A stretch of DNA of 64,000 nt, taken from Nitrosospira sp. (lineage in GTDB: Bacteria > Pseudomonadota > Gammaproteobacteria > Burkholderiales > Nitrosomonadaceae). Below, in pieces: positions 1 through 64,000 of the stretch (position 1 is the stretch's first letter; each line of letters starts with the position of its first letter). The stretch lies in the NCBI GenBank assembly GCA_013821425.1, contig JACDGV010000015.1:1-64000 (forward strand), written 5' to 3'. The notes under the pieces are model-generated. The model was not told where the DNA came from. It saw only the letters and a program-made list of their open reading frames with translations, and did not search any database. The position numbers and the translations under genes were made by a program.

Positions 1-1
1 G

Positions 2-64
2 GGCAAGAAAACACCTGATGAGGCTTATGCCGTGATGCTGCCGACGGTTAAACTGGCAGCGTGA
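2..64 (+). pseudogene. C-terminal end of an IS3-family transposase (cut by window edge)
   Basis: The first 20 codons read GKKTPDEAYAVMLPTVKLAA and then stop. This resembles the C-terminus of the integrase-type (DDE) OrfB transposases of IS3-family elements, which often end in a 'TPDEAY...LP..KLAA' tail. Most of the gene lies outside the window, so its integrity cannot be judged. About 40 to 60 bases further on, around 105-128, the sequence CAAACAATCGGGACCACTTC looks like the right terminal inverted repeat of such an element. The repeat assignment is from memory of IS3 ends and is not proven. Confidence 0.6.
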
Positions 65-340
65 GATTCAGCAGAGATTCCACTTAAAATACTCAGATTG
101 CTGTTCAAACAATCGGGACCACTTCTGTTGTAAGACCGACCATCTTGACATATTCCTCGTAGGAACGGCCCCACGGCACGACATCTTGGAGTGTAAATGC
201 CATAATTCTCAGTTATTGAATAAATTGAACCTCAAATTTTTGATTAGCAACTACTTAAGCAGATCATTTTGAAAACCCTCCTGGGTCTGATCGTCGGAAA
301 GTTTTGCTGCGTGGTTTTACGTTAGGTATACGCGGATACT

Positions 341-568
341 GTGTCTAACAAGGCAATAGCATCTATCCAGAATCGAGCGGCGGACCGGTGCGTTGATATA
401 TTTAGGCGCGAGGATGGCACCTACAGTTTTGAGGCATACCGAAGGGATCATGAGGACCTAAAGGGGTGGTTTCCGCTCCACCGTTACTCACATCAGGTTT
501 ACGAAACGGAGGAACTCGCGCTTGCACAAGCAAAAGCTAACGTTGCGTGGATGATTGCAGGAGAGTAA
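341..568 (+). CDS. small hypothetical protein, 75 aa
   Basis: This short open frame starts at GTG and encodes a charged, soluble-looking protein of 75 residues with no signal peptide or membrane segment. The composition (RREDGTYSFEAYRRDHED, then an alanine-rich helix EELALAQAKANVAWMIAGE) looks like a small single-domain protein seen beside mobile DNA in proteobacteria. I do not recognise a family with confidence. It lies just downstream of an IS3 element end and convergent to a broken cytochrome P450. There is no clear Shine-Dalgarno sequence before the GTG. Confidence 0.45.
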   Translation: MSNKAIASIQNRAADRCVDIFRREDGTYSFEAYRRDHEDLKGWFPLHRYSHQVYETEELALAQAKANVAWMIAGE

Positions 569-717
569 TGACCTCGATCACCATAAGCTGCAGTGAGCTA
601 ATCCAGTTCCGGCGTTTCGCGGTTGGGCAGCCGAGGTTGTTTTCATCACACGTTATTAACAAGGGCAAGGTTCTCAACAGTTCCTGTAGATAACAGGGCT
701 GCAACTGAAGATTGGTT

Positions 718-2068
718 TCATCGTTGCTTTATCCGGACTGGAATTCCACCTTTGGGTCGCAGGGTCACCGCCATTTCAATCTCGACTTCATCAGCGTTAA
801 GCAGCTGTAAATCATAGTGCTGAACTATCATGCTTAGCAAAAGTTGACTTTCCAGCAATGCAAAGTGACTACCAATGCAGATGCGCTCCCCTATTCCAAA
901 AGGCATAAAGAAAACCTCCGATTTTTGGGTATTAAAAACCGTTCAGGGTCGAACTGCTCCGGCTGAGGCCAAAAGTCAGGATGATGATGAAGATTAAAAA
1001 TGCTGAATATCGCAATTCTACCCCCTTTAGAAAATAGCCATCAATCTCGGTATCCTTACTAACTTTACGTAGCAGGATGCCGGCAGGTGGACGAAAGCGC
1101 ATCGATTCATTTAGTACGGCTCTCGTATAAACAAGCTGCTGCAAATCTTCCGCGTCCGGTATTTTTCCTTGCAGCAAGCCATCAAGTTCTTGACGCAGTT
1201 TGTCGAGCACATCTGGGTGTCGCGCTAGTAAATATAAAGTCCAGCTCAATAAATTCGCGGTGGTTTCATGGCCTGCACCAAAGATGGTAATGACTTCATC
1301 ACGAATCTGCCTGTCAGTCATCTTTTCACCACTGTTGTCATCGCTCACTTTTAGCAGCATATCCAATAAGTCGTTATGCGCAGATGACGCAGTGCGGCGT
1401 TGATTGATGATTCCGTAAATAACATCATCAATCGTTCCCAGCGCCTTTTTGAATTTTAGATTGGCCAGAGTGGGTACATACAACGGCAGAGTCAAAGGAT
1501 TGACGACGGTTTTAGCGGCATATCTGAGCAAGGTATCTAGAGAGGGAGAAATTTGTTCTATTTTGTCGAGGACGCTGGTGCTGAACATGGTCTGGGTGAT
1601 TCCCTCCAGCGTCAATTGCATCATTTCCTCAGACAAATTAACCTCCGCACCTTCACCTAACTTCCGCCATCTATTCAGCATGCTGCTGCCAGCGTTGGCG
1701 ATTTGCGGCAGCAACATAGTTATATTGCTTCTCTGAAAAACCGGCTGCATCAACCGCCGCTGCCTTTGCCATAAATCACCTTGGCTTGTTACTAATCCCT
1801 GACCCAAAACCAATGCCAAGCCAGTTGGTTTTCCGGAATTGTGGATTTTTACAAAAACATCGCTTTGCTTGATCAGGGTTTGCTCAAATAGCCTTGGATG
1901 ACCGAATAGATAAAACTGGCGGCTAGCTAACCTGAAGCTGACCAGGCCGCCATGATCTCGCTGCCAGTCACAGAGGGCATGAAACGGATTGGCGCTCATC
2001 TGGCCTAAATTGCCTAGCAGAAAATCGCCTTTGACCTGTGGAATTCTTTTGCTAGGCGGCATTGTCAA
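718..2068 (-). pseudogene. cytochrome P450, broken by two frameshifts
   Basis: The coding strand runs from a TTG at 2068 (or ATG at 2062). It shows a complete P450 fold: I-helix motif AGHETT, K-helix ESMRFRP, and, in another frame, the heme-ligand loop FGIGERICIG with its cysteine (frame 718-906). After IDGYFLKG the frame is lost at a short G/C run near 1022. The expected continuation HHHPDFWPQPEQFDPERF is readable in the +1 frame, and a second shift near 906-920 is needed to reach the heme loop. The ligand cysteine is therefore not translated with the rest. The family normally performs NAD(P)H-dependent monooxygenation with a separate redox partner. None is nearby. The gene sits between IS and DUF3987 remnants, which fits an eroding accessory region. 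Confidence 0.8.
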
Positions 2069-2558
2069 CGCTGTTTCCGATTGGTTCCATAAAGTGGCTG
2101 TCAGGGTGATTTAAGGATCAGCTTAACCGGGAATGATTTCTGCAACGGCCTGGTGCTCCTAGTGAGCCCGCTCAATCACTTCAGCGGTTTTTTCAGCACG
2201 CCGCCATGGTTAAGATCATCAGGGAATGATTAAGTTACAAATTTGCCGCGCGGCGTAGGGCCATGATCTTAGACCTATTCTAACCCCCCCCTCCCAATTT
2301 CGCGCGCATCATTTTTTGACTAAGCAATCGGGTTCCCTTCAATACTCGGTGAGTTTTGAACCACCCCTGCCCTTGCCCAAAGAAAGCTTAAGTATGAATT
2401 ACTTTTCTGCCAATGCCCTTCGGATTGATCCGGGGATACCGGCTTGCTATTGCTACAGCTGCTACTTTTGCTATTTTTGCAGGCCCCGCTGTAGCAAGAA
2501 TAGCAATGTCGCGCCCCTGCAATTAAATTTTGGATCACTTAACGGGACGAAGGCATTG
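2069..2558. other. non-coding stretch with degraded sequence
   Basis: No convincing gene is present. On the minus strand at about 2430-2510 the sequence is a run of GCAA/GTAGCA-type repeats, giving low-complexity Asn/Ser/Cys peptides in one frame. It follows directly on the DUF3987 remnant and is probably decayed tail sequence of that gene. The segment 2100-2310 shows nothing I can name. Confidence 0.35.
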
Positions 2559-2915
2559 CTAGGGGATCACGAGGGCGGGGTTTACCTTAATGATCAGCGG
2601 CTTTTCATGCTGCTTTAGCTCGATCCGGTCAAGTTCGACAAGCTCCCCGATCGCGGCATTCAGGGCAGCGCCGAGATGCGGCCAACTCTTTGGGGCTTCT
2701 GTAAATGGTCGATACCCCTGCGTTGATTCGGGCCACGCCATAAGAAACCGCGCAAGAAAACCCGTCCCGCGAGCCAGCGCTCCGGATTTTGCGAGAAATT
2801 CCCTCAAGGTCGCTTCTTGTACTTGCAAGGCCACCGTTAGCCGCGCGCCTTCAAAAGAAATTTTACGTATCCTTATGAAGATGTCGGCGGCGGAATCTTC
2901 CGGTGGTGGAGTCGT
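2559..2915 (-). pseudogene. remnant of a DUF3987 (YfjI-type) protein
   Basis: The minus frame is open from 2915 without a good start codon. It contains the hallmark segment of DUF3987 proteins: LREFLAKSG, then GTGFLARFLMAWPESTQG and a RPFTEAP motif. The C-terminus (KPLIIKVNPALV) resembles the winged-helix end of the same proteins, which is normally more than 100 residues further on, so an internal deletion is likely. DUF3987 proteins are primase/helicase-like factors carried by genomic islands and prophages. The usual 700-residue protein is reduced here to about 118 codons. This marks a former mobile island. I am fairly sure of the family and less sure of the deletion. Confidence 0.6.
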
Positions 2916-3493
2916 TTAATACTTATCTATTGGATAGCTGCTGGCACGCCTACATCTACCACTCATACAGCTTATGAGTGAAGGCTTTCAGTCGGTAAAG
3001 CGGGTTTGTTCTATATCCAGATAGAAATCGCTTCAATTTTCTCCCTCGTCCGACGCCAACCTCAGCGAAGCAGCAACGCTTTTCTCCATTTTCGTCCCAT
3101 AAGCGTCCCTTTTTATAGATGCATTAAACTATCCTACGGAATTTGATTAGTAATTATTCTTTTTATCTTGGGATTCTATATCCCTAATCGTTGACAGGAG
3201 AATGACGGAAATTTTCTTTGTAAGATCCAGGCTGTTTCAAATTCAACTGGTTATGCATTTTTTGGAAACACCCAAACCCTTTCGACTCTTTTTATTATGT
3301 TAGAATTTTTTGCACTAACAGCGAGTTCGGGATGATTAAGGACGACAGCGGGCTGGTCCGCAGTGGTTTATCTGCCAGGCCGAAGCATCCAGACAGGGCT
3401 GGGCGATATTGAACTCGGCGCCCCGTTGTGCTCTCCTCTCAAATCTTAAGCAGCTAAGCGCGCTATTAAACAATCCACCCTGGGACAAAGAGC
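2916..3493. other. intergenic region with a 19-bp hyphenated palindrome
   Basis: No gene is visible over about 580 bases. At 2961-2979 there is a perfect 7-bp inverted repeat, ACTCATA, with a 5-base spacer (CAGCT) and TATGAGT. It has no T-run after it, so it looks more like an operator or a remnant recombination site than a terminator. The segment 3120-3330 is AT-rich and probably carries the promoter of the SnoaL-like gene, but I could not choose -35/-10 boxes. Confidence 0.35.
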
Positions 3494-3919
3494 ATGCAAA
3501 GCAACAACAACAGCAACATTGTCCGTGGATTCATAGAGGAAGTCCTGAATCAAGGAAAAATCGATGCTGCCGGGGAGTTCTTCTGGGAGGACATGGTGGA
3601 GCAAGTTCCATTTCCCGGCCAGGGACCAGGCCTTGCGGGGTTGAAGGATGTGCTGCGTGATCTGAGGGCCGCGTTTCCCGACATGCATTGGACGATACAA
3701 GAGCAGATTGCCGAGGATGACAAGGTCCTGACACGCTTTGAGTGGAGCGGTACCCATCGCGGCACGTTTCTGGGCGTGTCTGCCACGGACCGGCATGTGA
3801 CCGTCTGGGGCATGGTTATTGACCGTCTTGAAGGTGGAAAAATCAAGGAAACGCGTATCATCATGGACACGCTTGGGCTGATGGTGCAATTAGGCGTGAT
3901 TTCACCGCCAAAGGCATGA
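3494..3919 (+). CDS. SnoaL-like ester cyclase family protein, 141 aa
   Basis: The protein has the NTF2/SnoaL cone-shaped fold pattern: an N-terminal helix (NNSNIVRGFIEEVLNQGKID), then the PGLAGLKDVLRDLRAAFPDMHWTI region, a DKVLTRFEWSGTHRG..GV strand pair, and a VWGMVIDRLEGGKIKETR C-terminal sheet. These features match the SnoaL-like polyketide cyclase / 'ester cyclase' group, whose members bind small hydrophobic substrates but are mostly of unknown function. The 141-residue length is normal. The ATG at 3494 precedes the whole domain. It is probably monocistronic or loosely linked to the ADP-ribosylglycohydrolase 167 bases downstream on the same strand. The substrate is unknown. Confidence 0.75.
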   Translation: MQSNNNSNIVRGFIEEVLNQGKIDAAGEFFWEDMVEQVPFPGQGPGLAGLKDVLRDLRAAFPDMHWTIQEQIAEDDKVLTRFEWSGTHRGTFLGVSATDRHVTVWGMVIDRLEGGKIKETRIIMDTLGLMVQLGVISPPKA

Positions 3920-4086
3920 TTTCGACCCTGATTAGCCCTTCGTTCCAGGGGATTGCGTTGACCGATGCTAAGTGGAAGCGTTTGGGGGCAAGCCACGTTG
4001 TCTTCCGGCAAAGCTTATGGATTTAACCCCTTATACCACGCTGCCTGTCGGGAGATAATTAGGTCAACCAAGAGGAGGATCAGAAC

Positions 4087-5196
4087 ATGCTCGACCCCGT
4101 CATACAGGATCGTGCCGCCGGCGCCATCATGGGCGCCTTTATCGGCGATGCCTTAGGCCTCGGCCCCCACTGGTACTACGACCTGGCGGCGCTCCGCCGC
4201 GACTACGGCGACTGGATCACGACCTATGCCGACCCCAAGCCCGGCCGATACCATAGCGATCTCAAGGCGGGTCAGCTCTCCCAGGGGGGCGTCATTCTTA
4301 GGCTCATGCTGAGCTCGCTCGTCGAGCGCGGAGGCTATGATGAAGCGGATTTCTGTCGGCGCATGGATGAGGAAATCTTCCCGTTGCTCAACGGCCTGCC
4401 CGTGAATGGACCGGGAGGATACACCCAGCAGTCGATTCGCGATGCCTGGCGCAAGCGTGTCCAGCAGAACCTGCCCTGGGGACAAACGGGAGGCCAGGCC
4501 GATACCACCGAGGCGATAGGGCGCACGCTCGCCCTGGCAGTTCGCTACGCCTTCCAGCCGCCGGAACTGGCAGCCGCCATTTCCAGCAATACCCGCCTCA
4601 CCCAGACCGACGATACCGTGGTTACCCTAACTGTCGCGTACGGGGCGGTGTTGGGGCTCCTGGTGCAGGGGCACAAGCTCAACAGAAGTCTTTCCGGCAA
4701 ACTCATGCGCTTGGCAAGGGTGGGAAAATTGCCTTTCCATACAATGGCGCATACCGACCTGCAGCCGCCACAGGAGGACCGCCCGCGGGAAAGCGGACAT
4801 TTCGTCTCTCCAGACGCCCTGCTCACTCCCTCGTATGTGGCCGCAGCCGCGGTGGACCCGGATATCCGGATAGAGCCCGCATGGAAAGTCTCCATCGTTT
4901 ATGGCATGACCTGCGCAATTTATCACCAGCTTCCCGCGGCCTACCATCTCACTGCCCGCTTTCCGGACGATTTTGAATCGGCTGTGCTCCACGCGGTGAA
5001 TGGCGGCGGCGAAAACCAGGCCCGCGCCATGTTGACCGGCGCGCTCGTCGGAGCCCAAATCGGGCTATCGGGAATACCCCGGCGCTTCCTCGAGGGCCTG
5101 GACGAAACCGAAACGCTCCAGCAGGTTGCGATGGACCTGGCCTCGAAAGTCGGCGCTTCAACCGCGGCGTCCCTTGCTCGCGTGCAGGCAACGTAG
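4087..5196 (+). CDS. ADP-ribosylglycohydrolase family protein
   Basis: The 369-residue protein begins with DRAAGAIMGAFIGDALGLGPHW and contains TQTDDTVVTLTVAYG around residue 175. These GDALG and TDDT segments are the metal-binding motifs of the DraG/ARH fold, where aspartates coordinate two Mg/Mn ions that cleave ADP-ribose from targets. It is a soluble cytoplasmic enzyme with no signal peptide. The ATG follows a strong ribosome site (AGAGGAGGATCAGAAC). No ADP-ribosyltransferase partner (DraT) or nif gene is nearby, so a role in nitrogenase control is not implied. It could instead act on another ADP-ribosylated protein or a small molecule. The gene appears intact. It is followed directly by a broken IS3 transposase. 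Confidence 0.85.
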   Translation: MLDPVIQDRAAGAIMGAFIGDALGLGPHWYYDLAALRRDYGDWITTYADPKPGRYHSDLKAGQLSQGGVILRLMLSSLVERGGYDEADFCRRMDEEIFPLLNGLPVNGPGGYTQQSIRDAWRKRVQQNLPWGQTGGQADTTEAIGRTLALAVRYAFQPPELAAAISSNTRLTQTDDTVVTLTVAYGAVLGLLVQGHKLNRSLSGKLMRLARVGKLPFHTMAHTDLQPPQEDRPRESGHFVSPDALLTPSYVAAAAVDPDIRIEPAWKVSIVYGMTCAIYHQLPAAYHLTARFPDDFESAVLHAVNGGGENQARAMLTGALVGAQIGLSGIPRRFLEGLDETETLQQVAMDLASKVGASTAASLARVQAT

Positions 5197-5273
5197 AGCA
5201 AATGCCGCTTGGTGTCGGCCATCCCGCCTGGACAAGGGCCCCGAATCCCTTCACAGTATCTTGCCGACTGTGT

Positions 5274-5500
5274 AAAGACATGAGTATCGAACTGCGCTTT
5301 ATCCAACCCGGCACGCCGAATCAAAATGCGTTCATCGAGCGCTTCAAATGACCTTGCTGCAACGGGATCCTGAATGCTGGGTCTTCGAATTCTCGACGAA
5401 GTGCGCGGGATCACATGTGAATGGCTAAGAAGCTACAATGAAGAACGCTCATGAGGCATGGCGCGCTGGTAAACCTGCAACCGGCTAGTGTTTCGTGAAA
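5274..5500 (+). pseudogene. degenerate IS3-family transposase fragment
   Basis: From 5274 the frame reads ...[22 protein letters not shown] and then stops at 5349-5351. In shifted frames the sequence continues with CWVFE, LDEVRGIT and EWLRSYNEER. This is the order of the C-terminal catalytic core of IS3-type transposases ([25 protein letters not shown]...LDEVR...W...YNEERPH). At least three frame breaks show that it is dead. It is not the same copy as the transposase at base 1. It marks an insertion or rearrangement between the ADP-ribosylglycohydrolase and the secreted repeat protein. Confidence 0.75.
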
Positions 5501-5778
5501 CCTGGACTGATTGCAGGGAAAATCTCTACCTCTGAAATGTCTATTTGAGGGGGAGCTTACAGCGCTTATCGGCCGTATTTATTTGCCGCATAATAATGCG
5601 ATGTATTACCATACCAACTCAATATAGGGGAACAGCGGATGCGTGTAGAGTTGTTCGAAAGAGTTGCCAGGATATAAGTAATTTCGGAAGAAGATGTGCA
5701 AGAAAAATCTTTTTGCTTCGCAAGAATGCCGGAAAGGGAATAAGTTCCCCGTACACATAATAGGATTTTAATATTAAG

Positions 5779-6819
5779 ATGCTAAAAAACCTTTGCGTTG
5801 CACTCTTTTTCTTCGCCTTAACTGCGCCTTTCCTTGCACATTCAGCGTGTAGCGGAAATGGATGCGAGTCTATTACAATAGAAAAGCGCGCAGAATGCGT
5901 CGTGCTAAGGAACAACAGCACGTCCCTTATCCGGATAAAATCAGCTAGCGAACTGGTCGATACGGATTTCTTGATCTACGGCAAAACCATATATAAACCC
6001 CAGATGCGCGCAGGAGGTCAATGTGTAGGCAACTGGGGAATTGATTATTCTGCGACATTTGAGGGTCCAGTCCCGCTTAACCTTGACTCCAGCCTTACGT
6101 CGTCGTCCCCATCTCTCCCTGAGAAGGTTCAAACTTCCCCGTCTGGCGAGGACGTCCCTTTCCAAAGTGCTAAGGTTCCTTCAGAAAGCGTGCAAGCTCC
6201 CTCGAAAAGTGCAAACGCCCATTCGGAAAGCGTGCATATTCCCCCACAACGTGCGCCGATACCTGAACAGAACGTGCAAGCTTTCTCACAACGCGTGGAA
6301 ATTCCTTTCCAGGATATGAAAGTTCCTCCACAGGCCGTCCAAGCTAGAGCCGAATATACCTTTGAGGTCGCGCATAAATGCGAGGAGCCGTTTTTTGTTC
6401 ATTTGCATTACTTAAGAACGAAAGATAAAAAATGGGAGATGGTGGTTTATGACTTTACCGATGAGGATAAATATCATTTAAAAGAGGGGTACGCAGGTAG
6501 AAGGGTGTTTTACTTGACTGATGGCCCGGACAAGAAATTGCGCACGCAAAATGCGGTAGCATATGTATGGGCATCATCAACGCGCTGTGCAGTACTCGAA
6601 GGTGATGAAATGAACGATGAGGATAGGTCGTTTGAAATAGAATCGGGGGAAATAAAACGATTCAAAAAGATTAGTCCTGAAGAAAATGGATCCACCTATA
6701 CCATTCGTATTAACTGCGTCGATTCTTGTCCTGTGCTTCCTGCCACCTCTGAAGACTTTCCTCCTCGCTCCTTTGAAGCTATTCCGGCGGTCTCCGATGA
6801 AACGATTCCCTGGGATTGA
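5779..6819 (+). CDS. secreted protein of unknown function with heptad-repeat linker
   Basis: The 346-residue product starts with a clear signal peptide (hydrophobic core LCVALFFFALTAPFL, cleavage near AHSA-C). The N-terminal part (23-100) has paired cysteines (CSGNGC, AEC, QC). Residues 114-190 form about eleven imperfect 7-residue repeats of the type S-E-S-V-Q-A-P, ending in proline (SESVQAP, SKSANAH, SESVHIP, PQRAPIP, EQNVQAF, SQRVEIP and so on). Residues 191-310 form a second domain with cysteines (HKC, TRC, INC, DSC) and many aromatic residues. No catalytic motif is recognised. The layout suggests two extracytoplasmic domains joined by an extended spacer. Its base composition is more AT-rich than the core genes, suggesting transfer. 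Neighbours give no functional clue. Confidence 0.65.
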   Translation: MLKNLCVALFFFALTAPFLAHSACSGNGCESITIEKRAECVVLRNNSTSLIRIKSASELVDTDFLIYGKTIYKPQMRAGGQCVGNWGIDYSATFEGPVPLNLDSSLTSSSPSLPEKVQTSPSGEDVPFQSAKVPSESVQAPSKSANAHSESVHIPPQRAPIPEQNVQAFSQRVEIPFQDMKVPPQAVQARAEYTFEVAHKCEEPFFVHLHYLRTKDKKWEMVVYDFTDEDKYHLKEGYAGRRVFYLTDGPDKKLRTQNAVAYVWASSTRCAVLEGDEMNDEDRSFEIESGEIKRFKKISPEENGSTYTIRINCVDSCPVLPATSEDFPPRSFEAIPAVSDETIPWD

Positions 6820-7443
6820 TTCGTTCTCCTGGTGGTGCCGTATCTCGCTCTGCTCGCTCCGAAGGAATGGACCAGCGCGGCGCTTAGCTTCATCGAAAAC
6901 GCGGCATATAGTGGCTGCCTGGGCAACTCAACAATGCAAGCGAGCCGCCGCCGCTAGCACGGTCGGGGTTGCGCTTCTTGTTGCAGCGAATGGGGACGGG
7001 GATATCGGACCGGATGAAGACATTGATGGCTGATATCGTATCAGCATACCGGCGGCGGGCTGCTAGACTTATCTGAGCAATGATTGTTGGGATGAGGCGC
7101 ACGTCTGTGTAACACGTTGTATTTCTCGCCTTGCCGCTACAACACTAGTCTATTTTGCGCGACGTTACCATGGGATGGCTTGGCGCTGCCCGGACGAAAG
7201 GGGATGCGTGGTCTATGTACTGGTGGCGCGGCGTTTTGGATGAGAACGGTAGGGGATCACGGCTGCGTCTCCTATGTTTCAATCGGGAGTTCACGGCGCC
7301 GTTTCTTCTTTTAAGTAAGTCTCAGGAAAATACCGCGAGGCGGGGCATTTACATGCCCGACTTCTCGTCAATCAATTAAGCGGGCTGCCAGATTCAAGAT
7401 TTCAAGCAATTCTGAAGTGTTGAGGCTGCCCACGGAACCTGCA
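6820..7443. other. intergenic region without a supported gene
   Basis: About 620 bases lie between two accessory genes. Short open frames exist in several phases, but none has a ribosome site, recognisable motif or convincing codon pattern. Immediately after the stop at 6819 the same frame stays open for about 45 codons with a hydrophobic segment (VLLVVPYLALLAP). This could be a decayed extension, but I cannot support it. Confidence 0.3.
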
Positions 7444-8325
7444 TCAGCTCCTCAAATAAGACTGCTGTGGAGCTGTTTTGTGCCGGCTGTATAAAAACCG
7501 TATGGAAGCAAAGAGCATCAGGACGCTCACGATCTCTTCAGTTAATTCGCTTTTCCATATGATGCAATGAGCGGTTAAAACTAAAAAGACAAAAGCGAAA
7601 AACCTTGAGTTTCTAGGTTTAAGAAATACGCGAATCTCGCTGGGTAAATATTTTTCAATCTTGTCCATAAACAAAAAATAGCTTGCAACAACTAAATTAA
7701 AAATTATATAAAAGGCAAAAAACAAGGGATTAAAAAGATTGTGTAAATTAAATTCATCCTGATAATTAAGTTCCTTAATCGTTTCTGGAGTTTCAATCGA
7801 GAAAATACGCTGCCCCCAGGAAATCTCTTCCATGGCAAAGAGTAAAAATAATACGGCAGTAAATGAGATAAAAATACGGAGCTGCCTCTTCTGTAGCGTC
7901 CGCAACGAATAAAAAAGGAGAAGACCGGAGAGGAACGCGAAAACGGCGGTCATATTCTCCAATAATGCATCTTCAGCATAGAATTCTCGTAAGTCGGAAA
8001 CAAAAATAGAAATAAAATGAAAGCCCAACAGAAAAATTATAAAAAACACTTCGGTTCGTTCCAAAATCCAGTCGCTGCGTAGGAAATCACGGTAATAATT
8101 GGGAAACTGGGAGATTAAAAGAGCCAAAGGTAAGAAACAAAGCGTTATAGCGAAAATGTACAGTGTGGCGGGTTGACCCAAACTGCCATCAGAACTGGCG
8201 TTTTGTTCTAGAAAAGAAATAACCGCCTGTGTGTGACCGAAGGATACGAAGATCCAAAGCAAAAGACAGACTGAATATAACAGCCAAAATGTTTTCTGAA
8301 TATATTTACTATCTGGTAGTGTCAA
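7444..8325 (-). CDS. multi-pass membrane protein with EEISWGQR motif, unknown function
   Basis: The protein has 293 residues and about seven or eight predicted membrane helices (for example LLYSVCLLLWIFVSF, LYIFAITLCFLPLALLI, VFFIIFLLGFHFISIFV, IFISFTAVLFLLFA). Between helices lies the charged motif AMEEISWGQRIFSIETPE, followed by NYQDEFNLHNLFNP. I have seen the combination 'EEISWGQR...N.Q.E.NLHN' in uncharacterised bacterial membrane proteins. The conserved acidic, His and Asn residues at a membrane boundary look like an active or metal site. The gene is strongly AT-rich compared with the flanking core genes, which suggests recent transfer. It stands alone between long non-coding stretches and faces sucC divergently. 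Function unknown. Confidence 0.65.
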   Translation of the reverse strand: MTLPDSKYIQKTFWLLYSVCLLLWIFVSFGHTQAVISFLEQNASSDGSLGQPATLYIFAITLCFLPLALLISQFPNYYRDFLRSDWILERTEVFFIIFLLGFHFISIFVSDLREFYAEDALLENMTAVFAFLSGLLLFYSLRTLQKRQLRIFISFTAVLFLLFAMEEISWGQRIFSIETPETIKELNYQDEFNLHNLFNPLFFAFYIIFNLVVASYFLFMDKIEKYLPSEIRVFLKPRNSRFFAFVFLVLTAHCIIWKSELTEEIVSVLMLFASIRFLYSRHKTAPQQSYLRS

Positions 8326-8940
8326 CGCAAAAAAGCCCCTTTTCTCTGTTCCACTAGCTACCTGGGGCAGGTCTTCAGCCGGTAAGAGTGTGTGCTACGC
8401 CACGAATACCACCAGTAAAGGTTACAGGTTGATATGTCTAGTGCAATAGGCTCTTCGGCTCATTTTCCTCGCTGCTGGTTCGGTCCAACCTAAACCCGCC
8501 AAACCAAACAATTACAATTACAATTAGAATCGTCAGCCTTTTCTTTTGGAGGCAAAGATAGGCACTTTCCAAGAATGCCAGGATGCTGCCCTTGCTGCTT
8601 TCTGGCTAGTAAATCATACTGACCAATGGACTTCACGCATGAATGGTCTCACTGATAGCAGGCACATTTCGATTGCTGAATCAGTCGAGGACTTCACCAA
8701 GAAAGCATCGTACGTGTGTGGATAACGGAACCGCCGTTCCACGCGGTTGACCATCTGATGACTGGAAGCGTGACCGGTACTGCCCGTGGTCAGGTTATTC
8801 CCGGCGGGAGCAACTAAGGAAGCCGGGCAATTTTATACCGTTTGAAACTCCGGGGCAGGACCGAAAACAAATAGCTGCTGTTCGTGTCATATCAGCCAAG
8901 GCTATTACGATATACTCGATTTTCAGCATCGGGAGCAGTC
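8326..8940. other. upstream region of sucC, with a possible 59-codon ORF
   Basis: Over 600 bases separate the membrane protein from sucC. A plus-strand frame at 8546-8725 (TTG start) reads ECQDAALAAFWLVNHTDQW and is protein-like in codon use, but it has a poor start context and no recognised family. The rest shows nothing I can identify, and no clear -35/-10 pair for sucC could be chosen. Confidence 0.25.
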
Positions 8941-10134
8941 ATGAAAATTCATGAATACCAGGCAAAAGCGATTTTGCGTGAGTTTGGCGTTACCATCCCG
9001 CAAGGAATCGTGTGTTTCGGCGTGGAGGAAGCCGTGGAGGCTGCTGGAAAACTCGGTGGAGCCACGTGGGTGGTTAAGGCGCAGATTCATGCCGGTGGGC
9101 GCGGCAAGGGGGGTGGAGTGAAAGTGGCGAAGTCACTCGACGAAGTGAGAGAGCATGCAGGGAATATCCTGGGCATGACGCTGGTCACGCACCAGACCGG
9201 CGCCCGCGGTCAGGTTGTCCGGAGGCTTCTGGTTGAACAGGGCGTGGATATCAGGAAAGAATTCTATGTCGGCATAGTGATTGACCGTAGCTACCGGCGG
9301 GTCTGCATGATGGCAAGTGCGGAAGGAGGGGTGAATATCGAGGAGGTTGCCGCCAGGACGCCGGAAAAAATTCACAAACTGCTCATTGATCCGGTGGCAG
9401 GATTAGCCAACCACCACGCTGCGGACCTTTCCCGCAGAATCGGTGTCCCGGAAGCCGCTGTTGCAGAAGCGAGTATCCTGTTACAGGGTTTATACCGCGC
9501 CTACGAGAGTACCGATGCCTCGTTGCTGGAAATCAATCCACTTATACTCACGGCGGAGGATCGTGTCCTCGCGCTCGACGCGAAAATGAATTTTGATGAC
9601 AACGCGCTCTTCCGCCATGAGGATATTTCCGCAATGCGCGACCCGGATGAGGAAGATCCCGCTGAGATGGAGGCGTCCAGATATGATTTGTCCTACATTT
9701 CACTCGACGGCAACATTGGTTGTCTAGTTAATGGTGCGGGACTGGCAATGGCAACAATGGATATTATCAAGCTCTACGGGGGCAATCCTGCGAATTTCCT
9801 TGATGTGGGCGGTGGCGCTACTGCTGAAAAGGTGGCAGAGGCGTTCAAGCTGATGCTGCGAAATGCCGGCCTCCAAGCCATACTGGTTAATATATTCGGC
9901 GGAATCATGAAGTGTGACGTAATTGCCGAAGGCGTGGTGAAGGCGGCGAGAGAGGTGCAGTTAAGTGTGCCGCTGGTAGTGCGACTGGAAGGGACGAATG
10001 TGGATGTGGGGAGAAAAATACTCGCCGGGTCCGGGTTGCCGATTATTTCGGCAGAGAACATGGCGGATGCCGCGCAGAAGGCCGTAGCGGCCGCCTCGGT
10101 AGAGGGAGGCGCGGCGCATGGCCATCCTTATTGA
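8941..10134 (+). CDS. sucC: succinyl-CoA synthetase (ADP-forming) beta subunit
   Basis: This is the beta subunit of the TCA-cycle enzyme that converts succinyl-CoA to succinate with ATP formation. I chose the ATG at 8941 because [17 protein letters not shown] is the standard SucC N-terminus and GGGAG lies just upstream. An in-frame earlier start at 8884 would add 19 unrelated residues. The ATP-grasp domain is complete ([18 protein letters not shown] near residue 45, LLEINPL near 197), and the C-terminal CoA-ligase domain has [14 protein letters not shown] and NIFGGI. The length of 397 residues is normal. sucD begins 17 bases before this stop, so the two are translationally coupled. Malate thiokinase (MtkA) is a close relative, but the sequence fits SucC better. 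Confidence 0.95.
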
Positions 10135-10996
10135 TGGTAACACCCGAGTCATGACTCAGGGCATTACAGGCAACACCGGTCAATTTCATACTCGCATGTG
10201 CCGCGACTATGCCTTTGGAAGAGATTGTTTTGTCTCGGGCGTGAATCCGAAGAAAGGGGGGGGGGATTTCGACGGCATTCCTGTTTTCGCTACCGTCAGA
10301 GAAGCGAAACAGGCCACCGGAGCCACGGTTTCAGTAATATACGTACCACCCCGGTTCGCTGCAGCGGCGATTGAAGAGGCGGTTGAGGCGGAACTGGAAC
10401 TGGTGATCTGTATAACCGAGGGCATTCCGGTTCGGGACATGCTACGGACCTGCTACAGCATGGAGGGGCGGAAGACGCGGCTTATAGGTCCCAACTGCCC
10501 GGGCATTATCACCCCCGATGAAATCAAGATTGGCATTATGCCGGGTTACATCCACAAGAAGGGGGGCGTCGGTGTCGTATCAAGGTCGGGCACGCTGACA
10601 TACGAAGCGGTGGCGCAACTAATGGAGCAGGGATTGGGGCAATCCACCTGTGTGGGCATCGGGGGTGATCCGGTCAATGGCCTGAAGCATCTCGATGTGT
10701 TGAAATTGTTCAACGACGATGACGAAACCGATGCGGTTTTGATGGTGGGCGAAATTGGCGGTACGGACGAGGAAGATTGCGCGCTGTGGGTCAGGGACAA
10801 TATGCATAAACCCATAGTGGGATATATTGCGGGCCTGACGGCACCCCCCGGCAGGCGCATGGGACATGCCGGCGCTGTCATCTCGGGCGGCAAGGGTACG
10901 GCGCAGGAGAAGCTTGCGGTGCTGGAGGAGTGCGGAATCAAGGTGGCACGCAACCCGGCCGAGATGGGCAAGGTACTTAAATCAGTGTTGCGGTAA
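10118..10996 (+). CDS. sucD: succinyl-CoA synthetase alpha subunit
   Basis: The alpha subunit carries the CoA-binding Rossmann domain ([12 protein letters not shown] at residues 14-25) and the phosphorylated catalytic histidine in [17 protein letters not shown] (His250). [10 protein letters not shown] and [10 protein letters not shown] are also typical. Its 292 residues match the family. The start overlaps the end of sucC by 17 bases, as expected for a two-subunit operon with equimolar synthesis. The Sdh and 2-oxoglutarate dehydrogenase genes are not adjacent in this window. No terminator is obvious before the next gene, which begins only about 50 bases later on the same strand. Confidence 0.95.
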
Positions 10997-11049
10997 TCTT
11001 CTCGAAGACTCTATAAGCAGGCTTGGCAGACGTCCATGGTTTTTTTGCG

Positions 11050-11961
11050 ATGACATTTTTTTCGTTGATTTTCGCTGCCTTGCTGGAACGCTGGCGCGCC
11101 GGTAACGATCGCAATAGCGCAATTCTACTGTTCATTTCATACGCTGATTCGCTGGAGAGATACTTCAATACTGGCCTGCGTCGTCATGGGGTAGCTGCCT
11201 GGATCGCGGCGCTGGCGCCCGTGCTGATACTCACCGCCTGGATCTACTATCTGTTGCACAGCCTCAGTCCCCTGCTGGCGTGGGCATGGAACGTACTGAT
11301 ATTGTATCTCACCATGGGTTTTCGCCAGTTCACCAACTCGTTCGCTGAAATCAAAGCTGCTCTCACGGATGGAGATTTGCTTCTAGCCCGCAAGCTGTTG
11401 AGGGAGTCGCATGGGGTTCGGGCCGAAACGCTCGGTAGCGAGGAAATTGCCCGGGTAACCATCGAAATGGGGCTGATTTACTCGCACCGGTATGTGTTCG
11501 GTATCATCATCTGCTTCGCCCTCCTGCCGGGACCGCTAGGCGCCGTGCTCTATCGACTCGCGGAATTATTGAACGAACGTTGGGGTAGCCGGCCAGATGC
11601 ATTCGGCGAATTTGCGGTAAAAGCATTCGAGGTTATAGACTGGCTTCCTGCAAGGTTGACCGCCATCAGTTTCGCTATCGCAGGCAATTTCGAAGATGCG
11701 GTTTATTGCTGGCGCGCGCAGGCGGCGTCATGGATGAGCCATAATCAGGGCATCATTCTCGCTAGTGGCGCCGGCGCTCTCGGCGTCTGTCTGGGGGACT
11801 CGCCGAAAGCAGCGGGGAGCAAGCACTATCGTCCTGAATTGGGGGTGGGCGAAGAGGCTGACGTGGATTTTTTGCAAAGTACCGTTGGCCTGGTCTGGCG
11901 CACACTCGTTTCGTGGCTTCTTCTGTTGTTGCTGCTGGAGCTTGCGGGTTGGGCAGGGTGA
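11050..11961 (+). CDS. CobD/CbiB-family membrane protein
   Basis: The product (303 residues from the ATG at 11050, MTFFSLIFAALLER) has a hydrophobic N-terminal segment, central helices and a C-terminal hydrophobic anchor (LVSWLLLLLLLELAGW). The motif pattern FRQFTNSFAEIKAAL...D...AR..L matches the CobD/CbiB/AmpE superfamily as annotated in betaproteobacteria. True CobD makes adenosylcobinamide phosphate in cobalamin synthesis, but these betaproteobacterial homologues have no proven role and could be AmpE-like. No other cob gene is nearby. An alternative TTG start at 11023 lacks support. The gene follows sucD closely and may be cotranscribed with it. Confidence 0.7.
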   Translation: MTFFSLIFAALLERWRAGNDRNSAILLFISYADSLERYFNTGLRRHGVAAWIAALAPVLILTAWIYYLLHSLSPLLAWAWNVLILYLTMGFRQFTNSFAEIKAALTDGDLLLARKLLRESHGVRAETLGSEEIARVTIEMGLIYSHRYVFGIIICFALLPGPLGAVLYRLAELLNERWGSRPDAFGEFAVKAFEVIDWLPARLTAISFAIAGNFEDAVYCWRAQAASWMSHNQGIILASGAGALGVCLGDSPKAAGSKHYRPELGVGEEADVDFLQSTVGLVWRTLVSWLLLLLLLELAGWAG

Positions 11962-12060
11962 GGAAAAGAGTAAATTGCCAGGCTGTTCTGTTGCGCTTCG
12001 CAGTTAACGTTAATCTTCGGTGGCGGATACAGGCGCTAATCATTACTCCCTGGCTACGAG

Positions 12061-12126
12061 GGCAATCCTGAACAAGTTTTGGGCCGGAGGGAATGCCCGG
12101 CGCGCAGGACTTGTTCAGGGCTTCCT
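12061..12126. repeat. MITE-like inverted-repeat element, copy 1
   Basis: CCTGAACAAGT at 12067 is matched by its inverted copy ACTTGTTCAGG just before CTTCC at 12121-12125, enclosing about 40 bases. The same ends occur at 22291-22595 (full element) and 50563 (one end). The transcript would fold into a hairpin. It lies in the gap between the CobD-like gene and the small lipoprotein gene. Confidence 0.6.
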
Positions 12127-12221
12127 TAAATGACGGCGCGACAGACGTCTTCTGCGGAGGGCCTCAAATAGTAGTCCGGGATAGTAATACCTGAGCATTT
12201 TGTGTAACGTCGAGGAGGACG

Positions 12222-12503
12222 ATGATGCGTTTAATCACGGTACTGTGTCTCGTTGCAACGGTGGCCGGGTGTGCGGCCACGGAGCAGAGCCAGCGTCCCG
12301 CGGCCGGGCCACTGCCTGCCAGCGCGCGGCCGGCCTATAACCTTAGCGGCTATTCGCCAGCATTCAAGGATGGTTATGTTGATGGTTGCGAAACGGCAAA
12401 AAAAAGTACCTACGGGCTCAAGGACGAACGCCGGTTTCCTGTCGACGCGCAATACCGGCTGGGCTGGAACGACGGGTTTAGCCTGTGTGGCAGGAAACCG
12501 TAG
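12222..12503 (+). CDS. small lipoprotein, unknown function
   Basis: The 93-residue product has a lipoprotein signal peptide with lipobox VAGC (VLCLVATVAGCAA), so it should be lipidated at Cys17. The mature part contains PAYNLSGYSPAFKDGYVDGC and RLGWNDGFSLC, a paired 'GY.DGC...GWNDG..LC' arrangement with two cysteines that could form a disulfide. I recall this pattern in short uncharacterised lipoproteins of proteobacteria. A good ribosome site (GAGGAGG) precedes the ATG. It stands between a repeat element and dacC. Function unknown. Confidence 0.65.
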   Translation: MMRLITVLCLVATVAGCAATEQSQRPAAGPLPASARPAYNLSGYSPAFKDGYVDGCETAKKSTYGLKDERRFPVDAQYRLGWNDGFSLCGRKP

Positions 12504-12637
12504 CGAAAAATAGCACGACCCTCGAACTTGTGGGCAGTCCTCCCTGGGATACGTCGCCGGCAAAATCAGAGGTATATTCCGGGTGGCCTGATGTGTTTCA
12601 CGTGGCTGGGATATAATAAGGTTTTTTACTGCTGTCC

Positions 12638-13777
12638 ATGACACGTTTACTCCCATTATTGCTGTGCCTGTTCGTTTTGCCTGCTATCGCCCAGGAAGAC
12701 CCGTTTTCCAGGGCGCCCCAATCTCTATCGGTGGCCGCCAAGTCATACATACTCACTGACTTTCAAAGCGGCCAGACCCTGATCGGTGAGAACGTCCATG
12801 AACGTATAGAACCGGCATCTCTCACAAAGCTGATGGGCGCGTATGTGGTTTTCTCCGCGCTTTATCAGAAACGCGTCACCCTGACGCAGAATGTGCCGGT
12901 GTCCGAGCGTGCCTGGCGCGCGGAGGGGTCGCGCATGTTTATCGAACCCAACAAAGCGGTAACCATTGATGAACTGATGCGCGGGTTGATCGTACAGTCT
13001 GGTAACGATGCTTCCATCGCTCTGGCGGAAGCGATTGCCGGATCGGAGAGCGCTTTCGTTCAAATAATGAACAAGGAAGCCAGCCGTTTGGGTATGAGGA
13101 ACACGCGTTTCGCCAATTCAACCGGTTTGCCGCATCCGGAGCATTATAGTACCGCTTACGATCTTGCCTTGCTCGCCGCAGCCATAATCAGGGATTTTCC
13201 GGAATATTACCCGCTTTACTCGCTGCGCGAGTATACACATAACAAGATCACCCAGGCGAATCGCAACCGTTTGCTCTGGCTCGATCCCAACGTCGATGGC
13301 CTCAAGACAGGACATACTGAAGCCGCTGGCTATTGCCTCATTACCTCAGGCCGCCGCAGCGACCGACGGTTGATTTCCGTCGTCATTGGAACCGCTTCTG
13401 ATACTGCGCGTACCCTGGAAAGCCAGCGTTTGTTGAATTACGGTTTTCAGTTCTACGACACCGTTCGCTTGTATCCGAAGGAACATGAAGTTGTCGCGAT
13501 CCAGCTATGGAAGGGCGCCCAGGACAAGCTCAAGACCGGATTTGGCTATGATATTTATTTTTCACTTCCCAGAAATGAGGCCGACAAGCTGAAAGCCAGG
13601 ATGGAATACAAGCAACCCCTGATGGCCCCCATTAATGCAGGGCAAAAGGTGGGCGTCGTAAAGTTCACGTTCGACGGCAAGCCCGTGGCGGAACATCCGC
13701 TGGTAGCCCTGGAAACCGTGAGCGCCGGGAACTTCGTTGGCCGCGCCTGGGATAGTATGCGTCTGTTATTCAATTAA
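12638..13777 (+). CDS. dacC: D-alanyl-D-alanine carboxypeptidase (PBP5/6 type)
   Basis: This penicillin-binding protein trims the terminal D-Ala from peptidoglycan pentapeptides in the periplasm. All three active-site motifs are present: SLTK at 61-64 (nucleophile Ser61), SGN at 121-123 and KTG at 223-225. A signal peptide covers residues 1-19 (LLPLLLCLFVLPAIA-Q). The C-terminal third is the beta-rich PBP5_C domain and ends with an amphipathic anchor (NFVGRAWDSMRLLF). At 379 residues it has the usual length. The order dacC, D-amino-acid transaminase, DUF493, lipB, lipA matches a common proteobacterial block. The dacA versus dacC name is arbitrary here. Confidence 0.92.
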   Translation: MTRLLPLLLCLFVLPAIAQEDPFSRAPQSLSVAAKSYILTDFQSGQTLIGENVHERIEPASLTKLMGAYVVFSALYQKRVTLTQNVPVSERAWRAEGSRMFIEPNKAVTIDELMRGLIVQSGNDASIALAEAIAGSESAFVQIMNKEASRLGMRNTRFANSTGLPHPEHYSTAYDLALLAAAIIRDFPEYYPLYSLREYTHNKITQANRNRLLWLDPNVDGLKTGHTEAAGYCLITSGRRSDRRLISVVIGTASDTARTLESQRLLNYGFQFYDTVRLYPKEHEVVAIQLWKGAQDKLKTGFGYDIYFSLPRNEADKLKARMEYKQPLMAPINAGQKVGVVKFTFDGKPVAEHPLVALETVSAGNFVGRAWDSMRLLFN

Positions 13778-13831
13778 GAATGGATTCCGTATGCACGTGT
13801 TCCGCTGCCAGCGTTTTTTTCGGCCCTCATC

Positions 13832-14695
13832 ATGATTTATCTCAACGGTGATTTCATGCCTATCGAGCATGCTCGCATTTCGGTGCTGGATAGAGGGTTT
13901 ATTTTCGGAGATGGCGTATATGAAGTAATCCCGGTGTATTCCAGGAAGCCGTTTCGTCTGGTTGATCATTTGCTTCGGCTACAGCACAGTCTTGATGGCA
14001 TTCGTCTGCAGAATCCGCACTCCAGCGAGGAATGGCGCACCCTGCTGGAGCAAATCGTCGTGCGCAATGAAAGCGACGATCAATACCTGTACCTGCATGT
14101 TACCCGAGGCATAGCCCGACGGGACCATGCCTTCCCGCAAGGGGTCGTACCGACGGTATTCATCATGAGCAACCCGTTGCTTGCACCCCCCAATGGGCTG
14201 CTTGCCACAGGTGTTGCAGCTATCACAGCCTCTGATAACCGGTGGCTGCGCTGCGATATCAAGGCAATCTCGCTGTTGCCGAATGTTCTGCTGCGCCAGA
14301 TGGCGATTGATGCAGGTGCAATGGAAACCGTGCTGCTGCGTGATGGCTTTATGACCGAGGGCGCGGCTAGCAATATCTTTGTGGTAAAAGATGGCGTTCT
14401 GCTGGCTCCACCAAAAAATCATCTGATGTTGCCGGGCATTACCTATGATGTTGTGCTTGAATTGGCGGCTGGCGATAATATCCCTGTTGAAGTGAGGCCA
14501 ATCGCCGAACATGAAGTGCGAACTGCCGATGAAATTTTGCTGACATCTTCGACCCGGGAAATCATGGCTGTAACCCGTGTTGATGACAAAGAGGTAGGTA
14601 GGGGAAAACCGGGAGCAATGTTCGCGTTGCTGTACCGGCTCTACCAGGAATACAAGGCTACGGTCATGCGAGCCGGCACTTCAGCATACCCATGA
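13832..14695 (+). CDS. dat: D-amino-acid transaminase (PLP fold type IV)
   Basis: The enzyme interconverts D-alanine or D-glutamate with their 2-oxo acids. The frame shows MIYLNGDFMPIEHARISVLDRGFIFGDGVYEVIPVY, typical of the family, the PLP lysine in CDIKAISLLPN (Lys144), and the cofactor-phosphate region TEGAASNIFVV and LTSSTREIMAVT. The length of 287 is standard. Branched-chain aminotransferase and aminodeoxychorismate lyase share the fold, but the GDGVYEVIPVY start and the neighbouring dacC favour Dat. Its stop overlaps the ATG of the DUF493 gene (ATGA), so the two are coupled. Confidence 0.9.
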   Translation: MIYLNGDFMPIEHARISVLDRGFIFGDGVYEVIPVYSRKPFRLVDHLLRLQHSLDGIRLQNPHSSEEWRTLLEQIVVRNESDDQYLYLHVTRGIARRDHAFPQGVVPTVFIMSNPLLAPPNGLLATGVAAITASDNRWLRCDIKAISLLPNVLLRQMAIDAGAMETVLLRDGFMTEGAASNIFVVKDGVLLAPPKNHLMLPGITYDVVLELAAGDNIPVEVRPIAEHEVRTADEILLTSSTREIMAVTRVDDKEVGRGKPGAMFALLYRLYQEYKATVMRAGTSAYP

Positions 14696-15108
14696 ATTCC
14701 TCCGGCGAAGTTTCCCTGATCGAATATCCCTGCGATTTTCCCATCAAGGTCATGGGACGAGTCGGCCCTTCGACGGCTCCCTCATCGACTCCCTCATCGC
14801 TTAGTGCACCGGCGAGTTTTCCAGATGGGCCGCTCGACCCGACGGACGAATTTTTTATCGCCATGCCTGCGCCGGAGGGCGCAAGTGCCGTGCTATTAGA
14901 GCAGCGCCGCCAGGAATTCACCCAGGCGGTGCTGATAATCGTCAAACGTCATGCGCCTGATTTCGACGAGACAAGCGTGGAAGTCAGGATCAGCAGGAAA
15001 AACACGTATCTTAGCCTTACCTGTACCATTCGTGCCGTTTCCCGCGCCCAGCTGGACGCGCTCTACCAAGACCTGTGCGACCATCCGTCGGTGGTGATGG
15101 TGCTTTGA
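14692..15108 (+). CDS. ybeD: DUF493 (YbeD-like) protein with an internal Pro/Ser-rich insertion
   Basis: DUF493 proteins are small ACT-like regulators found next to lipB. Residues 1-23 (SLIEYPCDFPIKVMGR) and 74-138 (EFTQAVLIIVKRHAPDF...SRAQLDALYQDLCDHPSVVMVL) match the family well. Residues 24-73 are an extra segment of about 50 residues rich in Pro, Ser and Ala, which makes the protein 138 residues instead of about 90. The gene overlaps the transaminase stop by four bases and its 3' end is close to lipB. The name follows the E. coli relative. No biochemical role is established. Confidence 0.85.
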   Translation: MNSSGEVSLIEYPCDFPIKVMGRVGPSTAPSSTPSSLSAPASFPDGPLDPTDEFFIAMPAPEGASAVLLEQRRQEFTQAVLIIVKRHAPDFDETSVEVRISRKNTYLSLTCTIRAVSRAQLDALYQDLCDHPSVVMVL

Positions 15109-15143
15109 CGCGTTCGACAAATTCTTCCACAGTCTTTTCAGTG

Positions 15144-15791
15144 ATGAATTCGTTTCATCTTGAAACAGGAACTGGCAGCTCGAACATTAGAATCAGATAT
15201 GCAGGCCTGCTGGATTATCTGTCTATCTGGCGGGCAATGAAAGATTTTACCGACTCTCGGACAAAACATACGCTCGACGAGATCTGGCTATTGCAGCATC
15301 CCCCGGTCTACACACAGGGTGTCGCGGGTAAACCGGAACATCTGCTCTATAACGACGGAATTCTCGTCATCCGGACAGATCGGGGCGGCCAGATTACGTA
15401 TCACGGTCCGGGTCAGATCATTGCGTACTTGCTGCTGGATATGCGGCGCCTCAAGCTCGGCGTACGCGAACTGGTGAGAAAAATGGAAGCCGCCGTGGTA
15501 GACTTGCTTTGGGATTACGGCATCACTGCAGCAGGCTCGGCTGGGGCACCTGGAGTGTATGTAGGCAATGCAAAAATTGCGGCGTTGGGACTGAAAATAA
15601 AAAACGGCTGTTGCTATCATGGACTGGCTCTTAACGTAAACATGGACCTGATCCCCTTTGCCGCAATTAACCCTTGCGGCTATACAGGATTGCGGGTAAC
15701 CCAGACCTGTGATCTTGGTGTCACAGATGGAGTGGAAACGCTGAGTAACCGGCTCGCTAAAAAATTACAGGCGAGAATCGCAGGTTATTAG
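15144..15791 (+). CDS. lipB: octanoyl-[acyl-carrier-protein]:protein N-octanoyltransferase
   Basis: LipB transfers octanoate from ACP to the lipoyl domains of 2-oxoacid dehydrogenases and GcvH. Counting from ATG 15144, the catalytic lysine lies in GVYVGNAKIAALG (Lys144) and the catalytic cysteine in NPCGYTGLRVTQ (Cys178). RGGQITYHGPGQ is the substrate-binding signature. The open frame extends upstream to 15075, but that part overlaps the DUF493 gene and is unlike LipB, so the ATG at 15144 is preferred. The length of 215 is normal. lipA follows after about 215 bases on the same strand. Confidence 0.93.
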   Translation: MNSFHLETGTGSSNIRIRYAGLLDYLSIWRAMKDFTDSRTKHTLDEIWLLQHPPVYTQGVAGKPEHLLYNDGILVIRTDRGGQITYHGPGQIIAYLLLDMRRLKLGVRELVRKMEAAVVDLLWDYGITAAGSAGAPGVYVGNAKIAALGLKIKNGCCYHGLALNVNMDLIPFAAINPCGYTGLRVTQTCDLGVTDGVETLSNRLAKKLQARIAGY

Positions 15792-15954
15792 GAGAGCCGA
15801 AAGCACCTCCAGATTCAACATTCCATACAAAATCCACGTGCCGGTTGTCGGGAATTAAAAATGCGCGCCGCAGCTTTTCATGCAGTTCGGACCTGCTTGA
15901 ATCTGGCGCAACATGACATATCAACGTGATATATATGAAGGCCCCCGATTTCAT
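15757..15954 (-). CDS. possible small ORF antisense to the lipB-lipA gap
   Basis: A minus-strand frame starting at ATG 15954 (or 15966) encodes 65 residues that read like a real protein: KSGAFIYITLICHVAPDSS, then LHEKLRRAFLIPDNRHVDFVWN. It fills the unusually wide gap between lipB and lipA and overlaps the lipB 3' end by about 35 bases. An AGGA lies about 12 bases before the upstream ATG. I do not recognise the family, and chance remains possible. Confidence 0.3.
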   Translation of the reverse strand: MKSGAFIYITLICHVAPDSSRSELHEKLRRAFLIPDNRHVDFVWNVESGGAFGSPNNLRFSPVIF

Positions 15955-16006
15955 TTCGCACAGCATGAATTTTCGTATTCCTGATCTCGAGATATAGCTC
16001 CTTCCC

Positions 16007-16951
16007 ATGACGATTGACACCCGCCAGAAAGGTGCGGCTAAGACCGCACGCAATCCGATCAAAATCATGCCCCAGCCTCCTGGCGAGTTATTGCGTAAAC
16101 CGTCGTGGATTCGGGTGCGCTCATCCAATAGCCAGGAGTTCTACGAAGTCAAGCGGATTCTGCGGGAGCAGAAACTGCATACCGTGTGCGAAGAGGCATC
16201 CTGTCCCAATATAGGAGAGTGCTTCGGCAAAGGTACCGCAACCTTCATGATTCTCGGTGACCTTTGTACCCGTCGTTGTCCATTCTGTGATGTGGCGCAC
16301 GGCAGACCGTTGCCTCCGGACGCGCAGGAGCCCCTGCATCTGGCGCAGTCCATCGCCGCCATGAAATTGAAGTATGTCGTAATCACCAGCGTTGACCGCG
16401 ACGATCTGCGTGACGGCGGCGCACAGCATTTCGTGGATTGCATACGCGAGATTCGCGCTCGTTCCCCACAGACAAAAATAGAAATTCTTGTGCCGGATTT
16501 CCGTGGAAGGCTGGATGTTGCGCTGGAAAAGCTGTTCGCCTGCCCGCCGGATGTGCTGAATCATAATCTGGAAACTGTGCCGCGGCTCTACAGGCAATGC
16601 CGTCCGGGAGCAGATTACGCCCATTCGCTCAGGTTATTGAAAGATTTCAAGGCGCGTTTTCCCGATATTCCTACCAAATCAGGTTTAATGCTGGGCTTGG
16701 GGGAAAAGGATGAGGAAATTCTTGAAGTAATGCACAATCTGCGCGAGCATGATGTCGAGATGCTTACAATCGGGCAATATCTTCAACCCAGTACCGGACA
16801 TCTGCCCGTGATGCGCTATGTTTCACCCGCGGGGTTCAAGGACCTGGAACGCGCCGCGATCGAGATGGGTTTCAGTAATGCTGCTTGTGGTCCAATGGTG
16901 CGTTCCAGCTACCATGCCGACCAGCAGGCGCATGAGGCGGGCATCAAGTAG
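16007..16951 (+). CDS. lipA: lipoyl synthase (radical SAM)
   Basis: LipA inserts two sulfur atoms into the octanoyl group attached by LipB. Both iron-sulfur clusters are encoded: the auxiliary cluster [12 protein letters not shown] (Cys61, 66, 72) and the radical [11 protein letters not shown] (Cys87, 91, 94). The C-terminal RSSYHA motif, whose serine ligates the auxiliary cluster, is present. The length of 314 residues is normal, and the N-terminal 25 residues are a variable extension. It pairs with lipB just upstream. The ATG at 16007 follows CTCCTTCCC, so the ribosome site is weak. Confidence 0.95.
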
Positions 16952-17028
16952 TTACGAGCTAAACGATAAAGCAGAAATCAGGCAGCTTCTTCAGCGCCGG
17001 TCAAGCCGGCGCCGTGGGAGGAGCCTCA

Positions 17029-17221
17029 ATGCATACCATTACTGTTTTTATTGTTTGGCTTCCTTGGTTTCATTCCCGCCTTTGCCGGCGGACTCGATGC
17101 CCTTTCAGAAGAAGAGGTTGCCGCGGAACTGAAGCAAGCGCTTACTCAGAGTGCCGGGGCGCGAGTTGAGAGCAGCCAATTAGGGGCGGCAGGTCGTTTA
17201 CGGGACGGTGCCAAAAGGTAA
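17029..17221 (+). pseudogene. truncated DUF4197 gene with a frameshift
   Basis: A ribosome site (GGGAGGAGCC) precedes ATG 17029. One base after the first few codons, a shifted frame reads LFLLFGFLGFIPAFAGG (a signal peptide) and then LDALSEEEVAAELKQALTQSAGARVE. That matches the N-terminus of periplasmic DUF4197 proteins (L...D...GLK.AL..G...AV..LG). It ends at a stop at 17219-17221, while the normal protein continues for about 170 more residues. The gene is therefore broken twice, by an early frameshift and by loss of most of the domain. It is tail-to-tail with the Mla-type operon. Confidence 0.5.
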
Positions 17222-17250
17222 AAGGGAATAGAACGCCCGATTTTGCTCGG

Positions 17251-17994
17251 TCATGTATGGCTGACGAAAGCCTGATAAAGCTGGTAGTTCCCCGAAGTCG
17301 CGCCGTATTTGCCATCCCATGCCGTTTTGGGCGAGGCGGAGGCTTTATTGCCTTGCGCCTGCCGTTTTTCGTCATCCGCTGCCAATTCCTCTACAAGCCA
17401 GTCGATCAGTTGCCCGATCAGTTTATCGCTCGAGTCAGTCAGGGCCCGTACTGCCCCGCTGGCATCAGGTGAAGGCGCTGCCTGATCAATGCTAAAAATA
17501 CGCTGAGCAATCAATGAGCGCGAAGCCCGCTCTATAAGGCTGGCGCGAAATTCCACCGTCGCCCGGCTTTTGCCGGGAGTATCAAACAGTTGCGTAAATT
17601 CTTCAAGCTGGAGACGCAGGACATAATCCGTTTTGGCTCCATCCGCGGTGCCTACCACGCCGTTTCGATTGATAGTGGCAATCCGGTTCCTGACCCGCTG
17701 GGTGAGGAGTGTTGCGGGTGAAGCAGCCCAGCGGCTGTTGGCGTAGGAATGGGACTGCGCTAGGTCATGATATGCCAAGCGGTAATGAATCGCCGTGCTA
17801 TCGAGCCAGGCTGGCGCCACGGCTTCCGCCACCGATAAACTTGCTTGCATGCGCATGCTCCCGGACCCGCCGGAGGTACCGGATGCGGTTGATAGCCGCT
17901 GAAAACCGAAGTCATAAACCGACGCCGGTGTCAAACTCCGGGGTCCGATACATCCCGCCAGGGTTACCATCGCAAGAATAAGAAGTTTTTTCAT
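17251..17994 (-). CDS. ABC-type transport auxiliary lipoprotein (PqiC/MlaB-neighbour type)
   Basis: The 247-residue protein has a lipoprotein signal (LLILAMVTLAGC), so it should be anchored at Cys15, probably in the outer membrane. The mature part carries the pattern PASVYDFG..., RLAYHDLAQSHSYANSRWAASPATLLTQRVRNRI, typical of the ABC-type transport auxiliary lipoprotein family (PF03886-like) that accompanies MCE transporters. It is the last gene of the four-gene operon MlaE-MlaF-MlaD-lipoprotein and overlaps the MlaD stop by four bases. It may receive or deliver phospholipids at the outer membrane. Confidence 0.8.
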   Translation of the reverse strand: MKKLLILAMVTLAGCIGPRSLTPASVYDFGFQRLSTASGTSGGSGSMRMQASLSVAEAVAPAWLDSTAIHYRLAYHDLAQSHSYANSRWAASPATLLTQRVRNRIATINRNGVVGTADGAKTDYVLRLQLEEFTQLFDTPGKSRATVEFRASLIERASRSLIAQRIFSIDQAAPSPDASGAVRALTDSSDKLIGQLIDWLVEELAADDEKRQAQGNKASASPKTAWDGKYGATSGNYQLYQAFVSHT

Positions 17995-18899
17995 CGTGAT
18001 TTTTCGCCGGGGGATACAAATCCATCTTCTCCTGGCCCCGGCGGCTGCGCGGATTTGCCAAACAGCAAACTCCGGGGCTGTTCTTCCAATTGCAGAAGAA
18101 CGCGGTCTACGCTGCGGGAGTTGCGCGCAATGCCTTCCGTGATCTCGCGTAATTTTTGCATTGTCTCGGCAAGTTCGCCGGCGGTCTGAGAAAGGCTATT
18201 TATTGCTCCCCCCCGACTTATTTCCGCCGCGATCTCGTTAAGATCGATTATAAGCTGATCCGTGTGCTTCAGGACGGAGCTTGCGTCGGCGGCCAGTCCG
18301 GGCAAGGTTTTAAGTCCGGGTTCCAGTTGACTTACGACGCCGCGTAAACGCCCCGTCACTCCCTCCGTATTCTCCAGTATGTGCGCAAACCGGGTCTGAT
18401 TCTGATCATTAAGAAGGACATTCAATCGCTCAATTAATCCGTTCGCATTACTGAGGAGTTGCTGCCCCGAGTTGGCTATGCTATCCAATGCAGATGGACG
18501 CAGAGGGATCTGTGCAGGATTATCCGGATCGGTTTGCAGCTTCTCGGCTTTGCCGCCTTCATCATTCAGTTGCACGAAGGCAAGGCCGGTCAAGCCCTGG
18601 TAGCCAAGCTGCGCATAGGCATTCGTAGTCAGCTCCAGGTTCCGGTCTACCGCGATGCGGATGAGAATGGTATGCGAATCCTTGGGATCCAGACGGATAT
18701 TCTCCACCTTGCCTACGCTCACGCCACGGTACCGTACCATCGCCTGGGGATTGAGCCCGGTAACCGAAGATTCCGATACGAGCATATATATGCTGCGAGC
18801 GGAGGTTCCTCCGGCGAACCACATGGCAACAGCCGCCACTGCAGCACTCAGAAAAATTACGAATAAACCCGCTACGAGAGCATGGGCACGGTTTTCCAT
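17991..18899 (-). CDS. mlaD: MCE (MlaD-family) lipid-transport protein
   Basis: MlaD proteins form hexameric rings that shuttle lipids across the periplasm. Here an N-terminal membrane anchor (ALVAGLFVIFLSAAVAAVAMWF, residues 8-29) is followed by one MCE domain (SVTGLNPQAMVRYRGVSVGKVENIRLD around 44-70). A long helical C-terminal region (about 150-285) probably forms the ring's needle. With 302 residues it is longer than E. coli MlaD (183) and closer to single-MCE proteins with extended tails. It lies directly after the ATPase gene and is cotranscribed with it. The mla symbol is by similarity. Confidence 0.85.
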   Translation of the reverse strand: MENRAHALVAGLFVIFLSAAVAAVAMWFAGGTSARSIYMLVSESSVTGLNPQAMVRYRGVSVGKVENIRLDPKDSHTILIRIAVDRNLELTTNAYAQLGYQGLTGLAFVQLNDEGGKAEKLQTDPDNPAQIPLRPSALDSIANSGQQLLSNANGLIERLNVLLNDQNQTRFAHILENTEGVTGRLRGVVSQLEPGLKTLPGLAADASSVLKHTDQLIIDLNEIAAEISRGGAINSLSQTAGELAETMQKLREITEGIARNSRSVDRVLLQLEEQPRSLLFGKSAQPPGPGEDGFVSPGEKSR

Positions 18900-18911
18900 A
18901 ATTATCCCTTG

Positions 18912-19691
18912 TTAAATATCGACATGGTTCGCCAACGTCCTTTTCCCGCGCTCGCCGAGAAAAAAATTTGCGATAAAGGGGTGGTTTCTATTAATCACTT
19001 CCTTTAGTGGGCCCAATGCCACCATACGCTGATCAGCCAGAACAGCTATACGATCGGACAGGGCAACCAGTGTATCCAGATCGTGCGTCGCCATGACGAT
19101 GGTGAGCGTTAACTCGGTACGCATCGTCTGTATCAGTTTGACGAAGCCATCGCTCAGTTCCGGGTCCAGTCCCGCGGTCGGTTCATCCAGAAGCAGGAGC
19201 TCCGGATCGAGCGCCATTGCCCGCGCCAACGCGATTCGTTTAATCATGCCCCCGGAGAGTTCGGCAGGCATCTTGTCTGCATGCCGTGCGTCGATGTCCA
19301 CCATCTTAAGCTTGAGCATGACGAGACGGCGTATCATGTCCTCGTCCAACGTACGCAGCTCGCGCATGGGGAGCGCGATATTGTCATAAACCGATAACGC
19401 GCTGAATAACGCCCCTTTTTGAAACAATACCCCGCAACGGTTGCGCATGGCTCTCAGTTGCTTGCGGTTGTGGCCATACAAGGATTGCCCAAATACGCGG
19501 ATGGAGCCGTGCGTCGGCCTTTCCAGACCCAACATCTGCCGCATCAATGCCGTCTTGCCGCTACCCGATCCACCCACCAGCCCAAGTACTTCCCCATGGT
19601 ACACACAGAGATCGATGTCTTCGTGCACGACGTGGTTGCCGAAGCGTGTATGGAGTCCCTCAACTTCGATAACGCAGCCGCCATTCTCCAT
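18912..19691 (-). CDS. mlaF: ABC transporter ATP-binding protein of the Mla/MCE system
   Basis: The 259-residue ATPase shows Walker A (GGSGSGKTALM near residue 41), Q-loop, signature ELSGGMIKRIALARAMALDPE, Walker B LLLLDEPTAGLDP and the switch histidine in ATHDLD. The signature variant LSGGM with KRIALARA is usual in MlaF-type ATPases. It energises lipid transport by the permease encoded 12 bases upstream and the MCE protein downstream. The C-terminal tail (FFLGERGKRTLANHV) resembles the MlaF extension that contacts the partner subunit. Confidence 0.9.
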   Translation of the reverse strand: MENGGCVIEVEGLHTRFGNHVVHEDIDLCVYHGEVLGLVGGSGSGKTALMRQMLGLERPTHGSIRVFGQSLYGHNRKQLRAMRNRCGVLFQKGALFSALSVYDNIALPMRELRTLDEDMIRRLVMLKLKMVDIDARHADKMPAELSGGMIKRIALARAMALDPELLLLDEPTAGLDPELSDGFVKLIQTMRTELTLTIVMATHDLDTLVALSDRIAVLADQRMVALGPLKEVINRNHPFIANFFLGERGKRTLANHVDI

Positions 19692-19703
19692 CAGATCGCC
19701 GCC

Positions 19704-20840
19704 TTACTTTATTCCAACATCGGAAAAGATGATGGCGAAGATCGCATCTATGATAATAACGACAGTAATGGCGGTTACAACTGAATTTGTGGTGCCCTCA
19801 CCCAGGCTTTCGGTATTGGATTTGATCCGTAAACCGAAATGGCAGGAAATCAGTGCTATCACCATGCCGCAGACCATCCCTTTACCCAACCCCAGCCATA
19901 AATTTGCAATGGGAACCGAGTCCGGCAGCTTGCTCAAAAAAAACTGATAACCGAGCCCCAGCTGAATTTCGGCGACAACCATTCCCCCTGCCAAGGCGAT
20001 CGCACTGGTCCATAACACCACTAGTGGCATCGCGATCCCAAGGGCCATGACCTTGGGCAGGACCAGGCGAAGGCTATGGGGAATTCCCATTACGGTCAAT
20101 GCATCAAGTTCTTCCGTTACTCTCATCACGCCCAGTTGCGCGGTCATGGAGGAACCGGAACGCCCTGCAACCAATATGGCAGCCAGTAACGGACCAAGTT
20201 CACGAATGATACTTATGCCAAGAATATTAATGATGAATATATCGGCACCAAACATCTGCAATTGCCGCGAAGAAAGAAAACTTAGCACGACGCCAATGAG
20301 AAATCCCACCAGCGCGGTGATTCCCAGCGCCTGCGCGCCGGTGCGGTATAAATTGGCGGAAATTTCGCGCCACGGAATGCGGCCGGGATGAACAGCCAGA
20401 TACAGTGCGTCCAGCAACAATTGCCCGGAAAGGATAACCATGCTGGTAAGATGTTCCCACAGCAGAAAAACCGCTTTCCCCAAAGCCGTAACCGGCCACA
20501 GCCAATCGCGTGAAGCGGGCGGGGGAGGAGGAGACATCATCTCCAGAAGGTTAAGCGCTTTTTCCTGCTCGGGCCGCAGCAACAAATGCTGAGGACGACG
20601 CTCGCCCCATGCCCGCCACAGCAGAACTGCCCCCGCATTATCCATCTGCGCTATCTCGGTCAAATCCCATTGTAAGGCCGGATCTGTTGCATACTCGGCG
20701 AGCTTGGCGGACAGCGGTTGCAGGCGCTGCCCAAGGGCAGACAATGTGCAACTCCCGGAGAGTACCAGGCGCGGTGCGCCTCCCTCGGCAGTTACGCGGC
20801 GCAAAACCAGCGACGAACCGTTGCCTCGATACTCCGCCAT
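19704..20840 (-). CDS. mlaE: MlaE-family permease with N-terminal STAS domain
   Basis: Residues 1-105 form a STAS-like domain (LVLSGSCTLSALGQRLQPLSAKL...DNAGAVLLWRAWG), and residues about 115-378 are the MlaE permease with five or six helices (YRTGAQALGITALVGFLIGVVLSF, RELGPLLAAILVAGRSGSSMTAQLGVMRVTEELDALTVMGI). The ELGPLL and VTEELDAL motifs are diagnostic. In E. coli MlaB is a separate STAS protein, so this is a natural MlaB-MlaE fusion, as known in several betaproteobacteria. It is the first gene of the minus-strand operon that ends at 17251. The operon promoter should lie in the 20841-21268 gap. Confidence 0.9.
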   Translation of the reverse strand: MAEYRGNGSSLVLRRVTAEGGAPRLVLSGSCTLSALGQRLQPLSAKLAEYATDPALQWDLTEIAQMDNAGAVLLWRAWGERRPQHLLLRPEQEKALNLLEMMSPPPPPASRDWLWPVTALGKAVFLLWEHLTSMVILSGQLLLDALYLAVHPGRIPWREISANLYRTGAQALGITALVGFLIGVVLSFLSSRQLQMFGADIFIINILGISIIRELGPLLAAILVAGRSGSSMTAQLGVMRVTEELDALTVMGIPHSLRLVLPKVMALGIAMPLVVLWTSAIALAGGMVVAEIQLGLGYQFFLSKLPDSVPIANLWLGLGKGMVCGMVIALISCHFGLRIKSNTESLGEGTTNSVVTAITVVIIIDAIFAIIFSDVGIK

Positions 20841-21268
20841 AATTACTTATCCTTGCTCAACCCCTGATGATCGAGTAGCTCTGGCTTTTCGCCGTGCCTA
20901 CGGCTAATACTACTCCGGCGAACCCGGCCAACCTTTTTCCTGATCTTAGAATAAATTCGTATCGAATCCGTGGTAGACAGAGAGTACCGGCCGGCAGTTT
21001 TTCCCTAGTAGAACTCATTCAACCTTTTAAGGTCAAGCGCCGAGTTTAGCAGGCGGCGGAGGAAGTTTAGAACGAACATCGCTTGAGGCGGCTAAACGCG
21101 TCAAATGGCTGGCTTCGTACCGCGCTCGGGCAGGGCTTCCCTAAGGGGACCTGGAAAGAACGCTGCACAGTTTATTTCCGGGATTGAGTTGCGGGGCCAT
21201 GCCGGAATTTCTTACACTTATCGCACCGCCCACCGGGATATTGGCATAAGCCCTTGTATTTTAGAAGG
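20841..21268. other. divergent regulatory gap upstream of the Mla operon
   Basis: No gene is supported here. The region must contain the minus-strand promoter of the STAS-MlaE operon, but I could not pick convincing boxes. The right end leads into the plus-strand sigma-54 promoter at 21269. Confidence 0.35.
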
Positions 21269-21285
21269 TGGCACAACAATTGCTT
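21269..21285 (+). promoter_or_regulatory. sigma-54 (RpoN) promoter
   Basis: TGGCACAACAATTGCTT matches the -24/-12 consensus TGGCAC-N5-TTGC at every conserved position, with exactly 10 bases between the GG and GC dinucleotides. The expected start site is near 21295-21297. No activator gene is adjacent, and I did not identify an upstream activator site. Confidence 0.65.
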
Positions 21286-21295
21286 AATACAAGGG

Positions 21296-21440
21296 GAGAG
21301 GGTGAATGCCGCTTTGATCTCGCGTTGACAGAAATTGATGCCCAAGGAGCAGAACGCTGCCGCTTATAAGGGGTCCGACCATCGACCCCGAGATCGATGG
21401 AGATTATCTGCGGCAGGCATGGGAAACTCATGCCTGTTTC
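21296..21440 (+). ncRNA. candidate sigma-54-dependent small RNA
   Basis: Downstream of the sigma-54 promoter no long reading frame starts. The first possible starts (GTG 21302, ATG 21306) end within nine codons. The sequence contains GGGGTC...GACCCC (21370-21389) and a perfect 8-bp stem CAGGCATG...CATGCCTG with a 7-base loop (21414-21436) followed by TTTC, which could be a weak terminator. This supports an untranslated, structured transcript. It is an inference from promoter and folding only. A decayed gene behind an old promoter is the main alternative. Confidence 0.35.
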
Positions 21441-21787
21441 GTCAGGACCCAGTTTTTTCCGGTCCATACTGTTCATGCAGGGTGGAGTAGAATTATAATA
21501 ATAATAACACAACAATAATAACAATCGCATAATCGGGGCGGGGGTATGTTTCCAAGGAAATATTACCTCGGCCCTGATTATTTTTTTACCTGTACATCAT
21601 TTCGGGCGGAATATTGTAGTTTGATGCATCGCGATCCGCAAGCGAGCCTGTTGCCGCACACGTCATGGCTACCGCCCTCTTTTGTCGAATTGCTCCATCG
21701 CATTTCGGCCCGCTGTAATTTTTTATCCCTTGTCCGCAACAACTCTCGGCAACTCTTTTATAAAAGTTGACGGGCATCCAGGTTTCG
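21441..21787. other. non-coding region with ATA/AAT microsatellite
   Basis: At 21490-21530 the sequence is a run of AATAAT and AACAAT triplets. GGACC...GGTCC flanks a T6 run at 21445-21465. A 74-codon open frame at 21546 has no ribosome site or recognisable motif, and I do not call it a gene. Confidence 0.3.
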
Positions 21788-22255
21788 CTAATGCTGATGA
21801 TGTGGGGGTTGCGTTCCCGGCGCTGCGGGATGCTCGCCGACACGAATCTGATAAGCCGCATGACAAGCGCCGCACTTTTTCATCGATTCGCTCAGTTGCC
21901 GCAACGCGTACCCGGGATCTTTCAATGATTCCGCGTCAAGTGCAATCTGGTCGAAATCCTTGTGCACCGACATGCCGAGCTGCATGAACTCCTTCGGCAA
22001 CACGGCCTGCAGATGGTTTTCGCTGCTATGCGCCATGCCCATGCCAAGCGAGCGTGCTTCGCGCGCGACCGCTGTCATGTCTTCCCGGGAGAGCGCAGCG
22101 AGAATACGTTGCGTTCCCGATAGTAGAGCCCGCATTTCCGTTAGCACATGATCGCGCTGATGCTCGTTAAGGGAAATGACCTGACGTTTGTCAATTTCAT
22201 TCGCTGCCCCGGTTACAGCGGTAAAGACGAGCGCAATGGCAAGGATGTTTTTCAA
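21788..22255 (-). CDS. cytochrome c'-like monoheme protein
   Basis: The 155-residue product has a Sec signal peptide (KNILAIALVFTAVTGAAN) and a single C-terminal heme-binding motif CGACH at 128-132, preceded by long amphipathic helices. A four-helix bundle with the CxxCH near the C-terminus is the layout of cytochromes c' (class II). These periplasmic proteins bind NO and are common in ammonia oxidizers, where they may protect against nitrogen oxides. The His-rich tail (AAPGTQPPHHQH) is unusual. An upstream Arg or Lys residue near the heme (KK-CGACH) is typical. It could also be a related cyt c' / cyt b562-type protein with another ligand set. Confidence 0.7.
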   Translation of the reverse strand: MKNILAIALVFTAVTGAANEIDKRQVISLNEHQRDHVLTEMRALLSGTQRILAALSREDMTAVAREARSLGMGMAHSSENHLQAVLPKEFMQLGMSVHKDFDQIALDAESLKDPGYALRQLSESMKKCGACHAAYQIRVGEHPAAPGTQPPHHQH

Positions 22256-22290
22256 CTTTCAGCTCCTGGATGTGGTCCTGGATGTGGTTA

Positions 22291-22595
22291 GGAAGCCCTG
22301 AACAAGTCCCATGTGGGCGCGACGGGCCTTTGCGGGATGGGATGCGCGAAAGGCAACAACGCGAATGGTTGCGACCCCGCAGCGGGATGCAGGCGCCCAA
22401 GGAGACGCAAACGCGGTCAGGCATCCCCGCCGCTGCCCGATCCCCGCTTGGCGGGGCCCCTCGGGCGACGCTTTGGGGCGCACTGGGTTGCACTCCTTGG
22501 CATCGTAGACCCAGCTACGACCTGTGTCGTGCGCCTTGTGATCATTCCGATTCTACCGCAACGCGCTCCGCGGAGGACTTGTTCAGAACTTCCTT
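22291..22595. repeat. MITE-like inverted-repeat element, copy 2 (about 305 bp)
   Basis: The left end GGAAGCCCTGAACAAGTCC is mirrored by GGACTTGTTCAGAACTTCC at the right end. Inside are GC-rich inverted segments and a region (about 22480-22540) like the short 'GGGTTGCACTCC...CCAGCTACGACC' repeat found in many betaproteobacteria. No transposase reading frame is supported, so it would need a helper in trans. It fills the gap between the cytochrome gene and rimO. Confidence 0.6.
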
Positions 22596-22688
22596 AAGGG
22601 TTTAAATGATTATCTGCAAGCGGACTTCTTCAGCCAGCCTGCACCAAATGCCATAACGTGCGACCGGGAAAGCAATGTGAAAACCCCT

Positions 22689-24044
22689 CTACAGCCGTGT
22701 TTCCCTGGCACGCAGATCATGTGGGTCGGAACCCGTAATCTCAACTTCAGCAAATTCTCCCCGTTTCAGTTTTTTCGGCCTGGCTATGTAAACCACGCCA
22801 TCAATTTCGGGTGCATCTCCGCTGCTCCGGGCTATAGCCCGGTTTTCTTGCACATCTTCCACCAGTACAATCATTCGCTGGCCGATTTTGCGCGCAAGGC
22901 GTGCGGTGCTGATTTTTTTCTGCGCTGCCATCAAGCGTGCGCGGCGCTGTTCTTTCACCTCTTCCGTCACGTGGCCGGGTAATGCGTTGGCCCGGGCACC
23001 CTCCACAGGCGAGTAGGCGAAGCAGCCGACACGGTCCAGCTGTGCTTCTTCAAGAAATTCCAGAAGTTGTTCAAACTCTGCTTCAGTCTCGCCGGGAAAG
23101 CCTACTATAAAGGTACTGCGCAGCGTGATATCCGGGCATATTTCTCGCCAGCGTCTGACTCGTGTCAAGTTGTTTTCAGAATTCGCGGGACGCTTCATGG
23201 CTTTCAGGATGCGCGGGCTGGCGTGCTGAAACGGCACGTCGAGATACGGAAGAATTTTTCCTTCGGCCATCAGCGGGATGACGTCATCGACATGCGGGTA
23301 GGGATAAACGTAATGCAACCGTACCCATACGCCCAGATCCCCCAACGCGCGCGCCAATTCGGTCATGCGGGTTTTCAATGGCTTTCCTTGCCAGAAGCCG
23401 GTACGGTATTTTACATCCACGCCGTAAGCGCTCGTGTCTTGTGAAATTATCAGCAGCTCCTTGACGCCGGCATTTACCAGATTCTCCGCTTCCTGCATGA
23501 CCTGGTTTATCGGGCGGCTGACCAGATCACCCCGCATGGAAGGAATAATGCAGAAGGTGCAGCGATGATTGCAGCCTTCCGAGATCTTAACGTAGGCGTA
23601 ATGTCTGGGTGTCAACCGTATCCCCTGCGGAGGTATCAGGCTGATGTAGGGATCGTGGGGCTGCGGCATATGCAGGTGTACCGCGGCCATCACTTCCGGT
23701 AACGCCTGCGGACCGGTGACTGCCAATACCTGCGGATGAGCCTGCTTGATCATGTCACCGCCGTCCCTTGCGCCTAGACAGCCCGTGACAATGACCTTGC
23801 CGTTTTCAGCCAGCGCTTCTCCGATGGCATCCAGCGATTCCTCAACGGCGCTGTCGATGAAGCCGCAGGTGTTAACCACTACAAGATCGGCGTCCTCATA
23901 AGTGGACGATGTTTCATAACCCTCCGCGCGCAACTGGGTAAGGATTTGTTCGGAGTCCACCAATGCCTTGGGGCAGCCGAGGGAAACAAAGCCGATCTTG
24001 GGGGGCGGCCGCTTAAGAGATGCGTTGGGGGAAATAGTTACCAT
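22689..24044 (-). CDS. rimO: ribosomal protein uS12 methylthiotransferase
   Basis: RimO is a radical SAM enzyme that adds a methylthio group to an aspartate of ribosomal protein S12. Domains in order: UPF0004 domain ([17 protein letters not shown], three conserved Cys), radical SAM core with [15 protein letters not shown], and a C-terminal TRAM-like domain (about 380-450). The motif [12 protein letters not shown] and the GDLVSRP segment distinguish RimO from MiaB. At 451 residues the length is normal. It is a lone gene with no operon partner. Confidence 0.95.
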
Positions 24045-24123
24045 GATGGGAAGAAAAATAGCGAATGTGATGGCTTATGCCAAAACGGGAGCCCCGTAAC
24101 ATGATACCGGCTGTTTGTCGGGT

Positions 24124-24936
24124 TCATTCGGGATGGGCAAAAAGACTGCCGGCCAGCCAGATGGAACTGATGCCCAGTGTGATGAGCGCGACTTGCTGAA
24201 CGGTGGCGCCGATCTCGGGGCGTTTGTGCAGGCCGGGAATCAAATCGGACATCGCAACATAAATCATGCTGGCTGCCGCCAGTCCCAGCAATGATGGGAT
24301 GAGGTGATTCATATCCTGTAGCATGAAGTAGGCCGACATGCCGCCGAGTAGAGTAGCTCCGCTCGACAAAACATTAAAGAGAAGCGCCTGCCGGCGGCTA
24401 TAGCCCGAATTAAGCAGGATTAGAAAATCGCCGGCTTCCTGGGGAATTTCATGGGCAATAATAGCGATTGCCGTCACGATTCCCAGTTGCACGTCCACCA
24501 TGAACGCTGCGGCAATCAATATTCCATCGACAAAATTGTGAAACGTGTCGCCCAGCATGATCATCATGCCGCTTCGGCCATGATCATGTTGATCCTGGCC
24601 CGGGACGGCAACAACGGCCCTGGTCGCGCCAGGCAGGGTATCGTGGGCTTCACACTCCTCTGCGTGGCAGTGGCGCCACAATACCAGTTTTTCCAGGATG
24701 AAGAACAACAGGATGCCAAACAGCACTGTGCCGGTCATCTGGGCCGGACTTTTCGAAAGCTCAAGCGCCTCCGGCAGCGCGTTGAGAAACGCGGCTCCCA
24801 GCAGCGCGCCGATGGCATATGAGATCAACATCTGTACCCATGCGACGCGGGTATTGAGTGTCAGCGCTGCGGCAAACAATACGCTTAACAAGCCGCCACA
24901 AAGGCTGGTAACGATGATCCAGGCGAGAACTGACAT
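24124..24936 (-). CDS. ZIP-family metal transporter
   Basis: The 270-residue protein has about eight helices. It carries the ZIP signature helices HNFVDGILIAAAF and HEIPQEAGDFLILLNSG, whose His, Asn and Glu form the binuclear metal site. A His-rich loop (HCHAEECEAHDT...GQDQHDHGRSG) between TM3 and TM4 probably binds or senses Zn, Fe or Mn before transport. ZIP proteins move divalent metals into the cytoplasm. Its loop and motifs are closer to the ZupT/ZIPB type than to iron-specific members, but the substrate is not certain. It lies alone between rimO and pgeF. Confidence 0.85.
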   Translation of the reverse strand: MSVLAWIIVTSLCGGLLSVLFAAALTLNTRVAWVQMLISYAIGALLGAAFLNALPEALELSKSPAQMTGTVLFGILLFFILEKLVLWRHCHAEECEAHDTLPGATRAVVAVPGQDQHDHGRSGMMIMLGDTFHNFVDGILIAAAFMVDVQLGIVTAIAIIAHEIPQEAGDFLILLNSGYSRRQALLFNVLSSGATLLGGMSAYFMLQDMNHLIPSLLGLAAASMIYVAMSDLIPGLHKRPEIGATVQQVALITLGISSIWLAGSLFAHPE

Positions 24937-25059
24937 TTAGCGCAATATTTGAAATTGCGCGATTATACGCTCTTGTGGCGCGCGAAATCTTGCGGCCTTC
25001 AGTTTATGATGGTGGAGTCGTAGCCCTCTACCCCTTTCCGATCTCGCTGCCACATCTGC

Positions 25060-25803
25060 CTACGCCTGCGCCAGCCATATCAACCCTGCCATTCGTCCGG
25101 TATTGCCGTCTCGGCGATATGAAAAAAACCTTGCCGGGTCGCTGTATGTACATTTTCCCCCGCCAAAAACTTCATGGACTCCAGCTTGCGCCAGTCGCTG
25201 CCGCGCCAGCAGAAAGAGGTCGGCAAGCCATTTGCCGTCATCGCGGGAGTTGCACGGGAGGAAGGCGGCACCGGCCTGCTTATGGTGACTGATAAAGGCC
25301 TCGCGCACCTCGTCACCCACCTCAAAATGATTGGGCCCGATTGCGGGACCGAGCCATGCGATGACAGGATTGCCTGCCGCGCCTATTGCCGATACCGCGC
25401 ATTCGATCACTCCCTCAGCCATTCCTCGCCAGCCCGCATGGATCACGCCGACCACAGTGCCTGCTCGGTCGCACAACAGTACCGGCAGGCAGTCGGCCAC
25501 GAGTACCGCACAGATATTGCCCGGACGCCGGCTGAACGCGGCGTCGCCCTGGCGTACCGCGCAATTGCCATCATCAATGCTCAGGGAATGCGTGCCGTGC
25601 ACTTGTTTCAGCCAGCATGGCTCATTCGGCACCAACCTTCGTAGTAAGGCGCGGTTTTGCCTTACAATTAACGGGTCGTCGCCCACATGATCACCCAGGT
25701 TGAGGCTGTCATAGGGCGCGCTGCCGACTCCGCCATTACGGGTAGTGAACAATGCCTTGACATTACCCGCTGCGGGCCAATCGGGGACGATCCAGCCGCT
25801 CAT
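25060..25803 (-). CDS. pgeF: peptidoglycan editing factor (DUF152/laccase-fold)
   Basis: PgeF belongs to the YfiH/DUF152 family. The frame contains LFTTRNGGVGSAPYDSLNLGDHVGDDP, VHGT, ADCLPVLLCD and VIHAGWRGMAEGV, including the Cys and His residues that bind zinc. The enzyme removes non-canonical serine-containing peptidoglycan intermediates, and the laccase activity once claimed is doubtful. Its 247 residues are standard. It lies just 3 bases after the rluD stop on the same strand, an arrangement seen in most proteobacteria (rluD-yfiH). Confidence 0.93.
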   Translation of the reverse strand: MSGWIVPDWPAAGNVKALFTTRNGGVGSAPYDSLNLGDHVGDDPLIVRQNRALLRRLVPNEPCWLKQVHGTHSLSIDDGNCAVRQGDAAFSRRPGNICAVLVADCLPVLLCDRAGTVVGVIHAGWRGMAEGVIECAVSAIGAAGNPVIAWLGPAIGPNHFEVGDEVREAFISHHKQAGAAFLPCNSRDDGKWLADLFLLARQRLAQAGVHEVFGGGKCTYSDPARFFSYRRDGNTGRMAGLIWLAQA

Positions 25804-25806
25804 GCG

Positions 25807-26868
25807 CTACTGCTGGTCCCGGCCGCGTGCATTTTTATCACGTTGTGCCCGTAGCATTGATAGAAGATTGGTCATATCCTGCGGCAATGGGGCTTCCCAT
25901 GCAATCGTCTTCCTCCGCTGCGGATGGGTCAATTCCAGCCTTTGCGCATGCAGGGCCTGCCTTGAGAAACCAAGCTGCTGCATCGTATGCTGAATGATTT
26001 TTGCCGGCCTGCCCCTGTAGACGGGATCTCCTAACAGCGGGTGCCCGATTGAATGCATGTGTACACGAATCTGATGCGTACGCCCGGTTTCGAGGCTGCA
26101 TTGCAGCAATGTGCATTCATCGAACGTTTCAAGTATGCGGTAATGGGTTCGCGCATTTTTGCCGCCCACGGCTACCGCCATTTTTGTGCGGTGTACCGGA
26201 TGCCGTCCCACCGGCGCGTCAACCCATCCGTCAATCGCAACGCAGCCCTGCGCCAGCGCCAGGTAATCGCGCTTTACCGCGTGCTTTTGCAATTGCCGTA
26301 CCAAGCTGGTCTGGGCCTCAAGCGTTTTCGCTACTGCCACCAGGCCGCTTGTATCCTTGTCCAGTCGGTGAACGATGCCTGCCCGAGGTATTGCGTTCAA
26401 CTGCACGGCGTGGTGCAACAAGGCGTTCAGCATGGTTCCTTGCCAATTCCCGCTGCCGGGATGAACCACCAGGCCTGCGGGCTTGTTAATGACAATGAGG
26501 GACTCATCTTCATAAATTATGTCCAGCGGAATATTCTCGGGCGCATAATCCGTATCGATGACATCTCGCGGCGGTTTGATCTGGATCTTCTCGCCGCCCC
26601 ACATCTTTTGTCGGGGAATGGCTTCCGCTTCATCGACACTTATCCGTTTTCCCCGTATCCATGCCTGCAGCCGGTTCCGGGACAAATCCGGCAGCAGCCG
26701 TGCCAGAGCCTGGTCCAGCCGAATGCCAGCGCAGTCGGGGGGAATTACCAGTGCTATGACGGTTTCCGCAGATTTGGCCGACACCGGCTTTGCGCTATAA
26801 TCGGTATTATTATTTTTTTTATCGCCCGAAGAGTTCACTATGTCGCGTAGTTTAGCTTTATTTCTCAT
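25807..26868 (-). CDS. rluD: 23S rRNA pseudouridine(1911/1915/1917) synthase
   Basis: RluD isomerises three uridines of helix 69 of 23S rRNA. The N-terminal S4-like domain (CAGIRLDQALARLLPDLSRNRLQAWI) is followed by the catalytic RluA domain with GIVHRLDKDTSG, containing the nucleophilic aspartate, and QTGRTHQIRVH-type sequence (ETGRTHQIRVHMHSIGHPLLGDPVYRG). The start is uncertain. ATG 26868 would overlap the bamD start on the opposite strand. GTG codons at 26838 and 26784 are also possible, and 26784 would give the usual 325 residues. It is divergent from bamD and cotranscribed with pgeF, as is common in gamma- and betaproteobacteria. Confidence 0.93.
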   Translation of the reverse strand: MRNKAKLRDIVNSSGDKKNNNTDYSAKPVSAKSAETVIALVIPPDCAGIRLDQALARLLPDLSRNRLQAWIRGKRISVDEAEAIPRQKMWGGEKIQIKPPRDVIDTDYAPENIPLDIIYEDESLIVINKPAGLVVHPGSGNWQGTMLNALLHHAVQLNAIPRAGIVHRLDKDTSGLVAVAKTLEAQTSLVRQLQKHAVKRDYLALAQGCVAIDGWVDAPVGRHPVHRTKMAVAVGGKNARTHYRILETFDECTLLQCSLETGRTHQIRVHMHSIGHPLLGDPVYRGRPAKIIQHTMQQLGFSRQALHAQRLELTHPQRRKTIAWEAPLPQDMTNLLSMLRAQRDKNARGRDQQ

Positions 26869-27640
26869 ATTGCTGCTGCCCGCGTGCGGCTTATTGCCGA
26901 AGAATGTGCAGGACTCGAAGAACTGGTCCGCAAGCAAGTATTATTCGGAGGCGAAGTCGGAACTGAACGACGGCAACTATGCGGGCGCCATCAAGTTGTT
27001 CGAGGCGCTGGAAGCGCGGTATCCCTACGGACGCTATGCGCAGCAGGCGCAACTTGAGATTGCCTATGCTCATTATAAGGATGGGGAGCAGGCGATGGCC
27101 ATTGTTGCCGCTGATCGCTTTATCAAGCTTCACCCAAATCATATCAATGTGGATTATGCCTATTACCTCAAGGGCCTGTCGAATTTCAACGACGACCTGG
27201 GGCTGATGGGCATTGTTACCGAGAAAATTCTGAACCAGGATATGAGCGAGCGCGACCCGAAGGCATCGCGCGAGTCGTTTGAAAATTTCAAGGAGCTGGT
27301 TACTCGTTTTCCGAAAAGCAAGTACACACCGGATGCAGTGCAGCGAATGAATCATCTCGTAAACGTGGTGGCATTGAACGAAGTCCAGGTCGCGCGCTAT
27401 TACATCCGCCGGGGCGGATACGTCGCAGCCGCAAACCGCGCCCAGTATGCCCTCAAGGAATACCCGCAGACCCCGGCTATCGAAGAAGCATTATTCATTA
27501 TGATTAAAGCCTACAATGCGCTCGGAATGACCGATCTTCGCGATGACGCCCAGCGTGTCATGAGAAAGAATTTTCCCAATAGCCGGTTTCTTGCCGACTC
27601 GACTGGCGCGGATGGCGATCCCTGGTGGAAATTCTGGTAG
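26840..27640 (+). CDS. bamD: outer-membrane protein assembly factor BamD
   Basis: BamD is the essential lipoprotein of the BAM complex that inserts beta-barrels into the outer membrane. A lipobox (LLLPACGLL, Cys16) follows the signal peptide. The rest is five TPR-like repeats: ASKYYSEAKSELNDGNYAGAIKLFEALEARYPYGRYAQQAQLEIAYAHYK is the classical first pair. Its 266 residues and final W..FW tail are typical. It is divergent from rluD, and the intergenic space is very short, so the two promoters must overlap. Confidence 0.94.
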   Translation: MSRSLALFLILLLPACGLLPKNVQDSKNWSASKYYSEAKSELNDGNYAGAIKLFEALEARYPYGRYAQQAQLEIAYAHYKDGEQAMAIVAADRFIKLHPNHINVDYAYYLKGLSNFNDDLGLMGIVTEKILNQDMSERDPKASRESFENFKELVTRFPKSKYTPDAVQRMNHLVNVVALNEVQVARYYIRRGGYVAAANRAQYALKEYPQTPAIEEALFIMIKAYNALGMTDLRDDAQRVMRKNFPNSRFLADSTGADGDPWWKFW

Positions 27641-27743
27641 CGCCAGAGGAAAGGGGCAATTTCGTGATGATAACGATCGATCCTCGCCATGGCAGATTGA
27701 CTGACCTTCCGTTATTTCCCCCATGGGGGAGGGTTAGCCCAAC

Positions 27744-28178
27744 CTAGTCCTGCAATCGGACCGCCATTACATCGCATCCGGCGTGATGCAGAACGCTGCT
27801 TGCCGTTGACCCCAGCAATAAAGCGAGGCCGCGTCGCCCATGCGAGCCGAGGATTATCAGATCGATGTTCTCCTGCCGGGCGATTCGCACAATTTCGGTT
27901 CCCGGCACTCCCCAGACCATCCACGTGTGGGTCGGGCTCACGCCCAACTCATCGCCAATCTGTTTCAGTTTTGATTTTTCTGCTTCAAGCAGATCATCCC
28001 CCGAGCCTTCGTCCAGTGGAATCACCGCCCCGTAGGGTGTGTCGGGCAACGGGATGTTGTCTAGGACGTGAATAATACTTAATTTCGCCCGAAATATCCC
28101 TGCCAAACGTCTTGCTTTCCGGACGACATAATCGCCATGCTCGGAAAAATCAACGGCCAGCAAAATATGCTGATACAA
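27744..28178 (-). CDS. universal stress protein (UspA family)
   Basis: The protein (about 144 residues) starts LYQHILLAVDFSEHGDYVVRKA. It ends with the ATP-binding motif IILGSHGRRGLALLLGSTASSVLHHAGCDVMAVR (G-2X-G-9X-G-S/T). This predicts an ATP-binding UspA-type protein that forms dimers and is induced under stress or growth arrest. I chose the TTG at 28178 because GGAG stands seven bases upstream. The frame stays open to 28223, but that part is unlike Usp proteins. It is monocistronic. Confidence 0.85.
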   Translation of the reverse strand: MYQHILLAVDFSEHGDYVVRKARRLAGIFRAKLSIIHVLDNIPLPDTPYGAVIPLDEGSGDDLLEAEKSKLKQIGDELGVSPTHTWMVWGVPGTEIVRIARQENIDLIILGSHGRRGLALLLGSTASSVLHHAGCDVMAVRLQD

Positions 28179-28456
28179 ATTCAATTCTCCACGTACTCTA
28201 AGCCATGGGTCTCCGGGTGGCACAACGGGGTACGGGTCTGCGCGCCACTAGATAGTGTAGCCCGGCGGATGGCTGATTTTTTTAACATCGATAGAGGTAG
28301 TGCCATCATGGAAATAAAGGATGCCAAGCACTCAATTTCTTGCAGTAGCTCGAAGGGTTTGGAGAGTTGGAACTGGAAATTTCGGCGTACCAGAGAAATG
28401 ACTTGATTCATCCCTGTGGAACGGTTCTGCTCCGGTGCAGATTTTTACGAACTTAA

Positions 28457-29164
28457 TCAGAACAATTTAAAAATAGAAACAGCTAAAAGGCCCCCAATGA
28501 TGGGGCCTGTCACTGGTATATACGCGTAGCCCCAATCGCTGTCCTTCTTATTGGATATGGGAAGAACGGCATGCATAATTCGCGGCCCGAGGTCACGAGC
28601 AGGATTTATCGCAAAACCGGTTGTTCCGCCAAGTGATAAGCCGATACCGAATACCAGCAAGGCCGCTGGCAGGGCGTCCAGTGATCCCAGGCTGCTTTGC
28701 GGGGCAACCATATGCAGAATGCCAAAAACCAGTATAAATGTCCCAACGGCTTCTGACACAAGGTTATTGAAAGGGCTTCTTATGGCAGGCCCTGTACAAA
28801 ACGCGGAAAGCTGGGCCCCGGCATCCGCTGTCTGTTCAAAATGTTGGCGATAGGTAACCCATACGATTAACGCGCCTAACATCGCTCCCAGCATTTGTGC
28901 GAAAACATAAATGGGTACGTCGCCCCACCCGAATTTCCCGGCAGCAGCAAGAGCAATGGTTACAGCAGGGTTTATATGGGCGCCGCCACTTATGGAAGAT
29001 GCTGCAAACACACCGACGAATACTGCGACCCCCCATCCCAAAGTGATGGCAATCCAGCCGCTATTATTGCCTTTTGTTTCACTCAATACGACATTGGCTA
29101 CCACGCCGTTCCCGAGCACTACCAGCAGGCAGGTACCTATCAGTTCTCCGAAAAAGGATATCAT
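28457..29164 (-). CDS. glpF: MIP-family channel, aquaglyceroporin type
   Basis: The 235-residue channel has six helices and the two half-helix NPA boxes: GGAHINPAVTIALA (residue about 65) and GFAINPARDLGPRI (about 190). The aspartate after the second NPAR (NPARD) is characteristic of glycerol-permeable members, as opposed to strict water channels. It would allow passage of glycerol or other small neutral solutes, perhaps urea or ammonia, through the inner membrane. No glpK or urease gene is close. It starts at ATG 29164 with GGATATC upstream, a weak ribosome site. Confidence 0.85.
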   Translation of the reverse strand: MISFFGELIGTCLLVVLGNGVVANVVLSETKGNNSGWIAITLGWGVAVFVGVFAASSISGGAHINPAVTIALAAAGKFGWGDVPIYVFAQMLGAMLGALIVWVTYRQHFEQTADAGAQLSAFCTGPAIRSPFNNLVSEAVGTFILVFGILHMVAPQSSLGSLDALPAALLVFGIGLSLGGTTGFAINPARDLGPRIMHAVLPISNKKDSDWGYAYIPVTGPIIGGLLAVSIFKLF

Positions 29165-29417
29165 TGTGATATTAAAATGAGGAGCCTGAATTTAAGATTT
29201 TTGCCCATTGCTTCTGGGGACCAGCATTTGATCTCTTCAGCTAAAATTCTGGCTTCGCCTGCGACGGACGCCCTGGAATGACGTCAACAACCAACCGCGG
29301 AACGATTGCCCTTTAGGGATTTTAAATTTAGAGCCGGATTACCCCCCACTTGCATTGTGAGTATAGCTCAACAGCGCGCCGGGGCAATCTAAATTTCAGA
29401 TGTGCAAGGAAATTATT

Positions 29418-30098
29418 TTAGGGGTTTGACAATTTCAAAGGTCGTCCACTAGCGACCGTCTGCTCAATCGTCAGCATCGTTCTCAGGACTTTCCAGACGT
29501 TTTCCACGATCTTTCCTTGCGCTTGCGCGTTCGGATGGATTCCGTCCGCCAGAAAAAACTCCCGCTTGTCGCCGAAACCATCCAACAGGAAGGGCACCAG
29601 TTTCAGTCCGTGGCGTTTCGCCAGTTCCGGGTAAATATCCTGAAACTTTTGCGTGTATGCTATGCCATAATTGGGCGGCAACTGCATCCCGGTCAACAGT
29701 ACGGTAGCGTTGTGGCGCCGGCATGCTTCAATGATGGCTTCGAGATTGTCGCGGATGGATTCGATGGAAGCTCCCCGCAGTCCGTCGTTACCGCCAAGTT
29801 CGACAATGACGATGTCGGGACGATGGGTTTTAAGCGCTTGCTCGATGCGTTTGCGTCCGCCATGCGCGGTTTCGCCACTCACGCTGTTGTTTATCAGGTA
29901 CGCCTGCGATTGCGTTTGCAAGCGCCTATTCAGCAAACTGACCCATCCGGCCTCCCGCGACAGGCCATAGCCGGCGGAAAGGCTATCGCCGAATACCATA
30001 ATAGTAGTGGTGACTGACCCTGGCGCGGCAGTTGCGCTCGAGTTTGCGGCCCCGAGAGTTGACAGGACAGATAGCAGAATTATCAGGAAATTTTTCAT
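29418..30098 (-). CDS. tesA: arylesterase / thioesterase I (SGNH hydrolase)
   Basis: The protein is secreted to the periplasm through a signal peptide (KNFLIILLSVLSTLGAANSSATA). SGNH blocks are in order: I FGDSLSAGYGL (nucleophile Ser), II NNSVSGETA, III ELGGNDGLRG and V DGIHPNAQAQ (catalytic Asp and His). It hydrolyses acyl-thioesters, lysophospholipids or aryl esters. The ATG at 30098 shares bases with the ATG of the divergent ABC ATPase gene at 30097, so their 5' ends face each other directly. The same tesA/ybbA pairing occurs in E. coli. An upstream extension to 30197 would lie inside the ATPase gene and is unlikely. Confidence 0.9.
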   Translation of the reverse strand: MKNFLIILLSVLSTLGAANSSATAAPGSVTTTIMVFGDSLSAGYGLSREAGWVSLLNRRLQTQSQAYLINNSVSGETAHGGRKRIEQALKTHRPDIVIVELGGNDGLRGASIESIRDNLEAIIEACRRHNATVLLTGMQLPPNYGIAYTQKFQDIYPELAKRHGLKLVPFLLDGFGDKREFFLADGIHPNAQAQGKIVENVWKVLRTMLTIEQTVASGRPLKLSNP

Positions 30099-30786
30099 GG
30101 CAGATAACATTGACGTACGGCCCATGGTACAGGCGATCGGGTTGAGCAAGCAGGTAAGTACGGGTAACGAACAGCTTACTATTCTTGATAATATCAATCT
30201 GGAAATAAAAGCGGGTGACTCCGTTGCCGTGGTGGGCGCATCGGGCTCGGGTAAGTCGACTCTGCTGGGACTGTTAGCAGGATTAGATACTCCTTCTGCC
30301 GGTAAGGTTCATCTTAACGGGGAAGATATTTTCCTGGTGGATGAAGACGCACGCGCTGCTTTGCGAGGCCGCATGCTGGGGTTCGTATTCCAGTCGTTTC
30401 AGCTGTTGCCCGCATTGACTGCCATTGAGAACGTGATGCTGCCTCTGGAGCTTATTGGCGCAAGCAATGCACACAATGGGGCGCTGGAATTGCTGGAACG
30501 GGTCGGGCTGGGAATGCGTCTTAAGCACTATCCCAGGCAACTCTCGGGTGGAGAGCAACAACGCGTGGCCATTGCGCGCGCTTTTGTCACGCAACCGCAA
30601 TTACTGCTCGCTGATGAACCGACCGGCAATCTTGATTCCGCGACCGGTGCGCAAATCATAGAGCTCATGTTCGAGCTGAACCGCGAACGCGGCACCACCC
30701 TGGTCCTGGTGACGCATGACGAGGCCATTTCCGGCCGCTGTGCATGGCGGCTGCGGCTGGCGGGGGGAAAGATCGTGAATGAATGA
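30097..30786 (+). CDS. ybbA: ABC transporter ATP-binding protein, YbbA/LolD type
   Basis: The 229-residue ATPase carries Walker A (VGASGSGKSTLLGLLAGLD), Q-loop VFQSFQLLPALTAIENVMLPLEL, signature LSGGEQQRVAIARAFVT, Walker B LLLADEPTGNLD and the switch His in VTHDE. These features place it in the YbbA/LolD/MacB group. It lacks a permease neighbour of the FtsX/YbbP type and is followed at 25 bases by an RND adaptor. A ribosome site (AGGA) supports ATG 30097. Its natural partner is therefore uncertain: a permease elsewhere or an altered pairing with the RND genes. Confidence 0.85.
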   Translation: MADNIDVRPMVQAIGLSKQVSTGNEQLTILDNINLEIKAGDSVAVVGASGSGKSTLLGLLAGLDTPSAGKVHLNGEDIFLVDEDARAALRGRMLGFVFQSFQLLPALTAIENVMLPLELIGASNAHNGALELLERVGLGMRLKHYPRQLSGGEQQRVAIARAFVTQPQLLLADEPTGNLDSATGAQIIELMFELNRERGTTLVLVTHDEAISGRCAWRLRLAGGKIVNE

Positions 30787-30810
30787 AGCAGCATTGGGTA
30801 AAACCTCTTG

Positions 30811-31992
30811 ATGGAAGCGAGATCCCGAACAAACCTTCCGGCACCTGCCAGGCCCCTTCAGCGGTTTGCGCTGGTCGCCATTGTGCTTGCCGTATCCATC
30901 ACCGCCGCGTGGGTCTGGCGCAATCAGGATGGCGCGACCGATGCGGGGAGCAGGCCTGCTGAGGCAATCAGAGTGGTGACTGCTGTGGTTGCGCAACGCG
31001 ATGTGCCGGTCAGGCTAACGGCCAACGGTACGGTATCGGCTCAGCAGACCGTGGTGGTACGGCCACAGCTGAGCGCCATGATTAGCGCCGTGCATATCAG
31101 GGAGGGGCAATTCGTGCAAAAAGGCGAGAGGTTGTTTACGCTCGATGCACGCACGGAGGACGCCAATCTCAGCATGACAGAGGGACAATTGGCCAAATCG
31201 CGCGCGGAGCTGAGGAACGCTGAGCGTAACCTCAAACGGCAGCGCGAGTTGTTCGGCCAGCGCTTTATTTCACAAGCTGCGCTGGATGTGGCACAGAATC
31301 AGGTCGATGCACTGCGTGCCCAGTTTGCGGTCGACCAGGCTGCTGTGCAGGCGAATCGTATTGCTCGCGGATTCAGTGAAATTACGGCGCCTATCGCGGG
31401 GCGTACCGGCATCATTCCGGTGTATCAAGGCAGCCTGGTGCAGCCGAATGATGCTTTAGTGAGTATCACGCAAATCGATCCGATCAATGTCAGTTTTACC
31501 TTGCCGGAGCGTGAGTTTGTGCCGTTGCAACGAGCGCTTGCCCGGAGTGAAGTGCCTGTTATTGTGGAACTGGATGCGGCTGGAGCCCAGACAAGGACGG
31601 GACATCTGATATTTATCGATAATGCAGTAGAAACAGCCAGCGGCACAATTGGTCTCAAGGCAGAGTTTTCCAATGCTGACCATCTTCTCTGGCCGGGCAT
31701 GTTTGTTGCCGTGGCAGTCGCGCCGCATACGCTGCCGGGCGCTCTGACGGTCCCGGTACAGGCGGTGCAGACTGGTCCGGAAGTAAAGTTCCTGTATGTG
31801 GTCGGTGACAACAGTGAAGTGGTTTCACTTCCCGTCACGGTGCGTTTGATACAGGATGGGATCGCGGTAATAGAGGATGGCGGCGTTATTCCAGGCATGA
31901 GAATTGTTGTGGAAGGCGCACAGAATCTTAGACCGGGCAGCAAGGTTACGGAGGCCGGACACAGGGATGCCGAGACGGGAGCGCCAAGCTAG
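30811..31992 (+). CDS. RND efflux periplasmic adaptor subunit
   Basis: The protein has an N-terminal membrane helix (FALVAIVLAVSITAAWVW), then a lipoyl/hairpin domain (TVSAQQTVVVRPQLSAMISAVHIREGQFVQKGERLFTLDAR), a coiled-coil hairpin (NLSMTEGQLAKSRAELRNAERNLKRQRELF), a beta-barrel (GRTGIIPVYQGSLVQPNDALVSITQIDPINVSF) and a membrane-proximal domain. This is the MexA/MdtA plan of tripartite efflux pumps, linking the RND pump to an outer-membrane factor. The RND permease follows 428 bases later. No outer-membrane channel gene is in the window. The start at ATG 30811 is preferred over the TTG immediately before it. Confidence 0.88.
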   Translation: MEARSRTNLPAPARPLQRFALVAIVLAVSITAAWVWRNQDGATDAGSRPAEAIRVVTAVVAQRDVPVRLTANGTVSAQQTVVVRPQLSAMISAVHIREGQFVQKGERLFTLDARTEDANLSMTEGQLAKSRAELRNAERNLKRQRELFGQRFISQAALDVAQNQVDALRAQFAVDQAAVQANRIARGFSEITAPIAGRTGIIPVYQGSLVQPNDALVSITQIDPINVSFTLPEREFVPLQRALARSEVPVIVELDAAGAQTRTGHLIFIDNAVETASGTIGLKAEFSNADHLLWPGMFVAVAVAPHTLPGALTVPVQAVQTGPEVKFLYVVGDNSEVVSLPVTVRLIQDGIAVIEDGGVIPGMRIVVEGAQNLRPGSKVTEAGHRDAETGAPS

Positions 31993-32419
31993 ATGAGCGA
32001 GTCATCGTGCCCGAGTCGAGCCGGAATAAGCAATGGTTCTGGATTTCTGCCGGTTGGCTGCTATTTCTCAGCTGACTGTTCCATGACTCGCAAAGGCTTC
32101 CACCCAACTTTTCCTTCATCTGTTGCGCGAGTTCCCTATTGGACGGGCTGTACCGTCTTGGCAGCGCCAAATAGCCGCGATACAAAATGCTGCAGAGCGA
32201 TCACCTAGAGCCGCGCATGAGCATCGTGGAGAAGCGGGGCGGAGCGCAACACCGGGGTTGGCGTGCCCGCGCTTTATGGAGGTCGTCCGTCTGTCCGGCA
32301 AGCTACCTTCCTTTGGGAGGCCCTGCTTTCCGCGACGCGGCCGCACCATATCCTGTCGTTGCATCCTGTTTTGCCCGGCAGAAATCCCATATCGTACCGG
32401 TCCTACTGACGAATTCAGG
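31993..32419. other. unusually long gap inside the RND operon
   Basis: Between the adaptor and the permease there are about 427 bases, whereas such gene pairs usually touch. The plus-strand frame of the permease extends upstream to 32123, but that extension is unlike RND proteins. No promoter or recognisable gene is visible, so the content is either unannotated regulatory DNA or remnant sequence. Confidence 0.35.
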
Positions 32420-35400
32420 ATGAATCTTTCGGAATTGTGCATCCGGCGCCCGGTGATGACGATTCTGTTATCGGCATCCGTTGTCGTTGCCGGCATCATT
32501 GCTTACACCGGTTTACCGATCGCGGCGCTGCCCAGTTACGACTCGCCCACCATTACTGTAACCGCGGTGCTCCCCGGCGCAAGCCCCGAGATCATGGCTT
32601 CCTCAGTCGCCACGCCTCTTGAGAGGCAGTTTTCCATCATCTCCGGTCTTTCTGTCATCAGTTCGACAAGCACCCAGGGCAGTACCGTGATTACGCTGGA
32701 ATTCGATCAGAACCGGGATATCGATAGTGCTTCCATTGATGTGCAGGCGGCATTACTACGTGCCCAGCGTTCGCTACCAGTCGAAATGATTACGCCCCCG
32801 TCATACCAGAAGATCAATCCCGCCGATTCTCCAATTCTGTTTCTTGCCCTGACATCGCCTTCAATGTCTCTGCCGGAATTGAACAGCTTCGCCGAGGATC
32901 TCATTGCCCCAACGTTATCCACGCTTCCCGGTGTGGCCCAGGTACGAATCAACGGCCAGAAAAAATATGCTGTTCGCGTGCACGTGAATCCGGAAGCGCT
33001 CGCGGTCCGCAATCTTACGCTTGATGAGATCGCCAACGCGCTGCATGCCGCCAATGTCAATTCGCCGGTTGGCACGCTTGAAGGTCCCCGTCAGACGCTG
33101 ACCATCCAGGCCAATCGCCAGCTCGATAACGCCAGGGCATTCGCCAATCTGATCGTGGCCACTGCCCCCAGCGGCAGCCCGGTTCGGCTGTCGGACGTGG
33201 CGCAGGTGGAGGACAGTGTGGAATCGGTCAAAACTGCCGCCTGGATTAACGGCGAGCCTGCGATAACCCTCTCAGTGCAGCGTCAGCCAGGTGCTAATAC
33301 GGTTGCAACGGTTGACAGCGTCAAGGCGGAGATACCAGGCCTGGTTGCACAGATGCCATCATCCGTTCAGCTCAGGCTGACGACCGACCGTTCAATTTCA
33401 ATCCGCGAGTCGATCCATGACGTGCAGGTTACGCTGGCGATAACCGTTGTACTCGTCGTGCTGGTAATTTTCCTGTTCCTGCGCAAGGCTTCTGCCACCT
33501 TGATTCCGGCACTATCATTGCCAATCTCGCTGCTCGGGGCGGTCGCAATGATGCAGGTCCTTGGCTTCAGTCTGGACAACATTTCGCTGCTGGCTATTAC
33601 TCTCGCCGTCGGACTGGTGGTGGATGATGCCATAGTAGTACTCGAGAATATTGCGCGTCACGTGGAAAGAGGCATGCCGCCGCTCCAGGCCGCCCTGCGG
33701 GGATCTAAAGAAGTAAGTTTCACCATCATTTCAATTTCCCTCTCTCTGGTTGCCGTTTTTATTCCGGTTTTCTTCATGCCGGGCGTAATCGGGTTGCTGT
33801 TTCATGAGTTTGCGGCGGTAGTGGGAATTGCCGTTCTGATGTCGGCCGTGGTATCGCTCACACTGGTGCCTGTGATGGCGAGCCGGTATCTGGTCCAGCA
33901 CGAGACCGAGAAGCGCCTGAAATGGACTGCCTGGTTCGAGCGCGGATTCTCCAGCCTTTTGATGTTCTATGAACGTGTGCTCGACTGGGCGCTACGCCGG
34001 CGCCGGGTGGTACTAGGGATCGCCATCGGCACCTTCGTGGCCACAGGCGTCTTGTTCGTGGTTTTGCCCAAAGGTTTTTTTCCCAACGAGGATATCGGGC
34101 AGGCCCTGATTACGGTGGAAGCTGTCGAGGATATTTCCTTCCCTGCCATGACTCAACTATTACAGCGTACGGGCGAGGTGATTCAAAACCACCCTGCAGT
34201 CGAAAACCTCAACATATACGCAAGCGAAAGTCATAGTGCCCGCCTGTTCATGACTCTCAAACCACGCGATCAGCGTCCGCCTATCGACCATGTGATCGAA
34301 GACTTGCGCCGCGATGTCCGGGCCATCCCGGGCATTAATGTCTTTATCAATCCCACTCAGAACCTCAGGCTGGGCGGTCGTATGAGCAAGAGCCGCTACC
34401 AGTACGTCATGCGGAGCGTACGCGCTGAAGACCTGCGCGCCGCAGCTGACGGTCTGATAGGGCGCATGCAGGCCGAAGAAGCCATTTTTCGTGATGTTAC
34501 CAGTGACGCGCAATTAAAGGGCCTGCAGGCGCGTCTCAATATCAACCGTGACAAAGCAAACCTGCTTGGCATACAGATCGCAGACATCCGTTCCGCACTT
34601 TTCAGCGCTTTTGGCGCGCGCCAGGTGTCGACCATCTATACATCAGCCAATAGTTATCAGGTTATCTTGCAAGCGGGAGACGAGTATCGTGTTGACGAAA
34701 GCGCTTTCGGTAAAATACACCTTCGCTCCAAAAACGGCGCATTGGTTCCGCTATCGAGCGTTGCGTCAGTCGAGCGTGAAGTGGGACCGATAGCGATCAA
34801 CCATGCCGGCCAGCTTGAGGCGCTGACCGTCTCGTTCAATCTTGCTCCCGGAGCGGCCTTGGGCGACGCTTCAGCCAGAATCGAGCAGTTCAAGCAAGAA
34901 CTGAATATGCCGGGAAGCATTTTAACCGGTTATGCTGGCGATGCCGCCGCATTCCAGTCTTCCCAGGCGAGCCAGGTGATATTGATCGTTGCTGCATTGC
35001 TCGTAATCTACGTGCTGCTTGGCGTGCTTTATGAGAGCTATATTCATCCTCTCACGATTCTTTCCGGGCTACCTTCGGCGGCGGTAGGCGCGTTGGGGAT
35101 GTTATGGCTGTTCAACATGGAGTTATCGATCATAGCCATGATCGGTATTCTGATGCTGATCGGCATTGTCAAGAAGAATGCCATCATGATGATCGATTTT
35201 GCACTTGCCGCTCAGCGCAATGAGGGTATGGCACCGTACGAAGCGATACGGACGGCTTGTCTCCTGCGTTTCCGGCCGATCATGATGACAACCCTGGCAG
35301 CGATGATGGGCGCGCTTCCCATCGCTCTGGGATTGGGTGCGGGAGCGGAGTTGCGCCAGCCGCTGGGGCTTGCGGTGGTAGGGGGATTGTTATTCTCGCA

Positions 35401-35488
35401 GGTGATCACGCTTTTCATTACCCCGGTGATCTATCTTTATCTGGACCGTTTTTCCGGCAGCGGGCCGCTCAAGCTGGCAGAAGATTAG
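32420..35488 (+). CDS. RND-family multidrug efflux permease
   Basis: The protein of about 1022 residues starts MNLSELCIRRPVMTILLSASVVVAG, the typical HAE1 N-terminus. I chose ATG 32420 because the extended frame upstream is not RND-like, and AGGATGAATC provides a close ribosome context. It shows the proton-relay Asp pair in TM4 (LAITLAVGLVVDDAIVVLENI), the GGDEF-unrelated periplasmic docking loops and the C-terminal LIGIVKKNAIMMIDFAL helix. The MdtB/MdtC and MuxB group is the nearest in style. It works with the adaptor upstream and an outer-membrane channel encoded elsewhere. Substrates are unknown. Confidence 0.9.
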   Translation: MNLSELCIRRPVMTILLSASVVVAGIIAYTGLPIAALPSYDSPTITVTAVLPGASPEIMASSVATPLERQFSIISGLSVISSTSTQGSTVITLEFDQNRDIDSASIDVQAALLRAQRSLPVEMITPPSYQKINPADSPILFLALTSPSMSLPELNSFAEDLIAPTLSTLPGVAQVRINGQKKYAVRVHVNPEALAVRNLTLDEIANALHAANVNSPVGTLEGPRQTLTIQANRQLDNARAFANLIVATAPSGSPVRLSDVAQVEDSVESVKTAAWINGEPAITLSVQRQPGANTVATVDSVKAEIPGLVAQMPSSVQLRLTTDRSISIRESIHDVQVTLAITVVLVVLVIFLFLRKASATLIPALSLPISLLGAVAMMQVLGFSLDNISLLAITLAVGLVVDDAIVVLENIARHVERGMPPLQAALRGSKEVSFTIISISLSLVAVFIPVFFMPGVIGLLFHEFAAVVGIAVLMSAVVSLTLVPVMASRYLVQHETEKRLKWTAWFERGFSSLLMFYERVLDWALRRRRVVLGIAIGTFVATGVLFVVLPKGFFPNEDIGQALITVEAVEDISFPAMTQLLQRTGEVIQNHPAVENLNIYASESHSARLFMTLKPRDQRPPIDHVIEDLRRDVRAIPGINVFINPTQNLRLGGRMSKSRYQYVMRSVRAEDLRAAADGLIGRMQAEEAIFRDVTSDAQLKGLQARLNINRDKANLLGIQIADIRSALFSAFGARQVSTIYTSANSYQVILQAGDEYRVDESAFGKIHLRSKNGALVPLSSVASVEREVGPIAINHAGQLEALTVSFNLAPGAALGDASARIEQFKQELNMPGSILTGYAGDAAAFQSSQASQVILIVAALLVIYVLLGVLYESYIHPLTILSGLPSAAVGALGMLWLFNMELSIIAMIGILMLIGIVKKNAIMMIDFALAAQRNEGMAPYEAIRTACLLRFRPIMMTTLAAMMGALPIALGLGAGAELRQPLGLAVVGGLLFSQVITLFITPVIYLYLDRFSGSGPLKLAED

Positions 35489-35526
35489 CCGCTGGCCGCT
35501 GAGAAGTACTCGGGCGGGTTGCACCG

Positions 35527-37725
35527 TCATTTTACCTTCATTCCCGGTTGTGCTCCTGCATCAGCAGAAAGCAGATAAGGCCCGCTCCCATCCCCCGCAG
35601 CCAGCACCATGCCCTCGGATATACCGAACTTCATCTTGCGAGGCGCAAGGTTGGCTACCATGATGGTAAGCCGCCCTATGAGTTGTTCCGGATCGTAGGC
35701 GGATCTTATACCGGCGAAGACGATACGCGGGTGGGAGCCAATATCAAGCGTAAGCTTGAGCAATTTGTCTGCTCCGGGTATGTGCTCAGCATTGACGATT
35801 CTGGCCACTCTGAGATCGATTTTGCCAAAATCATCAATGGTGATAGTTGGCGCGGCCGCGGCATTCTCATTCCCGGCATCCTTTGCAGAGGTAGCGGCAG
35901 CAGTAACGGGGGCACTTTTTTCCATCGTTGTAACGCAATGTTCTGTTTGTGGGGGCCGGACAGGACGCTGCAGGCTTTCCTTATTGGCGTTGATAAGTGC
36001 CTCAATCTGCCTGGTATCGATACGGGTCATCAGGTGCGTGTAATCATTGATCTGATGGTCGTCAGGCAATAGCCTGTTCTGTGAATTGGCATCCTTCCAG
36101 ATGAGAGGCTCTACTCCCAGAAACTGCTCTGCTTCCCGGGCAAGCTTGGGCAGGACCGGCTTCAGGTAAACAGTGAGGATCCGGAACATGTTCAGCGCTA
36201 CGCTGCATACTTCATGCAATTCTCTGTCATGGTCGCTATTTTTTGCCAGAACCCATGGTTTAGCCCGGTCCACGTATTGATTGGCGACGTCCGCCGCCAG
36301 CATGATTTCCTTTACCGCTTTGCCGTACTCCCGACGATCATAAAAATTTGCAATGGAGGTATGACGGCCAAGGAAAGTGTCCCCTTCGCCAAGTTGGCAA
36401 AAAAGAAATTGATTGAACCATTTCCTGTTTTCCTCGGAAATCAGGCCGGTAAGCTTGCCGCCGAATTTTTGGAGAATGAAGCCGGAGCACCTGCTGGCTA
36501 TATTGATATATTTGCCCACGAGATCGCTATTAACGCGCGCGACGAAATCATCGAAATTGAGATCGATATCTTCCATGCTGTCGTTGAGCTTGGCGGCGTA
36601 GTAATAGCGGAGCCACTCGGGGTTTAAGCCTTGTTCCAGATAGCTTTCCGCAGTAATGAAAGTGCCGCGGGACTTGGACATCTTTTGCCCGTTGATCGTA
36701 AGAAACCCATGGGCATAGATCTGGGTAGGGGTGCGATAGCCGGCGAATTCCAGCATTGCGGGCCAAAACAGGGCATGAAAGTAAAGAATATCCTTGCCGA
36801 TGAAATGCACCATTTCGGTTTTGCCCCCGGGTCTCAAGAATTCGTCGATCTCGGCCTGGGAGTGCTGCTGGCGTTTAAAGTAATTCTTGAAGCTGCCAAA
36901 GTAACCCACCGGTGCGTCCAGCCACACATAAAAAAACTTCTTGCGGGCCGTCCCGGGAATCGGAAACCCGAAATAGGGGGCATCGCGTGAAATATCCCAA
37001 TCCGCCAGGCCCGAGGATAGCCACTCCTTCATTTTGTTGGCAGCCTCGGGTTGAAGTCTGGATCTTATTTCCGGGGTAGTCCCGCACGGACTCGAAATTG
37101 ATTCAAATACCCAATGCTTGAGAAAAGCTTCGCAGCGCGGATCGGAAAGTTTGAAGAAGTAGTGCTTCGATGCCCGACGTTCCGGCTTGGCCCCGGATAC
37201 GGCGGAGCAGGGATTGATCAGATCAGTGGGGGAGTAGGTGGCGCCGCAAGCTTCGCAGGAGTCACCGTACTGGTCTTCGGCATGGCATCTCGGGCATTGG
37301 CCCTTGATATACCGGTCTGGCAAAAACATCTGCTTGACGGGATCGTAAAATTGTTCGACGGAGCGTTTTGCGATCAGGCTTCTCGCGTCCAGTTGCCGGT
37401 AGATATCTTCGCAAAATTCCTGATTTTCGGGCGAGTCTGTGGTGTAGTAATTGTCAAACCCGATGTGGAAGCCGTCAAAATCGGCCTTATGCTCATGCCA
37501 TACGCGGTTTATCAATTGCTTGGGGGTAACCCCTTCCTGTTCGGCGCGAAGCATAACAGGCGTGCCGTGGGTGTCATCGGCACATACGTAATGCACCTCG
37601 TGTCCCCGCATCTTCTGGAATCGGATCCAGATGTCCGTCTGGATGTATTCCACCAGATGGCCGAGGTGGATACTGCCGTTGGCATAGGGAAGGGCGGAAG
37701 TGGCAAGAATTTTTCGCTTGTTCAT
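35527..37725 (-). CDS. metG: methionyl-tRNA synthetase
   Basis: The 732-residue enzyme charges tRNA-Met. ATG 37725 gives [24 protein letters not shown] with the class I HIGH-type motif (HLGH), the zinc knuckle [17 protein letters not shown] (residues 144-160), the KMSKS loop (KMSKSRGTF) and a C-terminal EMAP-type tRNA-binding domain ([29 protein letters not shown]). Between residues 206 and 222 there is an extra segment, [17 protein letters not shown], that I do not recall in other MetG proteins. The frame remains intact. The 13 codons upstream of 37725 do not resemble MetG. Confidence 0.94.
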
Positions 37726-38017
37726 CAATTGTCTATGTAAGGTATCCAAACATGATTGTAACAAACTGTAGTGCGACGGTCAGTCGAACTGAACGGAACC
37801 TTCCCTGTAATACCCCTTTTGGGGGGGTTCCTGCCTGCGGCGGGTTCTTGCTCCTTCCCGGTCCTTGCTCCTTCCTTTGAGACAATGCATGAATCCGGAG
37901 TGCTCATGACGAGTATAGAGCGTGCATTTGCCATGCGGTCTTACGGCAAGACTATCACCCGTGATATTTGTTAATATTCGGTGTCTCATCTGTGCGATAA
38001 GTAAAGGAGTGTGCAAA

Positions 38018-39106
38018 GTGGCTATCACCGAACAGCAGATACGGTCCGCCCTCAAGGAGATTACAGATCTCAGCACGGGAAAAGATTATGTGACGAGCAA
38101 TGAGGCGCGCAATATCAGGATAGATGGCGCCAACGTGTCGCTCGACATTGTGCTGGGGTATCCTGCAAAAAGCGTGATACCGCGTATTCACAAACAAGTC
38201 GTTGATAAGCTCAAAAGCATACCGGGCATTGGCGACGTCCAGGCGGATATTACGAGCAAAATCGCGTCTCACGGCGTGCAGCGGGGGGTAAAGCTCATTC
38301 CGGGGGTTAAGAACATCATCGCAGTGGCTTCCGGCAAGGGGGGTGTAGGCAAATCCGCCACGGCAGTAAACCTGGCGTTGGCGCTGGCAGCGGAAGGCGC
38401 TCGCGTTGGCGTACTCGATGCCGATATTTATGGCCCATCGCAGCCTCAGATGCTGGGCATAACCGGGCGTCCTGAATCTCCCGATGGAAAGAGCATGGAG
38501 CCGATGAAAGCGCACGGCATACAAGCCATGTCGATTGGTTTTTTAATCGACGTGGAGACGCCCATGGTTTGGCGCGGGCCGATGGTTACTCAGGCCCTGC
38601 AGCAGTTATTGAACGATACACGTTGGGATGATGTGGATTATCTTATTGTGGACATGCCGCCCGGTACCGGCGATATTCAATTGACACTTGCGCAGAAATT
38701 CCCTGTGACCGGTGCTGTAATTATCACCACCCCCCAGGATATCGCGCTGCTTGACGCACGCAAGGGGCTAAGGATGTTCCAGAAGGTCGGTATCCCGATC
38801 ATGGGTGTGGTGGAAAACATGAGCACCCACATCTGTTCGCAGTGCGGTCACGAAGAACACATTTTCGGCGCGGGTGGCGGTGAGAAAATATGCAGTGACT
38901 ACGACGTCGAGTTCCTTGGCGGGTTGCCGCTCGACATAACAATTCGTGAACATGCGGATTCCGGCACGCCGACAGTGGTAGCGGATCCCGGTGGACGCAT
39001 CGCGGAGATTTATCGTGCCATTGCCCGCCGCCTTGCTGTGAAGATCGACGAAATGGCGCTGGACCATTCCGCCCTGTTAGCAAAAATCGTGATTGAGGAT
39101 AGTTGA
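38018..39106 (+). CDS. apbC: iron-sulfur cluster carrier ATPase ApbC/Mrp
   Basis: The protein combines an N-terminal FSCA (DUF59) domain (residues 1-90) with a P-loop ATPase (VASGKGGVGKSATAVNLALALA, deviant Walker A) and a CxxC (CSQCG, residue about 270) that binds a transferable 4Fe-4S cluster. It delivers clusters to apoproteins in the cytoplasm. The GTG at 38018 is chosen because AAAGGAG lies at the right distance, and MAITEQQIRSALKEI is a normal start. The frame extends to 37922, but that part is not Mrp-like. It is divergent from metG, as in several betaproteobacteria. Confidence 0.93.
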   Translation: MAITEQQIRSALKEITDLSTGKDYVTSNEARNIRIDGANVSLDIVLGYPAKSVIPRIHKQVVDKLKSIPGIGDVQADITSKIASHGVQRGVKLIPGVKNIIAVASGKGGVGKSATAVNLALALAAEGARVGVLDADIYGPSQPQMLGITGRPESPDGKSMEPMKAHGIQAMSIGFLIDVETPMVWRGPMVTQALQQLLNDTRWDDVDYLIVDMPPGTGDIQLTLAQKFPVTGAVIITTPQDIALLDARKGLRMFQKVGIPIMGVVENMSTHICSQCGHEEHIFGAGGGEKICSDYDVEFLGGLPLDITIREHADSGTPTVVADPGGRIAEIYRAIARRLAVKIDEMALDHSALLAKIVIEDS

Positions 39107-39139
39107 AGAGAACAGCGTGAACCCTGGCCGTCCCTGCGC

Positions 39140-39240
39140 CACCGCCCGTAGCCCCGCAGCCCGATGAACTCGGGGTGTCACCACGTTGCGCTGCCTGGCA
39201 TAGTGGACTAAGCTACGGCCTTTATCGTACGCCAGTGTTA
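39140..39240. repeat. possible degenerate REP-like sequence
   Basis: TTGCGCTGCCTGGCATAGTG...AAGCTACGGCC with a following TCGTACGCC resembles the segment near 22490-22540 (TTGCACTCCTTGGCATCGTAG...CAGCTACGACC...TCGTGCGCC). Both are in intergenic spaces. The similarity is imperfect, so this is a tentative copy of a dispersed short repeat family. Confidence 0.35.
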
Positions 39241-39389
39241 TTCTCCTGTCTCCTGTATTTAGGCAGGCGCCGCCAGGGAATTATCCAGGGGTTCCTGGTT
39301 CGCCGGGGAGGGCAAACGATATCGCAGTTCGATTTTACCGTTAACGCAACGACATCCATCCACCCATCGGCATTCTCCCGCTTTCAAAA

Positions 39390-39956
39390 ATGACCATAAA
39401 GGCAGACAGGTGGATTCGCCGAATGGCGACAGAACATGGAATGATCGAACCCTTCGAGCCAAACCAGATCAACCATGCGGATGGCCACAAGATTGTTTCC
39501 TACGGGACTTCGAGTTACGGCTACGATATTCGTTGTTCGGATGAATTCAAGTTGTTTACCAATATAAACTCCGCCATCGTCGATCCCAAGAATTTCGATT
39601 CCAATTCGTTCGTGGACGTGAAAGGCGACGTTTGCCTTATCCCGCCCAATTCCTTCGCGCTGGCGCGCACCGTTGAGTATTTCAGAATTCCGCGAAATGT
39701 ACTCACCATTTGCCTGGGGAAATCTACCTATGCCCGTTGCGGCATCATTGTCAACGTGACCCCGTTCGAACCCGAGTGGGAGGGTTATGTCACGCTGGAA
39801 TTTTCGAATACCACGCCGCTTCCGGCAAAGATATATGCCAATGAGGGCGTGGCACAGGTGATCTTCTTTGAATCCGACCAGGCTTGCGAAACTTCCTACA
39901 AGGATCGTTGCGGAAAATACCAGGGACAGCACGGCGTGACTTTGCCGAAAATTTGA
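39390..39956 (+). CDS. dcd: dCTP deaminase
   Basis: Dcd converts dCTP to dUTP in pyrimidine deoxynucleotide synthesis. The 188-residue frame contains the trimer-forming core with [70 protein letters not shown], including the catalytic glutamate (EGYVTLE region) and the substrate-binding SKSTYAR-type motif. The length is standard. It stands 283 bases after apbC on the same strand and is probably transcribed separately. Confidence 0.93.
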
Positions 39957-40043
39957 TGCTGTCTGGAGACCGGTCCGGCAAGCTGCTTTCTCGGCCCCTG
40001 CCGAGCGTGAAAAAACGGGTTTATCCCTCGCTGCGGATCTGAC

Positions 40044-41045
40044 TTGATAACAGTTACCAGAACCACCTTCCCGCCCCTGGATGAGTACGTCGCCTACATG
40101 GAGAGCGTCTGGCAAAGCGGCCAGCTCACCAATAACGGTCCTCTGTGCTCTTCCCTGGCCGAGCGACTCGCGGTTTATTTCGGCCTGCCGTACCTCGAAC
40201 TCGTGGGTAACGGTACACTCGCGCTCCAGCTTGCCATCAAGGCGTTGGGTCTCACAGGCGAGATTATCACCACGCCCTACAGCTACGTGGCTTCCACCAA
40301 TGCTATTCTGTGGGAAGGCTGCGAGCCGGTATTCGTGGACATTGAGGCGAAATCTTTCTGCATTAACCCCAACCGGATCGAGGCAGCGATAACAGAAAAA
40401 ACCAGCGCCATACTTGCTGCGCATGTTTATGGCTATCCGTGCGAGGTCGGGCGTATTCAAGCCATTGCAGAGCGCCACGGGCTCAAGGTCATCTATGACG
40501 CCGCCCATGCCTTTGGCGTCAAGCTTGATGGGCGCTCGTTGCTCGAACATGGCGACTGCAGTACGCTGAGCTTTCATGCCACCAAGCTCTTCCATACCGC
40601 AGAGGGTGGCGCAGTGGTTTGCAAAGCTGCCGAAACGGCCGAAAAAGTCTTCCTGATGGCAAAGTTTGGCCATGTTGGCGAGGATAACTACCTGGACATC
40701 GGTATCAACGCCAAGCTGTCCGAGCTTCACGCTGCCATGGGTCTCGCAATGCTCCCCCTGGTAGAAGCGATCATGGCCACCCGCCGCCAGTGCTCGGCCT
40801 GGTATGACGAATACCTGGACGGATCCGCCTTGCAACGCCCTGTCGCAGTGCGCGGCCTCGAATACAATTATGCCTACTACCCTGTGATATTCCCCGGCCA
40901 CGAAGTAATGATGCGAACGCGGCAGGCGCTGGCCGACCATGGTATCGGCCCGAGGCGGTATTTTCATCCTTCCCTGAATACCTTGCCTTTTCTCAAGGTG
41001 GAATTGAGACGGGCTTGCCCGATTTCCGAGAGTGTAGCCAGTTGA
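40044..41045 (+). CDS. DegT/DnrJ/EryC1/StrS aminotransferase, C-terminus frameshifted
   Basis: This PLP enzyme adds an amino group to nucleotide-linked keto-sugars. The fold is typical: ELVGNGTLALQLAIKALGL, ITTPYSYVASTNAILW, DAAHAFGV, and HATKLFHTAEGGA with the PLP lysine (Lys181). The frame ends at 41043-41045. Directly afterwards, the usual last residues (SLPLYAGLTRQQVHAVCDIIVSQT) can be read in another frame, ending at TAA 41117-41119. A single missing base near 41042 would restore about 358 residues. The loss of about 25 C-terminal residues may weaken the enzyme. It is the first gene of the sugar-type cluster that runs to 45903. Confidence 0.8.
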   Translation: MITVTRTTFPPLDEYVAYMESVWQSGQLTNNGPLCSSLAERLAVYFGLPYLELVGNGTLALQLAIKALGLTGEIITTPYSYVASTNAILWEGCEPVFVDIEAKSFCINPNRIEAAITEKTSAILAAHVYGYPCEVGRIQAIAERHGLKVIYDAAHAFGVKLDGRSLLEHGDCSTLSFHATKLFHTAEGGAVVCKAAETAEKVFLMAKFGHVGEDNYLDIGINAKLSELHAAMGLAMLPLVEAIMATRRQCSAWYDEYLDGSALQRPVAVRGLEYNYAYYPVIFPGHEVMMRTRQALADHGIGPRRYFHPSLNTLPFLKVELRRACPISESVAS

Positions 41046-41122
41046 GTCTGCCGCTTTATGCGGGTTTAACAAGGCAGCAAGTGCATGCGGTATGCGACAT
41101 CATCGTGAGCCAGACGTAAATC

Positions 41123-42427
41123 ATGTGCAAAGAACCAGGGGCAGTCGCTTTCGAAAAAGAAAAAATCAACATTGGCATCACTAGCATTGGTAGCGGGATC
41201 GGGCAATCCGTGGTCGACTCGTGCAGGCTTTCGAACATCCCGATGAAAGTGATCGGGCATGGTTTGAACCCTTTTGCGTTCGGCTCGTTTGATTGCGATG
41301 AACAGAAATACGTGCCTTCCATTTATTCCGGGGATTACATAGAAAAACTCCTTCACGCCTGCGCAACCGATAGTATCCGGATACTCATACCCGGCCTTGA
41401 TGACGAACTTATGCTTCTGGCCGAAAATATAGATAAATTCAACAATGCCGGGGTGCGCATCCCTATCTCCGGCAGAAAAATGCTCGAATTATGTCGTGAC
41501 AAAGAACTGATGTCACGTGCCCTCAACCGGGAGGCAGAGTATTTTGTAAAAAGTTACAGCAAGGACGCGTTAATTCAGGCTGCGAGACGAAGCGAGATCC
41601 AGTACCAGCTGATTGCAAAGCCAATTTCAGGTTTTTCCTCCAAAGGTTTACTAATCATCAAAGGACCGGATGACCTCGGCCTGATTACCTGCCGCCACGT
41701 AATTCAGGAGATTGCGGTACCTCGCAGCACGGACCCTTGCTACAGGGAATTCATGGATGGGCTTGAGAAAAACATCGTTTCTCAGGTGGGTGAAATCTCT
41801 CTGCAAATTGTGATCGGCAAAAATGGCCGGGAGCTTGGTCGATACGCCAGCTATAACAGACTGCGCCAAGGGATTCCGATCGAGATTATTCCTGCAGATG
41901 TTCCTGATGCATGGGCTTCGGTAGATAGACTGTTACCCATTTTTCATGAATACGGGCTGTACGGGCCATTGAATATACAGGGCCGAATAACGCACAAAGG
42001 CCCGCGCTTTTTTGAAATGAACGCGCGATTCACGGGGATAACAGGGCTGCGCGCGATGACCGGCTTCAACGAGGTGGAGGCAATAGTTGCCGATGTCGTG
42101 GATTTTCTTGATCCTGGATTCAAGTTGCAACAGGATTTGCGAAAGATCGGACTGCGCCAGGTGAAAAGCCGTGTAGTAGACGTTGAGGAAAATACCGATC
42201 TCGCGAATGCCGTGCACGCAACCGGTGTGTATCCCTGGGTGACGCGGGGCCGAACGGTCATGGTGACAGGTGCAAACAGCTATCTTGGCAGGACGGTTCT
42301 GGCCACATTGTTAGCTACGCCAGGTATTCAAAAAGTCATAGCATTGGTGCGAAACTCCGCTCGTTTCGATGGCGTTAACGGCCTGCTCTGCCTCCCGGAG
42401 TTGAGGTTTTGGATATTTCCGCATTAG
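41123..42427 (+). CDS. ATP-grasp protein (CarB-like), upstream half of an ATP-grasp/SDR fusion, frameshifted
   Basis: Residues 1-380 form an ATP-grasp enzyme: N-terminal Rossmann-like part NIGITSIGSGIGQSVVDSCRLSNIPMKVIGHG, then YQLIAKPISGFSSKGLLI and YGPLNIQGRITHKGPRFFEMNARFTG, the Mg-binding block. Such proteins ligate carboxylates to amines (carbamoyl-phosphate-like relatives). At about residue 383 the sequence turns into an NAD-binding SDR motif (VMVTGANSYLGRTVLATLL). This then ends after a frameshift near 42400. The remaining SDR half lies in the frame beginning at 42409. The original protein was therefore a fusion of about 690 residues. As it stands the SDR part is disconnected. Confidence 0.7.
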   Translation: MCKEPGAVAFEKEKINIGITSIGSGIGQSVVDSCRLSNIPMKVIGHGLNPFAFGSFDCDEQKYVPSIYSGDYIEKLLHACATDSIRILIPGLDDELMLLAENIDKFNNAGVRIPISGRKMLELCRDKELMSRALNREAEYFVKSYSKDALIQAARRSEIQYQLIAKPISGFSSKGLLIIKGPDDLGLITCRHVIQEIAVPRSTDPCYREFMDGLEKNIVSQVGEISLQIVIGKNGRELGRYASYNRLRQGIPIEIIPADVPDAWASVDRLLPIFHEYGLYGPLNIQGRITHKGPRFFEMNARFTGITGLRAMTGFNEVEAIVADVVDFLDPGFKLQQDLRKIGLRQVKSRVVDVEENTDLANAVHATGVYPWVTRGRTVMVTGANSYLGRTVLATLLATPGIQKVIALVRNSARFDGVNGLLCLPELRFWIFPH

Positions 42428-43203
42428 AGACGGGAAATTTTCAGCTGGGTAATATTGACGTAATTTGTCATCTCGCTTCAGCTCGACCCGCTCACCCGAG
42501 CTCGCAACTCGCGGAATCACTGACGTTCACCCAGAAAATCATTAATGCGGCCATTAAAAACCAGATACCGGGCTTTATCAATGCGTCCAGCCAGTCGGTA
42601 TATGGTACCGGCCGCGCCCCGTTGTCCGAAGAAATGCCGCCAGCACCGGAAACCGCATATGCGCAAACTACATGGGCATCCGAGGTGATGGCGGCATCCC
42701 TTACTGCCCTTAGCCGCACTTCACGTGCTACATCATTGAGGCTTCCCAGGCTAATAGGTCCGGGCCCGGGGTGGAGAATAGATGAGGTCGCGCACAAATA
42801 CGTTGCCGCATCCATCCGTGGTGAAAAATTGAAAGTATGGGGCGGCAAGCAGAAACTGGATTTGATCGACGTGAGGGATGCGTCCCGACTGGTTGCCAAG
42901 CTGGTAGTGGCTCCATACTCAAAGTGGCCTGCCGCTCTCAATGTAAGCACAGGAAAACCGGTTTCTGTTCTTGAGCTTGCACAGCGGGTCATGGCTTTGG
43001 CAGCCACTGGTACTGGTGCATCGGAACAAGTGGAAATTGACGAAAGTTTTATTGCCCCGAGTTTTGGCATGGATAACAGCAGGGCAACCCGGCTGTTCGA
43101 TTGGGGTTCTGTCTACACATTAGAGGAGACGCTAGCCGGCATCGCCGGGGAACTGAAAAAACAGCGAAAGGAAGGGAAGCCTTATGAAGCTAAAACGGGC
43201 TAA
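42409..43203 (+). CDS. NAD-dependent epimerase/dehydratase half of a broken fusion
   Basis: This frame continues the SDR fold that begins at the end of the previous one: NIDVICHLASARPAH, SSQSVYGTGRAPLSEE, YAQTTWASE (Y...K replaced by a Tyr-rich segment) and LRLPRLIGPGPGWR. It ends in a C-terminal substrate-binding region with LKVWGGKQKLDLIDVRDASR. Nucleotide-sugar epimerases, dehydratases and reductases have this layout. The Rossmann glycine motif is in the upstream frame, so this half is unlikely to bind NAD alone. The classical YxxxK is not obvious, and the expected lysine seems replaced. It is best read as part of a pseudogene. Confidence 0.6.
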   Translation: MDISALETGNFQLGNIDVICHLASARPAHPSSQLAESLTFTQKIINAAIKNQIPGFINASSQSVYGTGRAPLSEEMPPAPETAYAQTTWASEVMAASLTALSRTSRATSLRLPRLIGPGPGWRIDEVAHKYVAASIRGEKLKVWGGKQKLDLIDVRDASRLVAKLVVAPYSKWPAALNVSTGKPVSVLELAQRVMALAATGTGASEQVEIDESFIAPSFGMDNSRATRLFDWGSVYTLEETLAGIAGELKKQRKEGKPYEAKTG

Positions 43204-43309
43204 CCCGCTTATTCATGAAAGCCGCACTAATGCGAAATGTTTCCATTCGAACGCGGATGCCGGTTTGCTTGCATTCCAGCCTGCTTAACGCAACAGAGAA
43301 AGCTTACAC

Positions 43310-43984
43310 ATGAAAAAACCACCAGCATTAGTGGTGTTTGGCGGACGCGCCATGTCCAGCCTGGTTTGGCACTGCGTTACGCACGATGCCCGCCGCAAGG
43401 TGGCGGCGTTTACCGTGGATGCCGCGTGGATCAGCAGGAACAGCCACGAGGGATTGCCGGTGGTGCCCTTTGAGCAGGTGACGGCTCTGTATCCGCCCGG
43501 CACCCATGAGATGTTGATCCCCGTCGGCTGGGCTGACATCAACGGAGTGCGCCGCAGCCGTTGCGAGCAGGCCCGGCAGAAGGGGTATCGGCTGGCGACT
43601 TACGTTTCCAGTCGCGCGAGCGTCTGGCCGGACACCAAGATTGGCGAGAACTGCATGGTTTTTGAGCAAGCAGTAGTGCAGTCTTTTACCCAACTGGGAA
43701 TGGATGTGAGCATCCGTTCTGGTGCAAATATCGGACATCATGGCGTTGTGGAAGACCACTGCTTTATCGCCACAGGCGTTATTACCGGCGGAAATGTTCA
43801 CATCGGCGAGCAATGTTTCATCGGTCTGGGCGCGATCCTCCGCGATGGCGTTCGCATCGCTCCGCGCTGCCTGATTGGTGCCGGGGCCGTCGTGATGGCG
43901 GATACAGAGCCGGATGGCGTGTATGTTGGCATGCCGGCGAGACGGCTGGAAAAATCTTCCATGGAGGCGACTCGTGTCAAATAA
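43310..43984 (+). CDS. NeuD/PglD-like sugar O-/N-acyltransferase
   Basis: The 224-residue protein starts with the PglD-type N-terminal Rossmann-like domain (LVVFGGRAMSSLVWHCV...DARRKVAAFTVDAAW). It ends in a left-handed beta-helix with hexapeptide repeats (IGENCMVFEQAVVQ, MDVSIRSGANIGHHGVVEDHCFIATGVITGGNVHIGEQCFIGLGAILRDGVRI). Such enzymes acetylate UDP-linked amino sugars, or sialic and legionaminic acids. The frame is fully open, unlike its neighbours. It is in the same direction as the cluster and is followed closely by the BKACE-type gene, whose GTG start overlaps its last codons. Confidence 0.8.
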   Translation: MKKPPALVVFGGRAMSSLVWHCVTHDARRKVAAFTVDAAWISRNSHEGLPVVPFEQVTALYPPGTHEMLIPVGWADINGVRRSRCEQARQKGYRLATYVSSRASVWPDTKIGENCMVFEQAVVQSFTQLGMDVSIRSGANIGHHGVVEDHCFIATGVITGGNVHIGEQCFIGLGAILRDGVRIAPRCLIGAGAVVMADTEPDGVYVGMPARRLEKSSMEATRVK

Positions 43985-44841
43985 CATGGGACGCAGCCTG
44001 GTTATCAACCTGGCCTGCACAGGGGCTATCCCGACACGGGCGATGAGCCCCCACGTTCCGGTTTATCACAACGAAATCGTTGCCGACGTGGCCGCATGTC
44101 TGGAACTGGGCGTACAGATTTACCATTTGCACGCACGCGATGGGAGCGGGGCGCATACAGCGGACCCTGAGCCTTACGGCCGGTTAATCGAGGATATTCG
44201 CAAGCTGCCAGGTGGAAAAAAGGCGCTGCTTTGCGTGACTACGAGGGACGCGAGCGGTCCGATTTCGAATCCCGCGCACGAGTCCTTGATCTGGATGGCG
44301 ATATGAAGCCGGATATGGCGAGCTGACGCTGGGCTCGCTCAATTTCATGCAATCGGCCAGCTTGAATGCGCCGGACACTATTCGCCGCCTGGCGGAAAGG
44401 ATGCGCGAGCGCGGTATCCAGCCGGAATTGGAAGTTTTTGATGCAGGTATGGCTCATTTTGCGCAGGTGCTTGTGCTCGAAGGTGTTCTTGGCGTGTCAG
44501 GTGATGTCAATATTCTGCTTGGAAATATCGCAAGCGCTCAGGCCACGCCGCTGGACGTTGCTTCCGTGCGCGCCGCGTTGCCGCAAGGATGGATGGTGTC
44601 ACTCGCCGGCATTGGCCGCTTCCAGCTCGCTGCCAACATACTTGGGCTGGTATGCGCTGACTGTGTGAGGGTGGGATTGGAAGACAACCTGTGGTACGAC
44701 GCAGGCAGAACTGTCATGGCAAATAATACGGCCTTGGTACGGCGCATTCTGCGCCTTGCGGAAGAGATGCAACGCTCACTTATGCCGTGTCAGGCATTGC
44801 GTGCACAGATCGGCTGCGCAGATTTACGGAGTGGAATGTAA
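43974..44841 (+). pseudogene. BKACE-family (DUF849, beta-keto acid cleavage) enzyme, two frameshifts
   Basis: The GTG at 43974 follows GGAGG and leads to MGRSLVINLACTGAIPTRAMSPHVPV and YHLHARDG, the HxH zinc site of 3-keto-5-aminohexanoate cleavage enzymes. The frame breaks near 44244. It continues in other phases as GRERSDFESRARVLDLDGDMKPDMAS and, after a second break near 44322, as LTLGSLNFMQSASLNAPDTIRRLAERMRERGIQPELEVFDAGM and so on to 44841. The full protein would have about 289 residues, the family length. BKACE enzymes cleave beta-keto acids with acetyl-CoA. One inside a sugar cluster is unusual. As it stands it cannot be translated whole. Confidence 0.7.
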
Positions 44842-44847
44842 CGAATC

Positions 44848-45903
44848 GTGCCTTCTCCAAAAATTACTGTCAGCCTCACCTCGTTCAATCATGAGAAATA
44901 CCTGGCGGAGGCAATCGATAGCGTATTGAACCAGACATTTGCCGGTTTTGAGTTGATCATCTGGGATGATGCATCGCTGGATGGTTCATGGCAGCTGATT
45001 CAACGCTACGCCGATCCGCGTATCAAAGCATTCCGCAATGACGAGCAGCGCCGCGGGGGTTATGGCATCAATAAAACGATCTCGGAAATCGCCCGCGGCG
45101 AGTACATCGCCATTCATCATTCCGACGATGTGTGGGAGCCTGAAAAGCTGGAAAAGCAACTGTTTTTCTTCGCGCACAACGTCGCGGTAGGCGCTGTGTT
45201 TACGAATGCCTCTCTTATCGACCATCGAGGGCTGCCATTCCGAAATTCAAGACATCCCTATGAGGGCCTGTTCGATCAACCTAATCGCCCCCGGCACGCC
45301 TGGCTAAACCGGTTTTTCTTTCAGGGGAACGCTCTCTGCCATCCCAGCGCGCTAGTCAGAAAAAAAGTTTATTCGGAATGTGGATCATACCGGCTGGGTC
45401 TTGGGCAATTAGGTGATTTCGACATGTGGATTCGGCTTTGCCTCAACCACGAAATCCACGTTCTTCCAGAAAAGCTGGTCAGGTTTAGGTTACTTGAGAA
45501 AGAGCGGAATATGAGTGGGAGACGGCCCGAAGCAAGGATTCGCTTGCGATTTGAATATTTCAAGCTATTACAGAATTATCGCCGCATCGGGACGTTTGAA
45601 GAACTGAAATCCATTTTCCCCGGTGCAGAAAAATATGATCGGGGCAAGGATAGCGACATTGATTTTGCGCTTGCAATGGTGGCGTTGGAGGAAAGGCCTT
45701 TTGTCTTTACCGAGTTATTCGGACTGGACCTCTTGCTCGAACTGATCTGGGACCCGATACGAGCGGAGCGGATAAAGCGGTTTTATGGATTTGACTACAA
45801 GAGCATTATTCGGCTTACGGGCGAGCACGATGTGTTCCCGCGTAAGCGTATCAGCAGCCTCAGCCGCTGGGTTGGCAAACTGAAGGCGATGTCGGCAAAA
45901 TAG
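44848..45903 (+). CDS. glycosyltransferase family 2
   Basis: The 351-residue enzyme starts KITVSLTSFNHEKYLAEAIDSVLNQTFAGFELIIWDDASLDGS. This is the GT2 GT-A fold with the donor-binding aspartate, and IAIHHSDDVWEPEKLEKQL supplies the metal-binding DxD (SDD). The rest, to residue 250, covers the acceptor region with FQGNALCHPSALV. The C-terminal 100 residues are variable. It transfers an activated sugar to a lipid or glycan carrier at the inner face of the membrane. It begins at GTG 44848, seven bases after the BKACE gene, so the two are in the same operon. Confidence 0.85.
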   Translation: MPSPKITVSLTSFNHEKYLAEAIDSVLNQTFAGFELIIWDDASLDGSWQLIQRYADPRIKAFRNDEQRRGGYGINKTISEIARGEYIAIHHSDDVWEPEKLEKQLFFFAHNVAVGAVFTNASLIDHRGLPFRNSRHPYEGLFDQPNRPRHAWLNRFFFQGNALCHPSALVRKKVYSECGSYRLGLGQLGDFDMWIRLCLNHEIHVLPEKLVRFRLLEKERNMSGRRPEARIRLRFEYFKLLQNYRRIGTFEELKSIFPGAEKYDRGKDSDIDFALAMVALEERPFVFTELFGLDLLLELIWDPIRAERIKRFYGFDYKSIIRLTGEHDVFPRKRISSLSRWVGKLKAMSAK

Positions 45904-46195
45904 AATTGACCGGTTTCCAAGAGGTAGAAGGCGTACTATTATTTTGGCGGACCGTGGTGACCTATTCCCCGGAACTAGCTACATCGGCCATTAGAGTCCC
46001 GGGTGGCTTAAATCTCTTTCCTCGTGTTCAGCATTTCCAAAAAAGCACGAATTGTGCCTCCATATCGCTTTTCGTCTCCCGTCTCTTCCATCCCGTGTTT
46101 TCTTGAGCCGGCAACGACAAGCTACCATCAGAGCGCCGTTTTTTGATAGAAATTTCTCCGTGCGCCGGATTTTTTCTTCGTCCGAAAAAAAACGC

Positions 46196-46223
46196 TTGAT
46201 TCCCGCGAAATGGGGTCTATAAT
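46196..46223 (+). promoter_or_regulatory. sigma-70 promoter of the decarboxylase transcript
   Basis: TTGATT (46196-46201), 16 bases, then a perfect TATAAT (46218-46223). Transcription should start near 46230, about 38 bases before a leader ORF with a strong ribosome site. The region upstream (45904-46190) has no gene. Confidence 0.75.
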
Positions 46224-46267
46224 CCGCTTTTTTTATCGATACCCAAGTCAAAGAACAGGAGGTCATC

Positions 46268-46333
46268 ATGACAAGCAAAGCAAACTATTTCGCCCCGGCT
46301 GATCTGGTAAATATTCATGTTCCTGTAACGTAG
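46268..46333 (+). CDS. 21-codon leader peptide upstream of the decarboxylase
   Basis: ATG 46268 is preceded by a near-perfect Shine-Dalgarno sequence, AGGAGG, seven bases upstream. The peptide starts MTSKANYFAP, ends VNIHVPVT and is followed by a TAG at 46331-46333, 19 bases before the decarboxylase ATG. It has no signal peptide. A short, efficiently translated ORF between a strong promoter and a polyamine-pathway gene suggests translational coupling, attenuation or ligand-dependent stalling. This is by analogy to the known speFL leader of speF, which is not homologous in sequence. I infer the role; only the ORF, ribosome site and promoter are seen. Confidence 0.5.
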   Translation: MTSKANYFAPADLVNIHVPVT

Positions 46334-46352
46334 CCTCGCTAAGGACACTCTC

Positions 46353-47528
46353 ATGCAAATGCGTACCACCGCTCTACGCCAAGAAGTAGAAGCCGAAGCA
46401 ATATTCGACACCCATCCCGAAGTCACTCTGGATTTTGAACATGTCCAGACAGCCCTTAAAAAGGGCTACAGCAAGCCTTTTTTGCTGGTCGACAGTAATA
46501 TTATCCGCAACAAGGTTCGCCGGTTCAAAGCCGCTATGCCACAGGTGCGTCCGCACTACGCGGTCAAGGCGAACCCTGATCCGCGAGTACTGAGAACCCT
46601 GATAGAAGAAGGCGCGGGATTCGAGATCGCATCTATTTCCGAACTCGATCTGCTACTTGGCCTGGGCGTGCCCGCCGCAGAGATTTATTATAGTAACCCG
46701 ATGAAATCACGTGCCTACCTGGAGTATGCGGCATCCAAAGGCGTGGAATGGTATGTGCTCGACAGTGTCGAGGAGTTGCGCAAAATTGTGAGCGTGAAGC
46801 CGGATGCTAAAATGTATCTACGAATCGACACTCCCAATATCGGGAGCGACTGGCCTCTGGCGGGAAAGTTCGGCACGCATGCGGCCGAAATAAAGGGCAT
46901 CATTAACGAAGCGGCAATACTCAAGGCCGACCTTGCGGGGGTGACTTTTCACGTGGGTTCGCAGTGTCGCAATCCCCAGAACTGGCGAGTGGGTATCGAG
47001 CGCGCCAAGAAGGTTTTTAGCGATATGCGCCGCGCTGATTTGGCCCCCCGATTGCTCAATATCGGCGGAGGTTATCCTGTGCGTCATGTCAAGCCCATTC
47101 CATCGATAGAAACAATAGGCGAGGTGGTGAATACTGCTATCGCCGATTTGCCGAAATATATCCGGGTGATCGCTGAACCGGGCCGTTACCTGGTGTCCGA
47201 CGCGGCCTACTTCGTCTGCCGGGTGGTAGGCACGGCGACTCGCAACGGCAAACGCTGGATGTATTGGGATGCGGGCATTTTTGGCGGCGTGATCGAAGTG
47301 ACCGAGGGTCTGCGCTATGAAATTCTTTCGGATCGGAAGGGACAGAATATTCCCTGGGCCATCGCGGGACCGACCTGTGATTCAGTGGACATTCTCATGC
47401 GGGACGAAATGATGCCGGAAGATATTCAGGAAGGGGATTTCATCTACATTCCCAATACCGGTGCATACACGACAGCCTACGCGAGCAACTTCAACGGATT
47501 TCCGTTGCCGGATGTAGTGGTCCTTTAA
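46353..47528 (+). CDS. group III PLP-dependent ornithine/lysine decarboxylase
   Basis: The 391-residue enzyme has the alanine-racemase-type fold: VRPHYAVKANPDPRVL with the PLP lysine (Lys72), GAGFEIASISELDLLLGLGV, HVGSQ, GGGYPVRH, EPGRYLVSDAA and WAIAGPTCDSVD with the catalytic cysteine (Cys342). This is the layout of eukaryotic-type ODC found in many proteobacteria. It makes putrescine from ornithine, or cadaverine from lysine, the first step of polyamine synthesis. The choice of substrate cannot be read from the sequence. It follows a strong promoter and a leader ORF and is ended by a good terminator, so it is monocistronic. Confidence 0.88.
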   Translation: MQMRTTALRQEVEAEAIFDTHPEVTLDFEHVQTALKKGYSKPFLLVDSNIIRNKVRRFKAAMPQVRPHYAVKANPDPRVLRTLIEEGAGFEIASISELDLLLGLGVPAAEIYYSNPMKSRAYLEYAASKGVEWYVLDSVEELRKIVSVKPDAKMYLRIDTPNIGSDWPLAGKFGTHAAEIKGIINEAAILKADLAGVTFHVGSQCRNPQNWRVGIERAKKVFSDMRRADLAPRLLNIGGGYPVRHVKPIPSIETIGEVVNTAIADLPKYIRVIAEPGRYLVSDAAYFVCRVVGTATRNGKRWMYWDAGIFGGVIEVTEGLRYEILSDRKGQNIPWAIAGPTCDSVDILMRDEMMPEDIQEGDFIYIPNTGAYTTAYASNFNGFPLPDVVVL

Positions 47529-47564
47529 TTTCGAAAGTGGTCAGAAACGAGCTTACGGACAGAT

Positions 47565-47599
47565 AGCGGGACCCGGCAAAACGGGCCCGCTTTGTTTTT
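47565..47599 (+). terminator. Rho-independent terminator of the decarboxylase gene
   Basis: AGCGGGACCCG and CGGGCCCGCT form a GC-rich stem (one bulged A) around a GCAAAA loop, followed by TTGTTTTT. It lies 37 bases after the stop codon at 47528. Confidence 0.85.
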
Positions 47600-47640
47600 C
47601 CTGATCTCAAGTAATCAGTAAAATTATGAAAAATTCCGGC

Positions 47641-48180
47641 CTAAACAGCTCTTGCGCCGATTTTCCGATCGAGAACGACAAAATGATATTCTAATCCATC
47701 GTCATCCCAGCGGTGTTTTTCGCGCAAGGTTTCGGCCCAGTCGTCGGGCTCGAATTCGGGAAACACTACGTCTCCATCGAACTCTCGCTGAATCTCGGTA
47801 AGATACATCCTGTTACACTGCGGCAGCATTTGCCGAAATATTTCGGCGCCACCGATAACAAAACATTCCGTATCCCTGGTTGCATCGGTGTGTCCATTGC
47901 CTTGACTGTTAATGCACGCTCTCACAGCCTCAGCTATGGAATTCACCGTGACGGCACCCGGAATTTTGCGACCAGACTGGCGTGTGATGACAATACAGTT
48001 GCGCCCGGGTAGCGGGCGCCCAATGGACTCATACGTTTTACGCCCCATGATGAGCGAGTGGCCCATGGTGAGCATCTTGAAGCGCTTCAAATCTGGCGGC
48101 AGCCGCCATGGCAATGCGTTTTTCCCGCCGATGACGCCATTCTTTGCCACCGCCACCAGAGCAGAGAGCCGGAGCGTCAT
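47641..48180 (-). CDS. folA: dihydrofolate reductase
   Basis: The 179-residue enzyme reduces dihydrofolate with NADPH. It carries [58 protein letters not shown] and [13 protein letters not shown], the complete folate and NADPH sites. The conserved acidic residue is in PPDLKRF (Asp). Its ATG overlaps the stop of thyA (ATGA), so the two genes are translationally coupled in the order thyA-folA, a common bacterial arrangement. The C-terminal tail after [12 protein letters not shown] is short. Confidence 0.94.
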
Positions 48181-48971
48181 ACTGCGACTGGCGCCGGTAT
48201 AGCCGGATGGGGGTCATAATCTGTCAGCGAAAAATCCTCGTACTCGAAGTCAAAAATACTGCTGGTTTCCGCATTCAATTGCATCAGCGGCAGCTTTCTC
48301 GGAATCCGGCTTAGCTGCTCCCGTGCCTGCGCAAGATGGTTGAGGTAGAGGTGCGCATCACCGAAAGTGTGCACCAAATCGCCCGGCTTCAAGTTGCAAC
48401 ATTGCGCCACCATCAGCGTCAGTAGAGCATAGGAGGCGATGTTGAACGGAACTCCAAGGAATACATCCGCGCTGCGCTGATAAAGCTGGCATGAGAGCTT
48501 GCCATCGCACACATAGAACTGAAACAGTGCATGACAGGGAGATAACTTCATCTCCTGCAGTTCGCCCACATTCCAGGATGAAACAACGAGCCGCCGCGAA
48601 TCCGGATTATTCCGGATCTGCTCGATTACGCGTGTGATCTGATCGATATGTCCGCCGTCCGGGCTCGGCCAGGATCGCCACTGCCTGCCGTATATCGGGC
48701 CGAGGTCGCCGTTTTCGTCGGCCCACTCATCCCAGATGGAAACCCCGTTTTCCCTGAGGTATCTGACGTTGGTTTCGCCTCGCAAAAACCACAGCAGCTC
48801 ATGAACGATGGATTTGACGTGGCATTTCTTGGTGGTCACCAGCGGGAATCCTTCGGACAGGTCGCACCGCATCTGGTAGCCGAATATGGAAAGCGTACCG
48901 GTGCCGGTGCGATCGGGTTTCTTGTGCCCGTGATCGAGCACGTGCTGCATGAGTTCAAGATACTGCCGCAT
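48177..48971 (-). CDS. thyA: thymidylate synthase
   Basis: The 264-residue enzyme has the same length as E. coli ThyA. ATG 48971 gives [31 protein letters not shown]. The catalytic cysteine is in [12 protein letters not shown], with the folate-binding RRLVVSSWN and [13 protein letters not shown] blocks. It methylates dUMP with methylene-tetrahydrofolate, making dihydrofolate that is reduced by the neighbouring folA product. The open frame extends upstream to 49022, but those residues are not ThyA-like. Confidence 0.95.
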
Positions 48972-49058
48972 AACGAGGAGAGACGAAAAACGCCGCGACG
49001 ACGCAAATCCGGGGTGGGACAAAAGACTATAATAGCCTATTTTTGAGGATCGCCGTCA

Positions 49059-50561
49059 ATGCTCGCATCGCTGACACAAATGGCTTTACCCATTAGTTCG
49101 TCCACAAAGGCGGCGCACATTCTCGTCGCGCTGTCCCATGCTGATATATTACCGAATAAGGCATCGCACAAACTTCAGGATAAGCCAGACTTTTTGGGTA
49201 AAAACATACTCGGAGCTCTATTGTCGCGCCGTAAGATGCGGCTTGACGAAATTGAGGGAACACCGGTTGCCGCCGCTCTTGAAAGCGGCGCATTAGTCGC
49301 GTGGGTAATCGTGGATCTCGCCAAACCGGTGTTCGAGCAACAAACGTTAATCAGAAAAGCGGCACAACTCTTGCTTGAGGAGCATCCAGCAGAAATACAT
49401 CTGGCGGTTTATGGCGACGCCGCCGGGAGACAGGCCTTGGCGCAACTTGCGGTATACATCACCTGGATCAATGGCGCCGTTTTGCCTTCGCGAAAAACCG
49501 GCAAAACCAGTGCAGGCACACAGTCGCTCGCAAAAATTGTTCTGCATGGATACAAGAATGCGGATGAGTTTACGCTGCTCCATGCCAAGGCAGAAGGCAA
49601 TCTGCTCGCACGTGAACTCACCGTACTGCCGCCCAATGAATTGACACCCACGCTTTATCGCAAACGTTTGAAGGAGATTGCAGCTGTCGAAAGCTGGAAA
49701 TATGACGAGTTTGATCTCAAGAAGCTGCGCAAGATGGGCGCGGGCGCGTTTGTTGCCGTGGCCCAGGGCAGCGATCCGGAAGATGCCGCTATCGTCCATT
49801 TGCAGCGGTATGTAAAGAACGCCGGAATAACCGTGGCGCTGGTGGGCAAAGGCATCTGTTTTGATACTGGAGGGCACAATCTGAAGCCGGCACGCCATAT
49901 GCACGGGATGCATGAGGATATGAACGGTTCCGCTGTGGCTCTCGGTCTTCTATTGGCCGCCTCGCGCGGCGGACTACCTGTGAACATCGATTGCTGGCTG
50001 GCCATTGCGCAAAACCACGTCAGCCCGCGCGCATACAAGCAAAACGACGTCATAACCACATTAAATGGCATCACCGTGGAGATCGTCCATACCGATGCCG
50101 AAGGGCGGCTTGTGTTGGCAGACACGATGACCCTGGCGGCAAAACAGAAGCCCGATGTGATGATCGATTTCGCCACGCTAACCGGGAGCATGCACGTGGC
50201 CCTTGGATCGCGTTACAGCGGTGTTTTCAGCAACAGGGAGGATCTGGCACAGAAGGCGTTAGCTGCCGGAAAATCAAGCGGAGAAAGAACCTGGGCATTT
50301 CCGATGGATGCCGATTACGACAAGGACCTGGAAAGCAGGTTCGCCGACATCAAGCAGTGCACGCTGGAGGGCGAGGTGGATCATATTCTTGCCGCCCGTT
50401 TCCTTGACCGATTCGTGGGCGATACGCCCTGGCTGCATATGGATCTTTCCGGCAGCAATAACAAGGGGGGGCTGGGCGCGGTGGGCAGCGATGTCACGGG
50501 TTTTGGAGTAGCGTGGGGCGTCGAGATGCTAGGCGAGTTACAGTCCTATTCCCGGCAGTAA
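49059..50561 (+). CDS. M17-family leucyl aminopeptidase, divergent member
   Basis: The 500-residue protein has the M17 two-metal centre but with unusual flanking residues: VALVGKGICFDTGGHNLKP (normally GKGITFDSGGISLKP), MHEDMNGSAV (normally MKYDMCGAA), and VEIVHTDAEGRLVLADTM with the canonical Asp-Glu pair. It is thus an active-looking but divergent aminopeptidase. It hydrolyses N-terminal residues from peptides in the cytoplasm. The N-terminal domain (1-170) is poorly conserved. The gene stops at 50561, and a repeat end begins two bases later. It is divergent from thyA. Confidence 0.85.
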   Translation: MLASLTQMALPISSSTKAAHILVALSHADILPNKASHKLQDKPDFLGKNILGALLSRRKMRLDEIEGTPVAAALESGALVAWVIVDLAKPVFEQQTLIRKAAQLLLEEHPAEIHLAVYGDAAGRQALAQLAVYITWINGAVLPSRKTGKTSAGTQSLAKIVLHGYKNADEFTLLHAKAEGNLLARELTVLPPNELTPTLYRKRLKEIAAVESWKYDEFDLKKLRKMGAGAFVAVAQGSDPEDAAIVHLQRYVKNAGITVALVGKGICFDTGGHNLKPARHMHGMHEDMNGSAVALGLLLAASRGGLPVNIDCWLAIAQNHVSPRAYKQNDVITTLNGITVEIVHTDAEGRLVLADTMTLAAKQKPDVMIDFATLTGSMHVALGSRYSGVFSNREDLAQKALAAGKSSGERTWAFPMDADYDKDLESRFADIKQCTLEGEVDHILAARFLDRFVGDTPWLHMDLSGSNNKGGLGAVGSDVTGFGVAWGVEMLGELQSYSRQ

Positions 50562-50562
50562 G

Positions 50563-50584
50563 GGAAGCCCTGAACAAGTCCCAC
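50563..50584. repeat. MITE-like element end, copy 3
   Basis: GGAAGCCCTGAACAAGTCC directly after the aminopeptidase stop codon is identical to the left end of the element at 22291. No right-hand mirror copy is visible before aroC, so only one end remains. Confidence 0.55.
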
Positions 50585-50695
50585 GCGCGCGCGCCGGGTC
50601 TTTGCGTGGATCTTTGGTTGCCGGGATCCCGTGGAAATCGGGGAACTGTGGGGATATGTTAAACTGCAAGCGTTGACTTGCGAGAAAAACGACAA

Positions 50696-51868
50696 ATGTC
50701 TGGCAATACCCTCGGTAAGCTTTTTTGCGTTACTTCTTTCGGGGAGTCTCATGGTCCTGCCATTGGTTGCGTTGTGGATGGTTGCCCGCCCGGGCTGGAA
50801 CTGTCCACGCAGGATATCCAGCTGGATCTGGATCGGCGCAGGCCGGGTACATCGCGCCATGTGACTCAGCGCCGCGAACTCGACACGGTTGAAATTCTCT
50901 CCGGAGTGTTCGAAGGCAAGACAACCGGTACGCCTATTGCCCTGCTGATACGCAATGAAGACCAGCGCAGCAAGGATTACAGCAAAATCATGGATACCTT
51001 CCGTCCGGGACATGCGGATTATGTGTACTGGCAGAAATACGGAATACGTGATTACCGGGGCGGCGGGCGCTCCTCGGCACGTGAAACCGCCGTGCGTGTT
51101 GCGGCCGCGGCCATTGCCAGGAAATGGCTGCATGCAAAATACGGCGTGCTGATTCGAGGCTTTATGTCGCAACTGGGATCGGTCCAGGTTCCATTCAAAC
51201 AGTGGGCTACCGTAAACCAGAATCCTTTTTTTGCCGCTGACCCTGATTCCGTCCCCCATCTGGAAGAATTCATGGATAAGCTGCGTAAATCGGGTGACTC
51301 CGTCGGGGCGAAAATCCGTGTAGTGGCGGAAGGTGTGCCGGTAGGCTGGGGTGAGCCTGTATATGATCGCCTGGATGCGGAAATCGCATATGCCATGATG
51401 ACCATCAATGCCGTGAAGGGGGTGGAAATCGGCGCCGGGTTCGCCGCTGTTGCCCAGAAGGGTACCCAGCATTCTGACGAGATTACTCCGCAGGGATTTC
51501 TGAGCAACAATGCGGGAGGTATATTGGGTGGAATTTCCACGGGGCAGGATATTGTCGTGAATATTGCCGTCAAGCCTACCTCCAGCACCCGTCTCCCGAG
51601 ACGCTCGATAGACAAGACCGGGCGAGGCGTCATCGTTGAAACTCACGGCAGGCACGATCCCTGCGTGGGTATTCGCGCCACCCCAATCGCCGAGGCTATG
51701 CTGGCACTGGTACTAATGGATCATGCGTTGCGCCACCGGGCGCAAAATGCGGATGTGACATGCGCAACGCCGAGAATTGCCGGCAAAGCCAATCCGGAAG
51801 CCCATCCCCTATTCCATATTGATACAAAACCGGAGATCGCGGAAAATCCCGAGCCTGACGAGGCTTGA
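50696..51868 (+). CDS. aroC: chorismate synthase
   Basis: AroC makes chorismate from EPSP, the last step of the shikimate pathway, and needs reduced FMN. The 390-residue frame begins [37 protein letters not shown] and contains the family signatures [33 protein letters not shown] and [27 protein letters not shown]. The histidines around GESHG and RHDP are catalytic. I chose ATG 50696. An in-frame TTG at 50678 adds only six residues. The final 20 residues are a variable tail. Confidence 0.95.
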
Positions 51869-51988
51869 ATCTCGAGAAACGTTGCCAGTCGAGACACTCC
51901 GGTGTTTCGACGACGCCGATCCGGGAGAGTGGCAGGCAGTAGCGGAAACATTACCCGGCGTAATGAACGCGCCGAGGAGTGGAGCGGT

Positions 51989-54904
51989 TCAAGCCTCCAG
52001 AATATGCCTGAATGGGGAGTCGTGGGCCGGAAGGGGAGTGCCAATTAAATATCCTTGCGCATAATCTACCTCCATTTTTTCAAGGAGGGCGAATGTTGCT
52101 GCGGTTTCTACGAACTCCGCCGTTGTTTTCTTTCCGAATCCTCGAGCGACCTCACATAGCGCTTTTACCAGAATCTGGTCATCCGGACTATCAGCCAGGT
52201 TGCGGATAAACGAGCCGTCGATCTTCACAATGTCTATGGGGAGTTGGCGTATGTAGTAGAAGGATGAAAACCCGACACCGAAGTCATCCAGCGTAAAGGA
52301 ACAACCGAGTTTTTTAATCGTTTCCATCAGTGTTCTTGCGGCCGGCAAATCTTCCAGAGCGGCTGTCTCGGTTATTTCAAACATGAAACCTGATGGATCC
52401 GCCCCGTGTTGAGCGAAGGCCCCCGTCAAGATCGATAACAGCTCCGGGTCATGAAATGCATGAGCAGACAGGTTTATCGAAAAACGGACATCATGCCCCC
52501 GGCGTTTGATCTCGGCCGAGTGGGCAATGGATTTTTTTAACACCATATGATCAATGGCGTGAATAAGCCCGGTCTGCTCCGCTGCAGGTATAAAGAGGTG
52601 AGGAACGAGTATTGTTCCATCATTGTCGAGCATACGCAGCAGTACTTCATAATGGTCAATGGTTTTGTCCCGGATGCGCATGATGGGCTGAAAGTAGAAC
52701 AGGAACTGATCATGCAAAAGGGCGTGCTCAATCTTTTCTTTCCAATAAACCAGGGTATGCATGCGCTCGCGGGTCTTCTCCTCATCGGAAAAAAGATGCC
52801 AGCCCCCGCGCCCGGCTTCCTTCGCTTGATACATGGCCAGATCGGCTGCCGCCAGTAGATCGTGAACGTTGTTTCCATGCTCGGGGAAAAGCGCAATGCC
52901 AACGCTGGCTGAAGCCTTATGCGTTCGGCCGCCGATTGTAATCTTTCCCTCGTTCAGGCACGCAAGAGCGGTTTTTGCGACTTCTATCGCCCCCTCGGCG
53001 GTCGTCTGAGGCAATATAACCGCGAACTCATCGCCTCCTAGACGCCCAAGTATATCGACGCTACGGATGCTGCCAAGCAACATGTGTGCGATCATCTTCA
53101 GTAGAGCGTCGCCGGCCTGGTGGCCACTTGTATCGTTGATGTACTTGAACTGATCCAGGTCGAAAAAGAGCAGCGCGCCCGAATGTTTATAGCGGGCGGC
53201 CAAATTCAGCATCTGCTCCAACTCTTCCTGAAAGCGGCGCCGGTTAAACAGGTCGGTAAGCGGATCATGATCGGCCAGCCATGCCAGGCGGCCTTCCGTG
53301 CGCTTATGTTCCGTCATGTCGAGACCGACAGACAGCATGGCGGGGTCATCCTCAGCATGCCGCGCCAGGCGGGAGTGCAGCCAGAGGATATGACGCAACG
53401 ACCCATCCTTGCACACGACAATGGCTTCGTGGCGCAGTTGGTCTCTCCGCGCGGAGCGCACCTCATCAAGACGTGCGGGAAGCTCGTGCGAATCTCCCTC
53501 AAGCCTCAGCAAAGCAATAAACGGTTTTCCCTGCAAATCGCTTTCTGTGTATTGAATAAGTGTTTCGCCATGCGCATTCAGCGTCAGGATTTCCCCGCTC
53601 GAATTCTGGGTTATCACAATCACTTGCGCGATATCCAGAAGATTTGTAATGAAATCTCTTTCCTTGCTCAGTTCGTCCATTTTTCTCGCCAATATCCGAG
53701 TCCGGTCAGCGACCTGTTCTTCAAGCTTTTCAAGTTGATGCGACAGGGCCACGGCTGTTTCGTCGAGGATATCGATCTCATCCTTCAGCCATTTCCGGCG
53801 CCCCGTATACCGGAGCGAGGCGCGAAAGTTCTGAAAGCTGCTGTGGGCCAAAAGCGGCAACGTAGAGACGATGTGCCTGAGCCGTGACAATGGTCCCGTA
53901 AGAATGACAAATAACAGGATTTCGGAGAGCACGAGCCCCACCACCCCTATTATCATATTCTGCCGTGTCGAGCTTTGAATGGCGCGGATAGTGGACGTGA
54001 TATCGGTGATAACAATCAACCGGGCCTTATCCGATGTGCTGATCCTCCCCAGAGAAAGCAGTTTTATTTGCTGGTATCGACCCTCCCAAAAACCCTGTAC
54101 TCCATTTTCCAGGTTTCGAAAATCCGGATACTGATCCGCAACTTTGTTGAGGATGACATTATTCTTTTCGCTATCGGTGAGGGCTGCAATCCTGACGTTC
54201 CAATTTGGAATTCTTGGACGGGTATTGCGGGATACATCATATTGCTCCTTTATAAGCAGACCGATATCTGCACCCGAAATATTCTTGAATCCTAAAACGG
54301 CGTCAACCAGGGGTGCGCCGATGATAACAACGCCGACCTTATTACCCTCTACCAGCATGGGGGCCGCGACGAATTGCGTACAGCTCTCCTTGCAACTCAA
54401 GGGGCTGATGGGTTGTTCTCGTGCGTTAACCTTGCGCACCCAGTCGAGCATCACGGCTTCGTCGGTTTCGGATGCGGCGACGCCCCAACTTGCCAGTAGC
54501 TGATGGGAGGCGTCATAGAAACGCACCAGTTCGATACCCTTGTTAAGCTGTAATGACGCCCAGTAAGGGTCAAACGTTTCAGCAAGACTTTTTTGATCAC
54601 CGGCAAGCAGGTTTGGACCCATTCCTTCCATTACAGGAACCAGTTCGCCGAGCTGATGCAGGTTCTTAGCAATCTGATCTATTAAACCCTCGACTTCACT
54701 AGCATAACGCTGGTGTTGCATTGTTCTCTGGTGCTCGGAATCGTTCATCAAGCTTACATAGGTGATCCAGGTGAATGAGACCACGATGGCAATCAATATC
54801 AAGCTGCTTAACAGCAATACTTTCCACTTCAGGCCAAAAAACCTGTGGCCTGGGCTTGTCGTACCGTCAAGCGAAACCAGGCCCTTGTGGAGATTGTTCT
54901 GCAT
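51989..54904 (-). CDS. membrane-bound GGDEF/EAL signalling protein with CACHE-like sensor and PAS
   Basis: From ATG 54904 the protein has 971 residues. Order: TM1 (27-50), periplasmic sensor of about 260 residues containing a CKESC pair (about 171-175), TM2 (316-337), HAMP-like linker and coiled coil (335-420), a PAS domain (about 415-530), GGDEF domain with intact GGDEF (623-627), and EAL domain with EVLLR (753-757) as the EAL-type signature. It can therefore make and break cyclic di-GMP, and the periplasmic ligand would decide which. The start is 12 bases after the porin stop, so it is the last gene of a three-gene operon with a binding protein and a porin. The frame extends upstream to 55132, inside the porin gene. 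Confidence 0.88.
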   Translation of the reverse strand: MQNNLHKGLVSLDGTTSPGHRFFGLKWKVLLLSSLILIAIVVSFTWITYVSLMNDSEHQRTMQHQRYASEVEGLIDQIAKNLHQLGELVPVMEGMGPNLLAGDQKSLAETFDPYWASLQLNKGIELVRFYDASHQLLASWGVAASETDEAVMLDWVRKVNAREQPISPLSCKESCTQFVAAPMLVEGNKVGVVIIGAPLVDAVLGFKNISGADIGLLIKEQYDVSRNTRPRIPNWNVRIAALTDSEKNNVILNKVADQYPDFRNLENGVQGFWEGRYQQIKLLSLGRISTSDKARLIVITDITSTIRAIQSSTRQNMIIGVVGLVLSEILLFVILTGPLSRLRHIVSTLPLLAHSSFQNFRASLRYTGRRKWLKDEIDILDETAVALSHQLEKLEEQVADRTRILARKMDELSKERDFITNLLDIAQVIVITQNSSGEILTLNAHGETLIQYTESDLQGKPFIALLRLEGDSHELPARLDEVRSARRDQLRHEAIVVCKDGSLRHILWLHSRLARHAEDDPAMLSVGLDMTEHKRTEGRLAWLADHDPLTDLFNRRRFQEELEQMLNLAARYKHSGALLFFDLDQFKYINDTSGHQAGDALLKMIAHMLLGSIRSVDILGRLGGDEFAVILPQTTAEGAIEVAKTALACLNEGKITIGGRTHKASASVGIALFPEHGNNVHDLLAAADLAMYQAKEAGRGGWHLFSDEEKTRERMHTLVYWKEKIEHALLHDQFLFYFQPIMRIRDKTIDHYEVLLRMLDNDGTILVPHLFIPAAEQTGLIHAIDHMVLKKSIAHSAEIKRRGHDVRFSINLSAHAFHDPELLSILTGAFAQHGADPSGFMFEITETAALEDLPAARTLMETIKKLGCSFTLDDFGVGFSSFYYIRQLPIDIVKIDGSFIRNLADSPDDQILVKALCEVARGFGKKTTAEFVETAATFALLEKMEVDYAQGYLIGTPLPAHDSPFRHILEA

Positions 54905-54915
54905 GGACGTTGGCG

Positions 54916-56253
54916 CTAGAACCGGTAGGAACCAAGAATTGAGAAAAGATTCCAGTGCTGGACCGTGTCCATGTGGTTTGGGTTGTCGAGGGTCGAGAGC
55001 CAGGCCGTGCCGTTCACTCGGTGATACTCCGCGCGTAGCATGAATTGGGGGGTGATATTCCAGCGGAGGCCGACAGTGATATCTTTGGCAAAACGATTGT
55101 ACGCGCGACGCGTTGGCACGTGCGATGCCCATTTTCTTCCGCTACGGTCGGCGCTGTCAGTATAAAGAACATCGTAGCGTGCAAAGGCTTCCCATTCGGG
55201 AGTAAGGCGATAAGCACCCTGAAAATAGTAGCTCTCCCCCGTAAAATCCATGTCCGGAAGCCTTGCACCAAAACTATTAACTTCAAAGTGGCGACGAGCG
55301 TATTCGGAGGTAATACTCCAGCGCTCCGCGTTATATTGTGCTGAAAAAATCAATGGTGTGAATCGGATTGCGCCTCCATGAAGCACGTCACCAGAACCGG
55401 GGTCGTAATTGAGATTTAGCTGAGATGCACTAAATGCCAAGCGGATCCTGCCTCCGTCGAGTTCATACATTACCCGGCTTGTATACAATACGTCTGGCGT
55501 AAAACGCCCTGGCCTCTCAAAGCCCAGAAGGGCGACTTCTGTCTCAGCTCCTCTCACCAAAGGCCGGACCGCACCAGCCTGAAAGGAAATATCTCCCATA
55601 TCGGAGCGGTACTCGCCATACAAATGCGCCCCATCGGCGGCGAGCGCTAGCTTGCGGGTTCGATCGAAGTAAATCGATTGCGGCAACAGGATGCTTGGTC
55701 GCGTAAATGGAACGTCGCGGGTGTCATTGTACAAGCCGAGCGGAGTTTTCATTCTGCCTAGGCGTATTCCTAATTTGCTCGCCTCCCCATTGAAATACGC
55801 ATAATCAATGAATCCGTAATCAAGGCGGATGTTTCCGGGACTTCCCTCACCGGCGGTACGCGACATCATCTGCGCAGAAAATTGCAAATTGGGTAACGGC
55901 CGCATGGAAGCATTTAGTCCTAACTCGCGGAAGTCAAAGCTACCGCTGCCGGAAGTGCTTTCGCCAAAAACGTTGTTGCCCGAACTTTTCAGCCATCCCT
56001 GGCTTGCAAAACCGTGTATTTGAAGGTTATTTGGCAGTTTTGGCAGTTCCGGTATTTTTGGCAGTTGTGGAAGCTTTGGCATTTGCAGCAGTTGGGCCTG
56101 TTGCAGCGGCATTGGCGGCTGAGGCGGTGGTGCCAGGTTATTAGCTTGAGCGCCATAGCTCCAAAGGAAAACTGGCAGGACCAACAGCTTGGCAGCCAGA
56201 GGCAAGCAGCCAGGAGCGAGATTATTTGATCTGGAGTACATTGACGCTGCCAT
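54916..56253 (-). CDS. outer-membrane porin-like beta-barrel protein with LPx-repeat N-terminus
   Basis: The 445-residue protein has a signal peptide (LLVLPVFLWSYGAQA), then a short Pro-rich spacer with triplet repeats (LPKLPQLPKIPELPKLP, residues 59-75), then about 360 residues of alternating strand pattern ending in a C-terminal aromatic (LGSYRF), the BAM recognition signal. It resembles the general and OprO/P-like porins but is not identified to a substrate. The spacer may reach the peptidoglycan or a partner protein. Its gene overlaps the binding-protein stop by 32 bases and precedes the GGDEF/EAL gene. Confidence 0.75.
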   Translation of the reverse strand: MAASMYSRSNNLAPGCLPLAAKLLVLPVFLWSYGAQANNLAPPPQPPMPLQQAQLLQMPKLPQLPKIPELPKLPNNLQIHGFASQGWLKSSGNNVFGESTSGSGSFDFRELGLNASMRPLPNLQFSAQMMSRTAGEGSPGNIRLDYGFIDYAYFNGEASKLGIRLGRMKTPLGLYNDTRDVPFTRPSILLPQSIYFDRTRKLALAADGAHLYGEYRSDMGDISFQAGAVRPLVRGAETEVALLGFERPGRFTPDVLYTSRVMYELDGGRIRLAFSASQLNLNYDPGSGDVLHGGAIRFTPLIFSAQYNAERWSITSEYARRHFEVNSFGARLPDMDFTGESYYFQGAYRLTPEWEAFARYDVLYTDSADRSGRKWASHVPTRRAYNRFAKDITVGLRWNITPQFMLRAEYHRVNGTAWLSTLDNPNHMDTVQHWNLFSILGSYRF

Positions 56254-56668
56254 CTATCCAGGATTTATTTAAATACCCAATTGCGCCGGGAGTGCTTGCG
56301 ACCCTGGCGAGCATCTCTTCTGGTGAATTTACCGTCTCGGGTGCTTGACCCGTGCCGGAAAACACCAATCGGTCCCACGCGGATCGAAGCTGGTAAGGGA
56401 AAACGTTGAGTTTCTCTTTGGAAAATGCTGCATGAAGAGGTGTGTCATCCGGCATTACAAATACTTTTATCGCCCTACCGTCCGGCCATGAGTGAAGTCT
56501 CATGCCAAAGATGGCACGCAGCGATGTCTTTGCCAGTGTTTTTTCACTAATACTAGGATGGGCTATGACTTCATAGGGCCCCGTCGCCCTGGAAGTTTGT
56601 GGCGCAAGTAACGGACCGATCAGTAGGCACGCGAGCAGGAAACGAGCTAGATTTTTTTTAATTATCAC
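56222..56668 (-). CDS. small periplasmic substrate-binding-like protein (PstS-like fold)
   Basis: The 148-residue product has a signal peptide (LARFLLACLLIGPLLAPQTSRA) and residues YEVIAHPSISEKTLAKTSLRAIFGMRLHSWPDGRAIKVFVMPDDTPLHAAFSKEKL. This resembles the 'phosphate ABC transporter substrate-binding-like' single-domain proteins rather than a full PstS. It ends in TPGAIGYLNKSW, typical of this fold. No ABC transporter genes follow. The next genes are a porin and a GGDEF/EAL receptor, so it may deliver a ligand to the receptor rather than to a transporter. Confidence 0.7.
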   Translation of the reverse strand: MIIKKNLARFLLACLLIGPLLAPQTSRATGPYEVIAHPSISEKTLAKTSLRAIFGMRLHSWPDGRAIKVFVMPDDTPLHAAFSKEKLNVFPYQLRSAWDRLVFSGTGQAPETVNSPEEMLARVASTPGAIGYLNKSWIDGSVNVLQIK

Positions 56669-56790
56669 AATCTATAACGTTGCCAAGGTATTGGCATAGC
56701 AAGGGCGAGCGGATACCGCCGTTAACACGCTGCATTTGGAGATGTCAAGGACGACTCGCGGGACTCGTTTCCTGCGCGGTGCTTTTCATC

Positions 56791-57570
56791 TCATTGAGCA
56801 ATCAGAGCGGCAGATGCAGGTAGCTTGGCGCGTTCGGTGGGAATCGGTTGAATCCTGCCAAAATCTGTGAGGAGCTCCCAAATCTGGTTGTGGTTTTTGT
56901 ACATTCTGTCCAACGTGATGGTAAGATTTGCGTGATAGGGTCGGCGTTGCCCGTGGTGTTCGATTATAGGTCCAACGGGGTCGTGTTGGAGTCCATAGAG
57001 GCCTAATAATCTATTTAATGCGGGGTCCATAATAGATATCCAATGGGTAATATCACGCTCAACAGACATACGCACGAGGCCAACGACAAGCGCAAGAATA
57101 GGATGAGGGAAACGTCGCAGTTTCTTGACCCCCGCCTCTTTAATTATTAGTTCACTGTCAAACTTTCCGCTGTCTTCTCGGCGCTGACGTAGTCGTCTTA
57201 TTACCAGTAACCGAGACACCTCGGCTGTATGCCGTCGTGGAAGCTTAGTGGAATCGAAAAGTTTGGGCTCAAGCCGGGTATGCAACTCAACTGGGAATGG
57301 CTTTTCCGGTCTGGTCGGAAGTGGAAGTATCAGGCGTGCAGTCCCTACAAAATCGCCAGAGGGGCGATGCTGAAGAAGAATATGAGATGAATGGCCGTCA
57401 TAGCTGTCGCGCTCATACCCTTCAGGATAGCATGAGGCATCAAATCCTGGCAGACGCTGCTCGATACATAGCACCTGGTATCGCAAACGAAATACTTCAT
57501 GCAGCAATTCCGGAGTATCGGCATAAATAACTTCAAAGTATTCGTGAAAGGCAGCCACGATGTCATTCAT
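56791..57570 (-). CDS. PEP-CTERM/exosortase system-associated acyltransferase
   Basis: The 259-residue protein has a GNAT/autoinducer-synthase-like fold: HEYFEVIYADTPELLHEVFRLRYQVLCIEQRLPGFDASCYPEGYERDSYD, then SRLLVIRRLRQRREDSG and LVRMSVERDITHWISIMDPALNRLLGLYG. This matches the PEP-CTERM/exosortase-associated acyltransferase (TIGR03694-type) family, related to N-acyl amino acid synthases. These enzymes are found only in genomes with exosortase-based protein sorting and exopolysaccharide export. No exosortase gene is in the window. It points to a PEP-CTERM system elsewhere in the genome. Confidence 0.85.
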   Translation of the reverse strand: MNDIVAAFHEYFEVIYADTPELLHEVFRLRYQVLCIEQRLPGFDASCYPEGYERDSYDGHSSHILLQHRPSGDFVGTARLILPLPTRPEKPFPVELHTRLEPKLFDSTKLPRRHTAEVSRLLVIRRLRQRREDSGKFDSELIIKEAGVKKLRRFPHPILALVVGLVRMSVERDITHWISIMDPALNRLLGLYGLQHDPVGPIIEHHGQRRPYHANLTITLDRMYKNHNQIWELLTDFGRIQPIPTERAKLPASAALIAQ

Positions 57571-58582
57571 TTGATGAGCTCAAGTAACTAACTTTAATAG
57601 AAATCCGCAAATTTTGAAATCGATTCGTTTTTAATCCGCATCCAATCTCAGGCCACCTGATCCAGACAGATAAATCTTCTAGCTGGCAAATCATGGCCTG
57701 CTCCTATGGTGGAGCTTGTGGCGGAGGTTGCATTGATCGGTCGCGGAGTGGTTTGTGCCAAACACAGCCGATCCAGAGAAGGATTTGGGATTACCATGAG
57801 TATGAGAAACGAGGTCGATGATTGGGGTCATAGCTTAGATAGAATGTGGAATTTCTTTGCCGTGGTATCGTATGGAAACCGGGGTTTGTTTCGGTAGCGA
57901 TTGAGCCTTTAACGGCGAGAATCCGCTCCACTTTATCGCGTTACCCTTGTACAGGATGGGATTCCTCTATTCCTGGTTATATTCGGTATGTTGGAGGGCA
58001 GATATCGCAGGTCTTACCTAGGGCTGGTGACCAGATTTTGGGAGTATATTGATCTGTGGCTCTTGAACTCAAGCTGGTCATTATCAACCGCATACTTAGT
58101 CCCAGATTTCGCATTACTTGCCATATATGGCAGAGATGTTCTTGCACGCATGGCGTTTTATCATCTATGGTTGATTTAAGTGAAGGACTACGTTATAAGA
58201 CAGCGAATCCAGCTTCATGAATAGCTGTAAAATTTTACAGCTAAATATTATTAGATACGTTCGCGATTTAATAATGTGAGCATGCGGGTCTTTTGGGCCG
58301 TATTCATTTTGAATCGGGCATGACGCATTTTTACCGCAATTGATTTTCGGTACGGCTATGTGACTTCGCGGGCTTTCAGATGGCGCAGTCTGGACGGGTG
58401 GCGTTGTTCATTGGAACCTAACTGTCCGCACCCGTACCGCCTGCTATAATTGAATTGGTAAGTGTAATTTAGACGCGCTGACGTTCAAAACTACTCTGAG
58501 CGCCAGAGTCCGCAATGCTGGATTGCATCGACTCAATTATATTGAACTACCGGTTCGAGACTTGGCGGGAGTCTGTTGACCA
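57571..58582. other. long non-coding region with a perfect 22-bp palindrome
   Basis: About 1 kb without a supported gene. At 58222-58243 the halves TAGCTGTAAAA and TTTTACAGCTA form an uninterrupted perfect palindrome, a size and symmetry typical of a dimeric repressor or activator site. It lies about 650 bases upstream of the exosortase-associated acyltransferase start. CAGGCCA at 57651 and TGGCCTG at 57692 form another inverted pair. No -35/-10 pair for a gene here was convincing. Confidence 0.4.
58222..58243. promoter_or_regulatory. perfect 22-bp palindrome, possible operator
   Basis: Each half reads TAGCTGTAAAA and is an exact reverse complement of the other. There is no spacer and no T-run, so it is not a terminator. 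The nearest starts are the acyltransferase (minus, 57570) and tRNA-Leu/rnr. The binding protein is unknown. Confidence 0.45.
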
Positions 58583-58669
58583 TGGTGCCCAGAAGAGGAC
58601 TCGAACCTCCACAGTGTTGCCACCGCTAGGACCTGAACCTAGTGCGTCTACCAATTCCGCCATCTGGGC
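58583..58669 (-). tRNA. tRNA-Leu (anticodon CAG)
   Basis: The minus strand reads GCCCAGATGGCGGAATTGG at the 5' end, with an anticodon arm CTAGG-TTCAGGT-CCTAG (anticodon CAG), a long variable arm of the class II type, GGTTCGAGTC in the T-loop, and the acceptor partner TCTGGGC followed by discriminator A and an encoded CCA. The total is 87 nt with CCA. Confidence 0.95.
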
Positions 58670-58710
58670 AATGCGTCTATTTTTTTGTCCGGACATGAGG
58701 ACAGCCGCCA

Positions 58711-58738
58711 ATTTTATAGGAAACCACTGCTTTGTCAA
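58711..58738 (-). promoter_or_regulatory. sigma-70 promoter of tRNA-Leu, overlapping the rnr start codon
   Basis: On the minus strand, TTGACA (58733-58738) and TAAAAT (58711-58716) are separated by 16 bases. Transcription should begin near 58704, about 35 bases before the tRNA. The -35 box lies on the first codons of rnr on the opposite strand. Confidence 0.7.
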
Positions 58739-60909
58739 TCAAGAAGAAACCCAAACTCCGCGATCTGGATCCTTACCTTCAACGCGAGAAGGAACGCTAT
58801 GGACATGCACTGCCGAGCCGTGAATTCATGCTGCAGGTCCTGGAGGAGCAAGGCGTTCCCATGAACGAGAAGGCATTGCAGAGCCTGCTCGGGATCACGG
58901 AAGAAGAAAACGACATTTTCAGTCGCCGCGTTTCCGCCATGTTACGCGAGGGCCAGATCATGCGTAACCGCAAGGGCGATATCTGCGTGGTGGAGAAGCT
59001 CGATCTTATCAAGGGCAAGGTGCAGGGTCACGCGGATGGCTTCGGTTTTCTGATACCAGATAACGGTACTCCGGATTTATTTTTGAGTGCCAAGGAGATG
59101 CACAAGGCGCTGCATGGCGACCGGGTGATGGTGCGTGAAATCGGCGTGGACCGTCGCGGACGCAGGGAAGGAGCCATTGTGGAGGTGCTGGAGCGTGCTA
59201 TCACTCAGTTGGTTGGACGTTTGCACGATGATCACGGAATTCTGTTCGTGGAGGCGGAAAACAGGCGTATCAGCCAGGATATTCTAATTCCGAGGGAAGA
59301 ATCAATGAACGCCAGGGCAGGCCAGGTGGTTACGGTCGAGATCATCCAGCAGCCAAGCAAACACGCCCAGCCCATCGGGCGCATTGTCGAGATTCTTGGC
59401 GAGTACACGGCACCGGGGATGGAGATCGAAATTGCGCTTCGTAAATATGATCTGCCTTACCAGTTCCCGCCGGAAGTTAAGAAGCTTTCCGCCGGTTTTC
59501 CTGACGAAGTAACAGAAACCGAGTTGATAGGACGCGAGGATATCCGTCATTTGCCGCTGGTGACCATAGACGGGGAAACGGCGCGGGACTTTGATGATGC
59601 CGTGTATTGCGAGCGCGACGGGAAGGGCTACAAGCTATACGTCGCCATTGCTGATGTCAGTCACTACGTGTGTCCCCATGACCCGCTCGACCAGGAGGCT
59701 CTCAATCGGGGGAACTCGGTTTATTTTCCGCGGCGTGTTATCCCTATGCTGCCTGAAAAGCTTTCCAATGGTTTGTGCTCGCTCAATCCACAAGTGGAGC
59801 GTTTGTGCATGGTATGCGAAATGAAACTCGATGTGACGGGGGATTTTCGTGAATACCGTTTCTATCCCGCGGTGATGTTTTCCCATGCCAGGCTTACCTA
59901 TACCAAGGTGGCGGCGATGCTGGACAATCCCAAGGGCGAGGAGGCCAGGCAGTTCGAAAAACTCCTGCCGCATCTCCAACTGCTCTCAAGATTATTCAAA
60001 GTGTTGCTTAAAGTACGAGGGAAGCGAGGCGCGATTGATTTCGAGACCATCGAAACGCAGATGATCTTTAACGATCAGGGTAAAATCGAGCGGATCGTTC
60101 CTGTCAAGCGTAACGATGCCCATCGCTTGATCGAGGAATGTATGCTGGCCGCGAATGTTTGTGCCTCGGATTTCTTGCAGAAGCACAAACAGCCGACGCT
60201 CTATCGTGTTCACGAAGGCCCTACTCCGGAAAAACTGATTGCTCTGCGCGATTTCCTTAAGGAATTTGGCGTGCAGCTCAGAGGCGGCGATGAACCGCGT
60301 GCCATGGATTATGCAAGGACGCTAGCTAAAATCAAGGACAGGCCGGACGCACAATTGTTGCAGACAGTGATGCTACGGTCTTTGCGCCAAGCCGTTTACA
60401 GCCCGGATAATGTTGGCCATTTCGGTCTCGCTTATGAGTCCTATACTCATTTTACTTCACCTATAAGACGTTACCCCGATCTGCTGGTTCACCGTGCAAT
60501 CAAGGCGGTACTGAAGGGCGCGGCGTATAACCCGGGCGACTGGCATAAACTGGGTGTGCAGTGCTCCCTGACAGAGCGGCGTGCAGATGATGCCAGCCGG
60601 GACGTGCAGCTGTGGCTCAAATGTTATTACATGCAGGATAAAATCGGCGAGTGTTTTGACGGGGTTATTAGCGGGGTAACGGGTTTTGGCCTTTTCGTGG
60701 CGCTTGATGGCATTTATGTGGAGGGGTTGGTGCATATTTCCGAGCTGCCCAGCGATTACTTTCATTTCGACGCGGGCAAGCACATGCTGCTGGGAGAGCG
60801 CAGCGGCAAGCGCTACCGCCTTGGCGACCGGCTTAGGGTCCGGGTGGCGCGGGTTGATCTGGAAACCAGCAAGATCGATTTTTTACTGGCTGAAAGTAAC
60901 GCTTCATAA
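58732..60909 (+). CDS. rnr: ribonuclease R
   Basis: RNase R is a 3'-5' exoribonuclease that degrades structured RNA. Domains in order: N-terminal helix-turn-helix and cold-shock domain (KGKVQGHADGFGFLIPDNGTPDLFLSAKEMHKALHGDRV), RNB catalytic domain with RDFDDAVYCERDGKGYKLYVAIADVSHYV (Mg-binding aspartates), and S1 domain (FDGVISGVTGFGLFVALDGIYVEGLVHISELP). The start is a TTG at 58732, with AGGA about 12 bases upstream. An ATG further in would cut conserved N-terminal residues. 725 residues is normal. rlmB follows on the same strand. Confidence 0.93.
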   Translation: MSIKKKPKLRDLDPYLQREKERYGHALPSREFMLQVLEEQGVPMNEKALQSLLGITEEENDIFSRRVSAMLREGQIMRNRKGDICVVEKLDLIKGKVQGHADGFGFLIPDNGTPDLFLSAKEMHKALHGDRVMVREIGVDRRGRREGAIVEVLERAITQLVGRLHDDHGILFVEAENRRISQDILIPREESMNARAGQVVTVEIIQQPSKHAQPIGRIVEILGEYTAPGMEIEIALRKYDLPYQFPPEVKKLSAGFPDEVTETELIGREDIRHLPLVTIDGETARDFDDAVYCERDGKGYKLYVAIADVSHYVCPHDPLDQEALNRGNSVYFPRRVIPMLPEKLSNGLCSLNPQVERLCMVCEMKLDVTGDFREYRFYPAVMFSHARLTYTKVAAMLDNPKGEEARQFEKLLPHLQLLSRLFKVLLKVRGKRGAIDFETIETQMIFNDQGKIERIVPVKRNDAHRLIEECMLAANVCASDFLQKHKQPTLYRVHEGPTPEKLIALRDFLKEFGVQLRGGDEPRAMDYARTLAKIKDRPDAQLLQTVMLRSLRQAVYSPDNVGHFGLAYESYTHFTSPIRRYPDLLVHRAIKAVLKGAAYNPGDWHKLGVQCSLTERRADDASRDVQLWLKCYYMQDKIGECFDGVISGVTGFGLFVALDGIYVEGLVHISELPSDYFHFDAGKHMLLGERSGKRYRLGDRLRVRVARVDLETSKIDFLLAESNAS

Positions 60910-61015
60910 GTTGGCAGCCAATCCAGTCAGTGGTAAATAGATGATAGATGATAGATGAAGTGCGTAGTTTTTGATATCCACTTGATCCGTAATTCGATCA
61001 TTCTCTTGCTGGCCG

Positions 61016-61765
61016 ATGTCTAACGCTCGCCTGATATTCGGCTTCCACGCGATCGCAAGCCGTTTGCGTCAAAACCCCGCAAGCGTCAAAGAGATTTTTA
61101 TTGACGTGGGCAGGCGAGACCAACGCGCCCGTGAACTGGCGCAGCTTGCGGAGTCGCAGGGCGTACGGTTGATTTCATGCGATAAAGCGAGGATGGAGGG
61201 TATAGCTGGCAATGCACGCCACCAGGGCGTGGCAGCGCGTATAGATGCCTCCCGCAGTTATGTCGATATTGAAGACGTGCTTGATACGCTCACTGAGCCA
61301 GCCCTGCTTCTGGTACTGGATGGGGTACAAGATCCGCACAACCTTGGAGCGTGCCTGCGGGTCGCGGACGCATTGGGCGTTCATGCTGTAATCGCGCCGA
61401 AAGACCGTGCCGTGGGACTGACAGCTACCGTCCATAAGGTAGCGAGCGGCGCAGCAGATGCCGTGCCTTATGTTTCGGTAACCAATCTTGCCCGAAGCTT
61501 ACGGGGATTGAAACAACGCGGGGTATTGATAGTCGGTGCAACCGCCGATGCGGACAGCAACCTGACTTCCATGGAGCTTCGCGGACCTATTGCGTGGGTC
61601 CTCGGTGCAGAAGGTGAAGGCATGCGCCGGCTGACGCGTGAAACTTGTGACAGGCTTGTTTCCATTCCCATGCTCGGCAGCGTAGAAAGCCTTAACGTCT
61701 CTGTCACCGCCGGAATATGCGTGTTTGAAACACGCCGTCAGCGCTGTTTAAGCGGCACAGAGTGA
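61016..61765 (+). CDS. rlmB: 23S rRNA (guanosine-2251-2'-O)-methyltransferase
   Basis: A SPOUT methyltransferase of 249 residues with the N-terminal substrate-binding domain ([24 protein letters not shown]) and the knotted SAM domain: [48 protein letters not shown] and [22 protein letters not shown]. The RNA substrate is inferred from the family position next to rnr, where RlmB normally stands. Tandem copies of GATAGAT lie in the gap between rnr and this gene. Confidence 0.92.
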
Positions 61766-61838
61766 TAAATCCCCCGCACCTGTGGGCTTGTACAAAGAAG
61801 CCTACAAGAATCCTTGACGCCGGCTCAGCACTCGCCGA

Positions 61839-61867
61839 TTGATATTTGTTCACGGGTTAAGTATAGT
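61839..61867 (+). promoter_or_regulatory. sigma-70 promoter of the rpsF operon
   Basis: TTGATA at 61839-61844, 17 bases, then TATAGT at 61862-61867. Transcription should start near 61875, leaving about 65 bases of leader before rpsF. Confidence 0.7.
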
Positions 61868-61938
61868 ACCCGCCTCTTCAACCCTTGCCTCACCGTTTTC
61901 GCATAACGGGAGGCTCTACCCACAAGGAGATCCATCCC

Positions 61939-62316
61939 ATGCGACATTACGAGATCGTTTTCATCGTCCATCCTGATCAGAGCGAGCAGGTTCCCGCAAT
62001 GATCGAGCGATACCGCGGCATAGTAACCGCGAGGACCGGCCGGGTTCATCGCCTGGAAGACTGGGGACGCCGGCAGCTCACCTACCTGATCCAGAAAGTT
62101 CACAAGGCGCATTACGTGCTGATGAACATCGAATGCGATCAGGAAACACTGGATGAACTGGACCATGCGTTCAAGTTCAACGACGCCATATTGCGCCATC
62201 TCACCATTAAAATGGATGGGCCGGTAACCGCTCCTTCCCCCATGATGCGCGAAGAGAAGCCGCGGCCAGCCGCAACAGCAACGGAAGAGCTAAAAGAAAC
62301 CACGCTCGCAACATAG
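61939..62316 (+). CDS. rpsF: ribosomal protein bS6
   Basis: The ATG at 61939 with CAAGGAGAT upstream gives [29 protein letters not shown], the bS6 start. [25 protein letters not shown]-type and [31 protein letters not shown] blocks follow. The C-terminal tail ([15 protein letters not shown]) is slightly longer than in E. coli. It is the first gene of the rpsF-priB-rpsR-rplI operon. The open frame upstream of 61939 is not bS6-like. Confidence 0.95.
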
Positions 62317-62328
62317 CCTGTCAATTAA

Positions 62329-62625
62329 TTGAATTGCAACCAGACTGTCATTTGCGGCAAGGTCATCGAAACCGGTGCGTTGCGTTACACGCCAGCAGGA
62401 GTGGCGGTAGCTGAACTCAAGCTCAACCACGCCTCGCGCCAAGTTGAAGCGGGCAAGGCGCGGGAGGTTGAGTGCGAGATTTCCGTGGTGGCGTTAGCGC
62501 AGATGGCGGAGCTCATCATTGGCATTGCGCCGGGTACCATGGTGAAGCTGAGTGGTTTCCTGGCCAAAAAAAGCCGCATGAGCTTGCAGCTGGTATTGCA
62601 TGTGAACAAGATCAACTTTCTTTAA
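62329..62625 (+). CDS. priB: primosomal replication protein N
   Basis: PriB is a small OB-fold protein that binds single-stranded DNA and helps restart stalled replication forks with PriA. The frame reads TVICGKVIETGALRYTPAGVAVAELKLNHASRQVEAGKAREVECEISVVALAQMAELI, matching PriB. The only reasonable start is the TTG at 62329, without a clear ribosome site, so it probably depends on coupling to rpsF 13 bases upstream. 98 residues is normal. Its position between rpsF and rpsR is diagnostic. Confidence 0.88.
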   Translation: MNCNQTVICGKVIETGALRYTPAGVAVAELKLNHASRQVEAGKAREVECEISVVALAQMAELIIGIAPGTMVKLSGFLAKKSRMSLQLVLHVNKINFL

Positions 62626-62655
62626 TGTAATCTCAATCGAGAGATAGGAAAAATC

Positions 62656-62940
62656 ATGGCTCGTTTTATTTCAAGACGTAAGGATGGCAAGGATAAGGAC
62701 AAGGACAAGAAGGCTAGTCGCCCCTTATTCAAGCGCCGCAAATTTTGCCGCTTCACCGCGGAAGGAATTCAGTCCGTAGACTACAAGGACGTCGAGTTGT
62801 TGAAGGATTTTATTAACGAAAATGGCAGGATCATTCCTGCTCGTATAACCGGCACGAAATCGCGTTACCAGCGCCAGTTAGGTATTGCCATCGAGCGTGC
62901 GCGCTTTCTCGCCTTGCTTCCTTATACAGATTTGCACTGA
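62656..62940 (+). CDS. rpsR: ribosomal protein bS18
   Basis: The 94-residue protein contains [64 protein letters not shown], the conserved bS18 body. The N-terminus has a charged insert of alternating Lys and Asp ([14 protein letters not shown]), which makes it longer than the 75 residues of E. coli. A ribosome site (GATAGGAAAA) precedes ATG 62656. Confidence 0.95.
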
Positions 62941-62950
62941 GGAGCGGATT

Positions 62951-63406
62951 ATGCAGATCATACTTATGGAAAAAGTGACTAACCTCGGGCAGTTGGGCGA
63001 TGTTGTCAAAGTAAAAAACGGATATGCGCGAAATTTCCTGATCCCGCAGGGCAAAGCCAAGCGGGCAACACCGGTAGGCATTGCCGAGTTCGAGGCAAAG
63101 CGCGCGGAACTGGAAAAGACCCAGGCTGAAGTATTGACGGCTGCGCAGGATTTCGCCGCGAAGCTGGAAGGGCTGCGGGTAGAGATTCCCCGGAAAGCGG
63201 GCGTGGACGGCAAGCTGTTCGGTTCCGTTACTAACGCGGATATTGAAGAGGCATTAAAGGCGCAGGGCTTCGAAATCAGCCGGGCGATGATACGCATGCC
63301 GCAAGGGGCGCTAAAGCAGGTTGGGGACCATCCGGTGGTCGCCGCATTGCATAGCGACGTCTCTGCCAATATCGTTGTGTCCGTACTGGGGGAAACCTCT
63401 TCCTGA
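62951..63406 (+). CDS. rplI: ribosomal protein bL9
   Basis: ATG 62951 (after GAGCGGATT) gives [40 protein letters not shown], the N-terminal rRNA-binding domain. A long helix ([26 protein letters not shown]) and a C-terminal domain ([30 protein letters not shown]) follow. The 151 residues are standard. It closes the operon. dnaB follows after a gap, in the usual order rplI-dnaB. The open frame upstream of 62951 overlaps rpsR and is not used. Confidence 0.96.
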
Positions 63407-63819
63407 ACCAGCCTTATCCATACGGTTCGGGGAATCCATGAAATTTTCGTAGCACGGACCAAGGTTAATTCGGGGATGCTTTCAAGGCGCGCAATACGAG
63501 TATTGTAATTACTGCTTTTTACGTGTGTTGCCGGGGGGCGGCGCAAGCCGTGACGCTGCTACCGAAGGGAAGTCATTGGGGAACGGGCGGCCGTGCCACA
63601 AAACGGCGAGGGCGCGGTATAGCCCGAAGCTGATCGGGCGCTTGCCACCCCATCTTGTGCTGCTGGATTCCGTTCTTTTGAAATTTCCCCGTTTGCCCTC
63701 TCATGCGCGGCGTATTTTCGTGGCTCCTCGTGGTTCCATTGGCTTGCCGATAGCTCTTTTATTCTTCCTGGGCCGACCCGGTGGTAAACTCCCCTATGCC
63801 GGCAATCTCTGGTAGTTCC
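63407..63819. other. rplI-dnaB intergenic region
   Basis: About 410 bases with no supported gene. The frame from 63525 to 63815 has no ribosome site or recognisable motif. The region should hold the dnaB promoter, but no strong boxes could be chosen. No clear terminator follows rplI. Confidence 0.3.
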
Positions 63820-64000
63820 ATGGCTCAATTGCTCCCAGCCTCCTCCACCAACGATCAGTTGATCGAGTCATACAAAATGCCTCCGCATTCCGTCGAAGCG
63901 GAGCAGTCCGTGCTGGGCGGGCTGATGCTCGATAATAATGCATGGGACAAAGTAGCTGATGTCATCACGGAGGATGATTTTTATCGGCAGGACCATCGTC
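63820..64000 (+). CDS. dnaB: replicative DNA helicase, N-terminal part (cut by window edge)
   Basis: The first 60 residues read MAQLLPASSTNDQLIESYKMPPHSVEAEQSVLGGLMLDNNAWDKVADVITEDDFYRQDHR. The motif PPHSVEAEQSVLGGLMLDN...W..V.D.....DFYR.DHR is the DnaB N-terminal domain that recruits primase. The hexameric helicase core lies outside the window. An in-frame ATG at 63796 is an alternative start, and neither has a strong ribosome site. Its place after rplI is the usual one. Confidence 0.93.
   Translation, partial: MAQLLPASSTNDQLIESYKMPPHSVEAEQSVLGGLMLDNNAWDKVADVITEDDFYRQDHR

Follow-up and report, generated by a model that had tools for sequence, protein, structure and literature searches.

Translated leaders control polyamine synthesis in eukaryotes and, among bacteria, in gammaproteobacteria (SpeFL) and probably also in alphaproteobacteria (odc1). 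In gammaproteobacteria, the SpeFL (orf34) peptide is described as sensing ornithine and inhibiting RF1 (PMC8429421, partial text), and regulation of Salmonella speF involves Rho, a sequestered ribosome binding site (RBS) and two Arg codons (PMC6386406, partial text). In alphaproteobacteria, odc1 (uORF-25-1) encodes a conserved short peptide beside the start of ornithine decarboxylase (ODC); this uORF has a fixed length of 11 amino acids from a UUG codon, begins 2 nt before the UUG of ODC and is preceded by a conserved stem with a pseudoknot (PMC8632094, partial text). MdtU, the uORF of the E. coli spermidine exporter mdtJI, is most strongly conserved at its C-terminus (PMC7815308, partial text). 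The nascent peptide of TnaC, the leader of tnaCAB, blocks release at its own stop codon (PMC8429421, partial text), and polyamine-linked pausing is reported for the eukaryotic uORFs AMD1 MAGDIS and yeast HOL1 (PMC13025110, partial text).

The window (the whole stretch of 64,000 nucleotides analysed here) carries a short ORF ahead of a decarboxylase gene, which a first-pass annotation had proposed as a leader unrelated to SpeFL. The promoter, AGGAGG site, 21-codon ORF, 19-nt gap and decarboxylase start that it had described were all found where it placed them (Table 1). With SpeFL, this leader shares its position as a short ORF before ornithine decarboxylase and a UAG stop (here in 54/55). The absence of kinship to SpeFL also held up: no local alignment was obtained at E values up to 100, and SpeFL is a 34-residue peptide whose stop lies 257 nt before speF (E. 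coli K-12), whereas 12-28 nt separate the present leader from ODC. The Rho use, sequestered RBS and two Arg codons of Salmonella speF were not seen in the present leader, judged from its sequence only. To our knowledge, SpeF and fold-III ODC are unrelated, and the ODC found here is probably of a different class from that of the SpeFL-type system. In contrast to odc1, the leader spans 13-24 amino acids, starts with AUG, is finished 12-28 nt before ODC and shows no detected structure. A search of the leader against Rfam gave no match at E values up to 5, which bears on odc1 only as far as odc1 is included in Rfam. The leader resembles MdtU as a polyamine-related uORF with C-terminal conservation; MdtU differs in having 33 amino acids, another C-terminus, a tie to Rho termination and an exporter as its target.

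The present leader can be likened to TnaC by its putative class of mechanism; TnaC responds to L-Trp and involves RF2. The uORFs of AMD1 (MAGDIS) and yeast HOL1 are eukaryotic and scanning-based, and no homology to the present leader is implied. One feature of the class of nascent-chain arrest leaders is evident, namely a short ORF in cis upstream of ODC (111/112 stretches in the scan described below). By analogy, the leader may act like TnaC or SpeFL, but it belongs to neither family. No prior description of it was present among the literature matches listed, which cover the literature in part. If borne out, it would represent a further, separate invention of a translated polyamine leader in ammonia oxidisers and related betaproteobacteria.

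Table 1. Features of the leader and decarboxylase locus, in window coordinates.
Feature	Position	Strand	Details or support
Sigma-70-type promoter, TTGATT-16-TATAAT	46196..46223	+	-35 TTGATT 46196-46201, -10 TATAAT 46218-46223
Leader RBS and start region, AGGAGG-TCATC-ATGACAAG	46257..46275	+	Nucleotide-level conservation; AGGAGG 46257-46262, 5-nt spacer TCATC, leader ATG at 46268
Leader ORF, 21 sense codons and TAG, MTSKANYFAPADLVNIHVPVT	46268..46333	+	Peptide conservation, in-frame pN/pS; stop TAG 46331-46333
Constrained C-terminal codons and stop, H-V-P-V-T-UAG (ACG TAG)	46316..46333	+	
19-nt spacer, ODC Shine-Dalgarno (SD) sequence AAGGA at 46341-46345	46334..46352	+	
Fold-III PLP decarboxylase (ornithine or ornithine/lysine), 391 aa	46353..47528	+	Pfam PF02784, PF00278

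The best solved relative of the decarboxylase by sequence is 2plj, annotated as a lysine/ornithine decarboxylase (E 1.1e-65). All of its NCBIfam matches fall below the cut-off; since none reaches it, the preference for ornithine or lysine is unsettled and "ODC" serves as a working name. A glycosyltransferase-like gene lies upstream of the leader and ODC. Downstream, the opposite strand carries a dihydrofolate-reductase-like gene (like the former, below the NCBIfam cut-off) and a thymidylate synthase, assigned by reading an ORF. With gathering thresholds, Rfam matches the window at one place only, a tRNA gene at 58586-58669 on the minus strand. Within the single window, both the ORF and the promoter stay within chance expectation: 166 ORFs of at least 20 amino acids overlap 10 kb, and 7 promoter-like sites occur in 6 kb against 5.0 expected from shuffles. 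It is the comparison among genomes that settles what a single sequence cannot, and that argues for a real leader and promoter.

Among 61 relatives searched with the window ODC, the 30 best loci were read, and the 21-residue peptide was present in all 30 (28 by script; L029 and L030 by inspection). We then considered the order as a whole, in which 71 of 399 genomes searched have an ODC match at E 1e-80 or better. Combined with the loci of the first search and one from a class-level search, these yield an ODC-centred set of 97 loci chosen by ODC homology alone (L001-L031 and L053-L118), with G432 and G028 left out of the reading, their ODC being a fragment at a contig end. A leader ending in P-[V/E/L]-T-stop precedes ODC in 64 of the 97 loci, 59 recognised by script and five by eye and counted as present (L031, L064, L066, L075 and the gapped L077). 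The L077-type leader recurs in L166. Presence follows the identity of ODC to that of the window, with the leader in 36/36 loci at 80% or more, 23/28 at 70-79%, 5/20 at 60-69% and 0/13 below; these bins come from the best local match, which for L079-L118 covers only part of ODC. No such peptide was found in the class-level relatives L032-L052 (21 loci from 20/369 genomes, ODC 32-46% identical), which were set aside before the 97-locus counts. The promoter is shared as well: among the 131 distinct upstream regions of at least 120 bases taken from loci with a leader, 92 contain TTGATT-16-TATAAT and 119 an exact TATAAT. All these counts concern related sequences that are not independent samples, and the ODC-centred and scan sets share genomes. 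The first-pass annotation had named conservation of the peptide and of its stop position before decarboxylases of related genomes as checks on its proposal. The peptide proved conserved, and the stop is likewise held in place (see below).

The substitution pattern points in the same direction. In 45 distinct 21-codon ORFs, in-frame pN is 0.229 and pS 0.555, while the other two frames give pN/pS of 0.308/0.325 and 0.322/0.284, ratios near 1. By this measure the leader frame is under protein-level selection. A chance ORF is ruled out by the peptide conservation together with the coding selection, and sequence comparison identifies a conserved leader that codes for protein and is linked to this decarboxylase.

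The conservation of amino acids is centred on the putative arrest site, the C-terminus and stop. Among 55 distinct leaders ending in P-[V/E/L]-T, whose Pro and Thr are fixed by the way they were selected, His occupies position -5 in 50, Ile or Thr position -4 in 51 and Val or Glu position -2 in 54. The stop is TAG in 54 of the 55 and the last (Thr) codon ACG in 48, against backgrounds of 27-29% for TAG (35/119 ODC genes with a complete stop; 160/585 long open frames of the same loci, with stops from a mechanical ORF list) and 23% for ACG, all taken from the same loci without a phylogenetic model. Codons for His, Ile and Pro in the tail differ among leaders in their third base, whereas the stop and the Thr codon are almost constant. 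The penultimate codon (46325-46327 in the window) is always GAA where it encodes Glu (15 of 15), and where it encodes Val it is GTA in 25 of 39, compared with a GTA background of 14%, and therefore the nucleotides ahead of ACGTAG are biased too. Peptide length is mostly 21, with tail-keeping variants of 13, 16, 19, 20, 23 and 24 residues (for example MTADQFNLHIPVT and MTSTRNSGSVVCSLDLPET). Since length varies while the last residues stay, the constraint is set relative to the stop, as would be expected of a termination element.

A genome collection of 84,980 species was scanned with a pattern combining the start region and P-[V/E/D]-T-TAG across a gap of 32-62 bases. As the pattern itself imposes the C-terminus, we used the resulting set for context, length and spacing only. 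It returned 112 stretches, 111 of them directly before ODC; 110 have a same-strand ODC match downstream, and in L140 the ODC N-terminus is reached at the edge of the locus. The sole off-target, L222, is an unrelated match in an Acidobacteria record. By title, the other 111 records are Nitrosospira, Nitrosovibrio and Nitrosomonas, MAGs of betaproteobacteria (one given as Neisseriales) and MAGs labelled no further than Proteobacteria. Nitrosomonas europaea and Nitrosospira multiformis are among the carriers of the leader (L134 and L148). The exact C-terminal pattern, which misses variants including the window's own leader, has 24 occurrences across 61 genomes, and 23 coincide with the ODC leader.

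Spacing between the two genes is tightly held. The distance from the leader stop to the ODC start, the latter assigned by a simple SD criterion, was taken in 170 loci with a leader (59 of the ODC set, 111 of the scan); it is 12-28 nt in 169 of them and 35 nt in the remaining one. The ODC SD core begins 6-13 nt past the leader stop in 103 of 107 distinct spacers. Spacer lengths fall in all three frames, which rules out a frameshift or readthrough fusion into ODC.

RNA structure offers no comparable signal. Four RNAalifold alignments, the two wider ones built from the first 80 sequences, revealed no conserved structure (structure conservation index 0 to 0.25, pseudoknots lying outside the model), the best being the Nitrosospira-group leader with flanks (z -1.94, index 0.25). 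With neither a conserved structure in these alignments nor an Rfam match, a riboswitch or attenuator was rejected. By eye, the scan-set peptides hold no run of regulatory codons of the his/trp attenuator type, and in the window no plus-strand terminator-like site lies between promoter and ODC. A spacer hairpin hiding the ODC SD (CCTCC/GGAGG) looked convincing by eye and was rejected at a mean z of -0.10 over 105 spacers with the 5' part shuffled; the spacer feature left is a pyrimidine-rich tract. Predicted accessibility is the same for the ODC and leader SD sites (0.34 each, 121 loci). Coupling by structure is thus unsupported, as the hairpin does not differ from shuffles and both SDs are equally accessible. 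The pentamer CTACG, complementary to CGTAG at the leader stop (46328-46333), occurs in ODC codons 2-20 of 27 out of 125 loci, where codon shuffling predicts 3.8. The mean longest run of complementarity between the leader stop and early ODC, however, barely differs (3.95 vs 3.80).

The leader is not universal among the ODC loci. Of the 97, 33 are without a tail-bearing leader, and nine of these keep the start motif after loss of the tail (L078-L081, L083, L086, L093, L096 and L097). The first-pass annotation had held that loss of the ORF beside an intact promoter and decarboxylase would speak against a regulatory leader. Such loss did occur in some lineages, as in L100, L102, L103 and L105, which combine TTGATT-16-TATAAT with an ODC of 55-57% identity and no leader; it is not a refutation where the leader is kept. 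On an ODC tree (first 130 residues of 96 loci, built without branch support values), presence and absence of the leader can be accounted for by 6 changes, whereas 200 label shuffles require 27.9 on average and never fewer than 20, which indicates that losses are few and clustered. ODC can evidently do without the leader, given that a third of the loci lack the tail-bearing form, some of them with the same promoter. The losses limit the generality of the leader and do not refute it where it is retained. The L086 tail reads HLSVT followed by a sense codon instead of a stop and looks like decay in progress; in L080, L081 and L083 an ORF of 37-38 amino acids takes the place of the leader, running across the ODC start and terminating with PEP-TAG within ODC; and in L078 and L079 only a seven-codon ORF, MTR[T/A]RNY-stop, is left under the start motif, 72-76 nt before ODC.

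We propose that the leader encodes a nascent peptide that works in cis: its termination would be slow and dependent on RF1, and would gate initiation at ODC. We assign this reading a probability of roughly 0.5. Its components differ in strength. Conservation and coding selection make it nearly certain that this is a real cis leader, which would be translated in vivo. That the peptide sequence matters at termination, which would then be slow, is probable in view of the amino acid tail, the stop-anchored length variation, the UAG/ACG bias and the tight spacing. Ribosomes would bind at the strong AGGAGG and, having made the short peptide, arrive at UAG. Release there would be slowed, possibly in a metabolite-dependent manner, both by H-[I/T]-P-[V/E]-T inside the exit tunnel and by the ACG/UAG context that RF1 reads. 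A ribosome held at the leader stop would cover or crowd the ODC RBS, because the ODC SD sits 6-13 nt past this stop, and would thereby repress ODC. The ribosome footprint usually extends ~15 nt beyond the first P-site base, far enough to reach the ODC SD during a pause with UAG in the A site. A normally terminating ribosome would clear the ODC RBS, or re-initiate at ODC. The sign of regulation, with pausing equal to repression, is deduced from this geometry, and we consider that the odds of a stalled ribosome repressing ODC across the short spacer are about even. The existence of a ligand from the polyamine pathway, guessed from the pathway itself, is put forward more tentatively, at slightly less than even odds. 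The likely signal would be putrescine or spermidine as end product, with ornithine less likely because of the proposed sign.

Taken to its full extent, the leader would act as a bacterial polyamine feedback sensor, in which putrescine or spermidine slows RF1 release at P-[V/E]-T-UAG and the stalled ribosome sits on the ODC RBS; we regard this version as speculative and rather doubtful. If true, such a polyamine sensor would need neither an RNA switch nor Rho, would have a sign opposite to that of SpeFL, and would be an independent bacterial counterpart of the eukaryotic polyamine-responsive uORFs. The simple architecture of peptide, UAG, ~20-nt gap and RBS opens the leader to direct tests with purified translation components, and the short code at its C-terminus could reveal how a few residues tune RF1 release.

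Several other explanations have to be weighed against peptide-dependent termination. The leader could simply deliver re-initiating ribosomes to ODC by translational coupling, with an irrelevant peptide sequence and nothing being sensed. The strong leader SD and the 12-28 nt spacer in all three frames would fit such coupling, as would the nine loci in which the start motif outlasts the C-terminus. However, the amino-acid-level selection, the C-terminus kept across families while length varies, and the biased stop and last codon speak against it, and we consider it unlikely. Somewhat less likely still is induction in the manner of SpeFL, where ornithine would hold the ribosome at the leader stop and raise ODC by blocking Rho or opening a structure. 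The enzyme activity is the same, the leader ends in UAG as SpeFL does, and ornithine arrest of SpeFL with RF1 inhibition is published (PMC8429421, partial text). Yet a distance of 12-28 nt, compared with 257 nt, leaves little room for a Rho site or alternative structure, and neither conserved structure nor sequence similarity to SpeFL was found.

The clear protein-level selection would also suit an independent micropeptide, one that acts in trans and is merely co-transcribed with ODC. Its placement directly upstream of ODC in 111 of 112 stretches, its length of 13-24 amino acids and the lack of any Pfam family at E values up to 1 all argue against this option, which appears improbable. Least probable of all, and by our estimate very unlikely, is an RNA element, whether a riboswitch or a structured leader of the alphaproteobacterial odc1 kind, with an incidental ORF. 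Conservation of the start region at the nucleotide level would agree with it, but the low structure conservation index (0 to 0.25), the empty Rfam search and the in-frame coding selection do not.

The start region is the main weakness of the arrest model, as its conservation hints that the initiation rate matters too and as it has outlived the tail in the nine loci named above. In AGGAGGTCATCATGACAAG (46257-46275), the spacer TCATC is fixed and codons 2, 3 and 6 are nearly invariant at their third base; fixed first codons and a fixed start region are more than a purely C-terminal arrest needs. The region also holds a near-palindrome, TCAT-C-ATGA, and its conservation seems to go beyond the needs of a start site. 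With up to two mismatches, the start motif is present in 68 of the 97 ODC loci, 59 of which end in P-[V/E/L]-T and nine otherwise. Its 14-nt core occurs exactly at 34 places in 41 genomes, 26 at ODC and 8 at other ORFs (87, 87, 87, 100, 143, 195, 16 and 34 codons), none of these 8 with a P-x-T ending. As this core also serves other ORFs (8/34), the motif may simply be a strong start site. An 18-nt version was found in 18 of 300 genomes, at one place each; 17 of these places lie beside ODC, and in the remaining one (G682) the leader is cut by the contig end. Across the 14-nt, 18-nt and C-terminal motif searches, no tail-bearing leader was found before any gene other than ODC. Four relatives of the genus to which the window belongs (L246, L248, L249 and L250) carry the same GGAGGTCATCATGA start ahead of one ORF of 87-100 codons (MKTM-EILMTAPPEQVTRCKIA...), which is unrelated to ODC as far as it was read.
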